Positions 1 through 39,012 of a stretch of DNA of 39,012 nucleotides are shown here, one piece after another. The stretch is from the IMG/VR virus record IMGVR_UViG_3300017989_000218, positions 1-39,012 of that record; one strand, written 5' to 3'. Within the stretch, counting starts at the first letter, position 1. Each line of letters starts with the position of its first letter. The position numbers and the translations under genes were made by a program. Source of the DNA: a virus. A model generated the notes under the pieces. The model did not search any database and was not told the origin of the DNA. It was given only the letters and a program-made list of their open reading frames with translations.

Positions 1-2
1 AA

Positions 3-1013
3 ATATTAAGTAAAATTTATAATTTTGCATCAAACATTGCATGGCATGGAGATAGATTGGTTCGTATGGCTAGCTATAATAAGCTTATAGAAGATGGTTA
101 TAGTCCAACTGATGCTGCTCAAATAGCTGCTACATTTCATGCTGATTACGCCAGCGTTCCACCAACAACTAGAAGAAAGTTAAATAAGGTTTTTTTCACA
201 CCAACCTTTAAAGTAGCTATGGGTAAATTATTTAAAGAGATGTTCAAAGCTCCATATCGTATTGGTGAATCAATTCTAAAAGGTGAGAAAATAAATCCTA
301 AAGATAAAACATACGCTAAAGGTCTTGCGAATTCAGCTGCTATATTGGGAGCTGCTCATTTATATTTTAAATCGAATGGATTTGATACAGATATTTTTGG
401 ATATCGGTATTCTAAACCTATAAAAACAGAAGATGATGAAGATAAAGAATTAGTTATAGTGATTCCTTCACCTACAAATTTACCTGTAAAATATATTGGA
501 AGAGCCTATCAATCTTTTACTGACCCCGGAGAAATTAATGCTTGGGAGAAATTCGCTAGACAGATGTCTTGGGAAGTACATCCTATATGGAGAATGGCAT
601 ATAATTTAATTTCAAATAAAACTGAATCTGGTGGAAACATTACAGATACAATTGCAAAAACTCCTGCTCAACGTTTCTATGATAGAACTAAATATATAAT
701 GAAACAAGTTATGCCTTGGACTCAAATAGGTGAAATAGATCCTGACTCCGAAAAATCAGCTAAAAAAATGGAGGAAGAGGTTGGGCAAGTTTTTAAACTA
801 ATGTTTAGAACATTTTCCAATCATTACATAAGAGATTCTTTTGAAAAAAGACAGGTTGTTAAAATCAAACGCTTAGCTGATACATTAAGATCTAGGCAGA
901 TGAGGTCTTTATATGACCCAAAAACTGACCCATTAACACAAGAAGAGGTTGAAAAATACCTCGAACAAATTCAAAAAGTTGTAAAAGAGTTAGACGAGCA
1001 TAGAAAATCTTAG
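3..1013 (+). CDS. Internal/ejection-type virion protein, C-terminal part (5' end outside window)
   Basis: The frame is open from the first base, with no stop before codon 1 of the visible part, so this is the 3' end of a longer gene (336 residues visible). The first ATG-like starts lie inside continuous coding sequence and have no ribosome binding site. The protein is helical, basic-acidic mixed, with a stretch around HADYASVPPTTRRKLNK followed by a possible membrane-associated helix (LANSAAILGAAHLYF). It matches in style the open gene at 36756-39012, which runs off the other end in the same strand and compatible phase. The likely role is a large internal virion protein delivered with the DNA; this is inferred from position after the tail genes, not from a recognised domain. 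Confidence 0.7.
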   Translation: MLSKIYNFASNIAWHGDRLVRMASYNKLIEDGYSPTDAAQIAATFHADYASVPPTTRRKLNKVFFTPTFKVAMGKLFKEMFKAPYRIGESILKGEKINPKDKTYAKGLANSAAILGAAHLYFKSNGFDTDIFGYRYSKPIKTEDDEDKELVIVIPSPTNLPVKYIGRAYQSFTDPGEINAWEKFARQMSWEVHPIWRMAYNLISNKTESGGNITDTIAKTPAQRFYDRTKYIMKQVMPWTQIGEIDPDSEKSAKKMEEEVGQVFKLMFRTFSNHYIRDSFEKRQVVKIKRLADTLRSRQMRSLYDPKTDPLTQEEVEKYLEQIQKVVKELDEHRKS

Positions 1014-1031
1014 CGTTTTCACAGAAAAATA

Positions 1032-1205
1032 TCAGTTTTCGCAGTCTCTCTTCTTATTCTTAAGCTTTTCGATTTTCTCTTTAAGAGCTATCCGCATTAA
1101 TTGCGATACATTCGTTCTTGTCAAAATAGCCATCATCTTAGCCGATTCGAGTAGACGTCTTTGTATGTAGACGGTTGTTCTTACAAATTCGTTTTCTTTT
1201 TCCAT
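1032..1205 (-). CDS. Ribbon-helix-helix (Arc/MetJ-like) transcriptional regulator
   Basis: 57 residues. A short beta strand (RTTVYIQ) is followed by two helices (RRLLESAKMMAILTR and NVSQLMRIALKEKIEKL), the layout of a ribbon-helix-helix DNA-binding dimer. The frame is open further upstream, but that extension only translates tandem repeats (ETFWKTT twice), so I start at the ATG at 1205, preceded by GGGAAAATT. It is the only minus-strand gene between the virion module and the fibre operon. A sigma70-like promoter and 21-base repeats lie just upstream, which suggests it represses itself and perhaps the fibre operon starting at 1396. Function is inferred from fold and context. Confidence 0.7.
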   Translation of the reverse strand: MEKENEFVRTTVYIQRRLLESAKMMAILTRTNVSQLMRIALKEKIEKLKNKKRDCEN

Positions 1206-1218
1206 AATTTTCCCAAAA

Positions 1219-1266
1219 GTTTCCGTCGTTTTCCAAAAAGTTTCCGTCGTTTTCCAAAAAGTTTCC
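1219..1266. repeat. Tandem 21-base direct repeats upstream of the RHH gene
   Basis: Two perfect 21-base copies (1219-1239 and 1240-1260, unit gtttccgtcgttttccaaaaa, 21 bases per turn-pair) are followed by a partial third (gtttcc at 1261-1266), and a related CCAAAA precedes the first. They lie between the minus-strand promoter and the start of the RHH gene. Repeats spaced two helical turns apart are typical operators for ribbon-helix-helix proteins. Confidence 0.75.
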
Positions 1267-1282
1267 AAAAACAACCAAAACC

Positions 1283-1370
1283 TTGCCATAAAACATCATT
1301 ATGTCTGTTTCGAACTTGAGTATCAAATAAATATTTTTTTTGCCGGTCGTTTTTGTTAATTTTATGGCAA
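1283..1370. promoter_or_regulatory. Widely spaced 11-base inverted repeat flanking the RHH promoter
   Basis: TTGCCATAAAA at 1283-1293 and its exact reverse complement TTTTATGGCAA at 1360-1370 bracket the minus-strand promoter; a partial further copy (aatggcaaa) lies at 1377-1385 just before the fibre gene. Possible paired operator sites for the RHH protein or another regulator. Confidence 0.4.
1298..1326 (-). promoter_or_regulatory. Sigma70-like promoter for the RHH gene
   Basis: On the minus strand TTGATA (1326-1321), a 17-base spacer, then CATAAT (1303-1298). Transcription would start near 1290 and read through the 21-base repeats into the RHH gene. Confidence 0.55.
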
Positions 1371-1395
1371 ATCAATAATGGCAAAGGAGGACACT

Positions 1396-3726
1396 ATGCC
1401 AAAATACGGAAATAAGACTAGTTACATGGGGCGTAAAGCAAATCAAACTCTTACAGGGCAATCTAGATTTGCCACGGACACTGAAGCTGTAGCCGGAAGC
1501 AGGACTGATGTAGTAATTTCACCCTCTACCTTATCTGGCGCGGTGGATGATCTTATCCCAGATGCTTCTCTCACTGTAAAAGGTAAAGTTGAGCTGGCCA
1601 CGGTAGCTGAAACGACTACTGGTACTTCCGAAACTTTAGCTTGCACACCTAAAGGTGTAGCTGCTGTAGCTATTGCTGGCGCTCCTGATGCTACTGAAAC
1701 AAGCAAGGGTATTGTTGAGCTGGCCACGGATGCTGAAGCTGTAACGGGCACGGATACTGATAGAGTGATTGTATGTTCTTCTTTGACTGCAAGACTAGAA
1801 GCTCCTGGAGAAATTGGTGGCACAACTCCTGCTGCTGGAAACTTTACAAACCTTGATGCTGACGGAACAGGTGCTATTTCACTAGATGCTGACGCTGCAT
1901 CAAATTTTTCTGTTGCTGGGGCTGGCGTAGACTTAACCCTCGCTTCTGCTGCTGGTAGAGTAATAGTCAATGGTGAAGAAGCTGCCGATAACGCTATCAC
2001 TTTAGTAAGTGCGGCCGGTGGATTAGATGTTGATGTTGCAAAAAATTTAAGTCTAACATCTTCTGAAAATACAGCTGATTCTATTCAAATTACTTCTAGT
2101 GCAGGAGGAATTGATATAACTGCTGCCGGAGCAGCCGGAGAAGATATAGACATCACTTGTACAGCTGGTTCAGTAAATATCACTGCTGGTGAAAGTGCTG
2201 GCGATTCTGTAGTTATCACTTCTTCCGTAGGAGGAATTGACATTTCTGCTGCTGGTGCTGCTGCTGGTGAAGATATCGACATCACAGCAACCGGAAGTTC
2301 TATTAACTTAACATCTACAGAGAACGTAGCAAACGCCATTTATCTAAATGCTAGTGATGCTGCTGGCGGTATCGACATGGATTGCGGTACTGGTGGATTT
2401 GCTCTTGATGTAACAAGCGGAGCGGTAAGTATTGCTGCTGGTGCAGCTTCCGATATCACAATGGCTGGAGCTGGTATTGATCTCACGTTGGCAAGTGCAG
2501 CCGGACGAGTAATTGTTAATGGGGAAGAAGCTGCTGATAACGCCATTACTTTAGTAAGTGCTGCTGGAGGAATTGACGCTGATTGTGCTTTACAACTTTC
2601 ACTAGTCTCTTCTGAGGCTGCTGCTGATGCTATAGTTATAGATGCTAGTGACGCAGCCGGAGGAATTGACATTGATGATGGCGGTGGCGGAACAACTATT
2701 GATTCTGCTGCTGGCGTTAGCATCGATGCTGCTGCTGCTTCTAACTTTAGTGTTTCAGGTGCAGGCGTAGACTTAACACTCGCTTCTGCTGCTGGTAGAG
2801 TAATCATGAATGGCGAAGAAGCTGCTACTAATGCTCTAACACTTCTTAGTGCAGCCGGAGGAATTGATGTAAATGCTGCTCTAGAAATCAATATTGACTC
2901 TTCTGAGGCTGCTGTTGCTGATGCTATTCGCATCGTTGCTTCTGCTGCTGATGGAGGAATTGATGTTGATGCTGGAACAGGTGGAATAGCCATTGATTCT
3001 ACAGGTGCTATTTCAATTGCCGGAGCTGCTGCTTCTGACCTTACAGTCGGAGGAGCTGGAATTGATTTGACCTTAGAATCAACACTTGGACGTGTCATTG
3101 TTAATGCCGAAGAAGCTGCTGACAATGCAATTACGTTATTGTCTGCTGCTGGTGGTTTGGATGTAGACGTAGCACTTCAGTTATCACTAGTTTCTTCTGA
3201 AGTTGCCGCTGATGCTATCGAAATTAATGCATCGGCTGGAGGTATTGACGTAACCGCAGCAACAAATGATATAGATGTTACGGCCTCTGCTGGAAGCGTA
3301 AATATCAGTGCTGCTGAAGCTGTCGGAGATGCCATCGTAATTGATGCTTCGGATGCTGCCGGAGGTATAGATCTTACCTGTGGAACAGGTGGGATTTCTA
3401 TGGATTCTGGTTTGACAATGAATGTCACGGCTGTTGCAAATGGAGCAACTCCTTATACGGTACTTGGTAGTGACTATTTCATTACTACAGACACTACTGG
3501 GGGTGTTCTAACACTTACACTACCAGCAGCACCTGCGACTGGTAGAAGCCTTGTGATCTCAGATGGCGTAGGGCAGGCTGCGGCCAACAATATTACGATT
3601 GACGGGACGGCAAAGAACATTATTGTGGCGGGCGCAAGTGCCGTAACCTACACATTGAACGGGGCTTACGAGTCTTTATCACTTGTTTATGATGGGACGA
3701 GCTGGATCGGGAGGCTTGTGGCTTAA
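1396..3726 (+). CDS. Repeat-built tail fibre / stalk protein
   Basis: 776 residues. The start is the ATG at 1396, seven bases after AAAGGAGG; an in-frame ATG at 1378 lies before that site and is rejected. The N-terminal third has fibre motifs (KGIVELATDAEAVTGTD, GGTTPAAGNF). The centre is Ala/Gly/Asp/Ser-rich with recurring modules containing LTLASAAGRVIVNGEEA and SAAGGIDID, about 98 residues per repeat in the later copies. The C-terminal end (YFITTDTTGGVLTLTLPAAP...GTSWIGRLVA) looks like a trimeric fibre tip or capping domain. No catalytic depolymerase residues are recognisable. It is the first gene of the fibre operon and likely forms a long trimeric beta-rich shaft for receptor contact. 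Confidence 0.85.
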   Translation: MPKYGNKTSYMGRKANQTLTGQSRFATDTEAVAGSRTDVVISPSTLSGAVDDLIPDASLTVKGKVELATVAETTTGTSETLACTPKGVAAVAIAGAPDATETSKGIVELATDAEAVTGTDTDRVIVCSSLTARLEAPGEIGGTTPAAGNFTNLDADGTGAISLDADAASNFSVAGAGVDLTLASAAGRVIVNGEEAADNAITLVSAAGGLDVDVAKNLSLTSSENTADSIQITSSAGGIDITAAGAAGEDIDITCTAGSVNITAGESAGDSVVITSSVGGIDISAAGAAAGEDIDITATGSSINLTSTENVANAIYLNASDAAGGIDMDCGTGGFALDVTSGAVSIAAGAASDITMAGAGIDLTLASAAGRVIVNGEEAADNAITLVSAAGGIDADCALQLSLVSSEAAADAIVIDASDAAGGIDIDDGGGGTTIDSAAGVSIDAAAASNFSVSGAGVDLTLASAAGRVIMNGEEAATNALTLLSAAGGIDVNAALEINIDSSEAAVADAIRIVASAADGGIDVDAGTGGIAIDSTGAISIAGAAASDLTVGGAGIDLTLESTLGRVIVNAEEAADNAITLLSAAGGLDVDVALQLSLVSSEVAADAIEINASAGGIDVTAATNDIDVTASAGSVNISAAEAVGDAIVIDASDAAGGIDLTCGTGGISMDSGLTMNVTAVANGATPYTVLGSDYFITTDTTGGVLTLTLPAAPATGRSLVISDGVGQAAANNITIDGTAKNIIVAGASAVTYTLNGAYESLSLVYDGTSWIGRLVA
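1921..3130 (+). repeat. Intragenic fibre repeats
   Basis: Four related copies of the block encoding DLTLASAAGRVIVNGEEA-like sequence begin near 1921, 2467, 2761 and 3055. The last three are spaced 294 bases (98 codons) apart; the first gap is longer (about 546 bases) and holds diverged shorter units ending in GGIDI. Confidence 0.7.
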
Positions 3727-3819
3727 TTAAAACGTCGGTTGATATGAACCGTCATACACGGTAACATGTAAAGTAAAAACCGGGTGTATTAAAGATTTTA
3801 TTTGTGTATTATTCTTATT

Positions 3820-3841
3820 CGGAGGTGCTTTGTCGCCTCCG
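3820..3841 (+). terminator. Hairpin after the first fibre gene
   Basis: CGGAGGTG and CGCCTCCG form an 8-base-pair stem (one G-U pair) with a 6-base loop. The following run (gatttaagttt) is only weakly T-rich, so it may be a partial terminator or an mRNA-stabilising structure. The gap 3727-3875 holds nothing else but a small 5-base-pair hairpin at 3748-3762. Confidence 0.4.
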
Positions 3842-3875
3842 GATTTAAGTTTAACGCATAAATAAAGAGGTTATT

Positions 3876-4145
3876 ATGGAAATTAAACAACAAACAGTAA
3901 GTAAAGTTCTTTTGTCAACGGAACTAAACGGAAAAGTCTACGAGATGAGTTGTCCAATGGAAACTTCTGTAGGTGAAATGCACGATGTCCTTTTAGCCAT
4001 GAAAGGTGTAATGGTAGATAGAATCGTTGCAGCACAAAAGGAAGAGAAAGAGGTAACCGATTTTGTAAATAATAAAACTGATGAAGTTCCAGAAGTTCTT
4101 CAACAGGAAGAAGTTTCCGAAGAAGTTCCTGAGAAACAGGAGTAA
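3876..4145 (+). CDS. Small acidic protein of the fibre operon, unknown function
   Basis: 89 residues starting at an ATG with AAAGAGG six bases upstream. The N-terminal half (about 1-50) could be a compact alpha/beta domain (KVLLSTELNGKVYEMSC...GEMHDVLLAMKGVMVDRI). The C-terminal third is a disordered Glu/Val/Pro-rich tail (EVPEVLQQEEVSEEVPEKQE). No family is recognised. Its location between two fibre-operon genes suggests a small assembly or accessory role, but nothing in the sequence shows the function. Confidence 0.7.
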   Translation: MEIKQQTVSKVLLSTELNGKVYEMSCPMETSVGEMHDVLLAMKGVMVDRIVAAQKEEKEVTDFVNNKTDEVPEVLQQEEVSEEVPEKQE

Positions 4146-4156
4146 AAGGAGGAATA

Positions 4157-4480
4157 ATGTCGCAAGCAAATATGGAAGATTGCCGAAGTTTAGCAGCAGC
4201 AGGGATATCCGGAGCTTATGCAGCGGTTGGCTCTGCTACAACACATAGGGTTAGAGCTTTTTTAGTTTCTAATGCAACTCAAGGAGACTTATTTGTCACT
4301 TGGGATAATACAAGGGATTTATTTCCTGTGTTAGCTGGTTCTTTTGTGCTTATAGATGTTTCATCTAATATGCAAGCGTACGGAGAAGAAAACTACTATC
4401 TCCCTATAGGTACACAATTTTATTGTAAGCAAATTACAGCACCGGTAGATAAGACTTTATACATTTCATGTCTTTACTAG
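4157..4480 (+). CDS. Small beta-rich structural protein of the fibre operon
   Basis: 107 residues; AAAAGGAGGAATA directly precedes the ATG. The sequence is beta-rich, with VRAFLVSNATQGDLFVTWD, a short hydrophobic strand (VLAGSFVLIDVSS) and an aromatic C-terminus (KTLYISCLY). Small proteins of this style occur beside phage tail-fibre genes and are likely virion components, but I cannot name a family. It shares its first residues (MSQA) with the following fibre protein at 5162, probably by chance. Co-transcribed with its neighbours (11 bases from the previous stop, 9 to the next start). Confidence 0.7.
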   Translation: MSQANMEDCRSLAAAGISGAYAAVGSATTHRVRAFLVSNATQGDLFVTWDNTRDLFPVLAGSFVLIDVSSNMQAYGEENYYLPIGTQFYCKQITAPVDKTLYISCLY

Positions 4481-4489
4481 AGGAATTAG

Positions 4490-5149
4490 ATGCTAAAACG
4501 TAAGAATTTAGTAGATGAATTTTCTCTCATAGTTAGACAAGAAATAAAGAACTACCAGGATTCTAGTTTAGCAATGAATCTTGCGATAAATTCCAACAGC
4601 GAGCAGACGGAAAATCTGTCTGCTCAACTTTCCAAAAAGTTTGCTTTACTCGAAAGTGAATTAAAAAAGCAATCCATAATAATAAGTGCCTGCAAAGACG
4701 ATATTTCCAAGCAAGATATTAAGATAGAACGCCTTGAGAGTGAAAATGCCTCATTAAAAAAGAATCTGTTAGGCACAATCAACGGGCTATTTTCATCTTT
4801 TGCAGGTTTTAAAGAACAATTCAAAGAATTAGTTGATAAATCAGAATATCTTTATAAATTAGATTGCGATAAAGAGCATTTAATTCAAGAGCTATATAAG
4901 TTTGTTCAACAAGAAGTCTACAAATTAGAAAATAGGATAAAGAGCAGTGTAGGGAATGTAAAGAGTGAAATTCTAAACCGTCCTTCTGAAGTTGAAGATT
5001 TAAAAAAAGAATTATTGGATAAAATAGAAGTTTGTTCCATAGATAAAAAAGGCTTAGATAGAGAGCTTGTTGTTTTAAAAAAAAGTGTGTATGTTTTAAA
5101 AAAAGAAATTGAGAATGCTTACAACCTCATAGATAGATTAAAAAAGTAA
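4490..5149 (+). CDS. Coiled-coil protein of the fibre operon
   Basis: 219 residues, starting after AGAGGAATTAG. Almost the whole chain shows heptad-like spacing (LSAQLSKKFALLESELKKQ, IKIERLESENASLKKN, ELVVLKKSVYVLKKEIENAYNLIDRLKK), so it is probably a long parallel coiled coil, perhaps a trimeric rod or a fibre chaperone. A short less charged segment (LLGTINGLFSSFAGF, about residues 87-101) could be a hinge. No enzymatic motif. It precedes the large fibre gene by only 12 bases. The role is inferred from context. Confidence 0.7.
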   Translation: MLKRKNLVDEFSLIVRQEIKNYQDSSLAMNLAINSNSEQTENLSAQLSKKFALLESELKKQSIIISACKDDISKQDIKIERLESENASLKKNLLGTINGLFSSFAGFKEQFKELVDKSEYLYKLDCDKEHLIQELYKFVQQEVYKLENRIKSSVGNVKSEILNRPSEVEDLKKELLDKIEVCSIDKKGLDRELVVLKKSVYVLKKEIENAYNLIDRLKK

Positions 5150-5161
5150 AAGGAGGGGTAA

Positions 5162-8100
5162 ATGTCCCAGGCAGGATTATTGGATATCGAGGCTAGTCAT
5201 CCGCAGATAGCTACTTCATTTACGACTGATTCCGGAACAGCTATTCCCCTTGCAAACAATCTTGAGATCTTAGGCGGTGATGGGATTGTAACGTCTGCTT
5301 CAGGCAAAACTATCACTGTTGCTTTAGACATTCCGATAACTGTTTCGTTTGGTGGAACTGGAAGGCAAACCTTGACTGATGGAGCTGTTCTTGTTGGTGA
5401 CGGAACAAGTCCAGTAGAAGAAATCTCTTTAACAAACGGACAGTTATTAATTGGATATACCAGTCGTTCTCCTGTAGCAGCGAATTTATTAGCTGGAACT
5501 GGCATAGCCATAACAAATGGTTCAGGATCAATAAGAGTATCTACCACAGGAAGTGTTCTATTAGCTGTAGATGCCGATTCAGGTAGTTGCACGCCAGTAG
5601 GAAATAGGTTAAACGTTAACGGAACATCATCACAAGGAATATCAACAAGTGCAGCAGGAAGTACTCTAACCTTAACGATTGCCGATGCGACTACTTCACA
5701 AAAGGGCGTACTGGAAACTGCTACGGATGCTGAAGCGGTAGCTGTTACAGCAACGGACAAGGCTGTTACTCCTAGCAACCTCGATAACGTCTTTGCCGAG
5801 CCTCCTGCTTTGGGAGGAACAACACCAAGCACAGGTAAACTTACCTATCTTGACCTAGTTGGTGCTGCTGCACCTTCTTATAGTGCAGGAAGGATTTACT
5901 ACGACAGTTCTACCGATACAATGAACTTCTACAATGCAGAGAGTGAAGTTGCTCTTAACATTGGAGAGGAGAACTGGATAAAGGTTCGTAACGAGACAGG
6001 TTCTACAATAACAAATGGACAAATCGTATACCTTAGCGGTACTTCTAGCGGATATCCTCTTGTTTCTCTAGCAAAAGCGGATTCAGATACAACATCCCAT
6101 ATGTTAGGTGTAGCTACACACGACATTGAGAATAATACGAATGGTTACATAACTACGTTCGGCTTAGTTAGAGGGCTTAATACAAGCGGTTTCTCTGGTG
6201 GAGACATCATATACCTATCCGATGCAACGGCAGGAGCAGCGACAGCGACAAAGCCTGATAATACGAGTCATATTGTACGTATTGGATATGTAGCCAACGC
6301 AGCAGCAGCTCCAGACGGAACATTTCTTGTAACGATCCATGATAACGGAGATATTTGGAACACTCATGGATATCGCAATACAATAAACGGATTTGAAGAT
6401 CCCAGCAATGATGCACAAATATCATTTGTCAACGGAACGAGAACATTTACTATAGAACCACAAGCTACAGAATTCCGCTATTGGAGTGAAGGTATACTTT
6501 ACGAAGTAACGGCAGCCGATGACATCGTGATAGCTGATACAGAAGGTCTACATTATATCTACTATGACGGTGATACCTTAACGGAGACAACTACATGGTC
6601 GGATGAAATCATCACGAAGTATGCTATCGTAGCAATCGTTCACTGGGATGCAACAAATAGCAAGCAAATATACTTAGCTGACGAGTTCTTGCATACAGCC
6701 GACATGGCAGGGATAACACATGAATACCTTCATGAGACAATAGGCTTTGCTTTAGAAACAGGTGGTGGTCTTACAGATATCCTTTCCGATCAGTCGGGAG
6801 ATTTAGATACTCATGCCGAGTTTGGGAATGAAGCTACGATTGCTTGGGATGAAGATGCTATGTTTTCTTATACAGCAAGAACGAGTACAAGCAACATAGC
6901 CGTATACTACAAAACTGGTGCAGAGGCTTCTAACATCTGGCGTATAGACGAAACAGCAAGCTTCGGTGTGTTGACTACAGGAACAGGACGTGCAGCATAC
7001 AATGAGCTTACCGGTGGTAATTGGCAGCAAACCGAGGTGACGAATAATAACTTTGTTCTTGCTCATGTGTTCACTTACAACGATAGCACAAGGAAGTTCG
7101 GTGTCGTACAAGGAGAGAATGAATATGCGAATATAAGTGCTGCAAGAGATGGTGCAGAAGTGGAAATTGCCTCTATTACCTTAGCAGGCGCACCTGTAGC
7201 AGAGATTAAGTTCATCGGAACAATCATCTATCAAACATCTGACGGTTACGCTAACGCTGTAAAGTCAAGGATACGCACTACAAATACAGGTGATGACTAC
7301 ATTGACTTGCGAGATTTCGGAATAACACGAGGTGGTGTCTCTGGAACGCTTACAGACCATGGTGCTTTGACTGGACTTGGCGATGACGATCATTGCTTTT
7401 CTGAGGACACAGAACTTCTGACAGAAAACGGATTTATCCCATATGAAGAAATAGAAAAGGGTCAAAAAGCTCTTACGCTTAATCTTGAGACAAATGAACT
7501 AGAATATAATGAGATTCAAGAAAAGTATGTGTATGATTCTTTCGATGAGATGATAAGCTTCAAGAATAGATATGGAGAAATTCTTGTTACTCCTCAGCAC
7601 AAGATGATTTATCGTAATACATGCAAAGAAGAGAAAAATCCAAAATCAAAATGGCTTACTTGTACAGCCGAAGAAGCTTTAGAAAAATCTGTCTTCGAGA
7701 TTCCTGTTAGCGGACATCTTGAAGGAGAAACATTTGATAAGCCTTTAGAATTTTTTGAACTTCTCGGACTAATAATTTCAGAAGGAAATTTCATTGCTCC
7801 AAAAGAAGGTGGATATGGAATAAGAATTTATCAAAAAGAAAACCAAGCTGCTTATATAGAAAATATTCTTAAGAAACTAGATGTTCCATATACAAGACGG
7901 ACAGGGCAAACAGAAGTTTTTTATATAAGAAGTGCATGGGCTAGAGAAAACATTAGAACCTGGATAACAGAGAAGAGAATTTCTGATAAACTCATGAAAT
8001 TGCGAGGAAAGCAATTTAGAGCGTTCCTATCAGGACTTATTTATGGAGATGGAAGCAAACGTTCTACTATTGAGATAACAAAAGAAGACGCTTGCAGAAG

Positions 8101-9091
8101 GCTTATAGATAATTTCGATGGAAAGGTAAGGTATTCTTATCATTCTGGAGATGTGGTTCTTAAAGATCAGTTATGCCAGCTTTGTACTTTTAACGGATTG
8201 AAGGCATACGATTACTATCGTGAAGGTGGCTTTAAAAACGGTTGCTGGACAATCAACATAACCAACAAAGAAAAGGTTCTTTTTGGCAAAGGAACAAAAA
8301 ATCGTGTTGATTATTCTGGAGACGTTTGGTGTGTGTCCGTACCTAACAAGACTTTGGTTCTTCGTAGAAATGGATTCATATTCATAGCAGGGAATACTCA
8401 ATATTTACTAGCTGACGGAACACGAGCCTTAGCAGGGGCTTGGGATATGGGGAGTCAGGCGGTAACGAATGCTAATATTGATAGCGGAGCTATAACAGGC
8501 ACTACGATTGATAATTGTACTATTGGAGGCTCTACACCAGCAGCAGGAACATTTAGCACTGTAACAGACACAAGCAGAACACAACATGCCGTTGCTATAT
8601 ACGGAGCTAGTGGCGTACTTAGTGAAGTTACCCCATTGACGGATGGGCAGCTTGTTATAGGTTCTACAGGAAATGCACCAGTAGGGGCTACGCTAACGGC
8701 TGGTGCAGGAATTTCCGTGACGAATGCAAGTGGCTCAATCACAATCACTAACATAGGCGGTTCGTTTTCTTGGACAACCGTTACTGGTGCTACGCAAAGT
8801 CTTGTAGCTCAGAACGGTTATGTAGGCTCGAGGGCTACTGATATAACTTATACTCTTCCAGCAACAGCTAGTGTTGGAGATACGTTTATCATAACAAATA
8901 TTGGAGTTGGCAAGACTATAATAAATCAAAATGCATCACAGCTTATAAATTATACGGCATCATCAACAACTACAGGTGTTGGTGGTTCGCTAAGTGCTGT
9001 AGAGCAATTTGCTTCTATCCAAATAGTTTGTAGCGTGACCAATACAACATTCAATGTAACTTCATCGACAGGAAACTGGACTGTTGTGTAG
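5162..9091 (+). CDS. Large tail fibre protein interrupted by an in-frame intein
   Basis: 1309 residues as translated, about 975 after splicing; AAAGGAGGGGTAA precedes the ATG. Fibre modules appear in order: an N-terminal virion-anchoring region with LTNGQLLIGYTSRSPVA (about 90-105), KGVLETATDAEAV (about 180), a beta region with TGSTITNGQIVYLSG and GVATHDIENN (about 280-400), then TDHGALTGLGDDDH. An intein covers residues 745-1078. The fibre resumes with TQYLLADGTRALAGAWDMG, a second copy of the LTDGQLVIGSTGNAPVG module (about 1160), and a C-terminal beta domain ending in SSTGNWTVV. It probably binds the host surface. Expression as a working fibre should need protein splicing. Confidence 0.9.
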   Translation: MSQAGLLDIEASHPQIATSFTTDSGTAIPLANNLEILGGDGIVTSASGKTITVALDIPITVSFGGTGRQTLTDGAVLVGDGTSPVEEISLTNGQLLIGYTSRSPVAANLLAGTGIAITNGSGSIRVSTTGSVLLAVDADSGSCTPVGNRLNVNGTSSQGISTSAAGSTLTLTIADATTSQKGVLETATDAEAVAVTATDKAVTPSNLDNVFAEPPALGGTTPSTGKLTYLDLVGAAAPSYSAGRIYYDSSTDTMNFYNAESEVALNIGEENWIKVRNETGSTITNGQIVYLSGTSSGYPLVSLAKADSDTTSHMLGVATHDIENNTNGYITTFGLVRGLNTSGFSGGDIIYLSDATAGAATATKPDNTSHIVRIGYVANAAAAPDGTFLVTIHDNGDIWNTHGYRNTINGFEDPSNDAQISFVNGTRTFTIEPQATEFRYWSEGILYEVTAADDIVIADTEGLHYIYYDGDTLTETTTWSDEIITKYAIVAIVHWDATNSKQIYLADEFLHTADMAGITHEYLHETIGFALETGGGLTDILSDQSGDLDTHAEFGNEATIAWDEDAMFSYTARTSTSNIAVYYKTGAEASNIWRIDETASFGVLTTGTGRAAYNELTGGNWQQTEVTNNNFVLAHVFTYNDSTRKFGVVQGENEYANISAARDGAEVEIASITLAGAPVAEIKFIGTIIYQTSDGYANAVKSRIRTTNTGDDYIDLRDFGITRGGVSGTLTDHGALTGLGDDDHCFSEDTELLTENGFIPYEEIEKGQKALTLNLETNELEYNEIQEKYVYDSFDEMISFKNRYGEILVTPQHKMIYRNTCKEEKNPKSKWLTCTAEEALEKSVFEIPVSGHLEGETFDKPLEFFELLGLIISEGNFIAPKEGGYGIRIYQKENQAAYIENILKKLDVPYTRRTGQTEVFYIRSAWARENIRTWITEKRISDKLMKLRGKQFRAFLSGLIYGDGSKRSTIEITKEDACRRLIDNFDGKVRYSYHSGDVVLKDQLCQLCTFNGLKAYDYYREGGFKNGCWTINITNKEKVLFGKGTKNRVDYSGDVWCVSVPNKTLVLRRNGFIFIAGNTQYLLADGTRALAGAWDMGSQAVTNANIDSGAITGTTIDNCTIGGSTPAAGTFSTVTDTSRTQHAVAIYGASGVLSEVTPLTDGQLVIGSTGNAPVGATLTAGAGISVTNASGSITITNIGGSFSWTTVTGATQSLVAQNGYVGSRATDITYTLPATASVGDTFIITNIGVGKTIINQNASQLINYTASSTTTGVGGSLSAVEQFASIQIVCSVTNTTFNVTSSTGNWTVV
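7394..8395 (+). mobile_element. Intein with LAGLIDADG-type homing endonuclease in the fibre gene
   Basis: 334 codons in frame within the fibre gene. The first residue is Cys (CFSEDTELLTENGF, block A). Block B is seen as EILVTPQHKMIYR with the conserved Thr and His. The endonuclease domain holds two LAGLIDADG-like helices (FELLGLIISEGN and FLSGLIYGDGSK). The C-terminal splicing blocks are GDVWCVSVPNKTLVLRRNG and FIFIAGN, followed by Thr as the +1 extein residue. The penultimate residue is Gly, not the common His, as in a subset of inteins. Removing it joins DDDH to TQYLL, a motif known from many phage fibres. All residues needed for Cys/Asn/Thr chemistry are present, so it is likely active. 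Confidence 0.93.
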
Positions 9092-9150
9092 CAGGGGTTG
9101 CAGTAATTGGAACGGTAAATTATACTTTACATGTAATAGTGAGGTATAAA

Positions 9151-9786
9151 ATGAGAAAATGCAAGATATGTAACGAAGAAAAAGAACTAGAAGATTTTGT
9201 TAAAGAAGGTAAATGGCATCGACATAAATGCAAAGAATGTAAAAATGCTGAAAGAAGAACAGGACTCCCAAGAGGAAGTTTTAAAAAGGGTCATATACCT
9301 TGGAACAAAGGTAGAAAGCATAGCGAAGAGACTAAAAAGAAACTTAGCTTATTTTTTAAAGGTAAGCACACATCGCCAAAAACGGAATTTAAAAAAGAAC
9401 AAATTCCTTGGAATAAAGGCATATATAAGGACATAAATGCGAGAAATGGATCGAGACACAAAAAATGGCGACTTGATATACTTCAAAGAGATGGAAATAA
9501 ATGTACTGAGTGTGGAAGCTTAAAAAGACTACAAGCACATCACATAGTGCCATGGGAAGAAAATGAAAGTCTTAGATTTGATGTAAATAACGGAAAAACT
9601 CTATGCATAGTATGCCATGCAAAGTTAGAAGGTTTTAAAAAAGGACAACAAGCATGGAACAAAGGGATGAAATGTCCTTGGGGGAAAAACTCAGGAAGTT
9701 TTAAAAAAGGACACGTACCCACTTGCAAGGGAAGAAAATTTCCCGATAGGATACCTTGGAATAAGGGATTAAAAAAGGAGAAGTAA
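9151..9786 (+). CDS. Free-standing HNH homing endonuclease with NUMOD3 repeats
   Basis: 211 residues. The start is the ATG at 9151 with GTGAGG six bases upstream; a GTG at 9139 would add four residues. The N-terminus has a zinc-knuckle-like CKICNEEKELEDF...CKECKNAE. NUMOD3-type DNA-binding repeats (GHIPWNKGRKHSEETKKKL, EQIPWNKGI, QQAWNKGMK, GHVPTCKGRKF, RIPWNKGLKK) flank a central HNH core: CTECGSLKRLQAHHIVPW...CIVCHAKLEG (about 118-155). It sits between two fibre genes, and its stop overlaps the next start by one base, so its 3' end supplies the Shine-Dalgarno site of the 9786 gene. It is probably a mobile gene targeting intron-less or element-less relatives of the fibre region. Confidence 0.9.
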   Translation: MRKCKICNEEKELEDFVKEGKWHRHKCKECKNAERRTGLPRGSFKKGHIPWNKGRKHSEETKKKLSLFFKGKHTSPKTEFKKEQIPWNKGIYKDINARNGSRHKKWRLDILQRDGNKCTECGSLKRLQAHHIVPWEENESLRFDVNNGKTLCIVCHAKLEGFKKGQQAWNKGMKCPWGKNSGSFKKGHVPTCKGRKFPDRIPWNKGLKKEK

Positions 9787-11129
9787 TGGCTATACAAAAC
9801 TCTGTCGGACTAGTCCAGACTGGTATATTGGTTGGAGATGGAGCAGGAGACTTCCTAGGACGAACCATAACGGGTACGGCATCGCGAATTTCCTTGTCTA
9901 ACGGTGACGGAACTGGTGGCAACCCAACGATTGACATCGATGCAGCCTATGTAGGACAAGCCAGTATTACAACGCTAGGCACGATTTCTTCCGGTACTTG
10001 GAACGGAACTACAATTGCCGTAGCGAACGGCGGTACAGGAGTTGTTACATTCACTTCAGACGGCGTTCTATATGGCAACGCTGCCGGAGCTATTCAAGTT
10101 ACAGCTCAAGGAGCTGCAAACACGGTTCTTATTGCTAATGCTGGTTCTCCTTCTTTCTCGTCAGCTCCAACTGTAACGACTTTAGCAGCTACAACATCAG
10201 TTACTACAGCAACCGTAACAAACGGTGCAGGGAACGACCTAACGGTTAAGATGGGTGATGCAGCAGGGAGCAACAAGGTAAGCTTTACCGACAGTGCCGA
10301 TGCGGAGCAAGCCTTGTTAGATTCCGATGGGCTTTTCTACGCTAAGAAGGTTGGTGTGGGTACAAGTGCCGTTCCTCATGGTGGGGTAGGATTAGCAAAA
10401 GTAGCTATTGAAGGTGCGAATGCAAGCAGCACTGATGCACCAAACATACAATTTACAACGGCTTCGGACGATTATCCATTATTACAGATACAATGCTATT
10501 CACACGATAGCACAAATTTACTGTTTGATGCTTATTTCGATGGAACGAATACAAAGTCTTCTGACGTAGGCTCTAACTTTAGAATTGGGAAAAGCGGAGA
10601 TACTTTTTCTATTCGTGTAGATGAAAGTATCGCAGCAGGAAACAATGTAACCTTTGATACAGCTTTCAGTGTAGACAAATACGGTCACATCACGATGCCG
10701 TTGCAGTCTTGTTTTGAAGCAAGCAATAGTGTTAACGATCCCAGTGTAACAGGTGATGGGAGTGGGTATAGTATTATATGTAACGATGAAATAGAAGATA
10801 GAAATGGCGATTATAATAATACTACAAAAATTTATACATCTCCAATAAACTCAACAATGATTTTTGGAGGGCAGGTTGGTTACTATGGGATAAATGGTTC
10901 AGCCAAAACTTCTATTGAACTCTTTTTAGTAACTTCAAATAGAACTGTAACACCATTCTATGCTGATGCAGACAATTTAGATTATAGTGGATATTTCACA
11001 ATGAATTATTCAATACAAACAGAGATTGATGCAGCAGATACAGCCTATTTAAAAGCAAAAGTATCAGGTGGTTCTAAAGATGTGGGTATAAGTGATGCGA
11101 CTAGATTCACAGGTTCTATAATTTGTTAA
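9786..11129 (+). CDS. Tail fibre protein with possible C1q-like tip
   Basis: 447 residues, starting with an ATG one base overlapping the HNH stop, with AAAAAAGGAGAAGTA before it. The N-terminal half is fibre-like: DGAGDFLGRTITGTASRI, TISSGTWNGTTIAVANGGTG and VSFTDSADAEQALLDSDG. The last 130 residues (from SIICNDEIEDRN) look like a jelly-roll: IYTSPINSTMIFGGQVGYYG, GYFTMNYSIQTEIDAADTAYLKA, FTGSIIC, reminiscent of C1q/TNF-like trimeric tips. The role would be host-surface recognition. The C1q resemblance is by eye and uncertain; the fibre assignment is firm from repeats and position. Confidence 0.85.
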   Translation: MAIQNSVGLVQTGILVGDGAGDFLGRTITGTASRISLSNGDGTGGNPTIDIDAAYVGQASITTLGTISSGTWNGTTIAVANGGTGVVTFTSDGVLYGNAAGAIQVTAQGAANTVLIANAGSPSFSSAPTVTTLAATTSVTTATVTNGAGNDLTVKMGDAAGSNKVSFTDSADAEQALLDSDGLFYAKKVGVGTSAVPHGGVGLAKVAIEGANASSTDAPNIQFTTASDDYPLLQIQCYSHDSTNLLFDAYFDGTNTKSSDVGSNFRIGKSGDTFSIRVDESIAAGNNVTFDTAFSVDKYGHITMPLQSCFEASNSVNDPSVTGDGSGYSIICNDEIEDRNGDYNNTTKIYTSPINSTMIFGGQVGYYGINGSAKTSIELFLVTSNRTVTPFYADADNLDYSGYFTMNYSIQTEIDAADTAYLKAKVSGGSKDVGISDATRFTGSIIC

Positions 11130-11160
11130 GGGTTTGGACTATCCAAACAAGGAGAAAAGA

Positions 11161-11739
11161 ATGCCTAAGATAGAAAACACAGAGCTAGAATACACCGATG
11201 CTGACGCTATAGCGTTGGACTACTACCTTGGCTCTGATTGCGAGACAAAAGACCAGTGGGCGCAACGTGTATGGTCTAAGTGTGCCGAGTACAAGGCTAC
11301 TGGTGGCATGGGCTATGACGGCAAAGGCATGGAGAGCGTATACAAGCGTTGTCCTTACGGCTTATGGGAAGAGAAGAAAGGTAGACGTAGGGCAAAGCTC
11401 ATGGAAGAATTCCACGGCAAGCGTCTTAACGCTGATGAGCAAGAGTTCCTTGATTGCTGTGATAAGGAAGTGAGTCGAGGCAAGAGGATGAAGTGGTCTG
11501 TTTCACATTGCGATGAGCAAGTAAATATTGTGGCAAATGACGAGCGTTACAAGACAAGAGACCAGCGAGATGCCGAAGAGATTCTAAAACAAGAGCAAGA
11601 GCAACTAGCGAAGAAAACGGAAGTAGAGCAAAACGTCGCTTTGTTAAAAGCTAAAGGCTTTGATGCTCAAACGATTTCGGTTATATACCCACGCTCTAGG
11701 ATGATTAAAGAAACATGTAAAGCCGCTTTACAGGAGTAA
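11161..11739 (+). CDS. Hypothetical protein at end of fibre operon
   Basis: 192 residues, starting at the ATG at 11161 with AAGGAGAAAAGA before it; an upstream in-frame ATG at 11134 overlaps this site and is rejected. The protein is charged and Cys-containing (DYYLGSDCETKDQWAQRVWSKC, SVYKRCPYGLWEEKKGRRR, EFLDCCDKE), with a helical C-terminal third (RDAEEILKQEQEQLAKKTEVEQ). No family is recognised and no lysozyme-type catalytic pattern was found. It follows the fibre gene by 31 bases and precedes a small membrane protein by 4, so it belongs to the same transcript. Confidence 0.7.
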   Translation: MPKIENTELEYTDADAIALDYYLGSDCETKDQWAQRVWSKCAEYKATGGMGYDGKGMESVYKRCPYGLWEEKKGRRRAKLMEEFHGKRLNADEQEFLDCCDKEVSRGKRMKWSVSHCDEQVNIVANDERYKTRDQRDAEEILKQEQEQLAKKTEVEQNVALLKAKGFDAQTISVIYPRSRMIKETCKAALQE

Positions 11740-11743
11740 AACC

Positions 11744-11935
11744 ATGAAACTTAGAGATGCCGGATTTACAGTATGTTGTGTTGTCGTTTGCGTATGCACA
11801 CTATATTATGTGTTAAACCTATGCATTCCAAGCATTCCAGACGATTCAGTTTTTGAGGAATATCTTGAAGACGAGCTAGAAGATCAAACCGGGCTTTCTG
11901 TAGATTTAACGCCATGCACTCCTGAAAGCCCTTGA
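11744..11935 (+). CDS. Small single-span membrane protein
   Basis: 63 residues; CAGGAG lies nine bases upstream. Residues about 8-27 form one hydrophobic Cys-rich segment (FTVCCVVVCVCTLYYVLNLC). The rest is a short acidic tail (DDSVFEEYLEDELEDQTG) ending in DLTPCTPESP. It would be anchored in the inner membrane with the acidic part probably outside, a layout compatible with a small lysis-accessory or superinfection protein, but no holin or spanin signature is certain. It is the last gene before the terminator at about 12 kb. Confidence 0.65.
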   Translation: MKLRDAGFTVCCVVVCVCTLYYVLNLCIPSIPDDSVFEEYLEDELEDQTGLSVDLTPCTPESP

Positions 11936-11991
11936 GTATTAATATGTAACTTATTAGTATTATACTTTCATCGTTTCAAAAAAATTCCTAT

Positions 11992-12020
11992 GCAGCCCTC
12001 CCTCTTGGGCTGCTTCTTTT
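11992..12020. terminator. Bidirectional Rho-independent terminator
   Basis: GCAGCCC (11992-11998) and GGGCTGC (12007-12013) form a perfect 7-base-pair stem with an 8-base loop, followed on the plus strand by ttcttttttaa. On the minus strand the stem is followed by ATAGGAATTTTTTT. It separates the converging fibre operon and minus-strand block. Confidence 0.85.
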
Positions 12021-12458
12021 TTAATCATCAGATATTCCGATTAGCTTATTCAATAGTTCTTTTTTTAATTCATCAACTATTCTATTTTTTTTCCCTGCTA
12101 AGTGATCTTTCTCACTATCAGATATTAATGGGTTGTCAAGTAATGTATTGACCTCTTTTAGCATATTTACAAGTTCAGTATCTAAGCCTCTTTTCATATC
12201 TGGAATTGTTTCAAAGAATATGCCGTTTGGGTGGTTTTGATTAAGGAATATACCATTTCCATCGTTACTTAATAATATTGCATTTTTCCTTAATTCATTA
12301 TATTTTTCATTTAAATCGTCAAGCAACTCTTTGTTTTTCTCTAATATCTCGTTTCTTTCCTTAGCCAAAGTATTTAGTTGACCGTTGAAATTTTCTGATA
12401 TTTTCTCTAGCTCTTCAGATATGAAGTTATTTATCTTATTTAAAAATTTTTTAATCAT
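12021..12458 (-). CDS. Coiled-coil hypothetical protein
   Basis: 145 residues from the ATG at 12458, with AGGTG upstream; the frame extends ten codons further but that part overlaps the preceding gene without a better site. The N-terminus (MIKKFLNKINNFISEELEKI) is amphipathic, and residues about 20-70 are a predicted coiled coil (LAKERNEILEKNKELLDDLNEKYNELRKN). Last gene of the minus-strand block; its start overlaps the previous stop by eight bases (ATGATTAA). Function unknown. Confidence 0.65.
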   Translation of the reverse strand: MIKKFLNKINNFISEELEKISENFNGQLNTLAKERNEILEKNKELLDDLNEKYNELRKNAILLSNDGNGIFLNQNHPNGIFFETIPDMKRGLDTELVNMLKEVNTLLDNPLISDSEKDHLAGKKNRIVDELKKELLNKLIGISDD

Positions 12459-12729
12459 CTTTTTTACACCTGTGATTTTTGATGGCATCCCATACAGCTT
12501 TGTTTAATAATTCTAATTTACTAGCCTGTTCTTGTGCAAGCTCCTCAAGAAGCAATAGTTGTTCTTCGGTGTATTCTCTATCACTAATTTGGACAAATTT
12601 TCCGTAACCTTCCGTTTCTGGTGGTACACATGTATAACCATCCAATACATTTTCTCTACAATACGGACAGGTAATCTCTGTCAATCCCATCATGTCTATT
12701 GGTGCAGAGCCATATTTTCTTTTAATCAT
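12451..12729 (-). CDS. Small protein with a CPYC motif, unknown
   Basis: 92 residues. One CxxC pair (ITCPYCREN, about 20-26) and a further Cys (YTCVPP) suggest a partial zinc ribbon. The C-terminal half is a helix (EEQLLLLEELAQEQASKLELL). It overlaps both neighbours by eight bases (ATGATTAA at each junction), indicating translational coupling in the tiny-gene cluster. Function unknown. Confidence 0.6.
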   Translation of the reverse strand: MIKRKYGSAPIDMMGLTEITCPYCRENVLDGYTCVPPETEGYGKFVQISDREYTEEQLLLLEELAQEQASKLELLNKAVWDAIKNHRCKKDD

Positions 12730-12913
12730 TTAGTTTTCTAACTCTCTCTTCAAATTCTTCATGTACGTATTCTCTTTTCCCTGTTTTCAGTTCGTATACA
12801 TTACAACGATGCCCGTTTTTGCATCTACATCCATACACTGTATATTCTTCACAAGAATATTTGTTTGTCGTTCTTTTAAGTATTTCGCCACAGCATTTGC
12901 AGTTCTCAGTCAT
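12722..12913 (-). CDS. Small Cys-rich (zinc-ribbon-like) protein
   Basis: 63 residues. Cysteines at CKCCGE, YSCEEY and YGCRCKNGHRC, the spacing of a small zinc ribbon, followed by a charged C-terminal helix (YVHEEFEERVRKLND). Start ATG overlaps the upstream stop (ATGACTGA, eight bases), and its own stop overlaps the next start the same way. Might bind nucleic acid or a host protein; no family recognised. Confidence 0.6.
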   Translation of the reverse strand: MTENCKCCGEILKRTTNKYSCEEYTVYGCRCKNGHRCNVYELKTGKREYVHEEFEERVRKLND

Positions 12914-13076
12914 AATAGTAAACCCTATAAGTCTTACTGTGTGGCATAGTCACAATCTGTGCCGTTTCCCTTTGCTTAGGTGTAAGATCGCCATAGAAGA
13001 AGTCTACCGCATCATCCAGGAGAAAGAACGACTTGTATGTTAGCAGTAGGAGTAATAGCGTTTTAATTATTCTCAC
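12906..13076 (-). CDS. 56-residue protein with hydrophobic N-terminus
   Basis: GTG start at 13076 with GAGGG six bases upstream. The N-terminus (MRIIKTLLLLLLTYKSFFLL) could be a signal peptide or membrane anchor, followed by a polar tail (DDAVDFFYGDLTPKQRETAQ...KTYRVYYYD). The start overlaps the preceding stop (GTGA), and the stop overlaps the next start (ATGACTGA). Tight coupling on both sides supports it as a real gene. Function unknown; a lysis or membrane role is possible. Confidence 0.5.
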   Translation of the reverse strand: MRIIKTLLLLLLTYKSFFLLDDAVDFFYGDLTPKQRETAQIVTMPHSKTYRVYYYD

Positions 13077-13189
13077 CTTCTACCCTCAATCGTAAAGTAA
13101 ATTTTAAGAATATATTTTAAGCAATAATATAGCATAACGCATATAAACCCCAGGCAACCACATATCCATGCTTCAGTAAAAATGTTCAT
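13073..13189 (-). CDS. 38-residue single-span membrane protein
   Basis: ATG at 13189 preceded by TGGAGAATAAC, a fair ribosome binding site. Residues about 8-28 are hydrophobic (WICGCLGFICVMLYYCLKYIL), followed by a short basic tail ending EGRR. Its stop overlaps the next GTG start (GTGA). Part of the tiny-gene chain; could be a holin-like or regulatory micro-protein, but only the membrane segment is visible. Confidence 0.45.
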   Translation of the reverse strand: MNIFTEAWICGCLGFICVMLYYCLKYILKIYFTIEGRR

Positions 13190-13211
13190 GTTATTCTCCA
13201 TCAAATACGAA

Positions 13212-13228
13212 ACCCCAAAATATGGGGT
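13212..13228. promoter_or_regulatory. Small perfect hairpin between tiny genes
   Basis: ACCCCA and TGGGGT form a 6-base-pair stem with a 5-base loop just after the 13229-13351 gene on the minus strand. There is no T-run, so it may be an mRNA structure rather than a terminator. Confidence 0.35.
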
Positions 13229-13351
13229 CTACAGCGTTAATTTTCTTGTTTCTGTCAAATAATCGTCAAATAAGATTCTCTGTACCTTCTCCACCTTAAG
13301 CGAAGTCTCGTAAAGCTTCTGTAGGTCGTAAGACTTTGTATTCCTTCGCAT
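13229..13351 (-). CDS. 40-residue helical protein overlapping the interrupted gene
   Basis: ATG at 13351, with GGTAGAG close upstream. The peptide is charged and helical (SYDLQKLYETSLKVEKVQRIL, then FDDYLTETRKLTL). It overlaps, in another frame, the last 56 bases of the gene split by the TnpB element. Its upstream transcription would now have to pass, or originate inside, that element. Evidence is limited to frame, coupling style and amino-acid make-up. Confidence 0.35.
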   Translation of the reverse strand: MRRNTKSYDLQKLYETSLKVEKVQRILFDDYLTETRKLTL

Positions 13352-13427
13352 CTCTACCGATTTGGTAGGCGTTGGTAGCGTTCTGGTAATTGGCAGGGTC
13401 ATTTATCCATCCAAAGTCTTTCCTTAA
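13296..13427 (-). pseudogene. 3' fragment of a membrane-protein gene split by the TnpB element
   Basis: Minus-strand reading without its own start: LRKDFGWINDPANYQNATN, then an end in RPTEALRDFA and a TAA stop. Joined at the shared CTTAA to the fragment at 14638-14808, it makes one 303-base gene (100 residues) with no frame error. As it stands it has no promoter or start codon and is probably not made. Confidence 0.65.
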
Positions 13428-13507
13428 GTTTAGAATTAGAGCGGGGGGAGGAAACCTCGCTCATCTTTTTGTTGCTTTAATTCCTTATGTGTGGAAAAAT
13501 CTTCTAC

Positions 13508-14596
13508 ATGAATAAAAAGACTATATGTTGTAAGCTGATTACTTCCAAGCCAATTTTTGCTGCTTTGCAAGAAACAAGTGAGCTTTTTGCTCAAGCTTGT
13601 AACTTTGTTCTTGAAGTAGCTTTGAAAGAGAAAACGCATAACGCAATCAAGTTGCATCACCTTTGTTATCAATCTATTCGAAAGCAAACTGGACTTTCTG
13701 CAAATCTCACCGTTCGTTCTATACGAAGAGTTGTCGCCTGTTTGACAAAAGTTAAAGGGAAAAGAAAGAGACCTCGAAAGTTTGTTCCAAAAAGTATTGA
13801 TTATGATGCTCGGATATTTAACTATCGTGAAATTGAAGAGTCGGTTTCTTTGACTACTTCCAAGGGTCGTATTCGTATACCTATGCAACTCGGCGAACAT
13901 CAAAGAGAAGCTTTGAAAGGAAAAGATCCAAAAGCTGCGACTGTAGTTCAAAAAGGCAAAGACTGGTACATCCACATCGTTATTTCTTACGATAGCATCC
14001 CTTTTGACGGAGACGGCATAATGGGTGTTGACCTTGGAATTAACAATATTGCTAGCACATCTACCGGCCTTAAATTTGAAGGGAAAAGCAGGCAATCTTT
14101 TAAAAATAAAAGGCAATCTGTTCGTTCCAGCCTTCAATCTAAATTTACTAAAGGATGTAAAAAAGTCCTTAAAAAAATATCTGGTTACGAAAAAAGACGT
14201 ACCAGACACGAAAACCACGTTATTTCTAAAAAACTTGTCGAAGAGGCTAAAAGGCACAATTGTGGAACTATCCGCATGGAACAGCTTAAAAATATTCGTA
14301 CAAGAACGAAAACTTGGAGCAAACATCTTAACCGCATGGTGGCAGGGTGGAGCTTTTACGAACTTCAACAATTCGTTGTATACAAAGCTTCTGCTTTGAG
14401 TATCAATGTCGAATTTGTTAATCCAGCTTACACAAGTCAAACTTGTCACCAATGTTTAAAGTTAGGCTCTCGCAAAGGAGAGCGTTTTAAATGTACAACC
14501 TGTGGCTCAATGCATGCTGATGTCAACGCATCGCATGTAATCGCTTTAGGTGGGGCACCTGTAAACGTGCCCGAATTAGCAGCTACGGCTAGCTAA
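13508..14596 (+). CDS. tnpB: TnpB RNA-guided nuclease
   Basis: 362 residues from the ATG at 13508; an ATG at 13487 would add seven. Neither has a clear ribosome binding site. The family start NKKTICCKLITSK is followed by the helical N-terminal region, then the RuvC-like core: GVDLGINNIAS (catalytic Asp), TIRMEQLKNIRTR (catalytic Glu), and CHQCLKLGSRKGERFKCTTCGSMHADVNASH, a four-Cys zinc finger plus the final Asp. All three catalytic acids are present, so the nuclease is probably active. TnpB proteins use an RNA from the element's right end to cut the empty insertion site and so keep the element in place. Confidence 0.92.
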   Translation: MNKKTICCKLITSKPIFAALQETSELFAQACNFVLEVALKEKTHNAIKLHHLCYQSIRKQTGLSANLTVRSIRRVVACLTKVKGKRKRPRKFVPKSIDYDARIFNYREIEESVSLTTSKGRIRIPMQLGEHQREALKGKDPKAATVVQKGKDWYIHIVISYDSIPFDGDGIMGVDLGINNIASTSTGLKFEGKSRQSFKNKRQSVRSSLQSKFTKGCKKVLKKISGYEKRRTRHENHVISKKLVEEAKRHNCGTIRMEQLKNIRTRTKTWSKHLNRMVAGWSFYELQQFVVYKASALSINVEFVNPAYTSQTCHQCLKLGSRKGERFKCTTCGSMHADVNASHVIALGGAPVNVPELAATAS

Positions 14597-14637
14597 AAGC
14601 TTTCGCCTTCAGGCGAGAGTTGTTTACGGTCGCTTAA
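14500..14637 (+). ncRNA. Candidate omega RNA (guide-RNA scaffold) of TnpB
   Basis: In characterised TnpB systems the guide RNA covers the 3' end of tnpB and the right end, and its guide is the flank. Here the region ends with the hairpin at 14603-14616, and the first flank bases would be ATGCTTGGCGTACTTTTCTA (14638-14657). The 5' limit is arbitrary. Confidence 0.45.
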
Positions 14638-14808
14638 ATGCTTGGCGTACTTTTCTACAGGAGGACTCGAAAATACCCCACTGAAAGACATCAATATACT
14701 GATAACAAGCACCCAAAACGTTCTTACTATAATATCTTCCCAATCCTTTTCCCTTTTGAACATGCGGTATGCAAAGTACATACCAGCAAATAACAAAGAT
14801 TTAGTCAC
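14638..14808 (-). pseudogene. 5' fragment of the membrane-protein gene split by the TnpB element
   Basis: GTG start at 14808 with GAGGAG seven bases upstream. It encodes an N-terminal hydrophobic stretch (SLLFAGMYFAYRMF), then a second membrane segment (IIVRTFWVLVISILMSFSGVF) and SSPPVEKYAKH before the insertion. In the present sequence the frame runs on into the element for about 15 foreign residues (to a stop at 14593), giving a 71-residue product that could still be made. Original length was 100 residues; function unknown, membrane location clear. Confidence 0.65.
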
Positions 14809-14924
14809 TGTTTCTCCTCTAAATACTTAAATCAGGCCCACAATTCAAACTCGCTTGTTATAAATGGTTTAAGTCCTACAAGCCTCATAAAATATGGTAA
14901 TTGGTCCGATTGGTCTGATTGATT

Positions 14925-15230
14925 TTACTTCTTAACAACATTTATTTTCACTGGATACAAAGCTTCTACCTGTTTTTTCTTGAGCTTAAAAACAGGTGTC
15001 TCAACTCCCTTAGAATCAATGTATTCTATTCTGTCGTCACTATGCACTACCATGAAATCACAGAAATATTTTGCTTTCGGAATATCAAACGGAACTTGGC
15101 GCAAAAAATACTTTATTTGCCCAGATTCCCTAAGCATTTTCAATTGCTCGTACTTCCTAGCCTCAAGCTTAGATGGGAAACGTATATTATCAACGAAAGT
15201 TGGCTTAGCTTTGTACTTGTTAAATTTCAT
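14925..15230 (-). CDS. DUF1064-type PD-(D/E)XK nuclease (possible Holliday junction resolvase)
   Basis: 101 residues from the ATG at 15230, chosen because the family starts NKYKAKPT; a GTG at 15245 lies too close to the binding site. Nuclease motifs are FPSKLEARKYEQL (Glu), CDFMVVHSDDRIEYIDSKG (Asp, then Asp-x-Lys). Members of this phage family are small nucleases proposed to act on branched DNA. It overlaps the end of the XRE regulator by 11 bases. In this genome it would serve recombination or DNA packaging along with RecT and the exonuclease. Confidence 0.8.
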   Translation of the reverse strand: MKFNKYKAKPTFVDNIRFPSKLEARKYEQLKMLRESGQIKYFLRQVPFDIPKAKYFCDFMVVHSDDRIEYIDSKGVETPVFKLKKKQVEALYPVKINVVKK

Positions 15231-15510
15231 ACTCAGAATATCCACCCTCTAAAATTTTCGTTACAGCATCATCAATAGCTTTTTTTGTGATACGAACTTG
15301 TTTAGTCTTATCTAATTTTTCCTGCTTTTTCTTAGCTGTCGTGTGTATTTTTTTTATTAAATTAGTAGTGCATTTTGTAGGCTTTACACGCCCATTTTCC
15401 CATCTATTTACATTTACAGGGTTTATATCCAGCTTGATAGCAAGCCGAGACTGTGAAATTCCTAGTATCTCCCTAATTTCTTTTAGCATCGCAGGTACGT
15501 CTTCTTCCAT
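15220..15510 (-). CDS. XRE-family helix-turn-helix regulator
   Basis: 96 residues from the ATG at 15510 (AGAGG and AAGGA upstream); longer in-frame starts would overlap the promoter. The HTH domain is about residues 7-40: LKEIREILGISQSRLAIKL, then NPVNVNRWENGRVKPTK, a classic Cro/CI-like layout. The C-terminal part (KKKQEKLDKTKQVRITKKAIDD) is basic and helical. The promoter just upstream carries a palindromic -10 and an inverted repeat across -35, so self-repression is likely. There is no cleavable repressor domain, so it resembles Cro more than CI. Confidence 0.85.
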   Translation of the reverse strand: MEEDVPAMLKEIREILGISQSRLAIKLDINPVNVNRWENGRVKPTKCTTNLIKKIHTTAKKKQEKLDKTKQVRITKKAIDDAVTKILEGGYSEYEI

Positions 15511-15544
15511 GTCCTTAACCTCTAATATTATTATTAAAGGCATT

Positions 15545-15586
15545 GTTATAACATGTTGTAGTAAAAAGGTCAAATAAATTACTACA
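15545..15586 (-). promoter_or_regulatory. Promoter and operator of the XRE regulator
   Basis: On the minus strand TTGACC (15573-15568), 17-base spacer, TATAAC (15550-15545). The -10 lies in the palindrome TGTTATAACA (15544-15553). An 8-base inverted repeat, TGTAGTAA (15557-15564) and TTACTACA (15579-15586), covers the -35 region. Confidence 0.65.
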
Positions 15587-15782
15587 GCTTAGAAGAAATG
15601 TTCCCAAGAAGCTTTTCAATTCTATGCAACGAGTTCAAAATCTTCACATCTGGAGACTTTTCCTTCTGTAAGCGATCTATCATTTGATCTCTTTGTGCTA
15701 TTTTGAGTTTAAGCTCTCCCAAGCACTCAAGTAACTCCTGCCTAGAGCATAAGCTCAAAACTTTGAGGTCTTCTTTAGTCAT
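15582..15782 (-). CDS. Small coiled-coil protein
   Basis: 66 residues; ATG at 15782 with AGAGGA eight bases upstream. Helical throughout, with LCSRQELLECLGELKLKIAQ and RDQMIDRLQKEK giving heptad-like spacing. The start overlaps the previous stop by eight bases (ATGACTAA), while the stop lies inside the operator of the XRE gene. Function unknown. Confidence 0.65.
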   Translation of the reverse strand: MTKEDLKVLSLCSRQELLECLGELKLKIAQRDQMIDRLQKEKSPDVKILNSLHRIEKLLGNISSKL

Positions 15783-15903
15783 CAATTTCGTCCTCTAGAG
15801 GTAGATTACTTTCGTCACGATTAATATATTTAACCTTTCCTACAACGTAACCCATACAAAAGGTTATTGCAGATATAACGTATACGAATAGATATGATTT
15901 CAC
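15775..15903 (-). CDS. 42-residue single-span membrane protein
   Basis: GTG start at 15903 after AAGGAAAAGAA, overlapping the preceding TGA (GTGA). Residues 4-22 are hydrophobic (YLFVYVISAITFCMGYVVG), then KVKYINRDE and an acidic end (LPLEDEIDD). The stop overlaps the next ATG by eight bases. Orientation rule (positive residues after the helix) suggests N-terminus outside. Function unknown. Confidence 0.5.
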   Translation of the reverse strand: MKSYLFVYVISAITFCMGYVVGKVKYINRDESNLPLEDEIDD

Positions 15904-16031
15904 TTCTTTTCCTTTTTCTTTTTCTTTCTTTTCTTACATAAATCAATCACACACTCAATATAAGACATGCCATTAAAATAGTTTCTTAAAATTTCCTTTA
16001 GCGTAGAAGCTTTCCCTCTTCTCACTGTCAT
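15900..16031 (-). CDS. 43-residue basic protein
   Basis: ATG at 16031, three bases after the histone-like gene. The first half is helical (VRRGKASTLKEILRNYFNG), and the tail is a long lysine run (CKKRKKKKKEKK). The polybasic end would bind nucleic acid or acidic membrane. The stop overlaps the next GTG. No family recognised. Confidence 0.5.
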   Translation of the reverse strand: MTVRRGKASTLKEILRNYFNGMSYIECVIDLCKKRKKKKKEKK

Positions 16032-16034
16032 TTT

Positions 16035-16205
16035 TTAAAGCTTGGCTGAATTTTTTCTAAATTGCAGACCTAACTTTTCAAGCTTAATAAGCTTTACCCG
16101 GGCTTCACGACCTCCACGCTTTATCCCTGATAAATATCTGAAAAGACTAAACTCAATTTCTTTCATAAGGTCTAAAACCTCTCTTGCTTCTTTTTTACCT
16201 TTCAT
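16035..16205 (-). CDS. Histone H1-like (Hc1-type) DNA-binding protein
   Basis: 56 residues; its ATG overlaps the helicase stop by one base (TAATG). After an N-terminal helix (KEAREVLDLMKEIEFSLF), the core GIKRGGREARVKLIKLEKLG and LQFRKNSAKL matches the pattern of the chlamydial Hc1 N-terminal domain (basic, LEK-hydrophobic, R-K-x-S). Known Hc1 proteins add a long Lys/Ala tail that is missing here, though the next gene ends in a lysine run. Likely a small basic protein that binds DNA during replication. Resemblance judged by eye. Confidence 0.55.
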   Translation of the reverse strand: MKGKKEAREVLDLMKEIEFSLFRYLSGIKRGGREARVKLIKLEKLGLQFRKNSAKL

Positions 16206-17557
16206 TATTTTTTCCTTGTTGTTTTTGTTTCGGTTAGTAATCCATTCATAAAAGCAAAATTGACTTTGCCTAAATTTCCCATAATTCGGTTTTTTGCCAC
16301 ATCTACTTCAAGCAAACCCGGATAGTTGTTTTTGTCGTAATAAGATGGGCGGAAAAGTAGTAAAATATTATCCGCATCCTCTTCGATACTTCCACACTCC
16401 CTGAAATCTGACATTAGAGGCTCTTTATCCTGCCTAGATTCGACTCCCCTGTTTAATTGGGCTAAAGACACCACTGGAATGTTAAGCTCAAGAGCGAGGT
16501 CTTGTAAGCCTTTAGAGACCTCATCTATATTTAGGTGATTATTCGCATGTTTAGAATCCGGCTTAATCTTGGTTATGTAGTCGATATATATGATATCAAT
16601 CTTGTTAGAAGCATGTAGCCTTCTAGCCCTTGCTTTCACTTGAGAAATTTTAAGACTCGTTTGGTCTTCATATATTAAATTTTTTTCAGACAATAGCTTT
16701 GAGTAATACATAAACTGAGACAGTTCTTCTTTAGAACATTTCCCAAAATCTAGCATATCGTAATGAATACCGGCCTTTGCACAAGCAAACTTTTTAAACA
16801 GCGTAGTAGCTGGCATTTCAAGAGAGAAAAACAAAATGTTTTTTGGATTTTCACAAAATAATTGCTTAAGCATTAAGTTTAAAATAAAACTTGTCTTACC
16901 CATAGAAGTTCTTGCCCCGATATAAGTTAAAGAACCTTTTGCAAATCCACCAAGCATGGCATCAAGGGCTTTATATCCTGTTGAAACAGATTCGGAAACC
17001 GGAAGTCCTTTTTCTATCTTTTCTTGGAAAGCTTTATAGTAGTCTGTAAGAGACAAGCCATCCATGAAATTCTCATATAGGCTTTTATTCGACTTAATCT
17101 CTTTTCTTTTGTTCTCTTGTCCGATAAGGCAAATCTCTTTTTGATACTCGATAAGTAAATCATCTGGAGACCCCTTGCACTTGTCTATTTCGTGAGTCAT
17201 TTTCTGAGCTAGAAGGATAAGCTCTCGCTTGTTAGATAAAGCTTTAAGAGGAGCTATGCAGTCATGAAACTCTTCGTGAGACGGTGACTCAGACATAAAA
17301 TCAGATACAATCTTATGCCTATTTTCGCTCTTAAACAACTCTCTTTCTTGTAGATATGTAAGTAAGCTAAACAAACTTATTTCTTTGTTTTGTTTTGCTA
17401 AGTCTATCATTGAATTGAAAAGAATCTTGTTTTCGTCAAAGTAGAAGTCTTTTTCGCTGAGGCTGTCAATAGCTTCATTAACAGAATCTACTTCATTTAG
17501 CATTCCGAGAAGAACAATCCTTTCGATTGTAAAATCATTTGGCATTTCTATTTTCAT
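16205..17557 (-). CDS. dnaB: DnaB-type replicative helicase
   Basis: 450 residues, near the normal DnaB length. The N-terminal domain (about 1-110, DFTIERIVLLGML, LSEKDFYFDENKILFNSM) contacts the loader or primase. The RecA-like motor has STGYKALDAMLGGFAKG, Walker A GARTSMGKTS (about 214-223), FFSLEMPA (H1a), Walker B IDIIYIDYI (about 320-330), and VVSLAQLNRG, ending with DNILLLFRPSYY...VAKNRIMGNLG (arginine-finger region). It unwinds DNA at the phage fork. The start overlaps the upstream replication gene by 23 bases; another ATG at 17545 is possible. Confidence 0.92.
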   Translation of the reverse strand: MKIEMPNDFTIERIVLLGMLNEVDSVNEAIDSLSEKDFYFDENKILFNSMIDLAKQNKEISLFSLLTYLQERELFKSENRHKIVSDFMSESPSHEEFHDCIAPLKALSNKRELILLAQKMTHEIDKCKGSPDDLLIEYQKEICLIGQENKRKEIKSNKSLYENFMDGLSLTDYYKAFQEKIEKGLPVSESVSTGYKALDAMLGGFAKGSLTYIGARTSMGKTSFILNLMLKQLFCENPKNILFFSLEMPATTLFKKFACAKAGIHYDMLDFGKCSKEELSQFMYYSKLLSEKNLIYEDQTSLKISQVKARARRLHASNKIDIIYIDYITKIKPDSKHANNHLNIDEVSKGLQDLALELNIPVVSLAQLNRGVESRQDKEPLMSDFRECGSIEEDADNILLLFRPSYYDKNNYPGLLEVDVAKNRIMGNLGKVNFAFMNGLLTETKTTRKK

Positions 17558-18461
17558 CGTTACATTCTTTAAATATGTTTAATATTTTGTTCGTTCTATC
17601 TTCTGCATCATCTTGAAGGTATCCTATGACATCTAAAGCTATTTTATCTTCTAAAACAACGTAATGGCGATCTTCAAAATGAATTTCAAAAGATGATGGT
17701 AATCCTACAGATTCTATTTTTTCCTGTAAACACTTTTTCGCTTCACTTAAAAGCTTTTCATCGTCTTTAGGCTTTACCGTCTTTTGGCATCCTTCTTCGC
17801 TAATGCGTTTAGCAGCAGTGAATAAATAACCTCCGAATTTGGCTACGCTTCTTTTCTTTTTCGTTTCAGCTATAGCTTCTTTAAGAACTTCTACTGAAAA
17901 GCGAGACAATCTACCTTTCGTTTCATCATTGATAGGTAGATCCTTCAGAAGATTAAATTTCTCTCCTTTAGGAGAGCTACTACTATCTTCCTTTAGCTGT
18001 TCGGAATTACCTAATAACTCATCATCACTAGTAGTAGTTTTAGAATCTTCTTCAATAGTATCTTCTTTGTTCGTCTCTGTGACTACCCCCCCTCTTCTCT
18101 GAGAATACCCCCTAAAATATTTTTGAACATTGTACAGCTCTAAGTCCGGGAGAATGTAAAGATTTGATTTTTGTGACTCCGTTTCTTTGTCGACTCTTTC
18201 TTTTATTACTATAAGTGGAGAGCCACCAAGTTCTTCTCTTGGCATTGCTAGGTTTTTAAGTCTTCTATCGATTGTTGATTCCGACATACCACACTCTTTT
18301 GCTAAAGTTTTCCTGGATGGAAAACATCGGTCGTTTTGACCAGCGATTCTTTTTAGTTTCATGTAGAGGCGAAAGTCGTATGGGTCGACTAGTAAATCAT
18401 CAACGATTAGAAGTGCTTTTGAAAAGTAATTAGTGGATTTGTCTTGAACTTGATCGGTCAT
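17535..18461 (-). CDS. Replication initiation protein with winged-HTH domain
   Basis: 308 residues. A helix-turn-helix lies at about 35-75 (LKRIAGQNDRCFPSRKTLAKECGMSESTIDRRLKNL split over two helices), as in HTH_36/DnaD-like phage replication proteins. A low-complexity acidic and serine-rich linker (about 128-170) follows, then a helical C-terminal region (VEVLKEAIAETKKKRSVAKFGGYLFTAAKR) that resembles the helicase-loading part of such initiators. It is the first gene of the minus-strand block, directly before dnaB. Phage origins often lie within such genes or in the adjacent control region. Confidence 0.75.
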   Translation of the reverse strand: MTDQVQDKSTNYFSKALLIVDDLLVDPYDFRLYMKLKRIAGQNDRCFPSRKTLAKECGMSESTIDRRLKNLAMPREELGGSPLIVIKERVDKETESQKSNLYILPDLELYNVQKYFRGYSQRRGGVVTETNKEDTIEEDSKTTTSDDELLGNSEQLKEDSSSSPKGEKFNLLKDLPINDETKGRLSRFSVEVLKEAIAETKKKRSVAKFGGYLFTAAKRISEEGCQKTVKPKDDEKLLSEAKKCLQEKIESVGLPSSFEIHFEDRHYVVLEDKIALDVIGYLQDDAEDRTNKILNIFKECNDENRNAK

Positions 18462-18485
18462 GAAAATAGCTCCAATTTAAATTTT

Positions 18486-18590
18486 TTAATATTTAAAACT
18501 CTGGAAGCTAACGACAACTTTTTCTTTAGGCTTGACCGTTTTAGAAACTTGAACTAAGATGTTGCGCATATTTTTCATTTTAGCTAACAT
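18486..18590 (-). CDS. Possible 34-residue leader peptide
   Basis: ATG at 18590, four bases after the stop of the next upstream small frame. It encodes a basic peptide (MLAKMKNMRNILVQ, then KTVKPKEKVVVSFQSF). It has no clear ribosome binding site, so translation would depend on coupling. Listed because both frames sit over the competing stems of the leader. Confidence 0.25.
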   Translation of the reverse strand: MLAKMKNMRNILVQVSKTVKPKEKVVVSFQSFKY

Positions 18591-18594
18591 CTTG

Positions 18595-18684
18595 TTAGTT
18601 TTGACTATTTGGTCGAGCCTTTGAAGTCAGTTTATGGCTGTTAGCTTCAGAGGCTTCTCTTTTTTCAAGAGAAAAACTGTCCAT
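18595..18684 (-). CDS. Possible 29-residue leader peptide
   Basis: ATG at 18684 with GGAGTGGG upstream, a good ribosome binding site. The peptide is polar (MDSFSLEKREASEANSHKL). It lies over the 3' arms of the long-range inverted repeats and may be a regulatory leader rather than a functional protein. Confidence 0.3.
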   Translation of the reverse strand: MDSFSLEKREASEANSHKLTSKARPNSQN

Positions 18685-18835
18685 ACATTACCCACTCCAT
18701 ACACCTTTTTTCAACACAAAACTTTTCTTGATCATATTTAAGCAATTTAGTTAGTGTGTAACTTCTTATGTTTAAACGTTCTCCCTGATAATTTTTTTTA
18801 TTGGGGTTTTTTTTACAAAAAAATAAAGAAAAAGA

Positions 18836-18864
18836 TTCTGATAATTTATGATATGTGCTATAAC
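18836..18864 (+). promoter_or_regulatory. Extended -10 promoter for the recombination operon
   Basis: TTCTGA (18836-18841), 17-base spacer, TATAAC (18859-18864) preceded by TGC, an extended -10. The core TGCTATAACA differs by one base from the TGTTATAACA palindrome of two other promoters. Confidence 0.5.
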
Positions 18865-18895
18865 ATTGTGTATGAATTAACCATAGGAAACTGCT

Positions 18896-19450
18896 GTGAA
18901 AGAAACAGATAGAGAAAATTATACCAGAGTAACAACCGTACTAAGTCCGTTCTGCAATTTTGATGGGATTGATGAAAACGTCCTACAAAAAGCGGCGGAT
19001 AGGGGAACAAGAGTTCATGAATGTTGCGAGTTACATGCTAACGGTGAATTCGTTATGCCAGAAGCAGATTGCGCTCCATACTACGATAGCTTCTCCATGT
19101 GGTACGAAGAAATGGTGGACAAAGCTCTATTTACAGAACTTCGGCTTTACAACGACATCTTACGTATCACGGGAGCTATAGATCTAGTTGCTAAGCTAAA
19201 AGGCTCAAATAAACATTGCATCATAGATATAAAAACACCGCAGCAAGAATCTAAAAGTTGGTGCTTGCAGTTATCCGCTTACCATTACTTGGCGCAAGGT
19301 CATGAAACAATCGTACCTGAAAGAAGAATAGCTCTTATGCTTTCTAATAAAGGGAAATACCCAAAAGTGTTAGAGTATACGGACTTCAATAGAGATTGGG
19401 GAATATTTAGAGGAATTTTAAATGCCTACAGGTGGTTCAACAATGTTTGA
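18896..19450 (+). CDS. PD-(D/E)XK exonuclease (recombination)
   Basis: 184 residues; GTG start at 18896 after AGGAAACTGCT. The family start YTRVTTVLSPF is followed by AADRGTRVHECCELH (conserved His/Glu helix), the catalytic core ITGAIDLVAKL (Asp), CIIDIKTPQ (Asp-x-Lys), and QLSAYHYLAQG (motif IV). These are Cas4/RecB-like phage nucleases that degrade one DNA strand. It leads the operon that ends in recT, so the pair likely works as an exonuclease-annealing system in recombination or replication of concatemers. Confidence 0.85.
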   Translation: MKETDRENYTRVTTVLSPFCNFDGIDENVLQKAADRGTRVHECCELHANGEFVMPEADCAPYYDSFSMWYEEMVDKALFTELRLYNDILRITGAIDLVAKLKGSNKHCIIDIKTPQQESKSWCLQLSAYHYLAQGHETIVPERRIALMLSNKGKYPKVLEYTDFNRDWGIFRGILNAYRWFNNV

Positions 19451-19631
19451 TATCTTACACGACTTTCATTTTTCAACCGAGCCGCAAATTGAAACGTGTG
19501 AATGGTGCGATAAATCCTTCTTCGAAAGAGATAGCTACGTCTCTCTCTACTCAGAAGAAACACATCTATGCTCTAACTATTGCGTAGATAAATTTAACGA
19601 AAAATATATAGAGGAAAACGATGACAATTAA
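19443..19631 (+). CDS. Small zinc-finger-like protein
   Basis: 62 residues from the ATG at 19443 (AGGTGG seven bases upstream); an ATG at 19422 would add seven residues encoded within the previous gene. A CEWCDKSFF...HLCSNYC arrangement (C-x2-C, C-x3-C) resembles a small zinc finger of a kind also seen in the N-terminal repeats of the HNH protein at 27538. Overlaps both neighbours. Function unknown. Confidence 0.6.
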   Translation: MFDILHDFHFSTEPQIETCEWCDKSFFERDSYVSLYSEETHLCSNYCVDKFNEKYIEENDDN

Positions 19632-19842
19632 AAAAGAAAAACACGATGATTTAGTAATTTTCAAAAACAAACAACAAAGGTTTTCTTGGAGGGTTCGCTT
19701 TAACGAATCCATAAAAGATACAAACGATCCAAGGTATGCAAACCTTAAGCTTATAGCTAAAAAGCAGCACAATCTATATCTTTCTAGGGATGGATTAGCA
19801 ACTTTAATGGAAACACTAATGTACGCAGCAACGAACAAGTAG
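19621..19842 (+). CDS. Small hypothetical protein of the recombination operon
   Basis: 73 residues, start at 19621 after GAGGAAAACG, overlapping the previous gene by 11 bases. Mixed charged and polar; a beta region (DLVIFKNKQQRFSWRVRF) is followed by a helix (RDGLATLMETLMYAATNK). No family recognised; position suggests a role near DNA recombination or host takeover. Confidence 0.6.
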   Translation: MTIKKEKHDDLVIFKNKQQRFSWRVRFNESIKDTNDPRYANLKLIAKKQHNLYLSRDGLATLMETLMYAATNK

Positions 19843-19849
19843 GCACATC

Positions 19850-20521
19850 ATGACAATTGATTACGAAGAGTTTTTAAAAGGATTCTGTGTTGTAGTACCA
19901 GAGCATAAGGAAGTTAAGAAAAATGAAGAAGGTCTTCTTATCATAGAGCCTAAAAGCTATGTAAATCCTACAAGCACTTTCGATGCTGAATTTGCAAAAA
20001 GCCAGTTGGGAGTTGATAGCGTTGATGAACTTGTAGAAATGGCAACTAACTTTGTCGTCGAAACAGACAAGGAAGCACAGAAAGGGCTATCTATGGCTCT
20101 ACAAGCTCGTGACCTAAACAAGACTATAGAAACCACAAGAAAGGCTCTTGTACGGCCTCATATTGATTTTCAAAAAAGTTTGAAAACTTTCGCTGATGCT
20201 TTCAGAATGAAGCTTCAAGAAATAGAAGAATCCCTTCAAAAAAAAGTAGAAGACTATCAACAAAAAAGAAAAGAAGACTTGAAAGAACATGGCATAGATG
20301 ATGCTTCCTTCGATACGCTATCCGTTGAAGAAGGCTCTTCTACAACAAAAACAACATGGGAATTTAAGCTTGACGATATAGAGAAAGTTCCTATGCAGTA
20401 CCTTCAACTAAATGAAAAATTAGTGAAAGAAGCAATAAAATTAGGACACCGAGAAATACCCGGAATAGAAATTTTCGAGGTGAAAAAGAAACGATATAAA
20501 CTGAAAGGAGCAAAAAAATGA
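19850..20521 (+). CDS. Coiled-coil protein beside recT, unknown
   Basis: 223 residues. After an N-terminal region, a long helix-rich middle (about 85-145, RDLNKTIETTRKALVRPHI, EIEESLQKKVEDYQQKRKEDL) and a basic C-terminus (FEVKKKRYKLKGAKK) follow. Coiled-coil proteins (DUF1351-like and others) are often encoded next to RecT or ERF genes in phages and might help in recombination, but I cannot assign the family with confidence. It overlaps the next gene by four bases (ATGA). Confidence 0.65.
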   Translation: MTIDYEEFLKGFCVVVPEHKEVKKNEEGLLIIEPKSYVNPTSTFDAEFAKSQLGVDSVDELVEMATNFVVETDKEAQKGLSMALQARDLNKTIETTRKALVRPHIDFQKSLKTFADAFRMKLQEIEESLQKKVEDYQQKRKEDLKEHGIDDASFDTLSVEEGSSTTKTTWEFKLDDIEKVPMQYLQLNEKLVKEAIKLGHREIPGIEIFEVKKKRYKLKGAKK

Positions 20522-21000
20522 GCCTATACAATTTAGTATGCGGAAGATGTTCAGCAGCACTAAGAATAATGGAACTTATGGGGATAGACGTTGAGACTTT
20601 TCCCAGGTTTAGAGACTGCTACCTAAGTAAAGACTTAGATAAAGCGTTCATATATGCAAGAACAGGTGGAATGAATCGAGAAGAATATTTAGAAGATATT
20701 CAGCTAGTTAGAGATCACCATCTATTTGTAAAAGACTATGATGATGAATTTGACAACACCTTTATGTACTTTGAGTTTAAATTTCCTACAGAAATGAAAG
20801 ATCAAATTCAAGATGACATTGAAAAAATAAAGAAAGAAGCAATAAAAGATGCTAAAGAAGAAATAAAGTATATTGAAGAGAATATTAAAGAAATAAAAAA
20901 AGATATTCTTGAAGACCTAAAAAAAACACCACGTGAAAAATGGGATTACGTAAATAAAAAAATAGGGAAAGCAAAAGAAAATATAATGGAGCGAGCATAA
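20518..21000 (+). CDS. Conserved-looking phage protein, unknown function
   Basis: 160 residues; AAAGGAG precedes the ATG that overlaps the previous stop. The N-terminal 85 residues (ALRIMELMGIDVETFPRFRD, FIYARTGGMNREEYLEDI, HHLFVKDYDDEFDNTFMYFEF) follow a pattern I associate with a common phage hypothetical family (PRFRD, ART/RxGG, DYDDEFD). The remainder is a charged coiled coil (IEKIKKEAIKDAKEEI). Stop overlaps the recT start by one base. No catalytic motif. Confidence 0.65.
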   Translation: MSLYNLVCGRCSAALRIMELMGIDVETFPRFRDCYLSKDLDKAFIYARTGGMNREEYLEDIQLVRDHHLFVKDYDDEFDNTFMYFEFKFPTEMKDQIQDDIEKIKKEAIKDAKEEIKYIEENIKEIKKDILEDLKKTPREKWDYVNKKIGKAKENIMERA

Positions 21001-21779
21001 TGAGCGAAGAAACTAAAAACGAAATAGTATCAGCAGGAAAAAATCTTGCCCTAAGTAAACCTTTACCAATGGGTGAAGAAGCTGAAAATATAATTAAGTG
21101 GTCATCACTTATGAGTGAAACGAAGTTCTATCAGTCAATGGTTGCAGCAGGAGGGAAAAACGCAATATTGGCTATCTTTTTAACAGCTAGAAGCTTAGAT
21201 ATTGATCCTATGCTTGCAATTAATGGCGGTATCTCATGTATCCAGGGACGCACGATGTTATCGAGTTCTCTAATGAATATGTTAATTAGACGGCAAGGTC
21301 ATAGCATTCAAAAGAAAATCGGTAATTCGGAAATAGTGCATTTGATTGGAAAACGCAGAGATAATGGCGATACAATGGAAAGTATTTTCACAATGAAAAT
21401 GGCTGAAAATGCAGGTCTTACAAAGAACGCTGTTTATGCAAAATTCCCAGAGCGTATGTTATTTAATAGAGCTTTATCCAACTTGGCAAAAGACCTTTTC
21501 CCAGATTGTATTGGAAACAGTCTTTGTGAAGGCGAAATTATCGACATAACCCCAGAAGTAAAAGAAGAAAAAGTAGCTCTATCCAGAGAAGAGATTGAGT
21601 TTATAGAAACTTATAATCTCAACGATTTAGATAGCGAAGCAAGCAAGCTCATAGAAGGAATTTCTAAGAATATGGATAAAAGTAGGCTAGAAGTTATCTC
21701 CATTTGTGCTAAAGACCCTAAAAGATTCAAAGATGGACTTGATAAAATTAAGAATAAAAACGATAATCCGAAAACGTAA
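21000..21779 (+). CDS. recT: RecT-family single-strand annealing protein
   Basis: 259 residues, typical RecT length. Core motifs include AILAIFLTARSLDIDPMLAI, GGISCIQGRTMLSSSLMNM, and the diagnostic AKFPERMLFNRALSNLAKDLFPD (about 143-167) with CEGEI after it. RecT promotes pairing of complementary single strands and works with a partner exonuclease, here probably the 18896 product. Last gene of its operon, followed by a strong terminator. The C-terminal tail is lysine-rich (KIKNKNDNPKT). Confidence 0.85.
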   Translation: MSEETKNEIVSAGKNLALSKPLPMGEEAENIIKWSSLMSETKFYQSMVAAGGKNAILAIFLTARSLDIDPMLAINGGISCIQGRTMLSSSLMNMLIRRQGHSIQKKIGNSEIVHLIGKRRDNGDTMESIFTMKMAENAGLTKNAVYAKFPERMLFNRALSNLAKDLFPDCIGNSLCEGEIIDITPEVKEEKVALSREEIEFIETYNLNDLDSEASKLIEGISKNMDKSRLEVISICAKDPKRFKDGLDKIKNKNDNPKT

Positions 21780-21810
21780 GTTCAACTAACTCTCCCACTA
21801 TGGTTGATTC

Positions 21811-21836
21811 GCCTCCTTCTTGGAGGCTTTTTTTTT
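21811..21836 (+). terminator. Rho-independent terminator after recT
   Basis: GCCTCC (21811-21816), loop TTCTT, GGAGGC (21822-21827), then nine T residues. It ends the recombination operon. Confidence 0.85.
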
Positions 21837-21951
21837 GGTGATTTAATTTTTAAAACAGAGTAAAAATAAATTTAAACATTCTCTTTGGTTATACCTCCGG
21901 AGCTTATCTTTGCGAATCCCCGTAAAGAAATTAAGCACAAGGAGGTTTTTC

Positions 21952-21980
21952 TTGCCTGTAAATCTTCAGCCTGTTATAAC
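21952..21980 (+). promoter_or_regulatory. Sigma70-like promoter for two small early genes
   Basis: TTGCCT (21952-21957), 17-base spacer, TATAAC (21975-21980) inside the palindrome TGTTATAACA (21972-21981). It lies 42 bases before the first gene, a sensible leader length. Confidence 0.65.
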
Positions 21981-22022
21981 ATCCTGTATAAAAACAAAAA
22001 CGTAACTACGGGAGAATTAGTT

Positions 22023-22331
22023 ATGAAACAAAATAAAATACAAGCTAGATTATCATATATACACGTACCACCAAGATGTAGAAAAGCAAGAAGGGATTCT
22101 ATATGGACTTATGGAGATACTAAGGAAGAAGCTAGAAAGCTAGTTGCTGGAAAAGTAAAAAAAATTATAAGCACAAGCAAACAATACCAGTTTGACAAAA
22201 AAGTTACCTACCAACCTGCTACAATAGACGGTACTGTAACTTCTTTTAATATGTTTGCAATAGAAGGCGTGGATGGATGCACTAGCGAATCATTCGAAGA
22301 AGCAATGAACCTTTCAAGAGAGGTTTCATAA
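22023..22331 (+). CDS. Hypothetical early protein
   Basis: 102 residues from the ATG at 22023, chosen because GGGAGAATT precedes it and the promoter lies between this ATG and the longer frame start at 21885. The sequence is basic at the front (YIHVPPRCRKARRDSIWTYG) and otherwise mixed (TKEEARKLVAGKVKKIISTS). No domain recognised. The stop overlaps the next start by one base. Confidence 0.6.
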   Translation: MKQNKIQARLSYIHVPPRCRKARRDSIWTYGDTKEEARKLVAGKVKKIISTSKQYQFDKKVTYQPATIDGTVTSFNMFAIEGVDGCTSESFEEAMNLSREVS

Positions 22332-22699
22332 TGAAAATATCAAAAGTAGTTCCATTTTCAGATGGCCTATACATAGAAGAAGTTAAAAAAGATAAGTTCA
22401 AGGTAATGTACCACGGACACAACTTCACCGTTAGCTTATCAAATAGCAAGCTAAGCTTTAACACACTAAGAAACATAGGGATGAAAAGAAAGTGCCAAAG
22501 AATCGCTACAGAATACAAGAAAATCGATGCTCAAGCTCTGAAAAAATCTCACGGGGTTAGAGATGAAAAATATCTTAACGATAAAGAAAAAAAACAAGCT
22601 CAAACTGTTATGATATTAGCTATGGCAATCATAAATAAAAACTGCAAGAGCTTAGCAAAAACTCTTGTAGAAGAATATTTTAGTGACTTAAAATTATAA
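22331..22699 (+). CDS. Hypothetical early protein
   Basis: 122 residues. The first 45 look beta-rich (VVPFSDGLYIEEVKKDKFKV, YHGHNFTVSLSNS), and the C-terminal half is helical and lysine-rich (KKQAQTVMILAMAIINKN, LAKTLVEEYFSDLKL). No family recognised. Last gene before the terminator at 22737, hence an early two-gene unit with its neighbour. Confidence 0.6.
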   Translation: MKISKVVPFSDGLYIEEVKKDKFKVMYHGHNFTVSLSNSKLSFNTLRNIGMKRKCQRIATEYKKIDAQALKKSHGVRDEKYLNDKEKKQAQTVMILAMAIINKNCKSLAKTLVEEYFSDLKL

Positions 22700-22736
22700 A
22701 AAAGTCTTTAATAAAGTAACTCCTCATATTGTATTT

Positions 22737-22767
22737 GGCGGTCACCACGAAGGCCGTCTTTTTTTTG
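22737..22767 (+). terminator. Rho-independent terminator before the late genes
   Basis: GGCGGTC (22737-22743) pairs with GGCCGTC (22752-22758) with two G-U pairs, followed by eight T residues. Confidence 0.7.
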
Positions 22768-22794
22768 TTCTAAAAAAATCATTCGTCCTATAGA
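22765..22794 (+). promoter_or_regulatory. Candidate late promoter before the terminase genes
   Basis: TTGTTC (22765-22770), 18-base spacer, TATAGA (22789-22794), directly after the terminator. Between it and the gene lie two small inverted repeats, AATCTT-AAC-AAGATT and AGATT-GT-AATCT (about 22805-22827). Confidence 0.4.
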
Positions 22795-22841
22795 TTAAAC
22801 TTGAATCTTAACAAGATTGTAATCTAAGGAAGCTAGTTAAT

Positions 22842-23294
22842 ATGCCATGTGGCTACCCTAAAGAATTAACTTTAAATAAAAAATCAGTCACAACAGCTTT
22901 AAAAAAGAATAAAGGCGTTTACCTACACGCTTGCAAGCTCTTAAATGTAGATAGAAGCACATTATCAAGGTTCGTTAATGAACATCCAGATCTTAAAAAA
23001 CTCGTAATAGAGCTACGTACACAGTTTGAAGAAGATCTTCTTGACGCTTGCGAAGATGTCCTTTCAAAATTAATCAAAAAGATAGATACAGACCCAACAA
23101 ATGCCCTTAAATCGGCTATCTATACCCTAAATAACAAGGGTAAAAGAAGAGGCTACGCTCACCCAGACGCAGATAGAGACCACGATAAAATGACTCCTGC
23201 ACAAGCTAAGGCAGTAGCCAAGTTCATCGAGGAAGAAAGAAAGAAACAGGATAAGAAGTTGAAAGGGGCTACGCTTGCAGAAGATAAAGCTTGA
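22842..23294 (+). CDS. terS: Terminase small subunit
   Basis: 150 residues; AAGGA precedes the ATG. A helix-turn-helix lies at about 19-50 (VTTALKKNKGVYLHACKLL, NVDRSTLSRFVNEHPDLK), typical of small subunits that recognise the packaging site. A helical oligomerisation region follows (EEDLLDACEDVLSKLIKKI), and the C-terminus is lysine-rich (EEERKKQDKKLKG). It overlaps the large subunit gene by 20 bases, the usual arrangement. Confidence 0.8.
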   Translation: MPCGYPKELTLNKKSVTTALKKNKGVYLHACKLLNVDRSTLSRFVNEHPDLKKLVIELRTQFEEDLLDACEDVLSKLIKKIDTDPTNALKSAIYTLNNKGKRRGYAHPDADRDHDKMTPAQAKAVAKFIEEERKKQDKKLKGATLAEDKA

Positions 23295-24795
23295 AGAGGT
23301 AGACTTTACACTCCTTGATGATAAAGAATATCGAATGGATACCTTCTACGGTGTCATTGACAAGGATAAAAATCCCGTTCGATTCGTAATGAACGATGTT
23401 CAAAGGATGGTACACCGTCAACGACATAGACGTAACTTAGTTATTAAGGCTAGGCAACTTGGGATGTCAACTTTCTGGATTTTAGACCTATTCGATGACG
23501 CAATATGGCTTCCAAACACCTCTTGCGGTATTGTCTCTTACTCTAGAGATCATTCTAGCCACATCTTTAAGAAAATCATAGGCTATGCTATTAAGAATCT
23601 TCCCGAGTGGTTAGAGGTCGGAATCGTTAGCCAATCAGCTTCAGAAGTAACCTTTTCAAATAATTCCGTTATACGAGTAGATACAACGCTACGAGGTGGA
23701 GCTTATCAAAATGTGTTAGTGTCCGAGTTTGGTAAAACATGTGCTAGAAATCCCATTAAAGCTGAAGAAGTAGTTACAGGTACATTAGAGACTATCCCGG
23801 AAAGCGGTAAGGTTACTATAGAAAGCACTGGTGAAGGCTCAGGCGGTTTCTTCTATGATATGGTAGCTGCTGCTGATGCCAGAGGTAATGACAACCTTAC
23901 AAATCTAGACTACAAGCTCTTCTTCTTCCCTTGGTATCAAGAACGCAAGTATAGAATAGAGCAAGATGTGGATTGTACCGTAGACCACACTGACTATTTT
24001 GCTAGGATGGAGAAGGAAACAGGTTTAGCTTTAACTAAGCAGCAAAAGAACTGGTACGTTACGAAAGAAAAGATGCTTGGGGAGAAGATGCCTCAAGAAT
24101 ATCCGACCACAATAAAGGAATGCTTCTTCTCTAACTCAGAAGCTTTCTACTTTGCTGGAGCAATCAAGAAAGCTAGTGATGAAAACCGATTCATTTACAC
24201 AAACCCATACGACCCACTAGAACCGCTTTATTGCGACATGGATATAGGCGTCAATGATCTAACGGTTATGGCTTTCTTTCAGGTCATACATGGTGAAATT
24301 AGAGTTATTGACTACTACGAAGACAACAATAAAGGTGTTGACTTCTACGCTAACTTTCTTCTTAAGGACAAGAATTATCACTACAACACAATTTTCTTGC
24401 CACATGATGCCGTTGAAAGAAACAACCTTGACGTAACGAAAGATTATGCAAGCGAATTTCGAAAGCTTTTTGCCGGAACAGGAACTAAGTTTATCGTTAT
24501 GAAGAAGTTAAGCTTCGACACTTCAATAGCAAACGCCCGTTCTGCAATAGGTCGAATGGTGTTCAATATGTCTAGGGTTAAAAAGTTTGTAGACCATTGC
24601 ACAAAGCATAGAAAGAAGTGGAGCGAACAACTTGGCAGGTATCTTGATTGTGAACTCCACGATATTAACTCCCACTACGGAGCTTGCATGAGGTATATGG
24701 CACAAGCTGTAGGGCTTATAGAAAGGGGCGTTCATCAAGGTCAAGCATACGAAAAGCACAAAGAAGCTGTAGAGGCTAGAAAGTACATAGTTTAA
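23275..24795 (+). CDS. terL: Terminase large subunit
   Basis: 506 residues, assumed TTG start at 23275 with AGGGG upstream; an ATG at 23338 is the alternative. ATPase motifs: KARQLGMST (deviant Walker A, about 56-64), VLVSEFGKT (Walker B region, about 147-155) and IESTGEGSGG (coupling motif, about 183). The C-terminal RuvC-like nuclease has CDMDIGVND (about 320), FLPHDAVERN (about 375) and later acidic residues (DCELHDINSHY). It pumps DNA into the prohead and cuts concatemers. It follows the small subunit and precedes the portal. Confidence 0.9.
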   Translation: MQKIKLEEVDFTLLDDKEYRMDTFYGVIDKDKNPVRFVMNDVQRMVHRQRHRRNLVIKARQLGMSTFWILDLFDDAIWLPNTSCGIVSYSRDHSSHIFKKIIGYAIKNLPEWLEVGIVSQSASEVTFSNNSVIRVDTTLRGGAYQNVLVSEFGKTCARNPIKAEEVVTGTLETIPESGKVTIESTGEGSGGFFYDMVAAADARGNDNLTNLDYKLFFFPWYQERKYRIEQDVDCTVDHTDYFARMEKETGLALTKQQKNWYVTKEKMLGEKMPQEYPTTIKECFFSNSEAFYFAGAIKKASDENRFIYTNPYDPLEPLYCDMDIGVNDLTVMAFFQVIHGEIRVIDYYEDNNKGVDFYANFLLKDKNYHYNTIFLPHDAVERNNLDVTKDYASEFRKLFAGTGTKFIVMKKLSFDTSIANARSAIGRMVFNMSRVKKFVDHCTKHRKKWSEQLGRYLDCELHDINSHYGACMRYMAQAVGLIERGVHQGQAYEKHKEAVEARKYIV

Positions 24796-24861
24796 AAAAA
24801 AGTTTGCTTTATAGAAATTAATTTGCTTAGATTAGGTAAAGAAAAAACTTAAAGGTTTTAA

Positions 24862-27009
24862 ATGTATACTGAAAGTGATTTAAAGTCTGAATATTTAGAA
24901 AATGGAAGGTTTGCCAAGGAATTTTGGTCTTCTTTTAAACGAGACGCTCAAGTTTATACACTAGCAGCAGCCGGATACACTTGGAGCGAAGCAGAGCGTA
25001 AGGCTTTAGCTGTGGATGGACGTGAACCAATAGAATTTAATATAATGCGGCGACCCCTTGAGTTTTTTTCTGGATACTTAAGAGACAATGTTAATCAGGT
25101 TGTCTACTCACCAGTGGAGGGGAGCGACCAAAAGACAGCCGATCAGTTTACAAAGCTTTCTTACTATGTATGGGATAAGGGAAAGGGGTATCCTCGATTT
25201 CTTTCAGCGTGTGACGAGTCTATTAAAAGCGGTATGTCGCTTTGCGGAATTCAGATGGACTACTCTAAAGACTTCGTTAATGGTGATGTAGCTTTCTTCA
25301 AAAGAACATATAACAGCTTTCTACTCGATCCAACCTTTGAGGAAACTGATTTATCAGACTGTGGTTTTGGTATCACTACCGACTTTATGAATAAGGATAT
25401 ACTTCCTTCTTTACTACCCTACATATCAAAAAAAGACTTGGAAGAGTTAGCATTTTCCTACAAAGACGAACTCTTTCCAGAATATCACCCACAGATAAGT
25501 AGCTTTAACAGAAATCGAACACAAGTTGTATACAATCAATACTATCGTAGAACAACGAGGAAAAGGAAGTTTTTAGTAGATATAGACAGTGGGTTTTACT
25601 CCGATATTACGGATAAGGAAAGCAAAGAGATTAGGACGCTAAAAAATGGAATTGCTCGCTTCAATGACATAAGAAAAAACCCTGACTTATATAACTTTGA
25701 TTTAGAGGATATCCCAAACGTTGAGATAAGAGACGTAGAAAGACCTTATGTAGAACTTACCGTATTCTTAAACGGAATTCCAGTTTACACAGGTGACGAT
25801 AAAACTGGCGTTACAGAAATGTATCCTTTTGCTCCGCTAATCTGCTACATAGAGCCGTCAATCTGGATGTCCACCAAGAGAATACAAGGGCTTGCCTCAT
25901 GCAATTACTCGCTTCAGCGGCAGTTTAACAAGCGTCACATGAAGATTCAGGACATGATGGATTCTGATATCTCTACAGGATATGCTTACTTAATAGGTGC
26001 TGTCAAAGACCCTAACGACTTACTTCAAACAGGACAAAATAAACTAGTTGGTATAGACCCTGATAATGCACCGGAAGGCTTAAATTCGATTAGAGAACTG
26101 AAAGGCGGTGGTGCTAACCCGGCCTTAATAGAATACCAGAATGTTCTAGATCAACTTTCTCTTACGCTTTCCAATGTGAATGAATCTGTGCTTGGAACTG
26201 ACGACAAGGGGAATACTCAAGTATCTGGCCGACTAGCTCAAGTCCGTATAGCTCAGGGGCTTAAGGGTAACAGAAAGATCTTCGACAACATCGAGGAATC
26301 ACAGCAAGTTATAGGATCTATAGTGCTAAAAGCAATTCAAGAAAACTACCCTAAAGCAAAAGTCAAACGGATTCTAGGCGAACCACCAACGGCACAATTC
26401 GATAACAGAACTTTCGAAGTCTATGATGCCGTAATAAAAGAAGGTGTCCGTTCTAAATCACAAAAAGATGCGTACTATTATGAGCTTGTTGATCTTAAAC
26501 GTAGCGAAGTTGTTAACGTCCCAGAAAGTGCTATCATTGATGCTCTTGATATGTCTGGGGCTAGTGACCTTAAAGAACATATTGAAAGACAGGAACAGCA
26601 GCAGCAAGAACAGCAACAGAAGATAGACGAACAAGAGAGAGTTGCTTTAGAGCTTGCTAACAGTCAGGCTGAGGCTAATCTTGCTATGAGTGCAGAAAGA
26701 AGAGCTAGAGTTGTAAGTGACTTAGCTTTAAGCACGGAAAGGATCTCAGAGTCAGAAGAAAATAGGGCTCAAGCAGCTTTAGCAAAAGCTAAAACAATTA
26801 CTGAGATTGAAGCAATGAATGAAGACCGGATAATGAAAGTACTTCAGTTTGTTGAAATGCTAGAATCACAAGAGGTAGGAGATAGAGAAGCTATTGGACA
26901 AAAAGTTATGTCTCAAGCTAAAGACATAGAGACCTCGAAGCTTTCAACGCCTTCTCAATCTCCAAAACAGCAGACTTCCGGCGTCGGTTCTTTGGGAGGT
27001 GTTTTGTGA
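24862..27009 (+). CDS. Portal protein (P22-like)
   Basis: 715 residues, close to the P22 portal length. Portal features include RRPLEFFSGYLRDN, QTADQ-like crown contacts, the stem region around PFAPLICYIEPSIWMS and QRQFNKRHMKIQDMMDSD, and TQVSGRLAQVRIAQG. The C-terminus is a Gln-rich coiled coil (EQQQQEQQQKIDEQER, about 578-593), like the P22 barrel. It forms the dodecameric ring through which DNA passes. Its last 92 bases are overlapped on the other strand by an HNH endonuclease gene. Confidence 0.88.
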   Translation: MYTESDLKSEYLENGRFAKEFWSSFKRDAQVYTLAAAGYTWSEAERKALAVDGREPIEFNIMRRPLEFFSGYLRDNVNQVVYSPVEGSDQKTADQFTKLSYYVWDKGKGYPRFLSACDESIKSGMSLCGIQMDYSKDFVNGDVAFFKRTYNSFLLDPTFEETDLSDCGFGITTDFMNKDILPSLLPYISKKDLEELAFSYKDELFPEYHPQISSFNRNRTQVVYNQYYRRTTRKRKFLVDIDSGFYSDITDKESKEIRTLKNGIARFNDIRKNPDLYNFDLEDIPNVEIRDVERPYVELTVFLNGIPVYTGDDKTGVTEMYPFAPLICYIEPSIWMSTKRIQGLASCNYSLQRQFNKRHMKIQDMMDSDISTGYAYLIGAVKDPNDLLQTGQNKLVGIDPDNAPEGLNSIRELKGGGANPALIEYQNVLDQLSLTLSNVNESVLGTDDKGNTQVSGRLAQVRIAQGLKGNRKIFDNIEESQQVIGSIVLKAIQENYPKAKVKRILGEPPTAQFDNRTFEVYDAVIKEGVRSKSQKDAYYYELVDLKRSEVVNVPESAIIDALDMSGASDLKEHIERQEQQQQEQQQKIDEQERVALELANSQAEANLAMSAERRARVVSDLALSTERISESEENRAQAALAKAKTITEIEAMNEDRIMKVLQFVEMLESQEVGDREAIGQKVMSQAKDIETSKLSTPSQSPKQQTSGVGSLGGVL

Positions 27010-27538
27010 GTTTAACAAATTCAAGGCTTTGCATAAGGTTTAAATTATGTTTTGTGGAGGATTTATGAACTCTTATATGACACCCTCTACACAAAGCAAT
27101 CAAATTTTCAATTTCGTTGATTTCTCGATTCCCATTGATGTGATGAATGTCAATAGTTTTTTTGCAATCACCACAAATAGAACACTTTTTTTCAAAGTTA
27201 TTAAGGGCTTTAGTGCGATATTTGCGTTTTATTGGTCTGTTGTAAAGACAATCCTTACTGCAATAAGAACGCTTCCTATAACTGTTATAAGTTGCAAGCT
27301 TTTTCTTGCATGTCTTACACGTATAAACGGTTTTTTTAGCTTTAACATTTGCAAAATAGCATTCAAGAGAACAAAAAAATTTCCTATCAACTGTGATTTT
27401 AAATTCTTTATTACATTGTTTGCATTTTTTGAATCTTTCAGGATTTGCATATCTTCTAGCGCAACCGTTGGAACAAAACCTTATTTTTTGCAGTCTAGCC
27501 CAAAATTGTTCTTTACAATGTTCACATATTTTCTTCAT
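26918..27538 (-). CDS. HNH endonuclease with three zinc-finger repeats, antisense in the late operon
   Basis: 206 residues; AAAAGG lies upstream of the ATG at 27538. Three tandem C-x2-C...C-x3-C units open the protein (CEHCKEQF...FCSNGC, CKQCNKEF...FCSLEC, CKTCKKKL...YCSKDC). The HNH core is CSICGDCKKTIDIHHING...CRGCHIRVH (about 116-156). A basic tail (KNRRRKSAVLEI) ends inside the portal gene. It is a free-standing homing-type nuclease, inserted in opposite orientation between portal and head genes; no promoter was identified. Confidence 0.85.
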   Translation of the reverse strand: MKKICEHCKEQFWARLQKIRFCSNGCARRYANPERFKKCKQCNKEFKITVDRKFFCSLECYFANVKAKKTVYTCKTCKKKLATYNSYRKRSYCSKDCLYNRPIKRKYRTKALNNFEKKCSICGDCKKTIDIHHINGNREINEIENLIALCRGCHIRVHKSSTKHNLNLMQSLEFVKLTKHLPKNRRRKSAVLEIEKALKASRSLCL

Positions 27539-27602
27539 AGATTACCTTTTAGTAGCTATGAATACCTTAACAAGAATAGCAATATCCAACAAGGAGGATA
27601 TT

Positions 27603-27791
27603 ATGCCTAGTATGAAAAAGGCTTCTAGTTCCCCTAGTGGCCTCTTTTCTAGTAAAGGGAATCCAATGCCAAAAGCACGACAAGTGCCTAGAGGTTGCGG
27701 AAGCTCTGGAAACAAAGATGCTGCAAAAGCAAATAAGCTATTACATAAAGCTTATGCTGAGAAAGAATCACTTCGCGGAAAAATGGGATAG
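27603..27791 (+). CDS. Small basic protein between portal and scaffold
   Basis: 62 residues; a perfect AAGGAGG lies six bases before the ATG. Ser/Gly/Lys-rich and likely disordered (KKASSSPSGLFSSKGNPMPK), then a helix (DAAKANKLLHKAYAEKESLR). Small proteins of this type occur in this place in related phages; role unknown. The frame is open upstream, but that part is antisense to the HNH gene and is rejected. Confidence 0.65.
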   Translation: MPSMKKASSSPSGLFSSKGNPMPKARQVPRGCGSSGNKDAAKANKLLHKAYAEKESLRGKMG

Positions 27792-27796
27792 TTTTT

Positions 27797-28192
27797 ATGA
27801 GTAGTATGTCTAGATGCCCCGAAACAGGTTTGATCCTACCATCTAAGTTTATCGATGAAAAAACATCGTTAAAAAATTCTATAGACGAAGTAGTGGAGCA
27901 AGCCATTAATGATTTAGGGTATTTTAGAGAAAACTACTTCCTAACTATACATGCGAAGTTTGATAAACTAAATCCGGATGTTTTTAAAATAGGTCAACCA
28001 AAAGCCACAACGAAATTGCCTCAGTTTATGAGTAACACCTTTGTATTTTGGGTGTCTCCCCAAAGGGGAATATGTGAGTTGTTATGGATGGTAGCACCTA
28101 AGAAACCCGGACAAAAAAACTTGAAGGTAGAATTTAATGAGAAAGGCGTAGCCTATCTTCAAGCAAAAGGAGCTATGCCTAAACCGTCGTAG
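27797..28192 (+). CDS. Hypothetical late protein
   Basis: 131 residues, five bases after the previous stop, with no strong binding site (coupled translation likely). Central hydrophobic, aromatic segment NTFVFWVSPQRGICELLWMV (about 78-97) inside a mixed alpha/beta chain, ending KVEFNEKGVAYLQAKGA. Could be a head-associated protein as it precedes the scaffold. No family name. Confidence 0.6.
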   Translation: MSSMSRCPETGLILPSKFIDEKTSLKNSIDEVVEQAINDLGYFRENYFLTIHAKFDKLNPDVFKIGQPKATTKLPQFMSNTFVFWVSPQRGICELLWMVAPKKPGQKNLKVEFNEKGVAYLQAKGAMPKPS

Positions 28193-28249
28193 CAGGTTTA
28201 ACCGCTCGATTCGCAAACGTGCAGCGCAAAGCACGAAGGAGACTATGTA

Positions 28250-28915
28250 ATGCCTGATGAAGTCATAGATCATCAAGAACCTGTGGAGCAGGAAGCACCA
28301 CAAATGACACCTGATGAGCTTGTTAATGATATGCAACAAGCCGTTGAAGGTGAGCAAGAGCAACAAGAGCCAGAAGAAAAAATGGTTCCGCTGTCAGCTC
28401 TACAAAAGGAAAGAAAAAAACGTCAAGAAGCAGAGCTTCACGCTGAATGGCAACTGCAAGAACGGCAACGTCTAGCACAAGCCAGTCAACAACAAGCTCC
28501 TGAAGAAGACGATGATTCTCTATACGAATCGGCTACTAGGGCAGACCTTAATAAAACAAAGAAGGAAACGCTCGATGAAGCAGTCCGAGAAGTTAGGGAA
28601 CAACTTTGGGTTGAGAACAACCCAGAGCGAATGGAATTTGTAAATGAAAATTTAAGTAATTTTTTAAAACAAAGACCAGGATACGCAAGAGTTTTAGAGG
28701 TTTCACCCAATCGTTACAAAGAGGCATATGAACTTATGGAAGCATTTCAACCAAGGCAACAAAAAGCACCAGTGAAGCCAGAACCTAGAAAGAACGCCCC
28801 AAACGCTCCTACTAGCGTTCCAAAATCCACGGCTTTAAATGCCACAGTTGACGTGATGAAAATGAGTGATGCCGAATTTAGGGAGTGGAGGGCTTCGAAA
28901 GCAAAAAGGCGTTAA
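28250..28915 (+). CDS. Scaffolding protein
   Basis: 221 residues with AAGGAG upstream. Very Gln/Glu-rich and helical (DELVNDMQQAVEGEQEQQE, QKERKKRQEAELHAEWQLQE), with a Pro/Lys-rich segment and a basic C-terminal end (EFREWRASKAKRR) that could bind the coat protein, as in P22 scaffolds. It lies directly before the major capsid gene, the usual place. Assignment rests on composition and position. Confidence 0.75.
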   Translation: MPDEVIDHQEPVEQEAPQMTPDELVNDMQQAVEGEQEQQEPEEKMVPLSALQKERKKRQEAELHAEWQLQERQRLAQASQQQAPEEDDDSLYESATRADLNKTKKETLDEAVREVREQLWVENNPERMEFVNENLSNFLKQRPGYARVLEVSPNRYKEAYELMEAFQPRQQKAPVKPEPRKNAPNAPTSVPKSTALNATVDVMKMSDAEFREWRASKAKRR

Positions 28916-28937
28916 TCCTAGTCGATAGGATGGTTTT

Positions 28938-29870
28938 ATGACAGTTACAACAACCAGTAATTACGGCTCTATGTCCGACTCTTGGGCTCATAGAGCTTTA
29001 TTACAGAGGGCAAAGCCTCGTAACATTCACGGGATACTTGCAAAAGATTTTTATCTCCCTAGCAAGGATACAGATACAATGGCGTTAAGAAGGCAAGAAA
29101 ATTTAAATTCTGATCCTGTTGTATTAAGTGAAAGTGCAGACCCAGCACCAGAAAGAATTGAAAAATTTGATGTGCAAATCAAAATTCAAGAATTTGGTAA
29201 GGTCGTTTTACTTTCAAGAAAAGTTCTTCTAGTCGTAGAAGACGACACAGCAAACGAGACAGCCGATAACTTAGCACAGTGCATGCACACTATGCTAGAC
29301 AAGGTGTGTCGTGATGTGATGGATTCCGGAGTAGCAGAAATCTCATGCCTAAACGGTGTGAACGGTAATGCTATTACCGAACTAAGCACGCCAGACGTTG
29401 AACGTGCTATCGCTTATCTAGATGAAAATGACACAGAAAAAATGACACCAACCATTGAAGGAACAAGCCGTTTTGGCACTGCTCCTGTTGATGCTGCTTT
29501 CTGGGTATTGTCACACGTTAAAATAAAGCCAGATATCAGAGCTTTAGATGCTTACATTTCTACTGCTCAGTATGGCTCTCAAGATGCTGTTCTTGAAGCT
29601 GAGTTCGGTGCTACAGATGAAGCTAGATGGCTAACATCTACACTTACACAAGTTTCTTCTGATTCCCCTCCACAATATAGCAATATGTTCGTAGGCTCTG
29701 GAGCTGTCGGAAAAGTCGCTATTGACGAAGTTTCTACTGAGGTGATTCTAAAACCTTTAGGTTTCAACGATTATCTAAATAGATTCCAATCTATGGGATT
29801 CACAGCGTACTTCAACGCTGGTATCCTTGATGATGCTCACATCGTAAACTTGCTTTCTACAAAAGCTTAA
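28938..29870 (+). CDS. Major capsid protein (N4-gp56 family)
   Basis: 310 residues, as usual for this HK97-fold family. Motifs include SWAHRALLQRAKP, a Glu/Asp loop, IKIQEFGKVVLLSRKVL, DNLAQCMHTMLDKVCRD, PVDAAFWVLSHVKIKPDI and GFNDYLNRFQSMGFTAYFNA at the end, matching the layout of N4-gp56 coat proteins. It assembles the icosahedral shell. Expect high expression; AGGATGG precedes the ATG. No signs of degeneration. Confidence 0.88.
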   Translation: MTVTTTSNYGSMSDSWAHRALLQRAKPRNIHGILAKDFYLPSKDTDTMALRRQENLNSDPVVLSESADPAPERIEKFDVQIKIQEFGKVVLLSRKVLLVVEDDTANETADNLAQCMHTMLDKVCRDVMDSGVAEISCLNGVNGNAITELSTPDVERAIAYLDENDTEKMTPTIEGTSRFGTAPVDAAFWVLSHVKIKPDIRALDAYISTAQYGSQDAVLEAEFGATDEARWLTSTLTQVSSDSPPQYSNMFVGSGAVGKVAIDEVSTEVILKPLGFNDYLNRFQSMGFTAYFNAGILDDAHIVNLLSTKA

Positions 29871-29888
29871 TAAGAAGGAGGTTTTAAG

Positions 29889-30650
29889 ATGGATCTACAC
29901 GAAGGTCAAACAATGAGTGAAGCTTTTCCGTTTATTTCTGCCGGAACAGCACATACTTTCACTTTCAATTTCCAGCCAGATAAGGTTGTTTTCACTAACC
30001 TAACACAGTGGACTAGCACAGCCGGTGGACTTCCTGTATCTGTATACTACAGAGGGTTAACTACAGCTGCTCATGCATTCCAAATGCAAGTAATTGATTC
30101 AAATGCAGCACAGTCCTTCAACTTTGTTGATCTTGCTACTAATGGTTTCACAAATGCTGATACCTCCGGTGGCGTTGCAACAAGAAAATGTACTATCTCC
30201 GCTATTACACAGGCCGATCCTTGTAATATCACTCATAGTGCGTTTACGTTCCAAGATGACCAAATTATCCGCATAAGCGACCTAGGCAGCTCAATGCCAA
30301 CGGCTCGTGGTATGGACGAATTGGACTCCAAGCGGTTTAAGGTCAAGGTTGTAGACTCAACTCATATCACGCTAAAAGACCCTATAAGCGGCGAAGATAT
30401 TGACTCTACCGCTTATACAGCTTATGTGTCTGGTGGTAATATCACGCTAGAAACTAACGTGTTGCAGTTGAACAACCCACAAGTGGGCGACTATGCTACA
30501 ACTCCTTATGTTTCTAACCCTTACGAATATGCTCCTGTAGTCTATAAATTGACTGCTGGAACTAGTGTAATGGGTTCTAATGACGACCAGTTCATAATAG
30601 AAGCCTTTAAGTACGGTCAGTGGACTGATCTTGGAGACCTTTTAACATAA
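29889..30650 (+). CDS. Head-associated structural protein (decoration-like)
   Basis: 253 residues; AAGAAGGAGG precedes the ATG at 29889 (an ATG at 29913 is also possible). Beta-rich (HTFTFNFQPDKVVFTNL, YRGLTTAAHAFQMQVI, STHITLKDPISGEDI) without enzyme motifs. Position directly after the capsid gene suggests a decoration or head-completion protein. The next gene of the module follows only after an HNH insertion. Confidence 0.65.
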   Translation: MDLHEGQTMSEAFPFISAGTAHTFTFNFQPDKVVFTNLTQWTSTAGGLPVSVYYRGLTTAAHAFQMQVIDSNAAQSFNFVDLATNGFTNADTSGGVATRKCTISAITQADPCNITHSAFTFQDDQIIRISDLGSSMPTARGMDELDSKRFKVKVVDSTHITLKDPISGEDIDSTAYTAYVSGGNITLETNVLQLNNPQVGDYATTPYVSNPYEYAPVVYKLTAGTSVMGSNDDQFIIEAFKYGQWTDLGDLLT

Positions 30651-30665
30651 TTAGCAAAATCACTG

Positions 30666-30688
30666 ATTTAGGAATATTTTGCCTAAAT
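30666..30688 (+). promoter_or_regulatory. Hairpin after the 29889-30650 gene
   Basis: ATTTAGG (30666-30672) and CCTAAAT (30682-30688) form a perfect 7-base-pair stem with a 9-base loop. No T-run follows. Confidence 0.4.
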
Positions 30689-30704
30689 TAGAGATCTTCT
30701 ATAA

Positions 30705-30732
30705 GCTAGCCTTCTTTAATTAGGAGGCTAGC
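30705..30732 (+). promoter_or_regulatory. Stem-loop covering the HNH ribosome binding site
   Basis: GCTAGCCT (30705-30712) and AGGCTAGC (30725-30732) form a perfect 8-base-pair stem. The Shine-Dalgarno AGGAGG (30722-30727) is partly inside the 3' arm, one base before the ATG at 30734, so the stem would restrict initiation. Confidence 0.6.
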
Positions 30733-30733
30733 G

Positions 30734-31459
30734 ATGAAAAAGTGTAGTAAATGCAAAGTTGAAAAAGAACTAAGTGAATTTTATAAGTGCCAAGTATCAA
30801 AAGATGGTTATAGATCATTATGTAAGCAATGTAGGAATGAAACTCAAAAGAAATGGAATTCTGAGAATAAAGATAAGATAAATTCAGCAAAAAAAAGATA
30901 TTATAAAAAAAATAAAGACGAAATTTTAGTTAAATCAAAGGAATTAAAGAAAGCGAAAGGAGAAAAATATCTTGCTCAGCAAAGGGAATATGCTAAAAAA
31001 AGATACCACGACAACTTAGAAAGAGAGCGACAGCGATGCCGAAATTGGAGAGAAGCAAACCCTGAAAAGTATAAGGAAAGCAATAGGAAAAGTTGTAAGA
31101 AAAGATATGAGAATAATAAAGATTTTTATAAGAAATACGGCAAGTGGTATAGGACGACTTTTAAAGAAAAAAAAGAGAAATCTGATAAAGTCTGGAGGGA
31201 AAATAATCCAGACAAGGTAAAAAAATATAGTAGAATTGCTGCTAAAAGAGCAAGAAATAAACATCCAGAAAAAGTAAAAGCAAGATTGTTAGTAGATTAT
31301 GCAATAAAGAAAGACTTCCTAATACGACCAACCGAATGCTCAAAATGCGGTAAAGAAGGTCGAATAGAAGGCCACCACGAGGATTACAGTAAACCCCTAG
31401 AGGTAACATGGCTTTGTAAGAAATGCCATGTTGAACTTCACAAACAAACAAGAGGATAG
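30734..31459 (+). CDS. HNH homing endonuclease in the head-tail operon
   Basis: 241 residues. It opens with a zinc knuckle (CSKCKVEKELSEF, CKQCRNE) almost like the 9151 endonuclease. A very long lysine-rich helical middle (about 35-185) follows, then the nuclease core CSKCGKEGRIEGHHEDYSKP...CKKCHVELHKQ (about 198-237) with paired Cys and HH. The low-complexity Lys/Asn composition differs from the neighbouring structural genes and suggests recent arrival. It lies between two structural genes and stops one base before the next start region. Expression appears held down by a stem-loop over its ribosome binding site. Confidence 0.85.
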   Translation: MKKCSKCKVEKELSEFYKCQVSKDGYRSLCKQCRNETQKKWNSENKDKINSAKKRYYKKNKDEILVKSKELKKAKGEKYLAQQREYAKKRYHDNLERERQRCRNWREANPEKYKESNRKSCKKRYENNKDFYKKYGKWYRTTFKEKKEKSDKVWRENNPDKVKKYSRIAAKRARNKHPEKVKARLLVDYAIKKDFLIRPTECSKCGKEGRIEGHHEDYSKPLEVTWLCKKCHVELHKQTRG

Positions 31460-31460
31460 G

Positions 31461-31889
31461 ATGCCAAAAGCAGAGAAAGAAGAAGTAAAGAAAGAAGAAT
31501 TACCGATAGAAGAAATGCCGTTGAACTCATTGAGAGATTATAGATTACATAATGAGAGAGCGAGACGGATAAATAAGAAACACCGTAAACTCATTCACCC
31601 TATATTACAATGTCCTGTTGAACTACACCCAACACAACGAATTGTTTTTAATAGAAATGACCAGCCGGAAAATTCTCTTCCTGTTTATGTGAGCAATCAC
31701 CTTATCGAGTTTAAGAAGACTTTGTATCCAGGTCAGGTTTACGATTTACCAGAATGCGTACTACATCACCTATCTACTAGGGGTTATCCTGTATGGGCTT
31801 GGGTAGACGGTAAAGACGGAGCTAGAGAAACAAAAATCGTGAGTAAAACACCTAGATTTGCTTTAAGAACCGTTTATAGCGAGGTTTAA
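31461..31889 (+). CDS. Conserved late structural protein
   Basis: 142 residues from the ATG at 31461 (AGAGGATAGG before it); an in-frame ATG at 31428 lies within the HNH gene and is rejected. After a charged N-terminus the core is beta-rich: LPVYVSNHLIEFKKTLYPGQVYDLPECVLHHLSTRG, a pattern I have seen after coat genes of N4-gp56 phages (shown here split for length: VYVSNHLIEFKKTL, PGQVYDLPE). Probably a head or connector component. Confidence 0.65.
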   Translation: MPKAEKEEVKKEELPIEEMPLNSLRDYRLHNERARRINKKHRKLIHPILQCPVELHPTQRIVFNRNDQPENSLPVYVSNHLIEFKKTLYPGQVYDLPECVLHHLSTRGYPVWAWVDGKDGARETKIVSKTPRFALRTVYSEV

Positions 31890-31890
31890 A

Positions 31891-32589
31891 ATGGCTCAGG
31901 GGTCAAGATTAGTTTCGGACGTATTAAGTATTATGCGTAAAGCACTTATGAGGCGAAACACAAACAATACCGATACGAATGATGATATGTTGCTATCATA
32001 TTTAAATGATTTCATAAGCTTAAAAGCTCCTAATGATGTTCGTATGGTGGAAGATTTTGCCACCTTGTCTTTTACCATAGATGATACAACTACCGATGGT
32101 GTTTATACCTTCAATGATGTAGGTGCAACATCTGATTTTATGACGATATCAAACGAAGCTTACATATCAATTCTTGATCCCGTTGGTGAATCTTATTCAT
32201 GGCAAGACCTTACTATTTATCGAGATCCCGGAGAGTTCTTTTCTTACTGGGGAATAAATAACGAAGACGTGATAACAACCGGGTTTCCTTCGGAGATGTT
32301 ATTTTATGGAAACGAAATGACATTTAGAACAATCCCTGATGATTCTTACATAGTGAAGATTTACGGGTATAAGAAACGGAATGATTTTTCCGATACTTCT
32401 GAAGAAATACCTTACGATTATTGGCTTAGATATTTGGCTTATGGTTCAGCTTTAGATTATGCGAGAGATTATAATTATTCAGCCGACAAATTAGGTATGT
32501 TAGAAAAAATATTTAGAAGTGAAAAAAATAATATAATGTTTAATATCCATAATAACGTGAAAATGTCACGTGGTAAACCCAGCTTTTAA
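31891..32589 (+). CDS. Head-tail adaptor-like protein
   Basis: 232 residues, starting two bases after the previous stop. An N-terminal helix bundle (VSDVLSIMRKALMRRNTN, LLSYLNDFISLK) is followed by a beta region (WQDLTIYRDPGEFFSYWG, MTFRTIPDDSYIVKIYGYKK) and a C-terminal helical part (DYWLRYLAYGSALDYARDY). This organisation fits connector/adaptor proteins encoded between the capsid and tail genes of podoviruses (P22 gp4-like position). Assignment rests on position and fold impression. Confidence 0.65.
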   Translation: MAQGSRLVSDVLSIMRKALMRRNTNNTDTNDDMLLSYLNDFISLKAPNDVRMVEDFATLSFTIDDTTTDGVYTFNDVGATSDFMTISNEAYISILDPVGESYSWQDLTIYRDPGEFFSYWGINNEDVITTGFPSEMLFYGNEMTFRTIPDDSYIVKIYGYKKRNDFSDTSEEIPYDYWLRYLAYGSALDYARDYNYSADKLGMLEKIFRSEKNNIMFNIHNNVKMSRGKPSF

Positions 32590-32601
32590 GGAGATTAAAA
32601 T

Positions 32602-33243
32602 ATGTGTCCATGGAACTCAGTATATCCAGACGGCTCTAAAAGCGTAAAGCAGAATGAAACACCAGGACTTGAAAACACAGCCTATATTGAAACAACTATG
32701 GGTAATACAGCGAATGACACAACTAATACTAATGTGATTAGAGATCATTACTGGAATGTCGGGGTTAATTTAGATGGTCGGCATCGTTTTATTAATCTCC
32801 CCGCCTACACGATAGCCGGCTCTCCGACAGACCCAGTAATAGGAGCTAGTATGGGTGGTGTATTGTACGTTAGAGAAGACAAAACTACAGGCACAGCGAA
32901 TGAAGTATACTTTCGTAATGCCGTAGGAGTGAAGAAACTTTCTAATCCTTTTGAGATGGTAGCAGCCGGATACATCACAGACATAACTGGGACTCCAACA
33001 TTAACGAATACTTATAACATAGCTTCTTGCACGAATGTAGCAACTGGACAATGGAAAATTACGTTTAGCACTGCTTTAGCTAGTGTAAACTATATTATAA
33101 CTGGTTCAATGGGAGATACTTCAGGTAGAAGCTGGATTGTTCCTAAAGCCACCAAGTTAGTAGGTTCTTTTGTTATTGATGTAGAAAATAATAATGGTAA
33201 TGCTGCTGACCCAATAGAATTTAATTTTGTAGTGTATGCCTAA
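32602..33243 (+). CDS. Tail structural protein
   Basis: 213 residues; AAGGAG precedes the ATG. Beta-rich with aromatic and Thr/Asn-rich strands (NVGVNLDGRHRFINLP, GASMGGVLYVREDKTTG) and a C-terminal half resembling a short tail-needle or fibre tip (ITFSTALASVNYIITGSMGD, SFVIDVENNNG, FNFVVYA). Similar C-termini occur in phage tail tip proteins. The stop overlaps the following ATG (TAATG). Confidence 0.6.
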   Translation: MCPWNSVYPDGSKSVKQNETPGLENTAYIETTMGNTANDTTNTNVIRDHYWNVGVNLDGRHRFINLPAYTIAGSPTDPVIGASMGGVLYVREDKTTGTANEVYFRNAVGVKKLSNPFEMVAAGYITDITGTPTLTNTYNIASCTNVATGQWKITFSTALASVNYIITGSMGDTSGRSWIVPKATKLVGSFVIDVENNNGNAADPIEFNFVVYA

Positions 33244-35147
33244 TGGATGTTTACGAAATAACAGATTATAAAACTGGTGAAAGCGAAAAAGGGGTAAATT
33301 ACTTACAACCAAGTGATACCTTTCAAAAGCTTGAAGACGGTTTTATTTACAGACAGGTTCTACAGTCTCGCAAAGGGATAGGGTATTATTGCCCTCGCCT
33401 TGCAGGAGGCACTAGGATAACAGGCATTTTTGACTTTAGAAAGCCTGATGGAACTTTTGAACTTTTAGCAACGGATAAGAATTATTTATATAGGTACAAC
33501 GAAACTACAAATGTTTTCGATCAAATTTCTTTCGCTGGCTCAATGGCCGGTTATGCTGGATTTAACATTCTTGATAATGAGGATTATATATCCGGTGTAG
33601 GATACGCTACAAAAACAAATACAGCTCGATTTGTTTTCAGTAGCAGCGGAATCCAAACAAATGCATCCGGTTCCGCTGTTTTTTTCTATAATGGCACTGA
33701 TGTAAGAGATTTCACTAATGTAGCAGACAACGCAGACTACGCACAACCTCTTGACGGTAAACTTGTTAGAGCTAAACACATTTTTTACTTTAACGAGAGG
33801 ATTAATTTTGTTGTTCCTTCAATCGTTACGGCTCGCAATCAGGGAGTTCTATATTCAGGTATCAAAGATTCGGCTGGGAATGGAGAAAAGTTTAATGTTT
33901 CCGGTTCAGGTCTTCTTCAGTTTAGTACATATGAAAGCATTAAGGGAGCTTCAATCTTGGGGCAGGACTTGCTTATCAATCTGGAGAAATCTGCAAAGGT
34001 TTTGGAAATCACCGCAGATGTATTTAATCCTTACCGAATACGAAATATTCCTTCTGTTCTTGGCAGCGATGCTTCTTTTTCTTCAGTGGCGTGGAATAAT
34101 ATAGTAAACTCAGTCGGTAAGACAGGGATTCTTCAAACGGATGCTAGGAGTAGCTTGCGTGTTGATAATAAGCTACCTAACTTTGCAGCCGAGCGTATAG
34201 ACCAGCAATATTTTGAATTAACCTATGGTGGATTTGATAGAGCAAATGGGCAATTCCTGTGGTCATATAAGGAAGATAATTTAAGTTCTGATGATACACA
34301 AGATAGGGTTTTAGTCCGCAACTATGAAGAAGACTCATGGTCTGTATATAAAATGAGACTTACATGTTTTGGGGCTACAGAAGCCGGACAAAGCCTTGCA
34401 TGGAATCAAATAGAAGCTGCTAGTGGTAATCCTTCATGGGATAGATGGGATACCACGGAAGAAAGTTGGAAAACAATAGGACTTGGGAAGTACGTAAGCA
34501 AAACCTTAGCTGGTGATGACCTTGGTTTTATTTACCAATTAAATTCCGATGCTGATGATAATCTTACTTCTATTTCAGCTATAAGCCAAGCTTCTCAAGC
34601 CGTTTGCACGGTTGGAGCATCTTCTTTTCTAGAAGGAGATTCTGTAATAGTAGAAAACGTAACAGGTATGACAGAAATAAATAATTTTGATCCTAGCGAC
34701 TCCGATCAGACAGACATTGTGCCTTATACTGTAGTCTCCGCAACACCTACAAGCGTTACGTTAAACGTTGATTCTTCGCTATTTACAGCTTATACAAGTG
34801 GAGGAAAGCTTTCAAAGCTTATTGAATTTTATGGTGAAACCATTCCTTTTAATCCATATATAAAACAAGGTAAGAAGATTTTTATCTCTCATGTAGAGTT
34901 CCTTGTTCCTACTGACATCGGATACTTTAAGGTCGATTTATATGAGAACGAAGAAAACACTCCAATAATAAGAGACTTTTTACTTAAACCGTCTTCTACG
35001 TTAAGAAAAACCGAATGGCTATCAATGGTAGTGAATAATGAAGCTGAGTTTATGAGATTTGCCATAAAGCATGTAAATCCTGGAAGCATTTTCAAGCAAA
35101 CGAGCATGAGAATTTACGCAGAAGCTGGAGGAGATATCAATGGCTAA
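33243..35147 (+). CDS. P22 gp10-like tail hub / DNA stabilisation protein
   Basis: 634 residues. Long beta-rich chain with blade-like repeats (GTRITGIFDFRKPDGTFELL, NYLYRYNETTNVFDQIS, KVLEITADVFNPYRIRNIPS), compatible with the propeller-type tail hub of P22 gp10. A VTGMTEINN turn near residue 480 is common in such tail proteins. The C-terminal end (LRKTEWLSMVVNNEAEFMRF) is alpha/beta. It likely closes the head and holds the genome in place. Weak primary sequence evidence; size and position match. Confidence 0.7.
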   Translation: MDVYEITDYKTGESEKGVNYLQPSDTFQKLEDGFIYRQVLQSRKGIGYYCPRLAGGTRITGIFDFRKPDGTFELLATDKNYLYRYNETTNVFDQISFAGSMAGYAGFNILDNEDYISGVGYATKTNTARFVFSSSGIQTNASGSAVFFYNGTDVRDFTNVADNADYAQPLDGKLVRAKHIFYFNERINFVVPSIVTARNQGVLYSGIKDSAGNGEKFNVSGSGLLQFSTYESIKGASILGQDLLINLEKSAKVLEITADVFNPYRIRNIPSVLGSDASFSSVAWNNIVNSVGKTGILQTDARSSLRVDNKLPNFAAERIDQQYFELTYGGFDRANGQFLWSYKEDNLSSDDTQDRVLVRNYEEDSWSVYKMRLTCFGATEAGQSLAWNQIEAASGNPSWDRWDTTEESWKTIGLGKYVSKTLAGDDLGFIYQLNSDADDNLTSISAISQASQAVCTVGASSFLEGDSVIVENVTGMTEINNFDPSDSDQTDIVPYTVVSATPTSVTLNVDSSLFTAYTSGGKLSKLIEFYGETIPFNPYIKQGKKIFISHVEFLVPTDIGYFKVDLYENEENTPIIRDFLLKPSSTLRKTEWLSMVVNNEAEFMRFAIKHVNPGSIFKQTSMRIYAEAGGDING

Positions 35148-35406
35148 ACTACCTACAAGTTTTAATGTTGGTGATAGAGATAATTTAACAGTGAATAGAC
35201 TTTTAGATATCATCGAAAGAATGTACACCGATATAGCTGATGCAGTGAATAAAAAACCTGATGTATATGAAAGGGCTTCTGACGGTTTAGCAACGGACGT
35301 TCAATTGTCCAATGGCTCAGTGAATATTAATACAACAACAAACAAGATAGAGATGTTAGCTTCGCATAATACGCCAACATCAGTGTCTTGGATAACGCTA
35401 GGTTAA
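35140..35406 (+). CDS. Small late protein
   Basis: 88 residues; AGGAG precedes the ATG, which overlaps the upstream gene by eight bases. A helical front (NLTVNRLLDIIERMYTDIAD) leads to a Thr/Asn/Ser-rich beta tail (LSNGSVNINTTTNKIEML). Probably a minor virion protein. No family recognised. Confidence 0.6.
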   Translation: MAKLPTSFNVGDRDNLTVNRLLDIIERMYTDIADAVNKKPDVYERASDGLATDVQLSNGSVNINTTTNKIEMLASHNTPTSVSWITLG

Positions 35407-35409
35407 ATC

Positions 35410-36042
35410 ATGGTTATTGATCCCGTAACATTATCAGCTATAATAGCAGCAGCTTCCGCAGCCGTAAAAGGTGGAGTTTCATATATGGGAGCTAAAAAAG
35501 AACGTAAGGAGCAAGAAAAACTTCGCAGACCTTACGAACAAGCACAGCAAAGAAAAGAAAACTTAATTAGCGAGCTTTTATCTTCCATAGAAGGTGAAGG
35601 GAAATATAGTAGGTTTTTCCAAGATGATCCCGAAACTTTCCAAAAATCTGTAGTAGACCCATTGAAGGGAACATTTCAAAGAGAGATAGCACCTCAAATA
35701 CAGCAAGCTTCTATTGCATCAGGGCAACAAAGAAGCTCTTCTATGGAAGACCAGCTTACTAGGGCAGGGGTTAGCTTAGATGAGATGATTAATAAAGCTT
35801 ACATGGATTTCCAAGGACGTGGCCAGCAAAGGGCTGCATCAACTTTAAGTGGTATAATAGGTGGAGCAGCACCAGAACCTTTAAAACCAATGACACAGCC
35901 AGGACAAGAGTTATTAGGCTCAGCTTCCGGATTCCTAGAGAGTGATGCGTTTGCCGATTGGCTTGGTTCTTTTGGTAAACAAGCAGATACAAAGACAACA
36001 GAAGATAAAACAGAAGAAACACGCCCAGGGTATGTAAAATAA
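35410..36042 (+). CDS. Internal virion / ejection-like protein
   Basis: 210 residues. A hydrophobic Ala-rich N-terminus (LSAIIAAASAAVKGGVSYMG) resembles the membrane-active ends of ejected proteins. A Gln/Glu-rich helical middle (EQAQQRKENLISELLSSIEG, QQASIASGQQRSSSMEDQL) and a Gly/Ala segment (LSGIIGGAAPEPLK) follow. Its place among tail-end genes fits P22 gp7/gp16-like cargo. Binding site for ribosomes is weak. Confidence 0.6.
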   Translation: MVIDPVTLSAIIAAASAAVKGGVSYMGAKKERKEQEKLRRPYEQAQQRKENLISELLSSIEGEGKYSRFFQDDPETFQKSVVDPLKGTFQREIAPQIQQASIASGQQRSSSMEDQLTRAGVSLDEMINKAYMDFQGRGQQRAASTLSGIIGGAAPEPLKPMTQPGQELLGSASGFLESDAFADWLGSFGKQADTKTTEDKTEETRPGYVK

Positions 36043-36054
36043 GAAGGTACAATT

Positions 36055-36759
36055 ATGAGTTTTGGATTTCAGCAAGCATCAGAACGTGCAAGAAAAACAA
36101 GTGATAAGATTTCTGGAGCTTTTAAAGAAGTACAGCAAAAGCAAACAATTGATGATATCATCTCTAGTGCTTTGGATTCTGATAACCCACAAGCTGTACA
36201 GGCTTCTATAGGAAAGATTCTTTCTAGTGTTTCACCGGAACGTCAACCAGCAGCGATTAAGTATTTAGAATCTGTAGCAGAAAGAAAAGTGCAAGAACAA
36301 GCTGCAACAAGAGAAAGGAGTGCTTTAGAAAAGGCTGGTATAGATCCTAATTTACCTCGTGACATCCAAAAAGAAGCTTTTAAAGCAAAATTGCAAAAAG
36401 AAGAAGGTAAACAGCTTAAGTTAAATGAAGAACTTAATCAGCAAAAATCACGAACTAAATCAAAAGTAGATGATATTATTAGACCTTATGGAATGATAGA
36501 TCCTTTTACACGGATGATTACTTGGAATAAAGATGTAGGTGAAAAAGAAAGATCCAAAATAAATAAAAAGATAGAAGCAGAAAGGAAAAAATCTTTTTCA
36601 GTGCAAAAAAATCTATACAAAAGATACGGTCAACCAGTACCTGAAGATTTGGAAGAAACTTTAGAAGAAGAAAGCTCTTTAGGCACTGAAGATACTGAGC
36701 GTTCAGCAAAAGTTGATGAAGCTGTAAATCTTCTTAAACAACTAATGGGTAATCAATGA
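36055..36759 (+). CDS. Coiled-coil internal virion protein
   Basis: 234 residues after AAGAAGG. Charged and helical through most of its length (FQQASERARKTSDKISGAFK, QKEEGKQLKLNEELNQQKS, KEKERSKINKKIEAERKKSF), without membrane segments. Together with its neighbours it forms a run of likely DNA-associated or ejected proteins. The stop overlaps the next start (ATGA). Confidence 0.6.
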   Translation: MSFGFQQASERARKTSDKISGAFKEVQQKQTIDDIISSALDSDNPQAVQASIGKILSSVSPERQPAAIKYLESVAERKVQEQAATRERSALEKAGIDPNLPRDIQKEAFKAKLQKEEGKQLKLNEELNQQKSRTKSKVDDIIRPYGMIDPFTRMITWNKDVGEKERSKINKKIEAERKKSFSVQKNLYKRYGQPVPEDLEETLEEESSLGTEDTERSAKVDEAVNLLKQLMGNQ

Positions 36760-39012
36760 CTTTAAGTCCTGAAATGCAGCAGCTATCTAGTATTATTGGT
36801 TCATTTAGTAATGAAGAATTAGATGAATTTAATAAATCAGTGGGTCAATTAGTTGGTCAAAAACAATTACAAGAAAAGATTAATGAAAACCCTTCTTACC
36901 TAGATCTTTTTAAAGAGGGATTGCAAGAATCTACTGGTAATTTAATCACTGAGGATATTCCCGGGTTTAAGCAATTATATGAATATGCAGACATTAAACC
37001 CATGCCAACTTTAAAAGAAGAGGCTGCTAGAAGCCAAAGAGATTTAGGATTCTTAAAGAGTTTGGCAAAAGAAGCTGGTGGACTTATTGGAGATTTACCC
37101 GCAATGGCAATTGGTGGGGTCGCCGGAGGATTAGCAGGAGCAGAATTAGGAGCTGGAGCTTTAGTTACTGGTGGAGCTGGAGCTTTTGCACTTCCAACAC
37201 TTTTGAAAACAAGTCATCATGAATATCAAAAGTTTTTTGAAGAAAATCCAGAAGCCGATGTTACTTTTGGAGAATATCTTGAAGCTGCTGGAAGAGTATC
37301 AAAAGAAACAGGTAAGAGTGCTGCAATTGGCGGTGCAACGGCGATGGTAGCTCCATTTGTTGGATATCTTTCAAAGATGCCGGGCATTAATAAAATACTG
37401 TCGTCTAAGGTTACAAGAAAAGCTACTGAAGCTATTGGCGAAGCAGCAACTATCACTACTGGAACAGCAGCTTTTCAAGGCGAGTGGCCTGATAGCGAGC
37501 AGTTTGCAAAAAACCTTTTATTGGTAGCAGGATTTCAAGGAACGAAAAAGGCTGCTAAAACATTTGGTAATTGGGCTAGGGGAAAAGGGCTTTCTCAAGT
37601 TGAAGCTGTAGAGATTTTAGACAATCTTAATGAAGAACAAATGAAGGCTTTTAATAAAGCTGAATCTGTAGATGATATCCAAGAATTAATTGAACCAAAA
37701 CAGATTGAATATAAGCCTAAAGAAGTTGAGGTAAAGGAAAAACCTAAAGAGATAAAAAAAGAATTAGTAGATGACAAGGATGTTATTGAAGAACCTGTTC
37801 CAGAAGAATTAAAAGAAGTTGAATTTAAAGAAGAGACAAAAAAACTAGAACCTAAAGAGAAAGTTGTTGAAAAAATTGAACCTAAAGAAATACCTGAAGG
37901 TAAAGAACCGTCACCGATAGAACCAGAAGTGTTAGAGCCGGGTGAAATGCCAAGACCTAGAAATTTAGAAGTTGTAAAAGATCCTAAAGGCCAAGAAGTT
38001 GTAAAATTTGAAAAGGTAACTTATGAGTCACCAGTAAAAGATAAATCCTACTTTGAAGGTATTAATAGAAGATTTAAAGACATCTCAAGTCGATGGAATA
38101 AGTTTTGGAATGTAGAAGCACCGTTCAAAGAAGTTGGTGGAAATGAAACAGGTCGCAAAGCTAAACTTTTTTACAACACAATAGAAAAACATCAAAGAGA
38201 TGCTATAGATCTTATAAAACAACTTAAGAATCAAGGATACGATAGAAGGGATAGGGGTATCCTAGCTTTGTTAGCAGAGTCTAAAGATCTTCCAGAAAAA
38301 TACAAAGAAAAGTATGAGAAAGGATACAGCTTAATAAGAGATTATTTTGATAAGTCTTTTGAAGAATTAAAAGATGTTGATGCTCTTACAAAGCCATTTC
38401 CTCAGTCGCTTATTGATAGAATTGAAGCTGAAAATGAAGAGCTTTCAAAAGACATAAAAACAACGAAAGGCAAAAAAGCAAAAGAAAATATTAAAGAGAA
38501 AATTGCCAAGAACAAAGAAGCAATGAGGAAACTTGAGAACACTAAGTTTGTTCATATACCTTATAGTGAGTGGTTTACAAATTTACATGGAACTCAAGGA
38601 CAAAGAATTATCAATTCTATAAATTCCTTAACGAATAAACAAAGGAAAAGTCTTTCTATAGCAGATCTCCTTAATTCTAAAGCGATAGATGCAGAGAAAA
38701 TAGATATCGCAGATATTATAGGTTCTTATGGTCTTAGAAAGGGAAAGGATTTAGCTATTTATGGTGTGATGAAACAAGCTGAAACTGAAGGATTAGCTTC
38801 TAAAACAAGAATAAAGAATTACGAAAAAATACCAAAATGGGCATCTAACGTAGCAAATAAATTTTACGTTCATCCAGTTGTTTATGATTATCTAGTGCCA
38901 ATGTTGAAACGAGAACCTAGTGCTTTTTTAAACTTTATGGGGAAAATGAAAGGGTATCAGTTTTATAATCCGTTATTTTTACCCGGTTATGATATGTTTC
39001 AGGCTGCTATGT
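36756..39012 (+). CDS. Large internal/ejection-type virion protein, N-terminal part (runs off window)
   Basis: ATG at 36756 (ATGA overlap); 752 residues are visible with no stop. After a polar front, a Gly/Ala-rich hydrophobic region (PAMAIGGVAGGLAGAELGAG, VTGGAGAFALPTLL; about 115-145 and again 195-205) suggests membrane insertion. A Pro/Lys/Glu-rich disordered linker follows (about 310-410, with many KPKE/EPKE units), then a helical region (KAKENIKEKIAKNKEAMRKL) and PLFLPGYDMFQAAM at the edge. The segment at 3-1013 appears to be its C-terminus. The linker differs from the rest in composition. Likely ejected with the DNA to help it cross the envelope. Confidence 0.75.
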   Translation, partial: MTLSPEMQQLSSIIGSFSNEELDEFNKSVGQLVGQKQLQEKINENPSYLDLFKEGLQESTGNLITEDIPGFKQLYEYADIKPMPTLKEEAARSQRDLGFLKSLAKEAGGLIGDLPAMAIGGVAGGLAGAELGAGALVTGGAGAFALPTLLKTSHHEYQKFFEENPEADVTFGEYLEAAGRVSKETGKSAAIGGATAMVAPFVGYLSKMPGINKILSSKVTRKATEAIGEAATITTGTAAFQGEWPDSEQFAKNLLLVAGFQGTKKAAKTFGNWARGKGLSQVEAVEILDNLNEEQMKAFNKAESVDDIQELIEPKQIEYKPKEVEVKEKPKEIKKELVDDKDVIEEPVPEELKEVEFKEETKKLEPKEKVVEKIEPKEIPEGKEPSPIEPEVLEPGEMPRPRNLEVVKDPKGQEVVKFEKVTYESPVKDKSYFEGINRRFKDISSRWNKFWNVEAPFKEVGGNETGRKAKLFYNTIEKHQRDAIDLIKQLKNQGYDRRDRGILALLAESKDLPEKYKEKYEKGYSLIRDYFDKSFEELKDVDALTKPFPQSLIDRIEAENEELSKDIKTTKGKKAKENIKEKIAKNKEAMRKLENTKFVHIPYSEWFTNLHGTQGQRIINSINSLTNKQRKSLSIADLLNSKAIDAEKIDIADIIGSYGLRKGKDLAIYGVMKQAETEGLASKTRIKNYEKIPKWASNVANKFYVHPVVYDYLVPMLKREPSAFLNFMGKMKGYQFYNPLFLPGYDMFQAAM

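Follow-up and report, generated by a model that had tools for sequence, protein, structure and literature searches.

A predicted LAGLIDADG homing intein in a phage tail-fibre gene, with a close copy in the same motif of an unrelated fibre

What is the insert that interrupts a tail-fibre gene of an uncultured phage, and by what route could it have come to lie there? The window (the whole 39,012-nucleotide stretch of viral DNA analysed here) carries on its + strand a tail-fibre ORF of 1309 amino acids (5162-9091) that is open over its whole length, and the insert occupies residues 745-1078 of it (7394-8395, + strand; 1002 nt) with the frame uninterrupted. It begins with Cys (CFSEDTELLTENG), ends with RRNGFIFIAGN and is followed by Thr, so that the junction reads GLGDDDH/TQYLLADGTR. 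Upstream lies a 744-residue N-extein (5162-7393, + strand) that ends in TDHGALTGLGDDDH and is defined by the ORF and by the intein-free homologues L275 and L020 described below, and downstream a 231-residue C-extein (8396-9088, + strand) that starts with TQYLLADGTRALAGAWDMGSQ, has homologues in other fibres and matches the tail-fibre PHROG phrog_31660 (E 2.2e-5). The GC content of the insert is 35% versus 44% in the exteins. An earlier note on this DNA, made from its letters, had taken the host gene for a fibre, and the PHROG match and the intein-free fibre homologues bear this out; an adjacent ORF (1378-3726) has matches among families of tail fibres and collars, and from its position and repeats we infer that the interrupted fibre is receptor-binding.

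Taken together, the sequence and the predicted structure indicate that the insert is apparently a functional intein of the class 1 type with a LAGLIDADG homing endonuclease. The N-terminal part of the Hint splicing domain (residues 1-114; 7394-7735, + strand), bounded by the endonuclease match described below, contains block A (CFSEDTELLTENG) with Cys1, where class 1 inteins have Cys or Ser, and block B (VTPQHKM) with the class 1 Thr-x-x-His as T66-P-Q-H69; C1, T66 and H69 are invariant in seven aligned inteins, and C1 and H69 are still so in 39 sequences. Blocks F and G form the C-terminal Hint part (VWCVSVPNKTLVLRRNGFIFIAGN; 8273-8395, + strand), with conserved C313, R324, R325, G333 and N334, and here the terminal Asn is followed by Thr, one of the three +1 residues (Cys, Ser or Thr) expected of the class. 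The penultimate His, usual in class 1 inteins but not obligatory, is replaced by Gly333. Fibres homologous to the host protein but lacking the insert exist as well, L275, L020 and others being contiguous at the site. A class 3 assignment was considered and is ruled out by Cys1; moreover, the Trp-Cys-Thr triplet is missing, the block B and G positions being Met71 and Ala332.

Among profile families, TIGR01445, the NCBIfam model for intein N-termini, clears its cut-off on the insert (25.2 bits, 24.5 required; E 2.4e-5), and the Pfam models LAGLIDADG_3 and Intein_splicing both score below theirs. By themselves these families would leave the identity of the insert somewhat doubtful, a doubt that the modelled structure removes. 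An AlphaFold2 model of the intein, built with 39 sequences, has a pLDDT of 93.9 and a pTM of 0.91, and the best 15 Foldseek matches in the PDB are all intein or intein-endonuclease entries, with PI-SceI at the top (E 1.6e-14). In VIA-align comparisons the model superposes on the TliVMA intein over residues 1-334 (Z 24.4, rmsd 4.8, 299 residues); PDB inteins thus reach Z 24 over the full length, and those consisting of a Hint domain only reach Z 15-19. Residues 114-293 match I-DmoI (Z about 15), which together with helices 118-130 and 205-219 delimits a LAGLIDADG endonuclease domain at residues 115-293 (7736-8272, + strand). In the model each of the two characteristic helices ends in an acidic residue plus Gly: the first (7745-7786, + strand), recognised from sequence and model and ending LLGLIISEG, supplies Glu130 (LIISE130G), and the second (8006-8053, + strand), ending FLSGLIYGDG, supplies Asp219 (LIYGD219G), with D219 and G220 invariant in 39 sequences. 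The predicted fold is therefore that of a Hint splicing domain into which a LAGLIDADG endonuclease is inserted, and its nearest matches are PI-SceI and the VMA inteins. It shares that architecture with PI-SceI and TliVMA, but differs from them in host protein and target, is only 10-18% identical, and its model, unlike theirs, does not resolve a separate DNA-recognition region. The earlier note had proposed a complete 334-residue LAGLIDADG intein at 7394-8395, and its boundaries prove exact, given the open frame, the TIGR01445 match, the structural matches and a precise empty site.

This empty site is seen most directly in L275 (IMGVR_UViG_3300017989_000452, a contig labelled L113 in our site alignment) and in L020, two intein-free fibres that are respectively 72% and 69% identical to the N-extein (residues 410-744 and 395-744) and in which DDDH is followed directly by TQYLLADG. 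Since blastn aligns window 6389-7393 with L275 4001-5008 and window 8394-8451 with L275 5007-5064, intein-free fibres join position 7393 to 8396 and the insert is exactly 1002 bp. We further gathered 109 non-redundant uninterrupted DDDHTQYLL sites from viral contigs, from which it follows that the insertion site is not a matter of chance. The conserved stretch in these sites runs from -13 to +9 of the junction, with conservation dropping on either side, and the strongly conserved positions are D-13, H-12, G-11, L-9, G-7, L-6, G+7 and R+9, all of them outside the DDDHTQYLL for which the scan selected. The profile thus puts the intein in the middle of the best-conserved segment of fibres that otherwise vary greatly, in agreement with the earlier note, which had put the junction between His and Thr of a motif common to many fibres. 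Inteins in general occupy the most conserved part of their host proteins (PMC2814812). Searching the PDB sequences with the region around the motif gave no match.

The search that the note had proposed, for same-site inteins and intein-free homologues in viral fibres, turned up one further intein in addition to the uninterrupted fibres. It lies in L001 (IMG/VR contig 3300044676_004015), is 92% identical, and sits in the same DDDH/TQYLL motif of a different fibre. The N-exteins of the window and L001 have no detectable similarity upstream of their last 14 residues (best BLASTP E 1.0), and each has its own homologues that reach DDDH without an intein (L020, L275, L083, L051 and others for the window; L080, L105, L101, L097 and others for L001), the majority of members in both fibre families being intein-free. 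At the DNA level, a blastn comparison of the window with the L001 locus (7 kb) yields a single match, 7352-8488, and similarity stops about 42 bp upstream and about 93 bp downstream of the insert. These ends mark the two halves of the conserved site, the upstream one (7352-7393, + strand; TDHGALTGLGDDDH) identical to L001 at 33 of 42 positions and delimited also by the 109 empty sites, and the downstream one (8396-8488, + strand) covering 31 codons. The remaining proteins that the two phages share, terminase and portal among them, have identities of only about 24-35%. Unrelated N-exteins with intein-free homologues of their own, a single DNA match and such distant shared proteins together argue that the intein moved horizontally, and the suggestion that it might have a route into unrelated fibre genes thereby gains a concrete second example.

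Comparison of the two inteins gives a dS of 0.96 and a dN of 0.048, a ratio of 0.051 (0.067 in the endonuclease region), which points to strong purifying selection and to maintenance of both the splicing and the endonuclease parts. Differences affect 0.54 of synonymous sites in the intein versus 0.76 in the 135-bp flanks, an excess that comes from about 31 synonymous flank sites near saturation; with moderate strength this fits arrival of the intein after the sites had diverged. Flank similarity between the window and L001 does not exceed that between L001 and the intein-free L275, and no co-conversion tract is therefore visible. The 12 bp just upstream of the insert (GATGACGATCAT) are identical at both intein-bearing sites and present in 4 of the 109 empty ones, which hints at a recognition sequence, although a coincidence of this kind has a chance of about 1 in 27 and we give it no weight.

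We consider it highly probable that this is a homing intein of the class 1 type that splices itself out and spreads among unrelated fibre genes through the DDDH/TQYLL motif, a reading based on sequence comparison and the predicted structure. The fibre would be made as a precursor from which the intein excises itself while ligating DDDH to TQYLL, restoring a normal fibre, as its residues and the intein-free homologues suggest. The endonuclease would then cut intein-free DDDH/TQYLL DNA in the fibre genes of co-infecting phages, and repair of the cut site would copy the intein into them; because the motif recurs in many otherwise unrelated fibre families, the intein could move between genes that are not homologous. 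Two cases display this pattern of movement, and homing is its putative mechanism. The best-surviving alternative dispenses with homing altogether and has the intein carried in a small DDDH-intein-TQYLL module by ordinary shuffling of fibre genes at a natural exchange point. Fibres are indeed mosaic at the motif, as the fibre at L275 4001-5185 looks like a hybrid there, its N-extein resembling the window's (72%) and the first 59 residues of its C-extein being 83% identical to L001's, and the flanks similar over 42 and 93 bp are what a carried module would leave. However, carriage of this kind needs two crossovers, one within each of these short flanks, and fits poorly with flanks that diverge more than the intein at synonymous sites and with purifying selection on an endonuclease that passive carriage does not require. 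We regard it as unlikely and favour homing over passive shuffling.

Other features of the fibre region deserve mention in their own right. Both ends of the window's fibre (5162-5560 and 8570-9088) are about 48-57% identical to a short separate tail gene that adjoins the fibre in L001 (3184-3936) and in L275, and this likeness suggests that fibre genes here may be built by fusing repeated modules. Between the intein-bearing gene and the next fibre-like ORF sits a free-standing HNH endonuclease gene with a NUMOD3 motif and a GTG start (9139-9786, + strand), which may be a second homing element of the region; the stretches that we inspected in L275 and L020, both intein-free relatives, showed no comparable gene. 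The window gave no matches in Rfam and tRNA scans, so that it contains no known group I intron.

A comparison with related phage inteins bears on how the fibre intein might splice. The +1 Thr and the penultimate Gly to which the earlier note drew attention are both present, but the Gly is not the oddity it was taken for: among 70 non-redundant relatives 66 have Gly at this position and two have His, and the +1 residue of 69 relatives (the window's left out) is Ser in 30, Thr in 20 and Cys in 19. Phage class 1 LAGLIDADG inteins ending Gly-Asn are of the same length and share with the window intein blocks A, B, F and G, the block F Cys, an RRN near the end and the LAGLIDADG domain, at 23-25% identity over the full length. 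Examples are found in mycobacteriophage DNA methylases, a Staphylococcus phage nicotinamide phosphoribosyltransferase and an Escherichia phage DNA polymerase, that is, in enzymes, whereas the window's host is a tail fibre. Another phage class 1 intein with penultimate Gly, that of mycobacteriophage Bethlehem, resides in a putative metallophosphoesterase/recombination directionality factor (RDF). Kelley and colleagues found that with its native penultimate Gly it splices completely, and that a Gly-to-His mutant accumulates precursor and takes more than 5 hours to reach about half (PMC5050341). Slow or conditional splicing as a control of how the fibre matures and binds its host, in line with what the note had surmised, could appeal to residues that are non-canonical by the textbook and to the conditional splicing that PMC6195587 reports for a mycobacterial DnaB intein; the habitual Gly of the relatives, their frequent +1 Thr, the complete splicing of the RDF intein and the sporadic presence of the intein in both fibre families, which suggests a dispensable parasite, make it very improbable, and we found no evidence of a tie between host binding and splicing. 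Still less credible is a decayed intein, or a bacterial intein-like (BIL) Hint domain for fibre processing, to which the sub-threshold Pfam Intein_splicing match might point, considering the intact set of expected catalytic positions, the open frame, the dN/dS of 0.05, the endonuclease domain, the terminal Asn and the +1 nucleophile.

In a tree of the related inteins, the window and L001 copies form their own well-supported branch. Calcineurin-like phosphoesterase inteins at GH/TH (L145, L147 and L177), likewise inserted between His and Thr, were considered as the source of a jump into fibres and rejected, as the tree groups the fibre inteins with L144 and L146 instead, albeit weakly (SH-aLRT 80). 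Common host families of 57 related phage inteins are DNA methyltransferases, portal proteins, DNA polymerases, primase/helicases, reductases, phosphoesterases, head-morphogenesis proteins and terminases, and of the 25 families that each search listed, none is a tail-fibre family. Inteins known from virion proteins, a portal (PMC5050341) and a minor head protein (PMC7468147, PMC11162368), have structural hosts like the window's, but none of these is a fibre; portal and head-morphogenesis hosts recur among the relatives here. In a cryoconite survey, none of 36 variable tail-fibre/collar/protein entries was flagged as an intein (PMC7468147). Two side observations concern other members of the set. 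In L202 (4001-4981) the C-extein of an intein-bearing ORF soon has another intein-like start (CYVEGTEVLTKRG), and this ORF may hold two inteins close together. The insert in the Mycobacterium phage Bobi methylase (L139 1501-2481) and its match in phage ShiLan look like ordinary LAGLIDADG-type inteins; the 'ShiLan domain' has been described as neither intein nor intron (PMC11855218).

How common is the arrangement? In our scans of viral contigs L001 is the sole real case besides the window, versus at least 120 stretches with the uninterrupted motif. The DDDHCxxxDT scan gave four matches of which one is real, the NTQYLLxDG scan 11 of which one is real, and DDDHCxxxDT in 84,980 GTDB genomes gave 52 matches, all unrelated reading frames, and no intein; such scans are blind to inteins with other first residues or in diverged motifs. 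The known cases at the DDDH/TQYLL site are thus two, both from phages that have not been isolated, and the literature searched yielded no earlier report of an intein in a tail fibre.

Phage homing inteins are a known kind of element, and what is unusual here is the host gene and the motif-based address. An intein is usually confined to a single orthologous gene that evolves slowly; the address used here is a short motif that recurs across otherwise non-homologous fibre families, and the close copy in the same motif of an unrelated fibre suggests that the intein spreads through host-recognition genes by way of it. Tail fibres would be added to the known host proteins of inteins, and an element parasitic on host-recognition genes could pass between phages with hardly anything else in common. 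It is conceivable, though we think it quite doubtful, that cutting at a motif where fibre modules are exchanged would also provoke recombination between unrelated fibre genes and so shuffle host-range modules as a by-product of homing. Whether homing endonucleases can exploit, or even promote, the modular exchange of receptor-binding genes is a question that this locus makes concretely testable.
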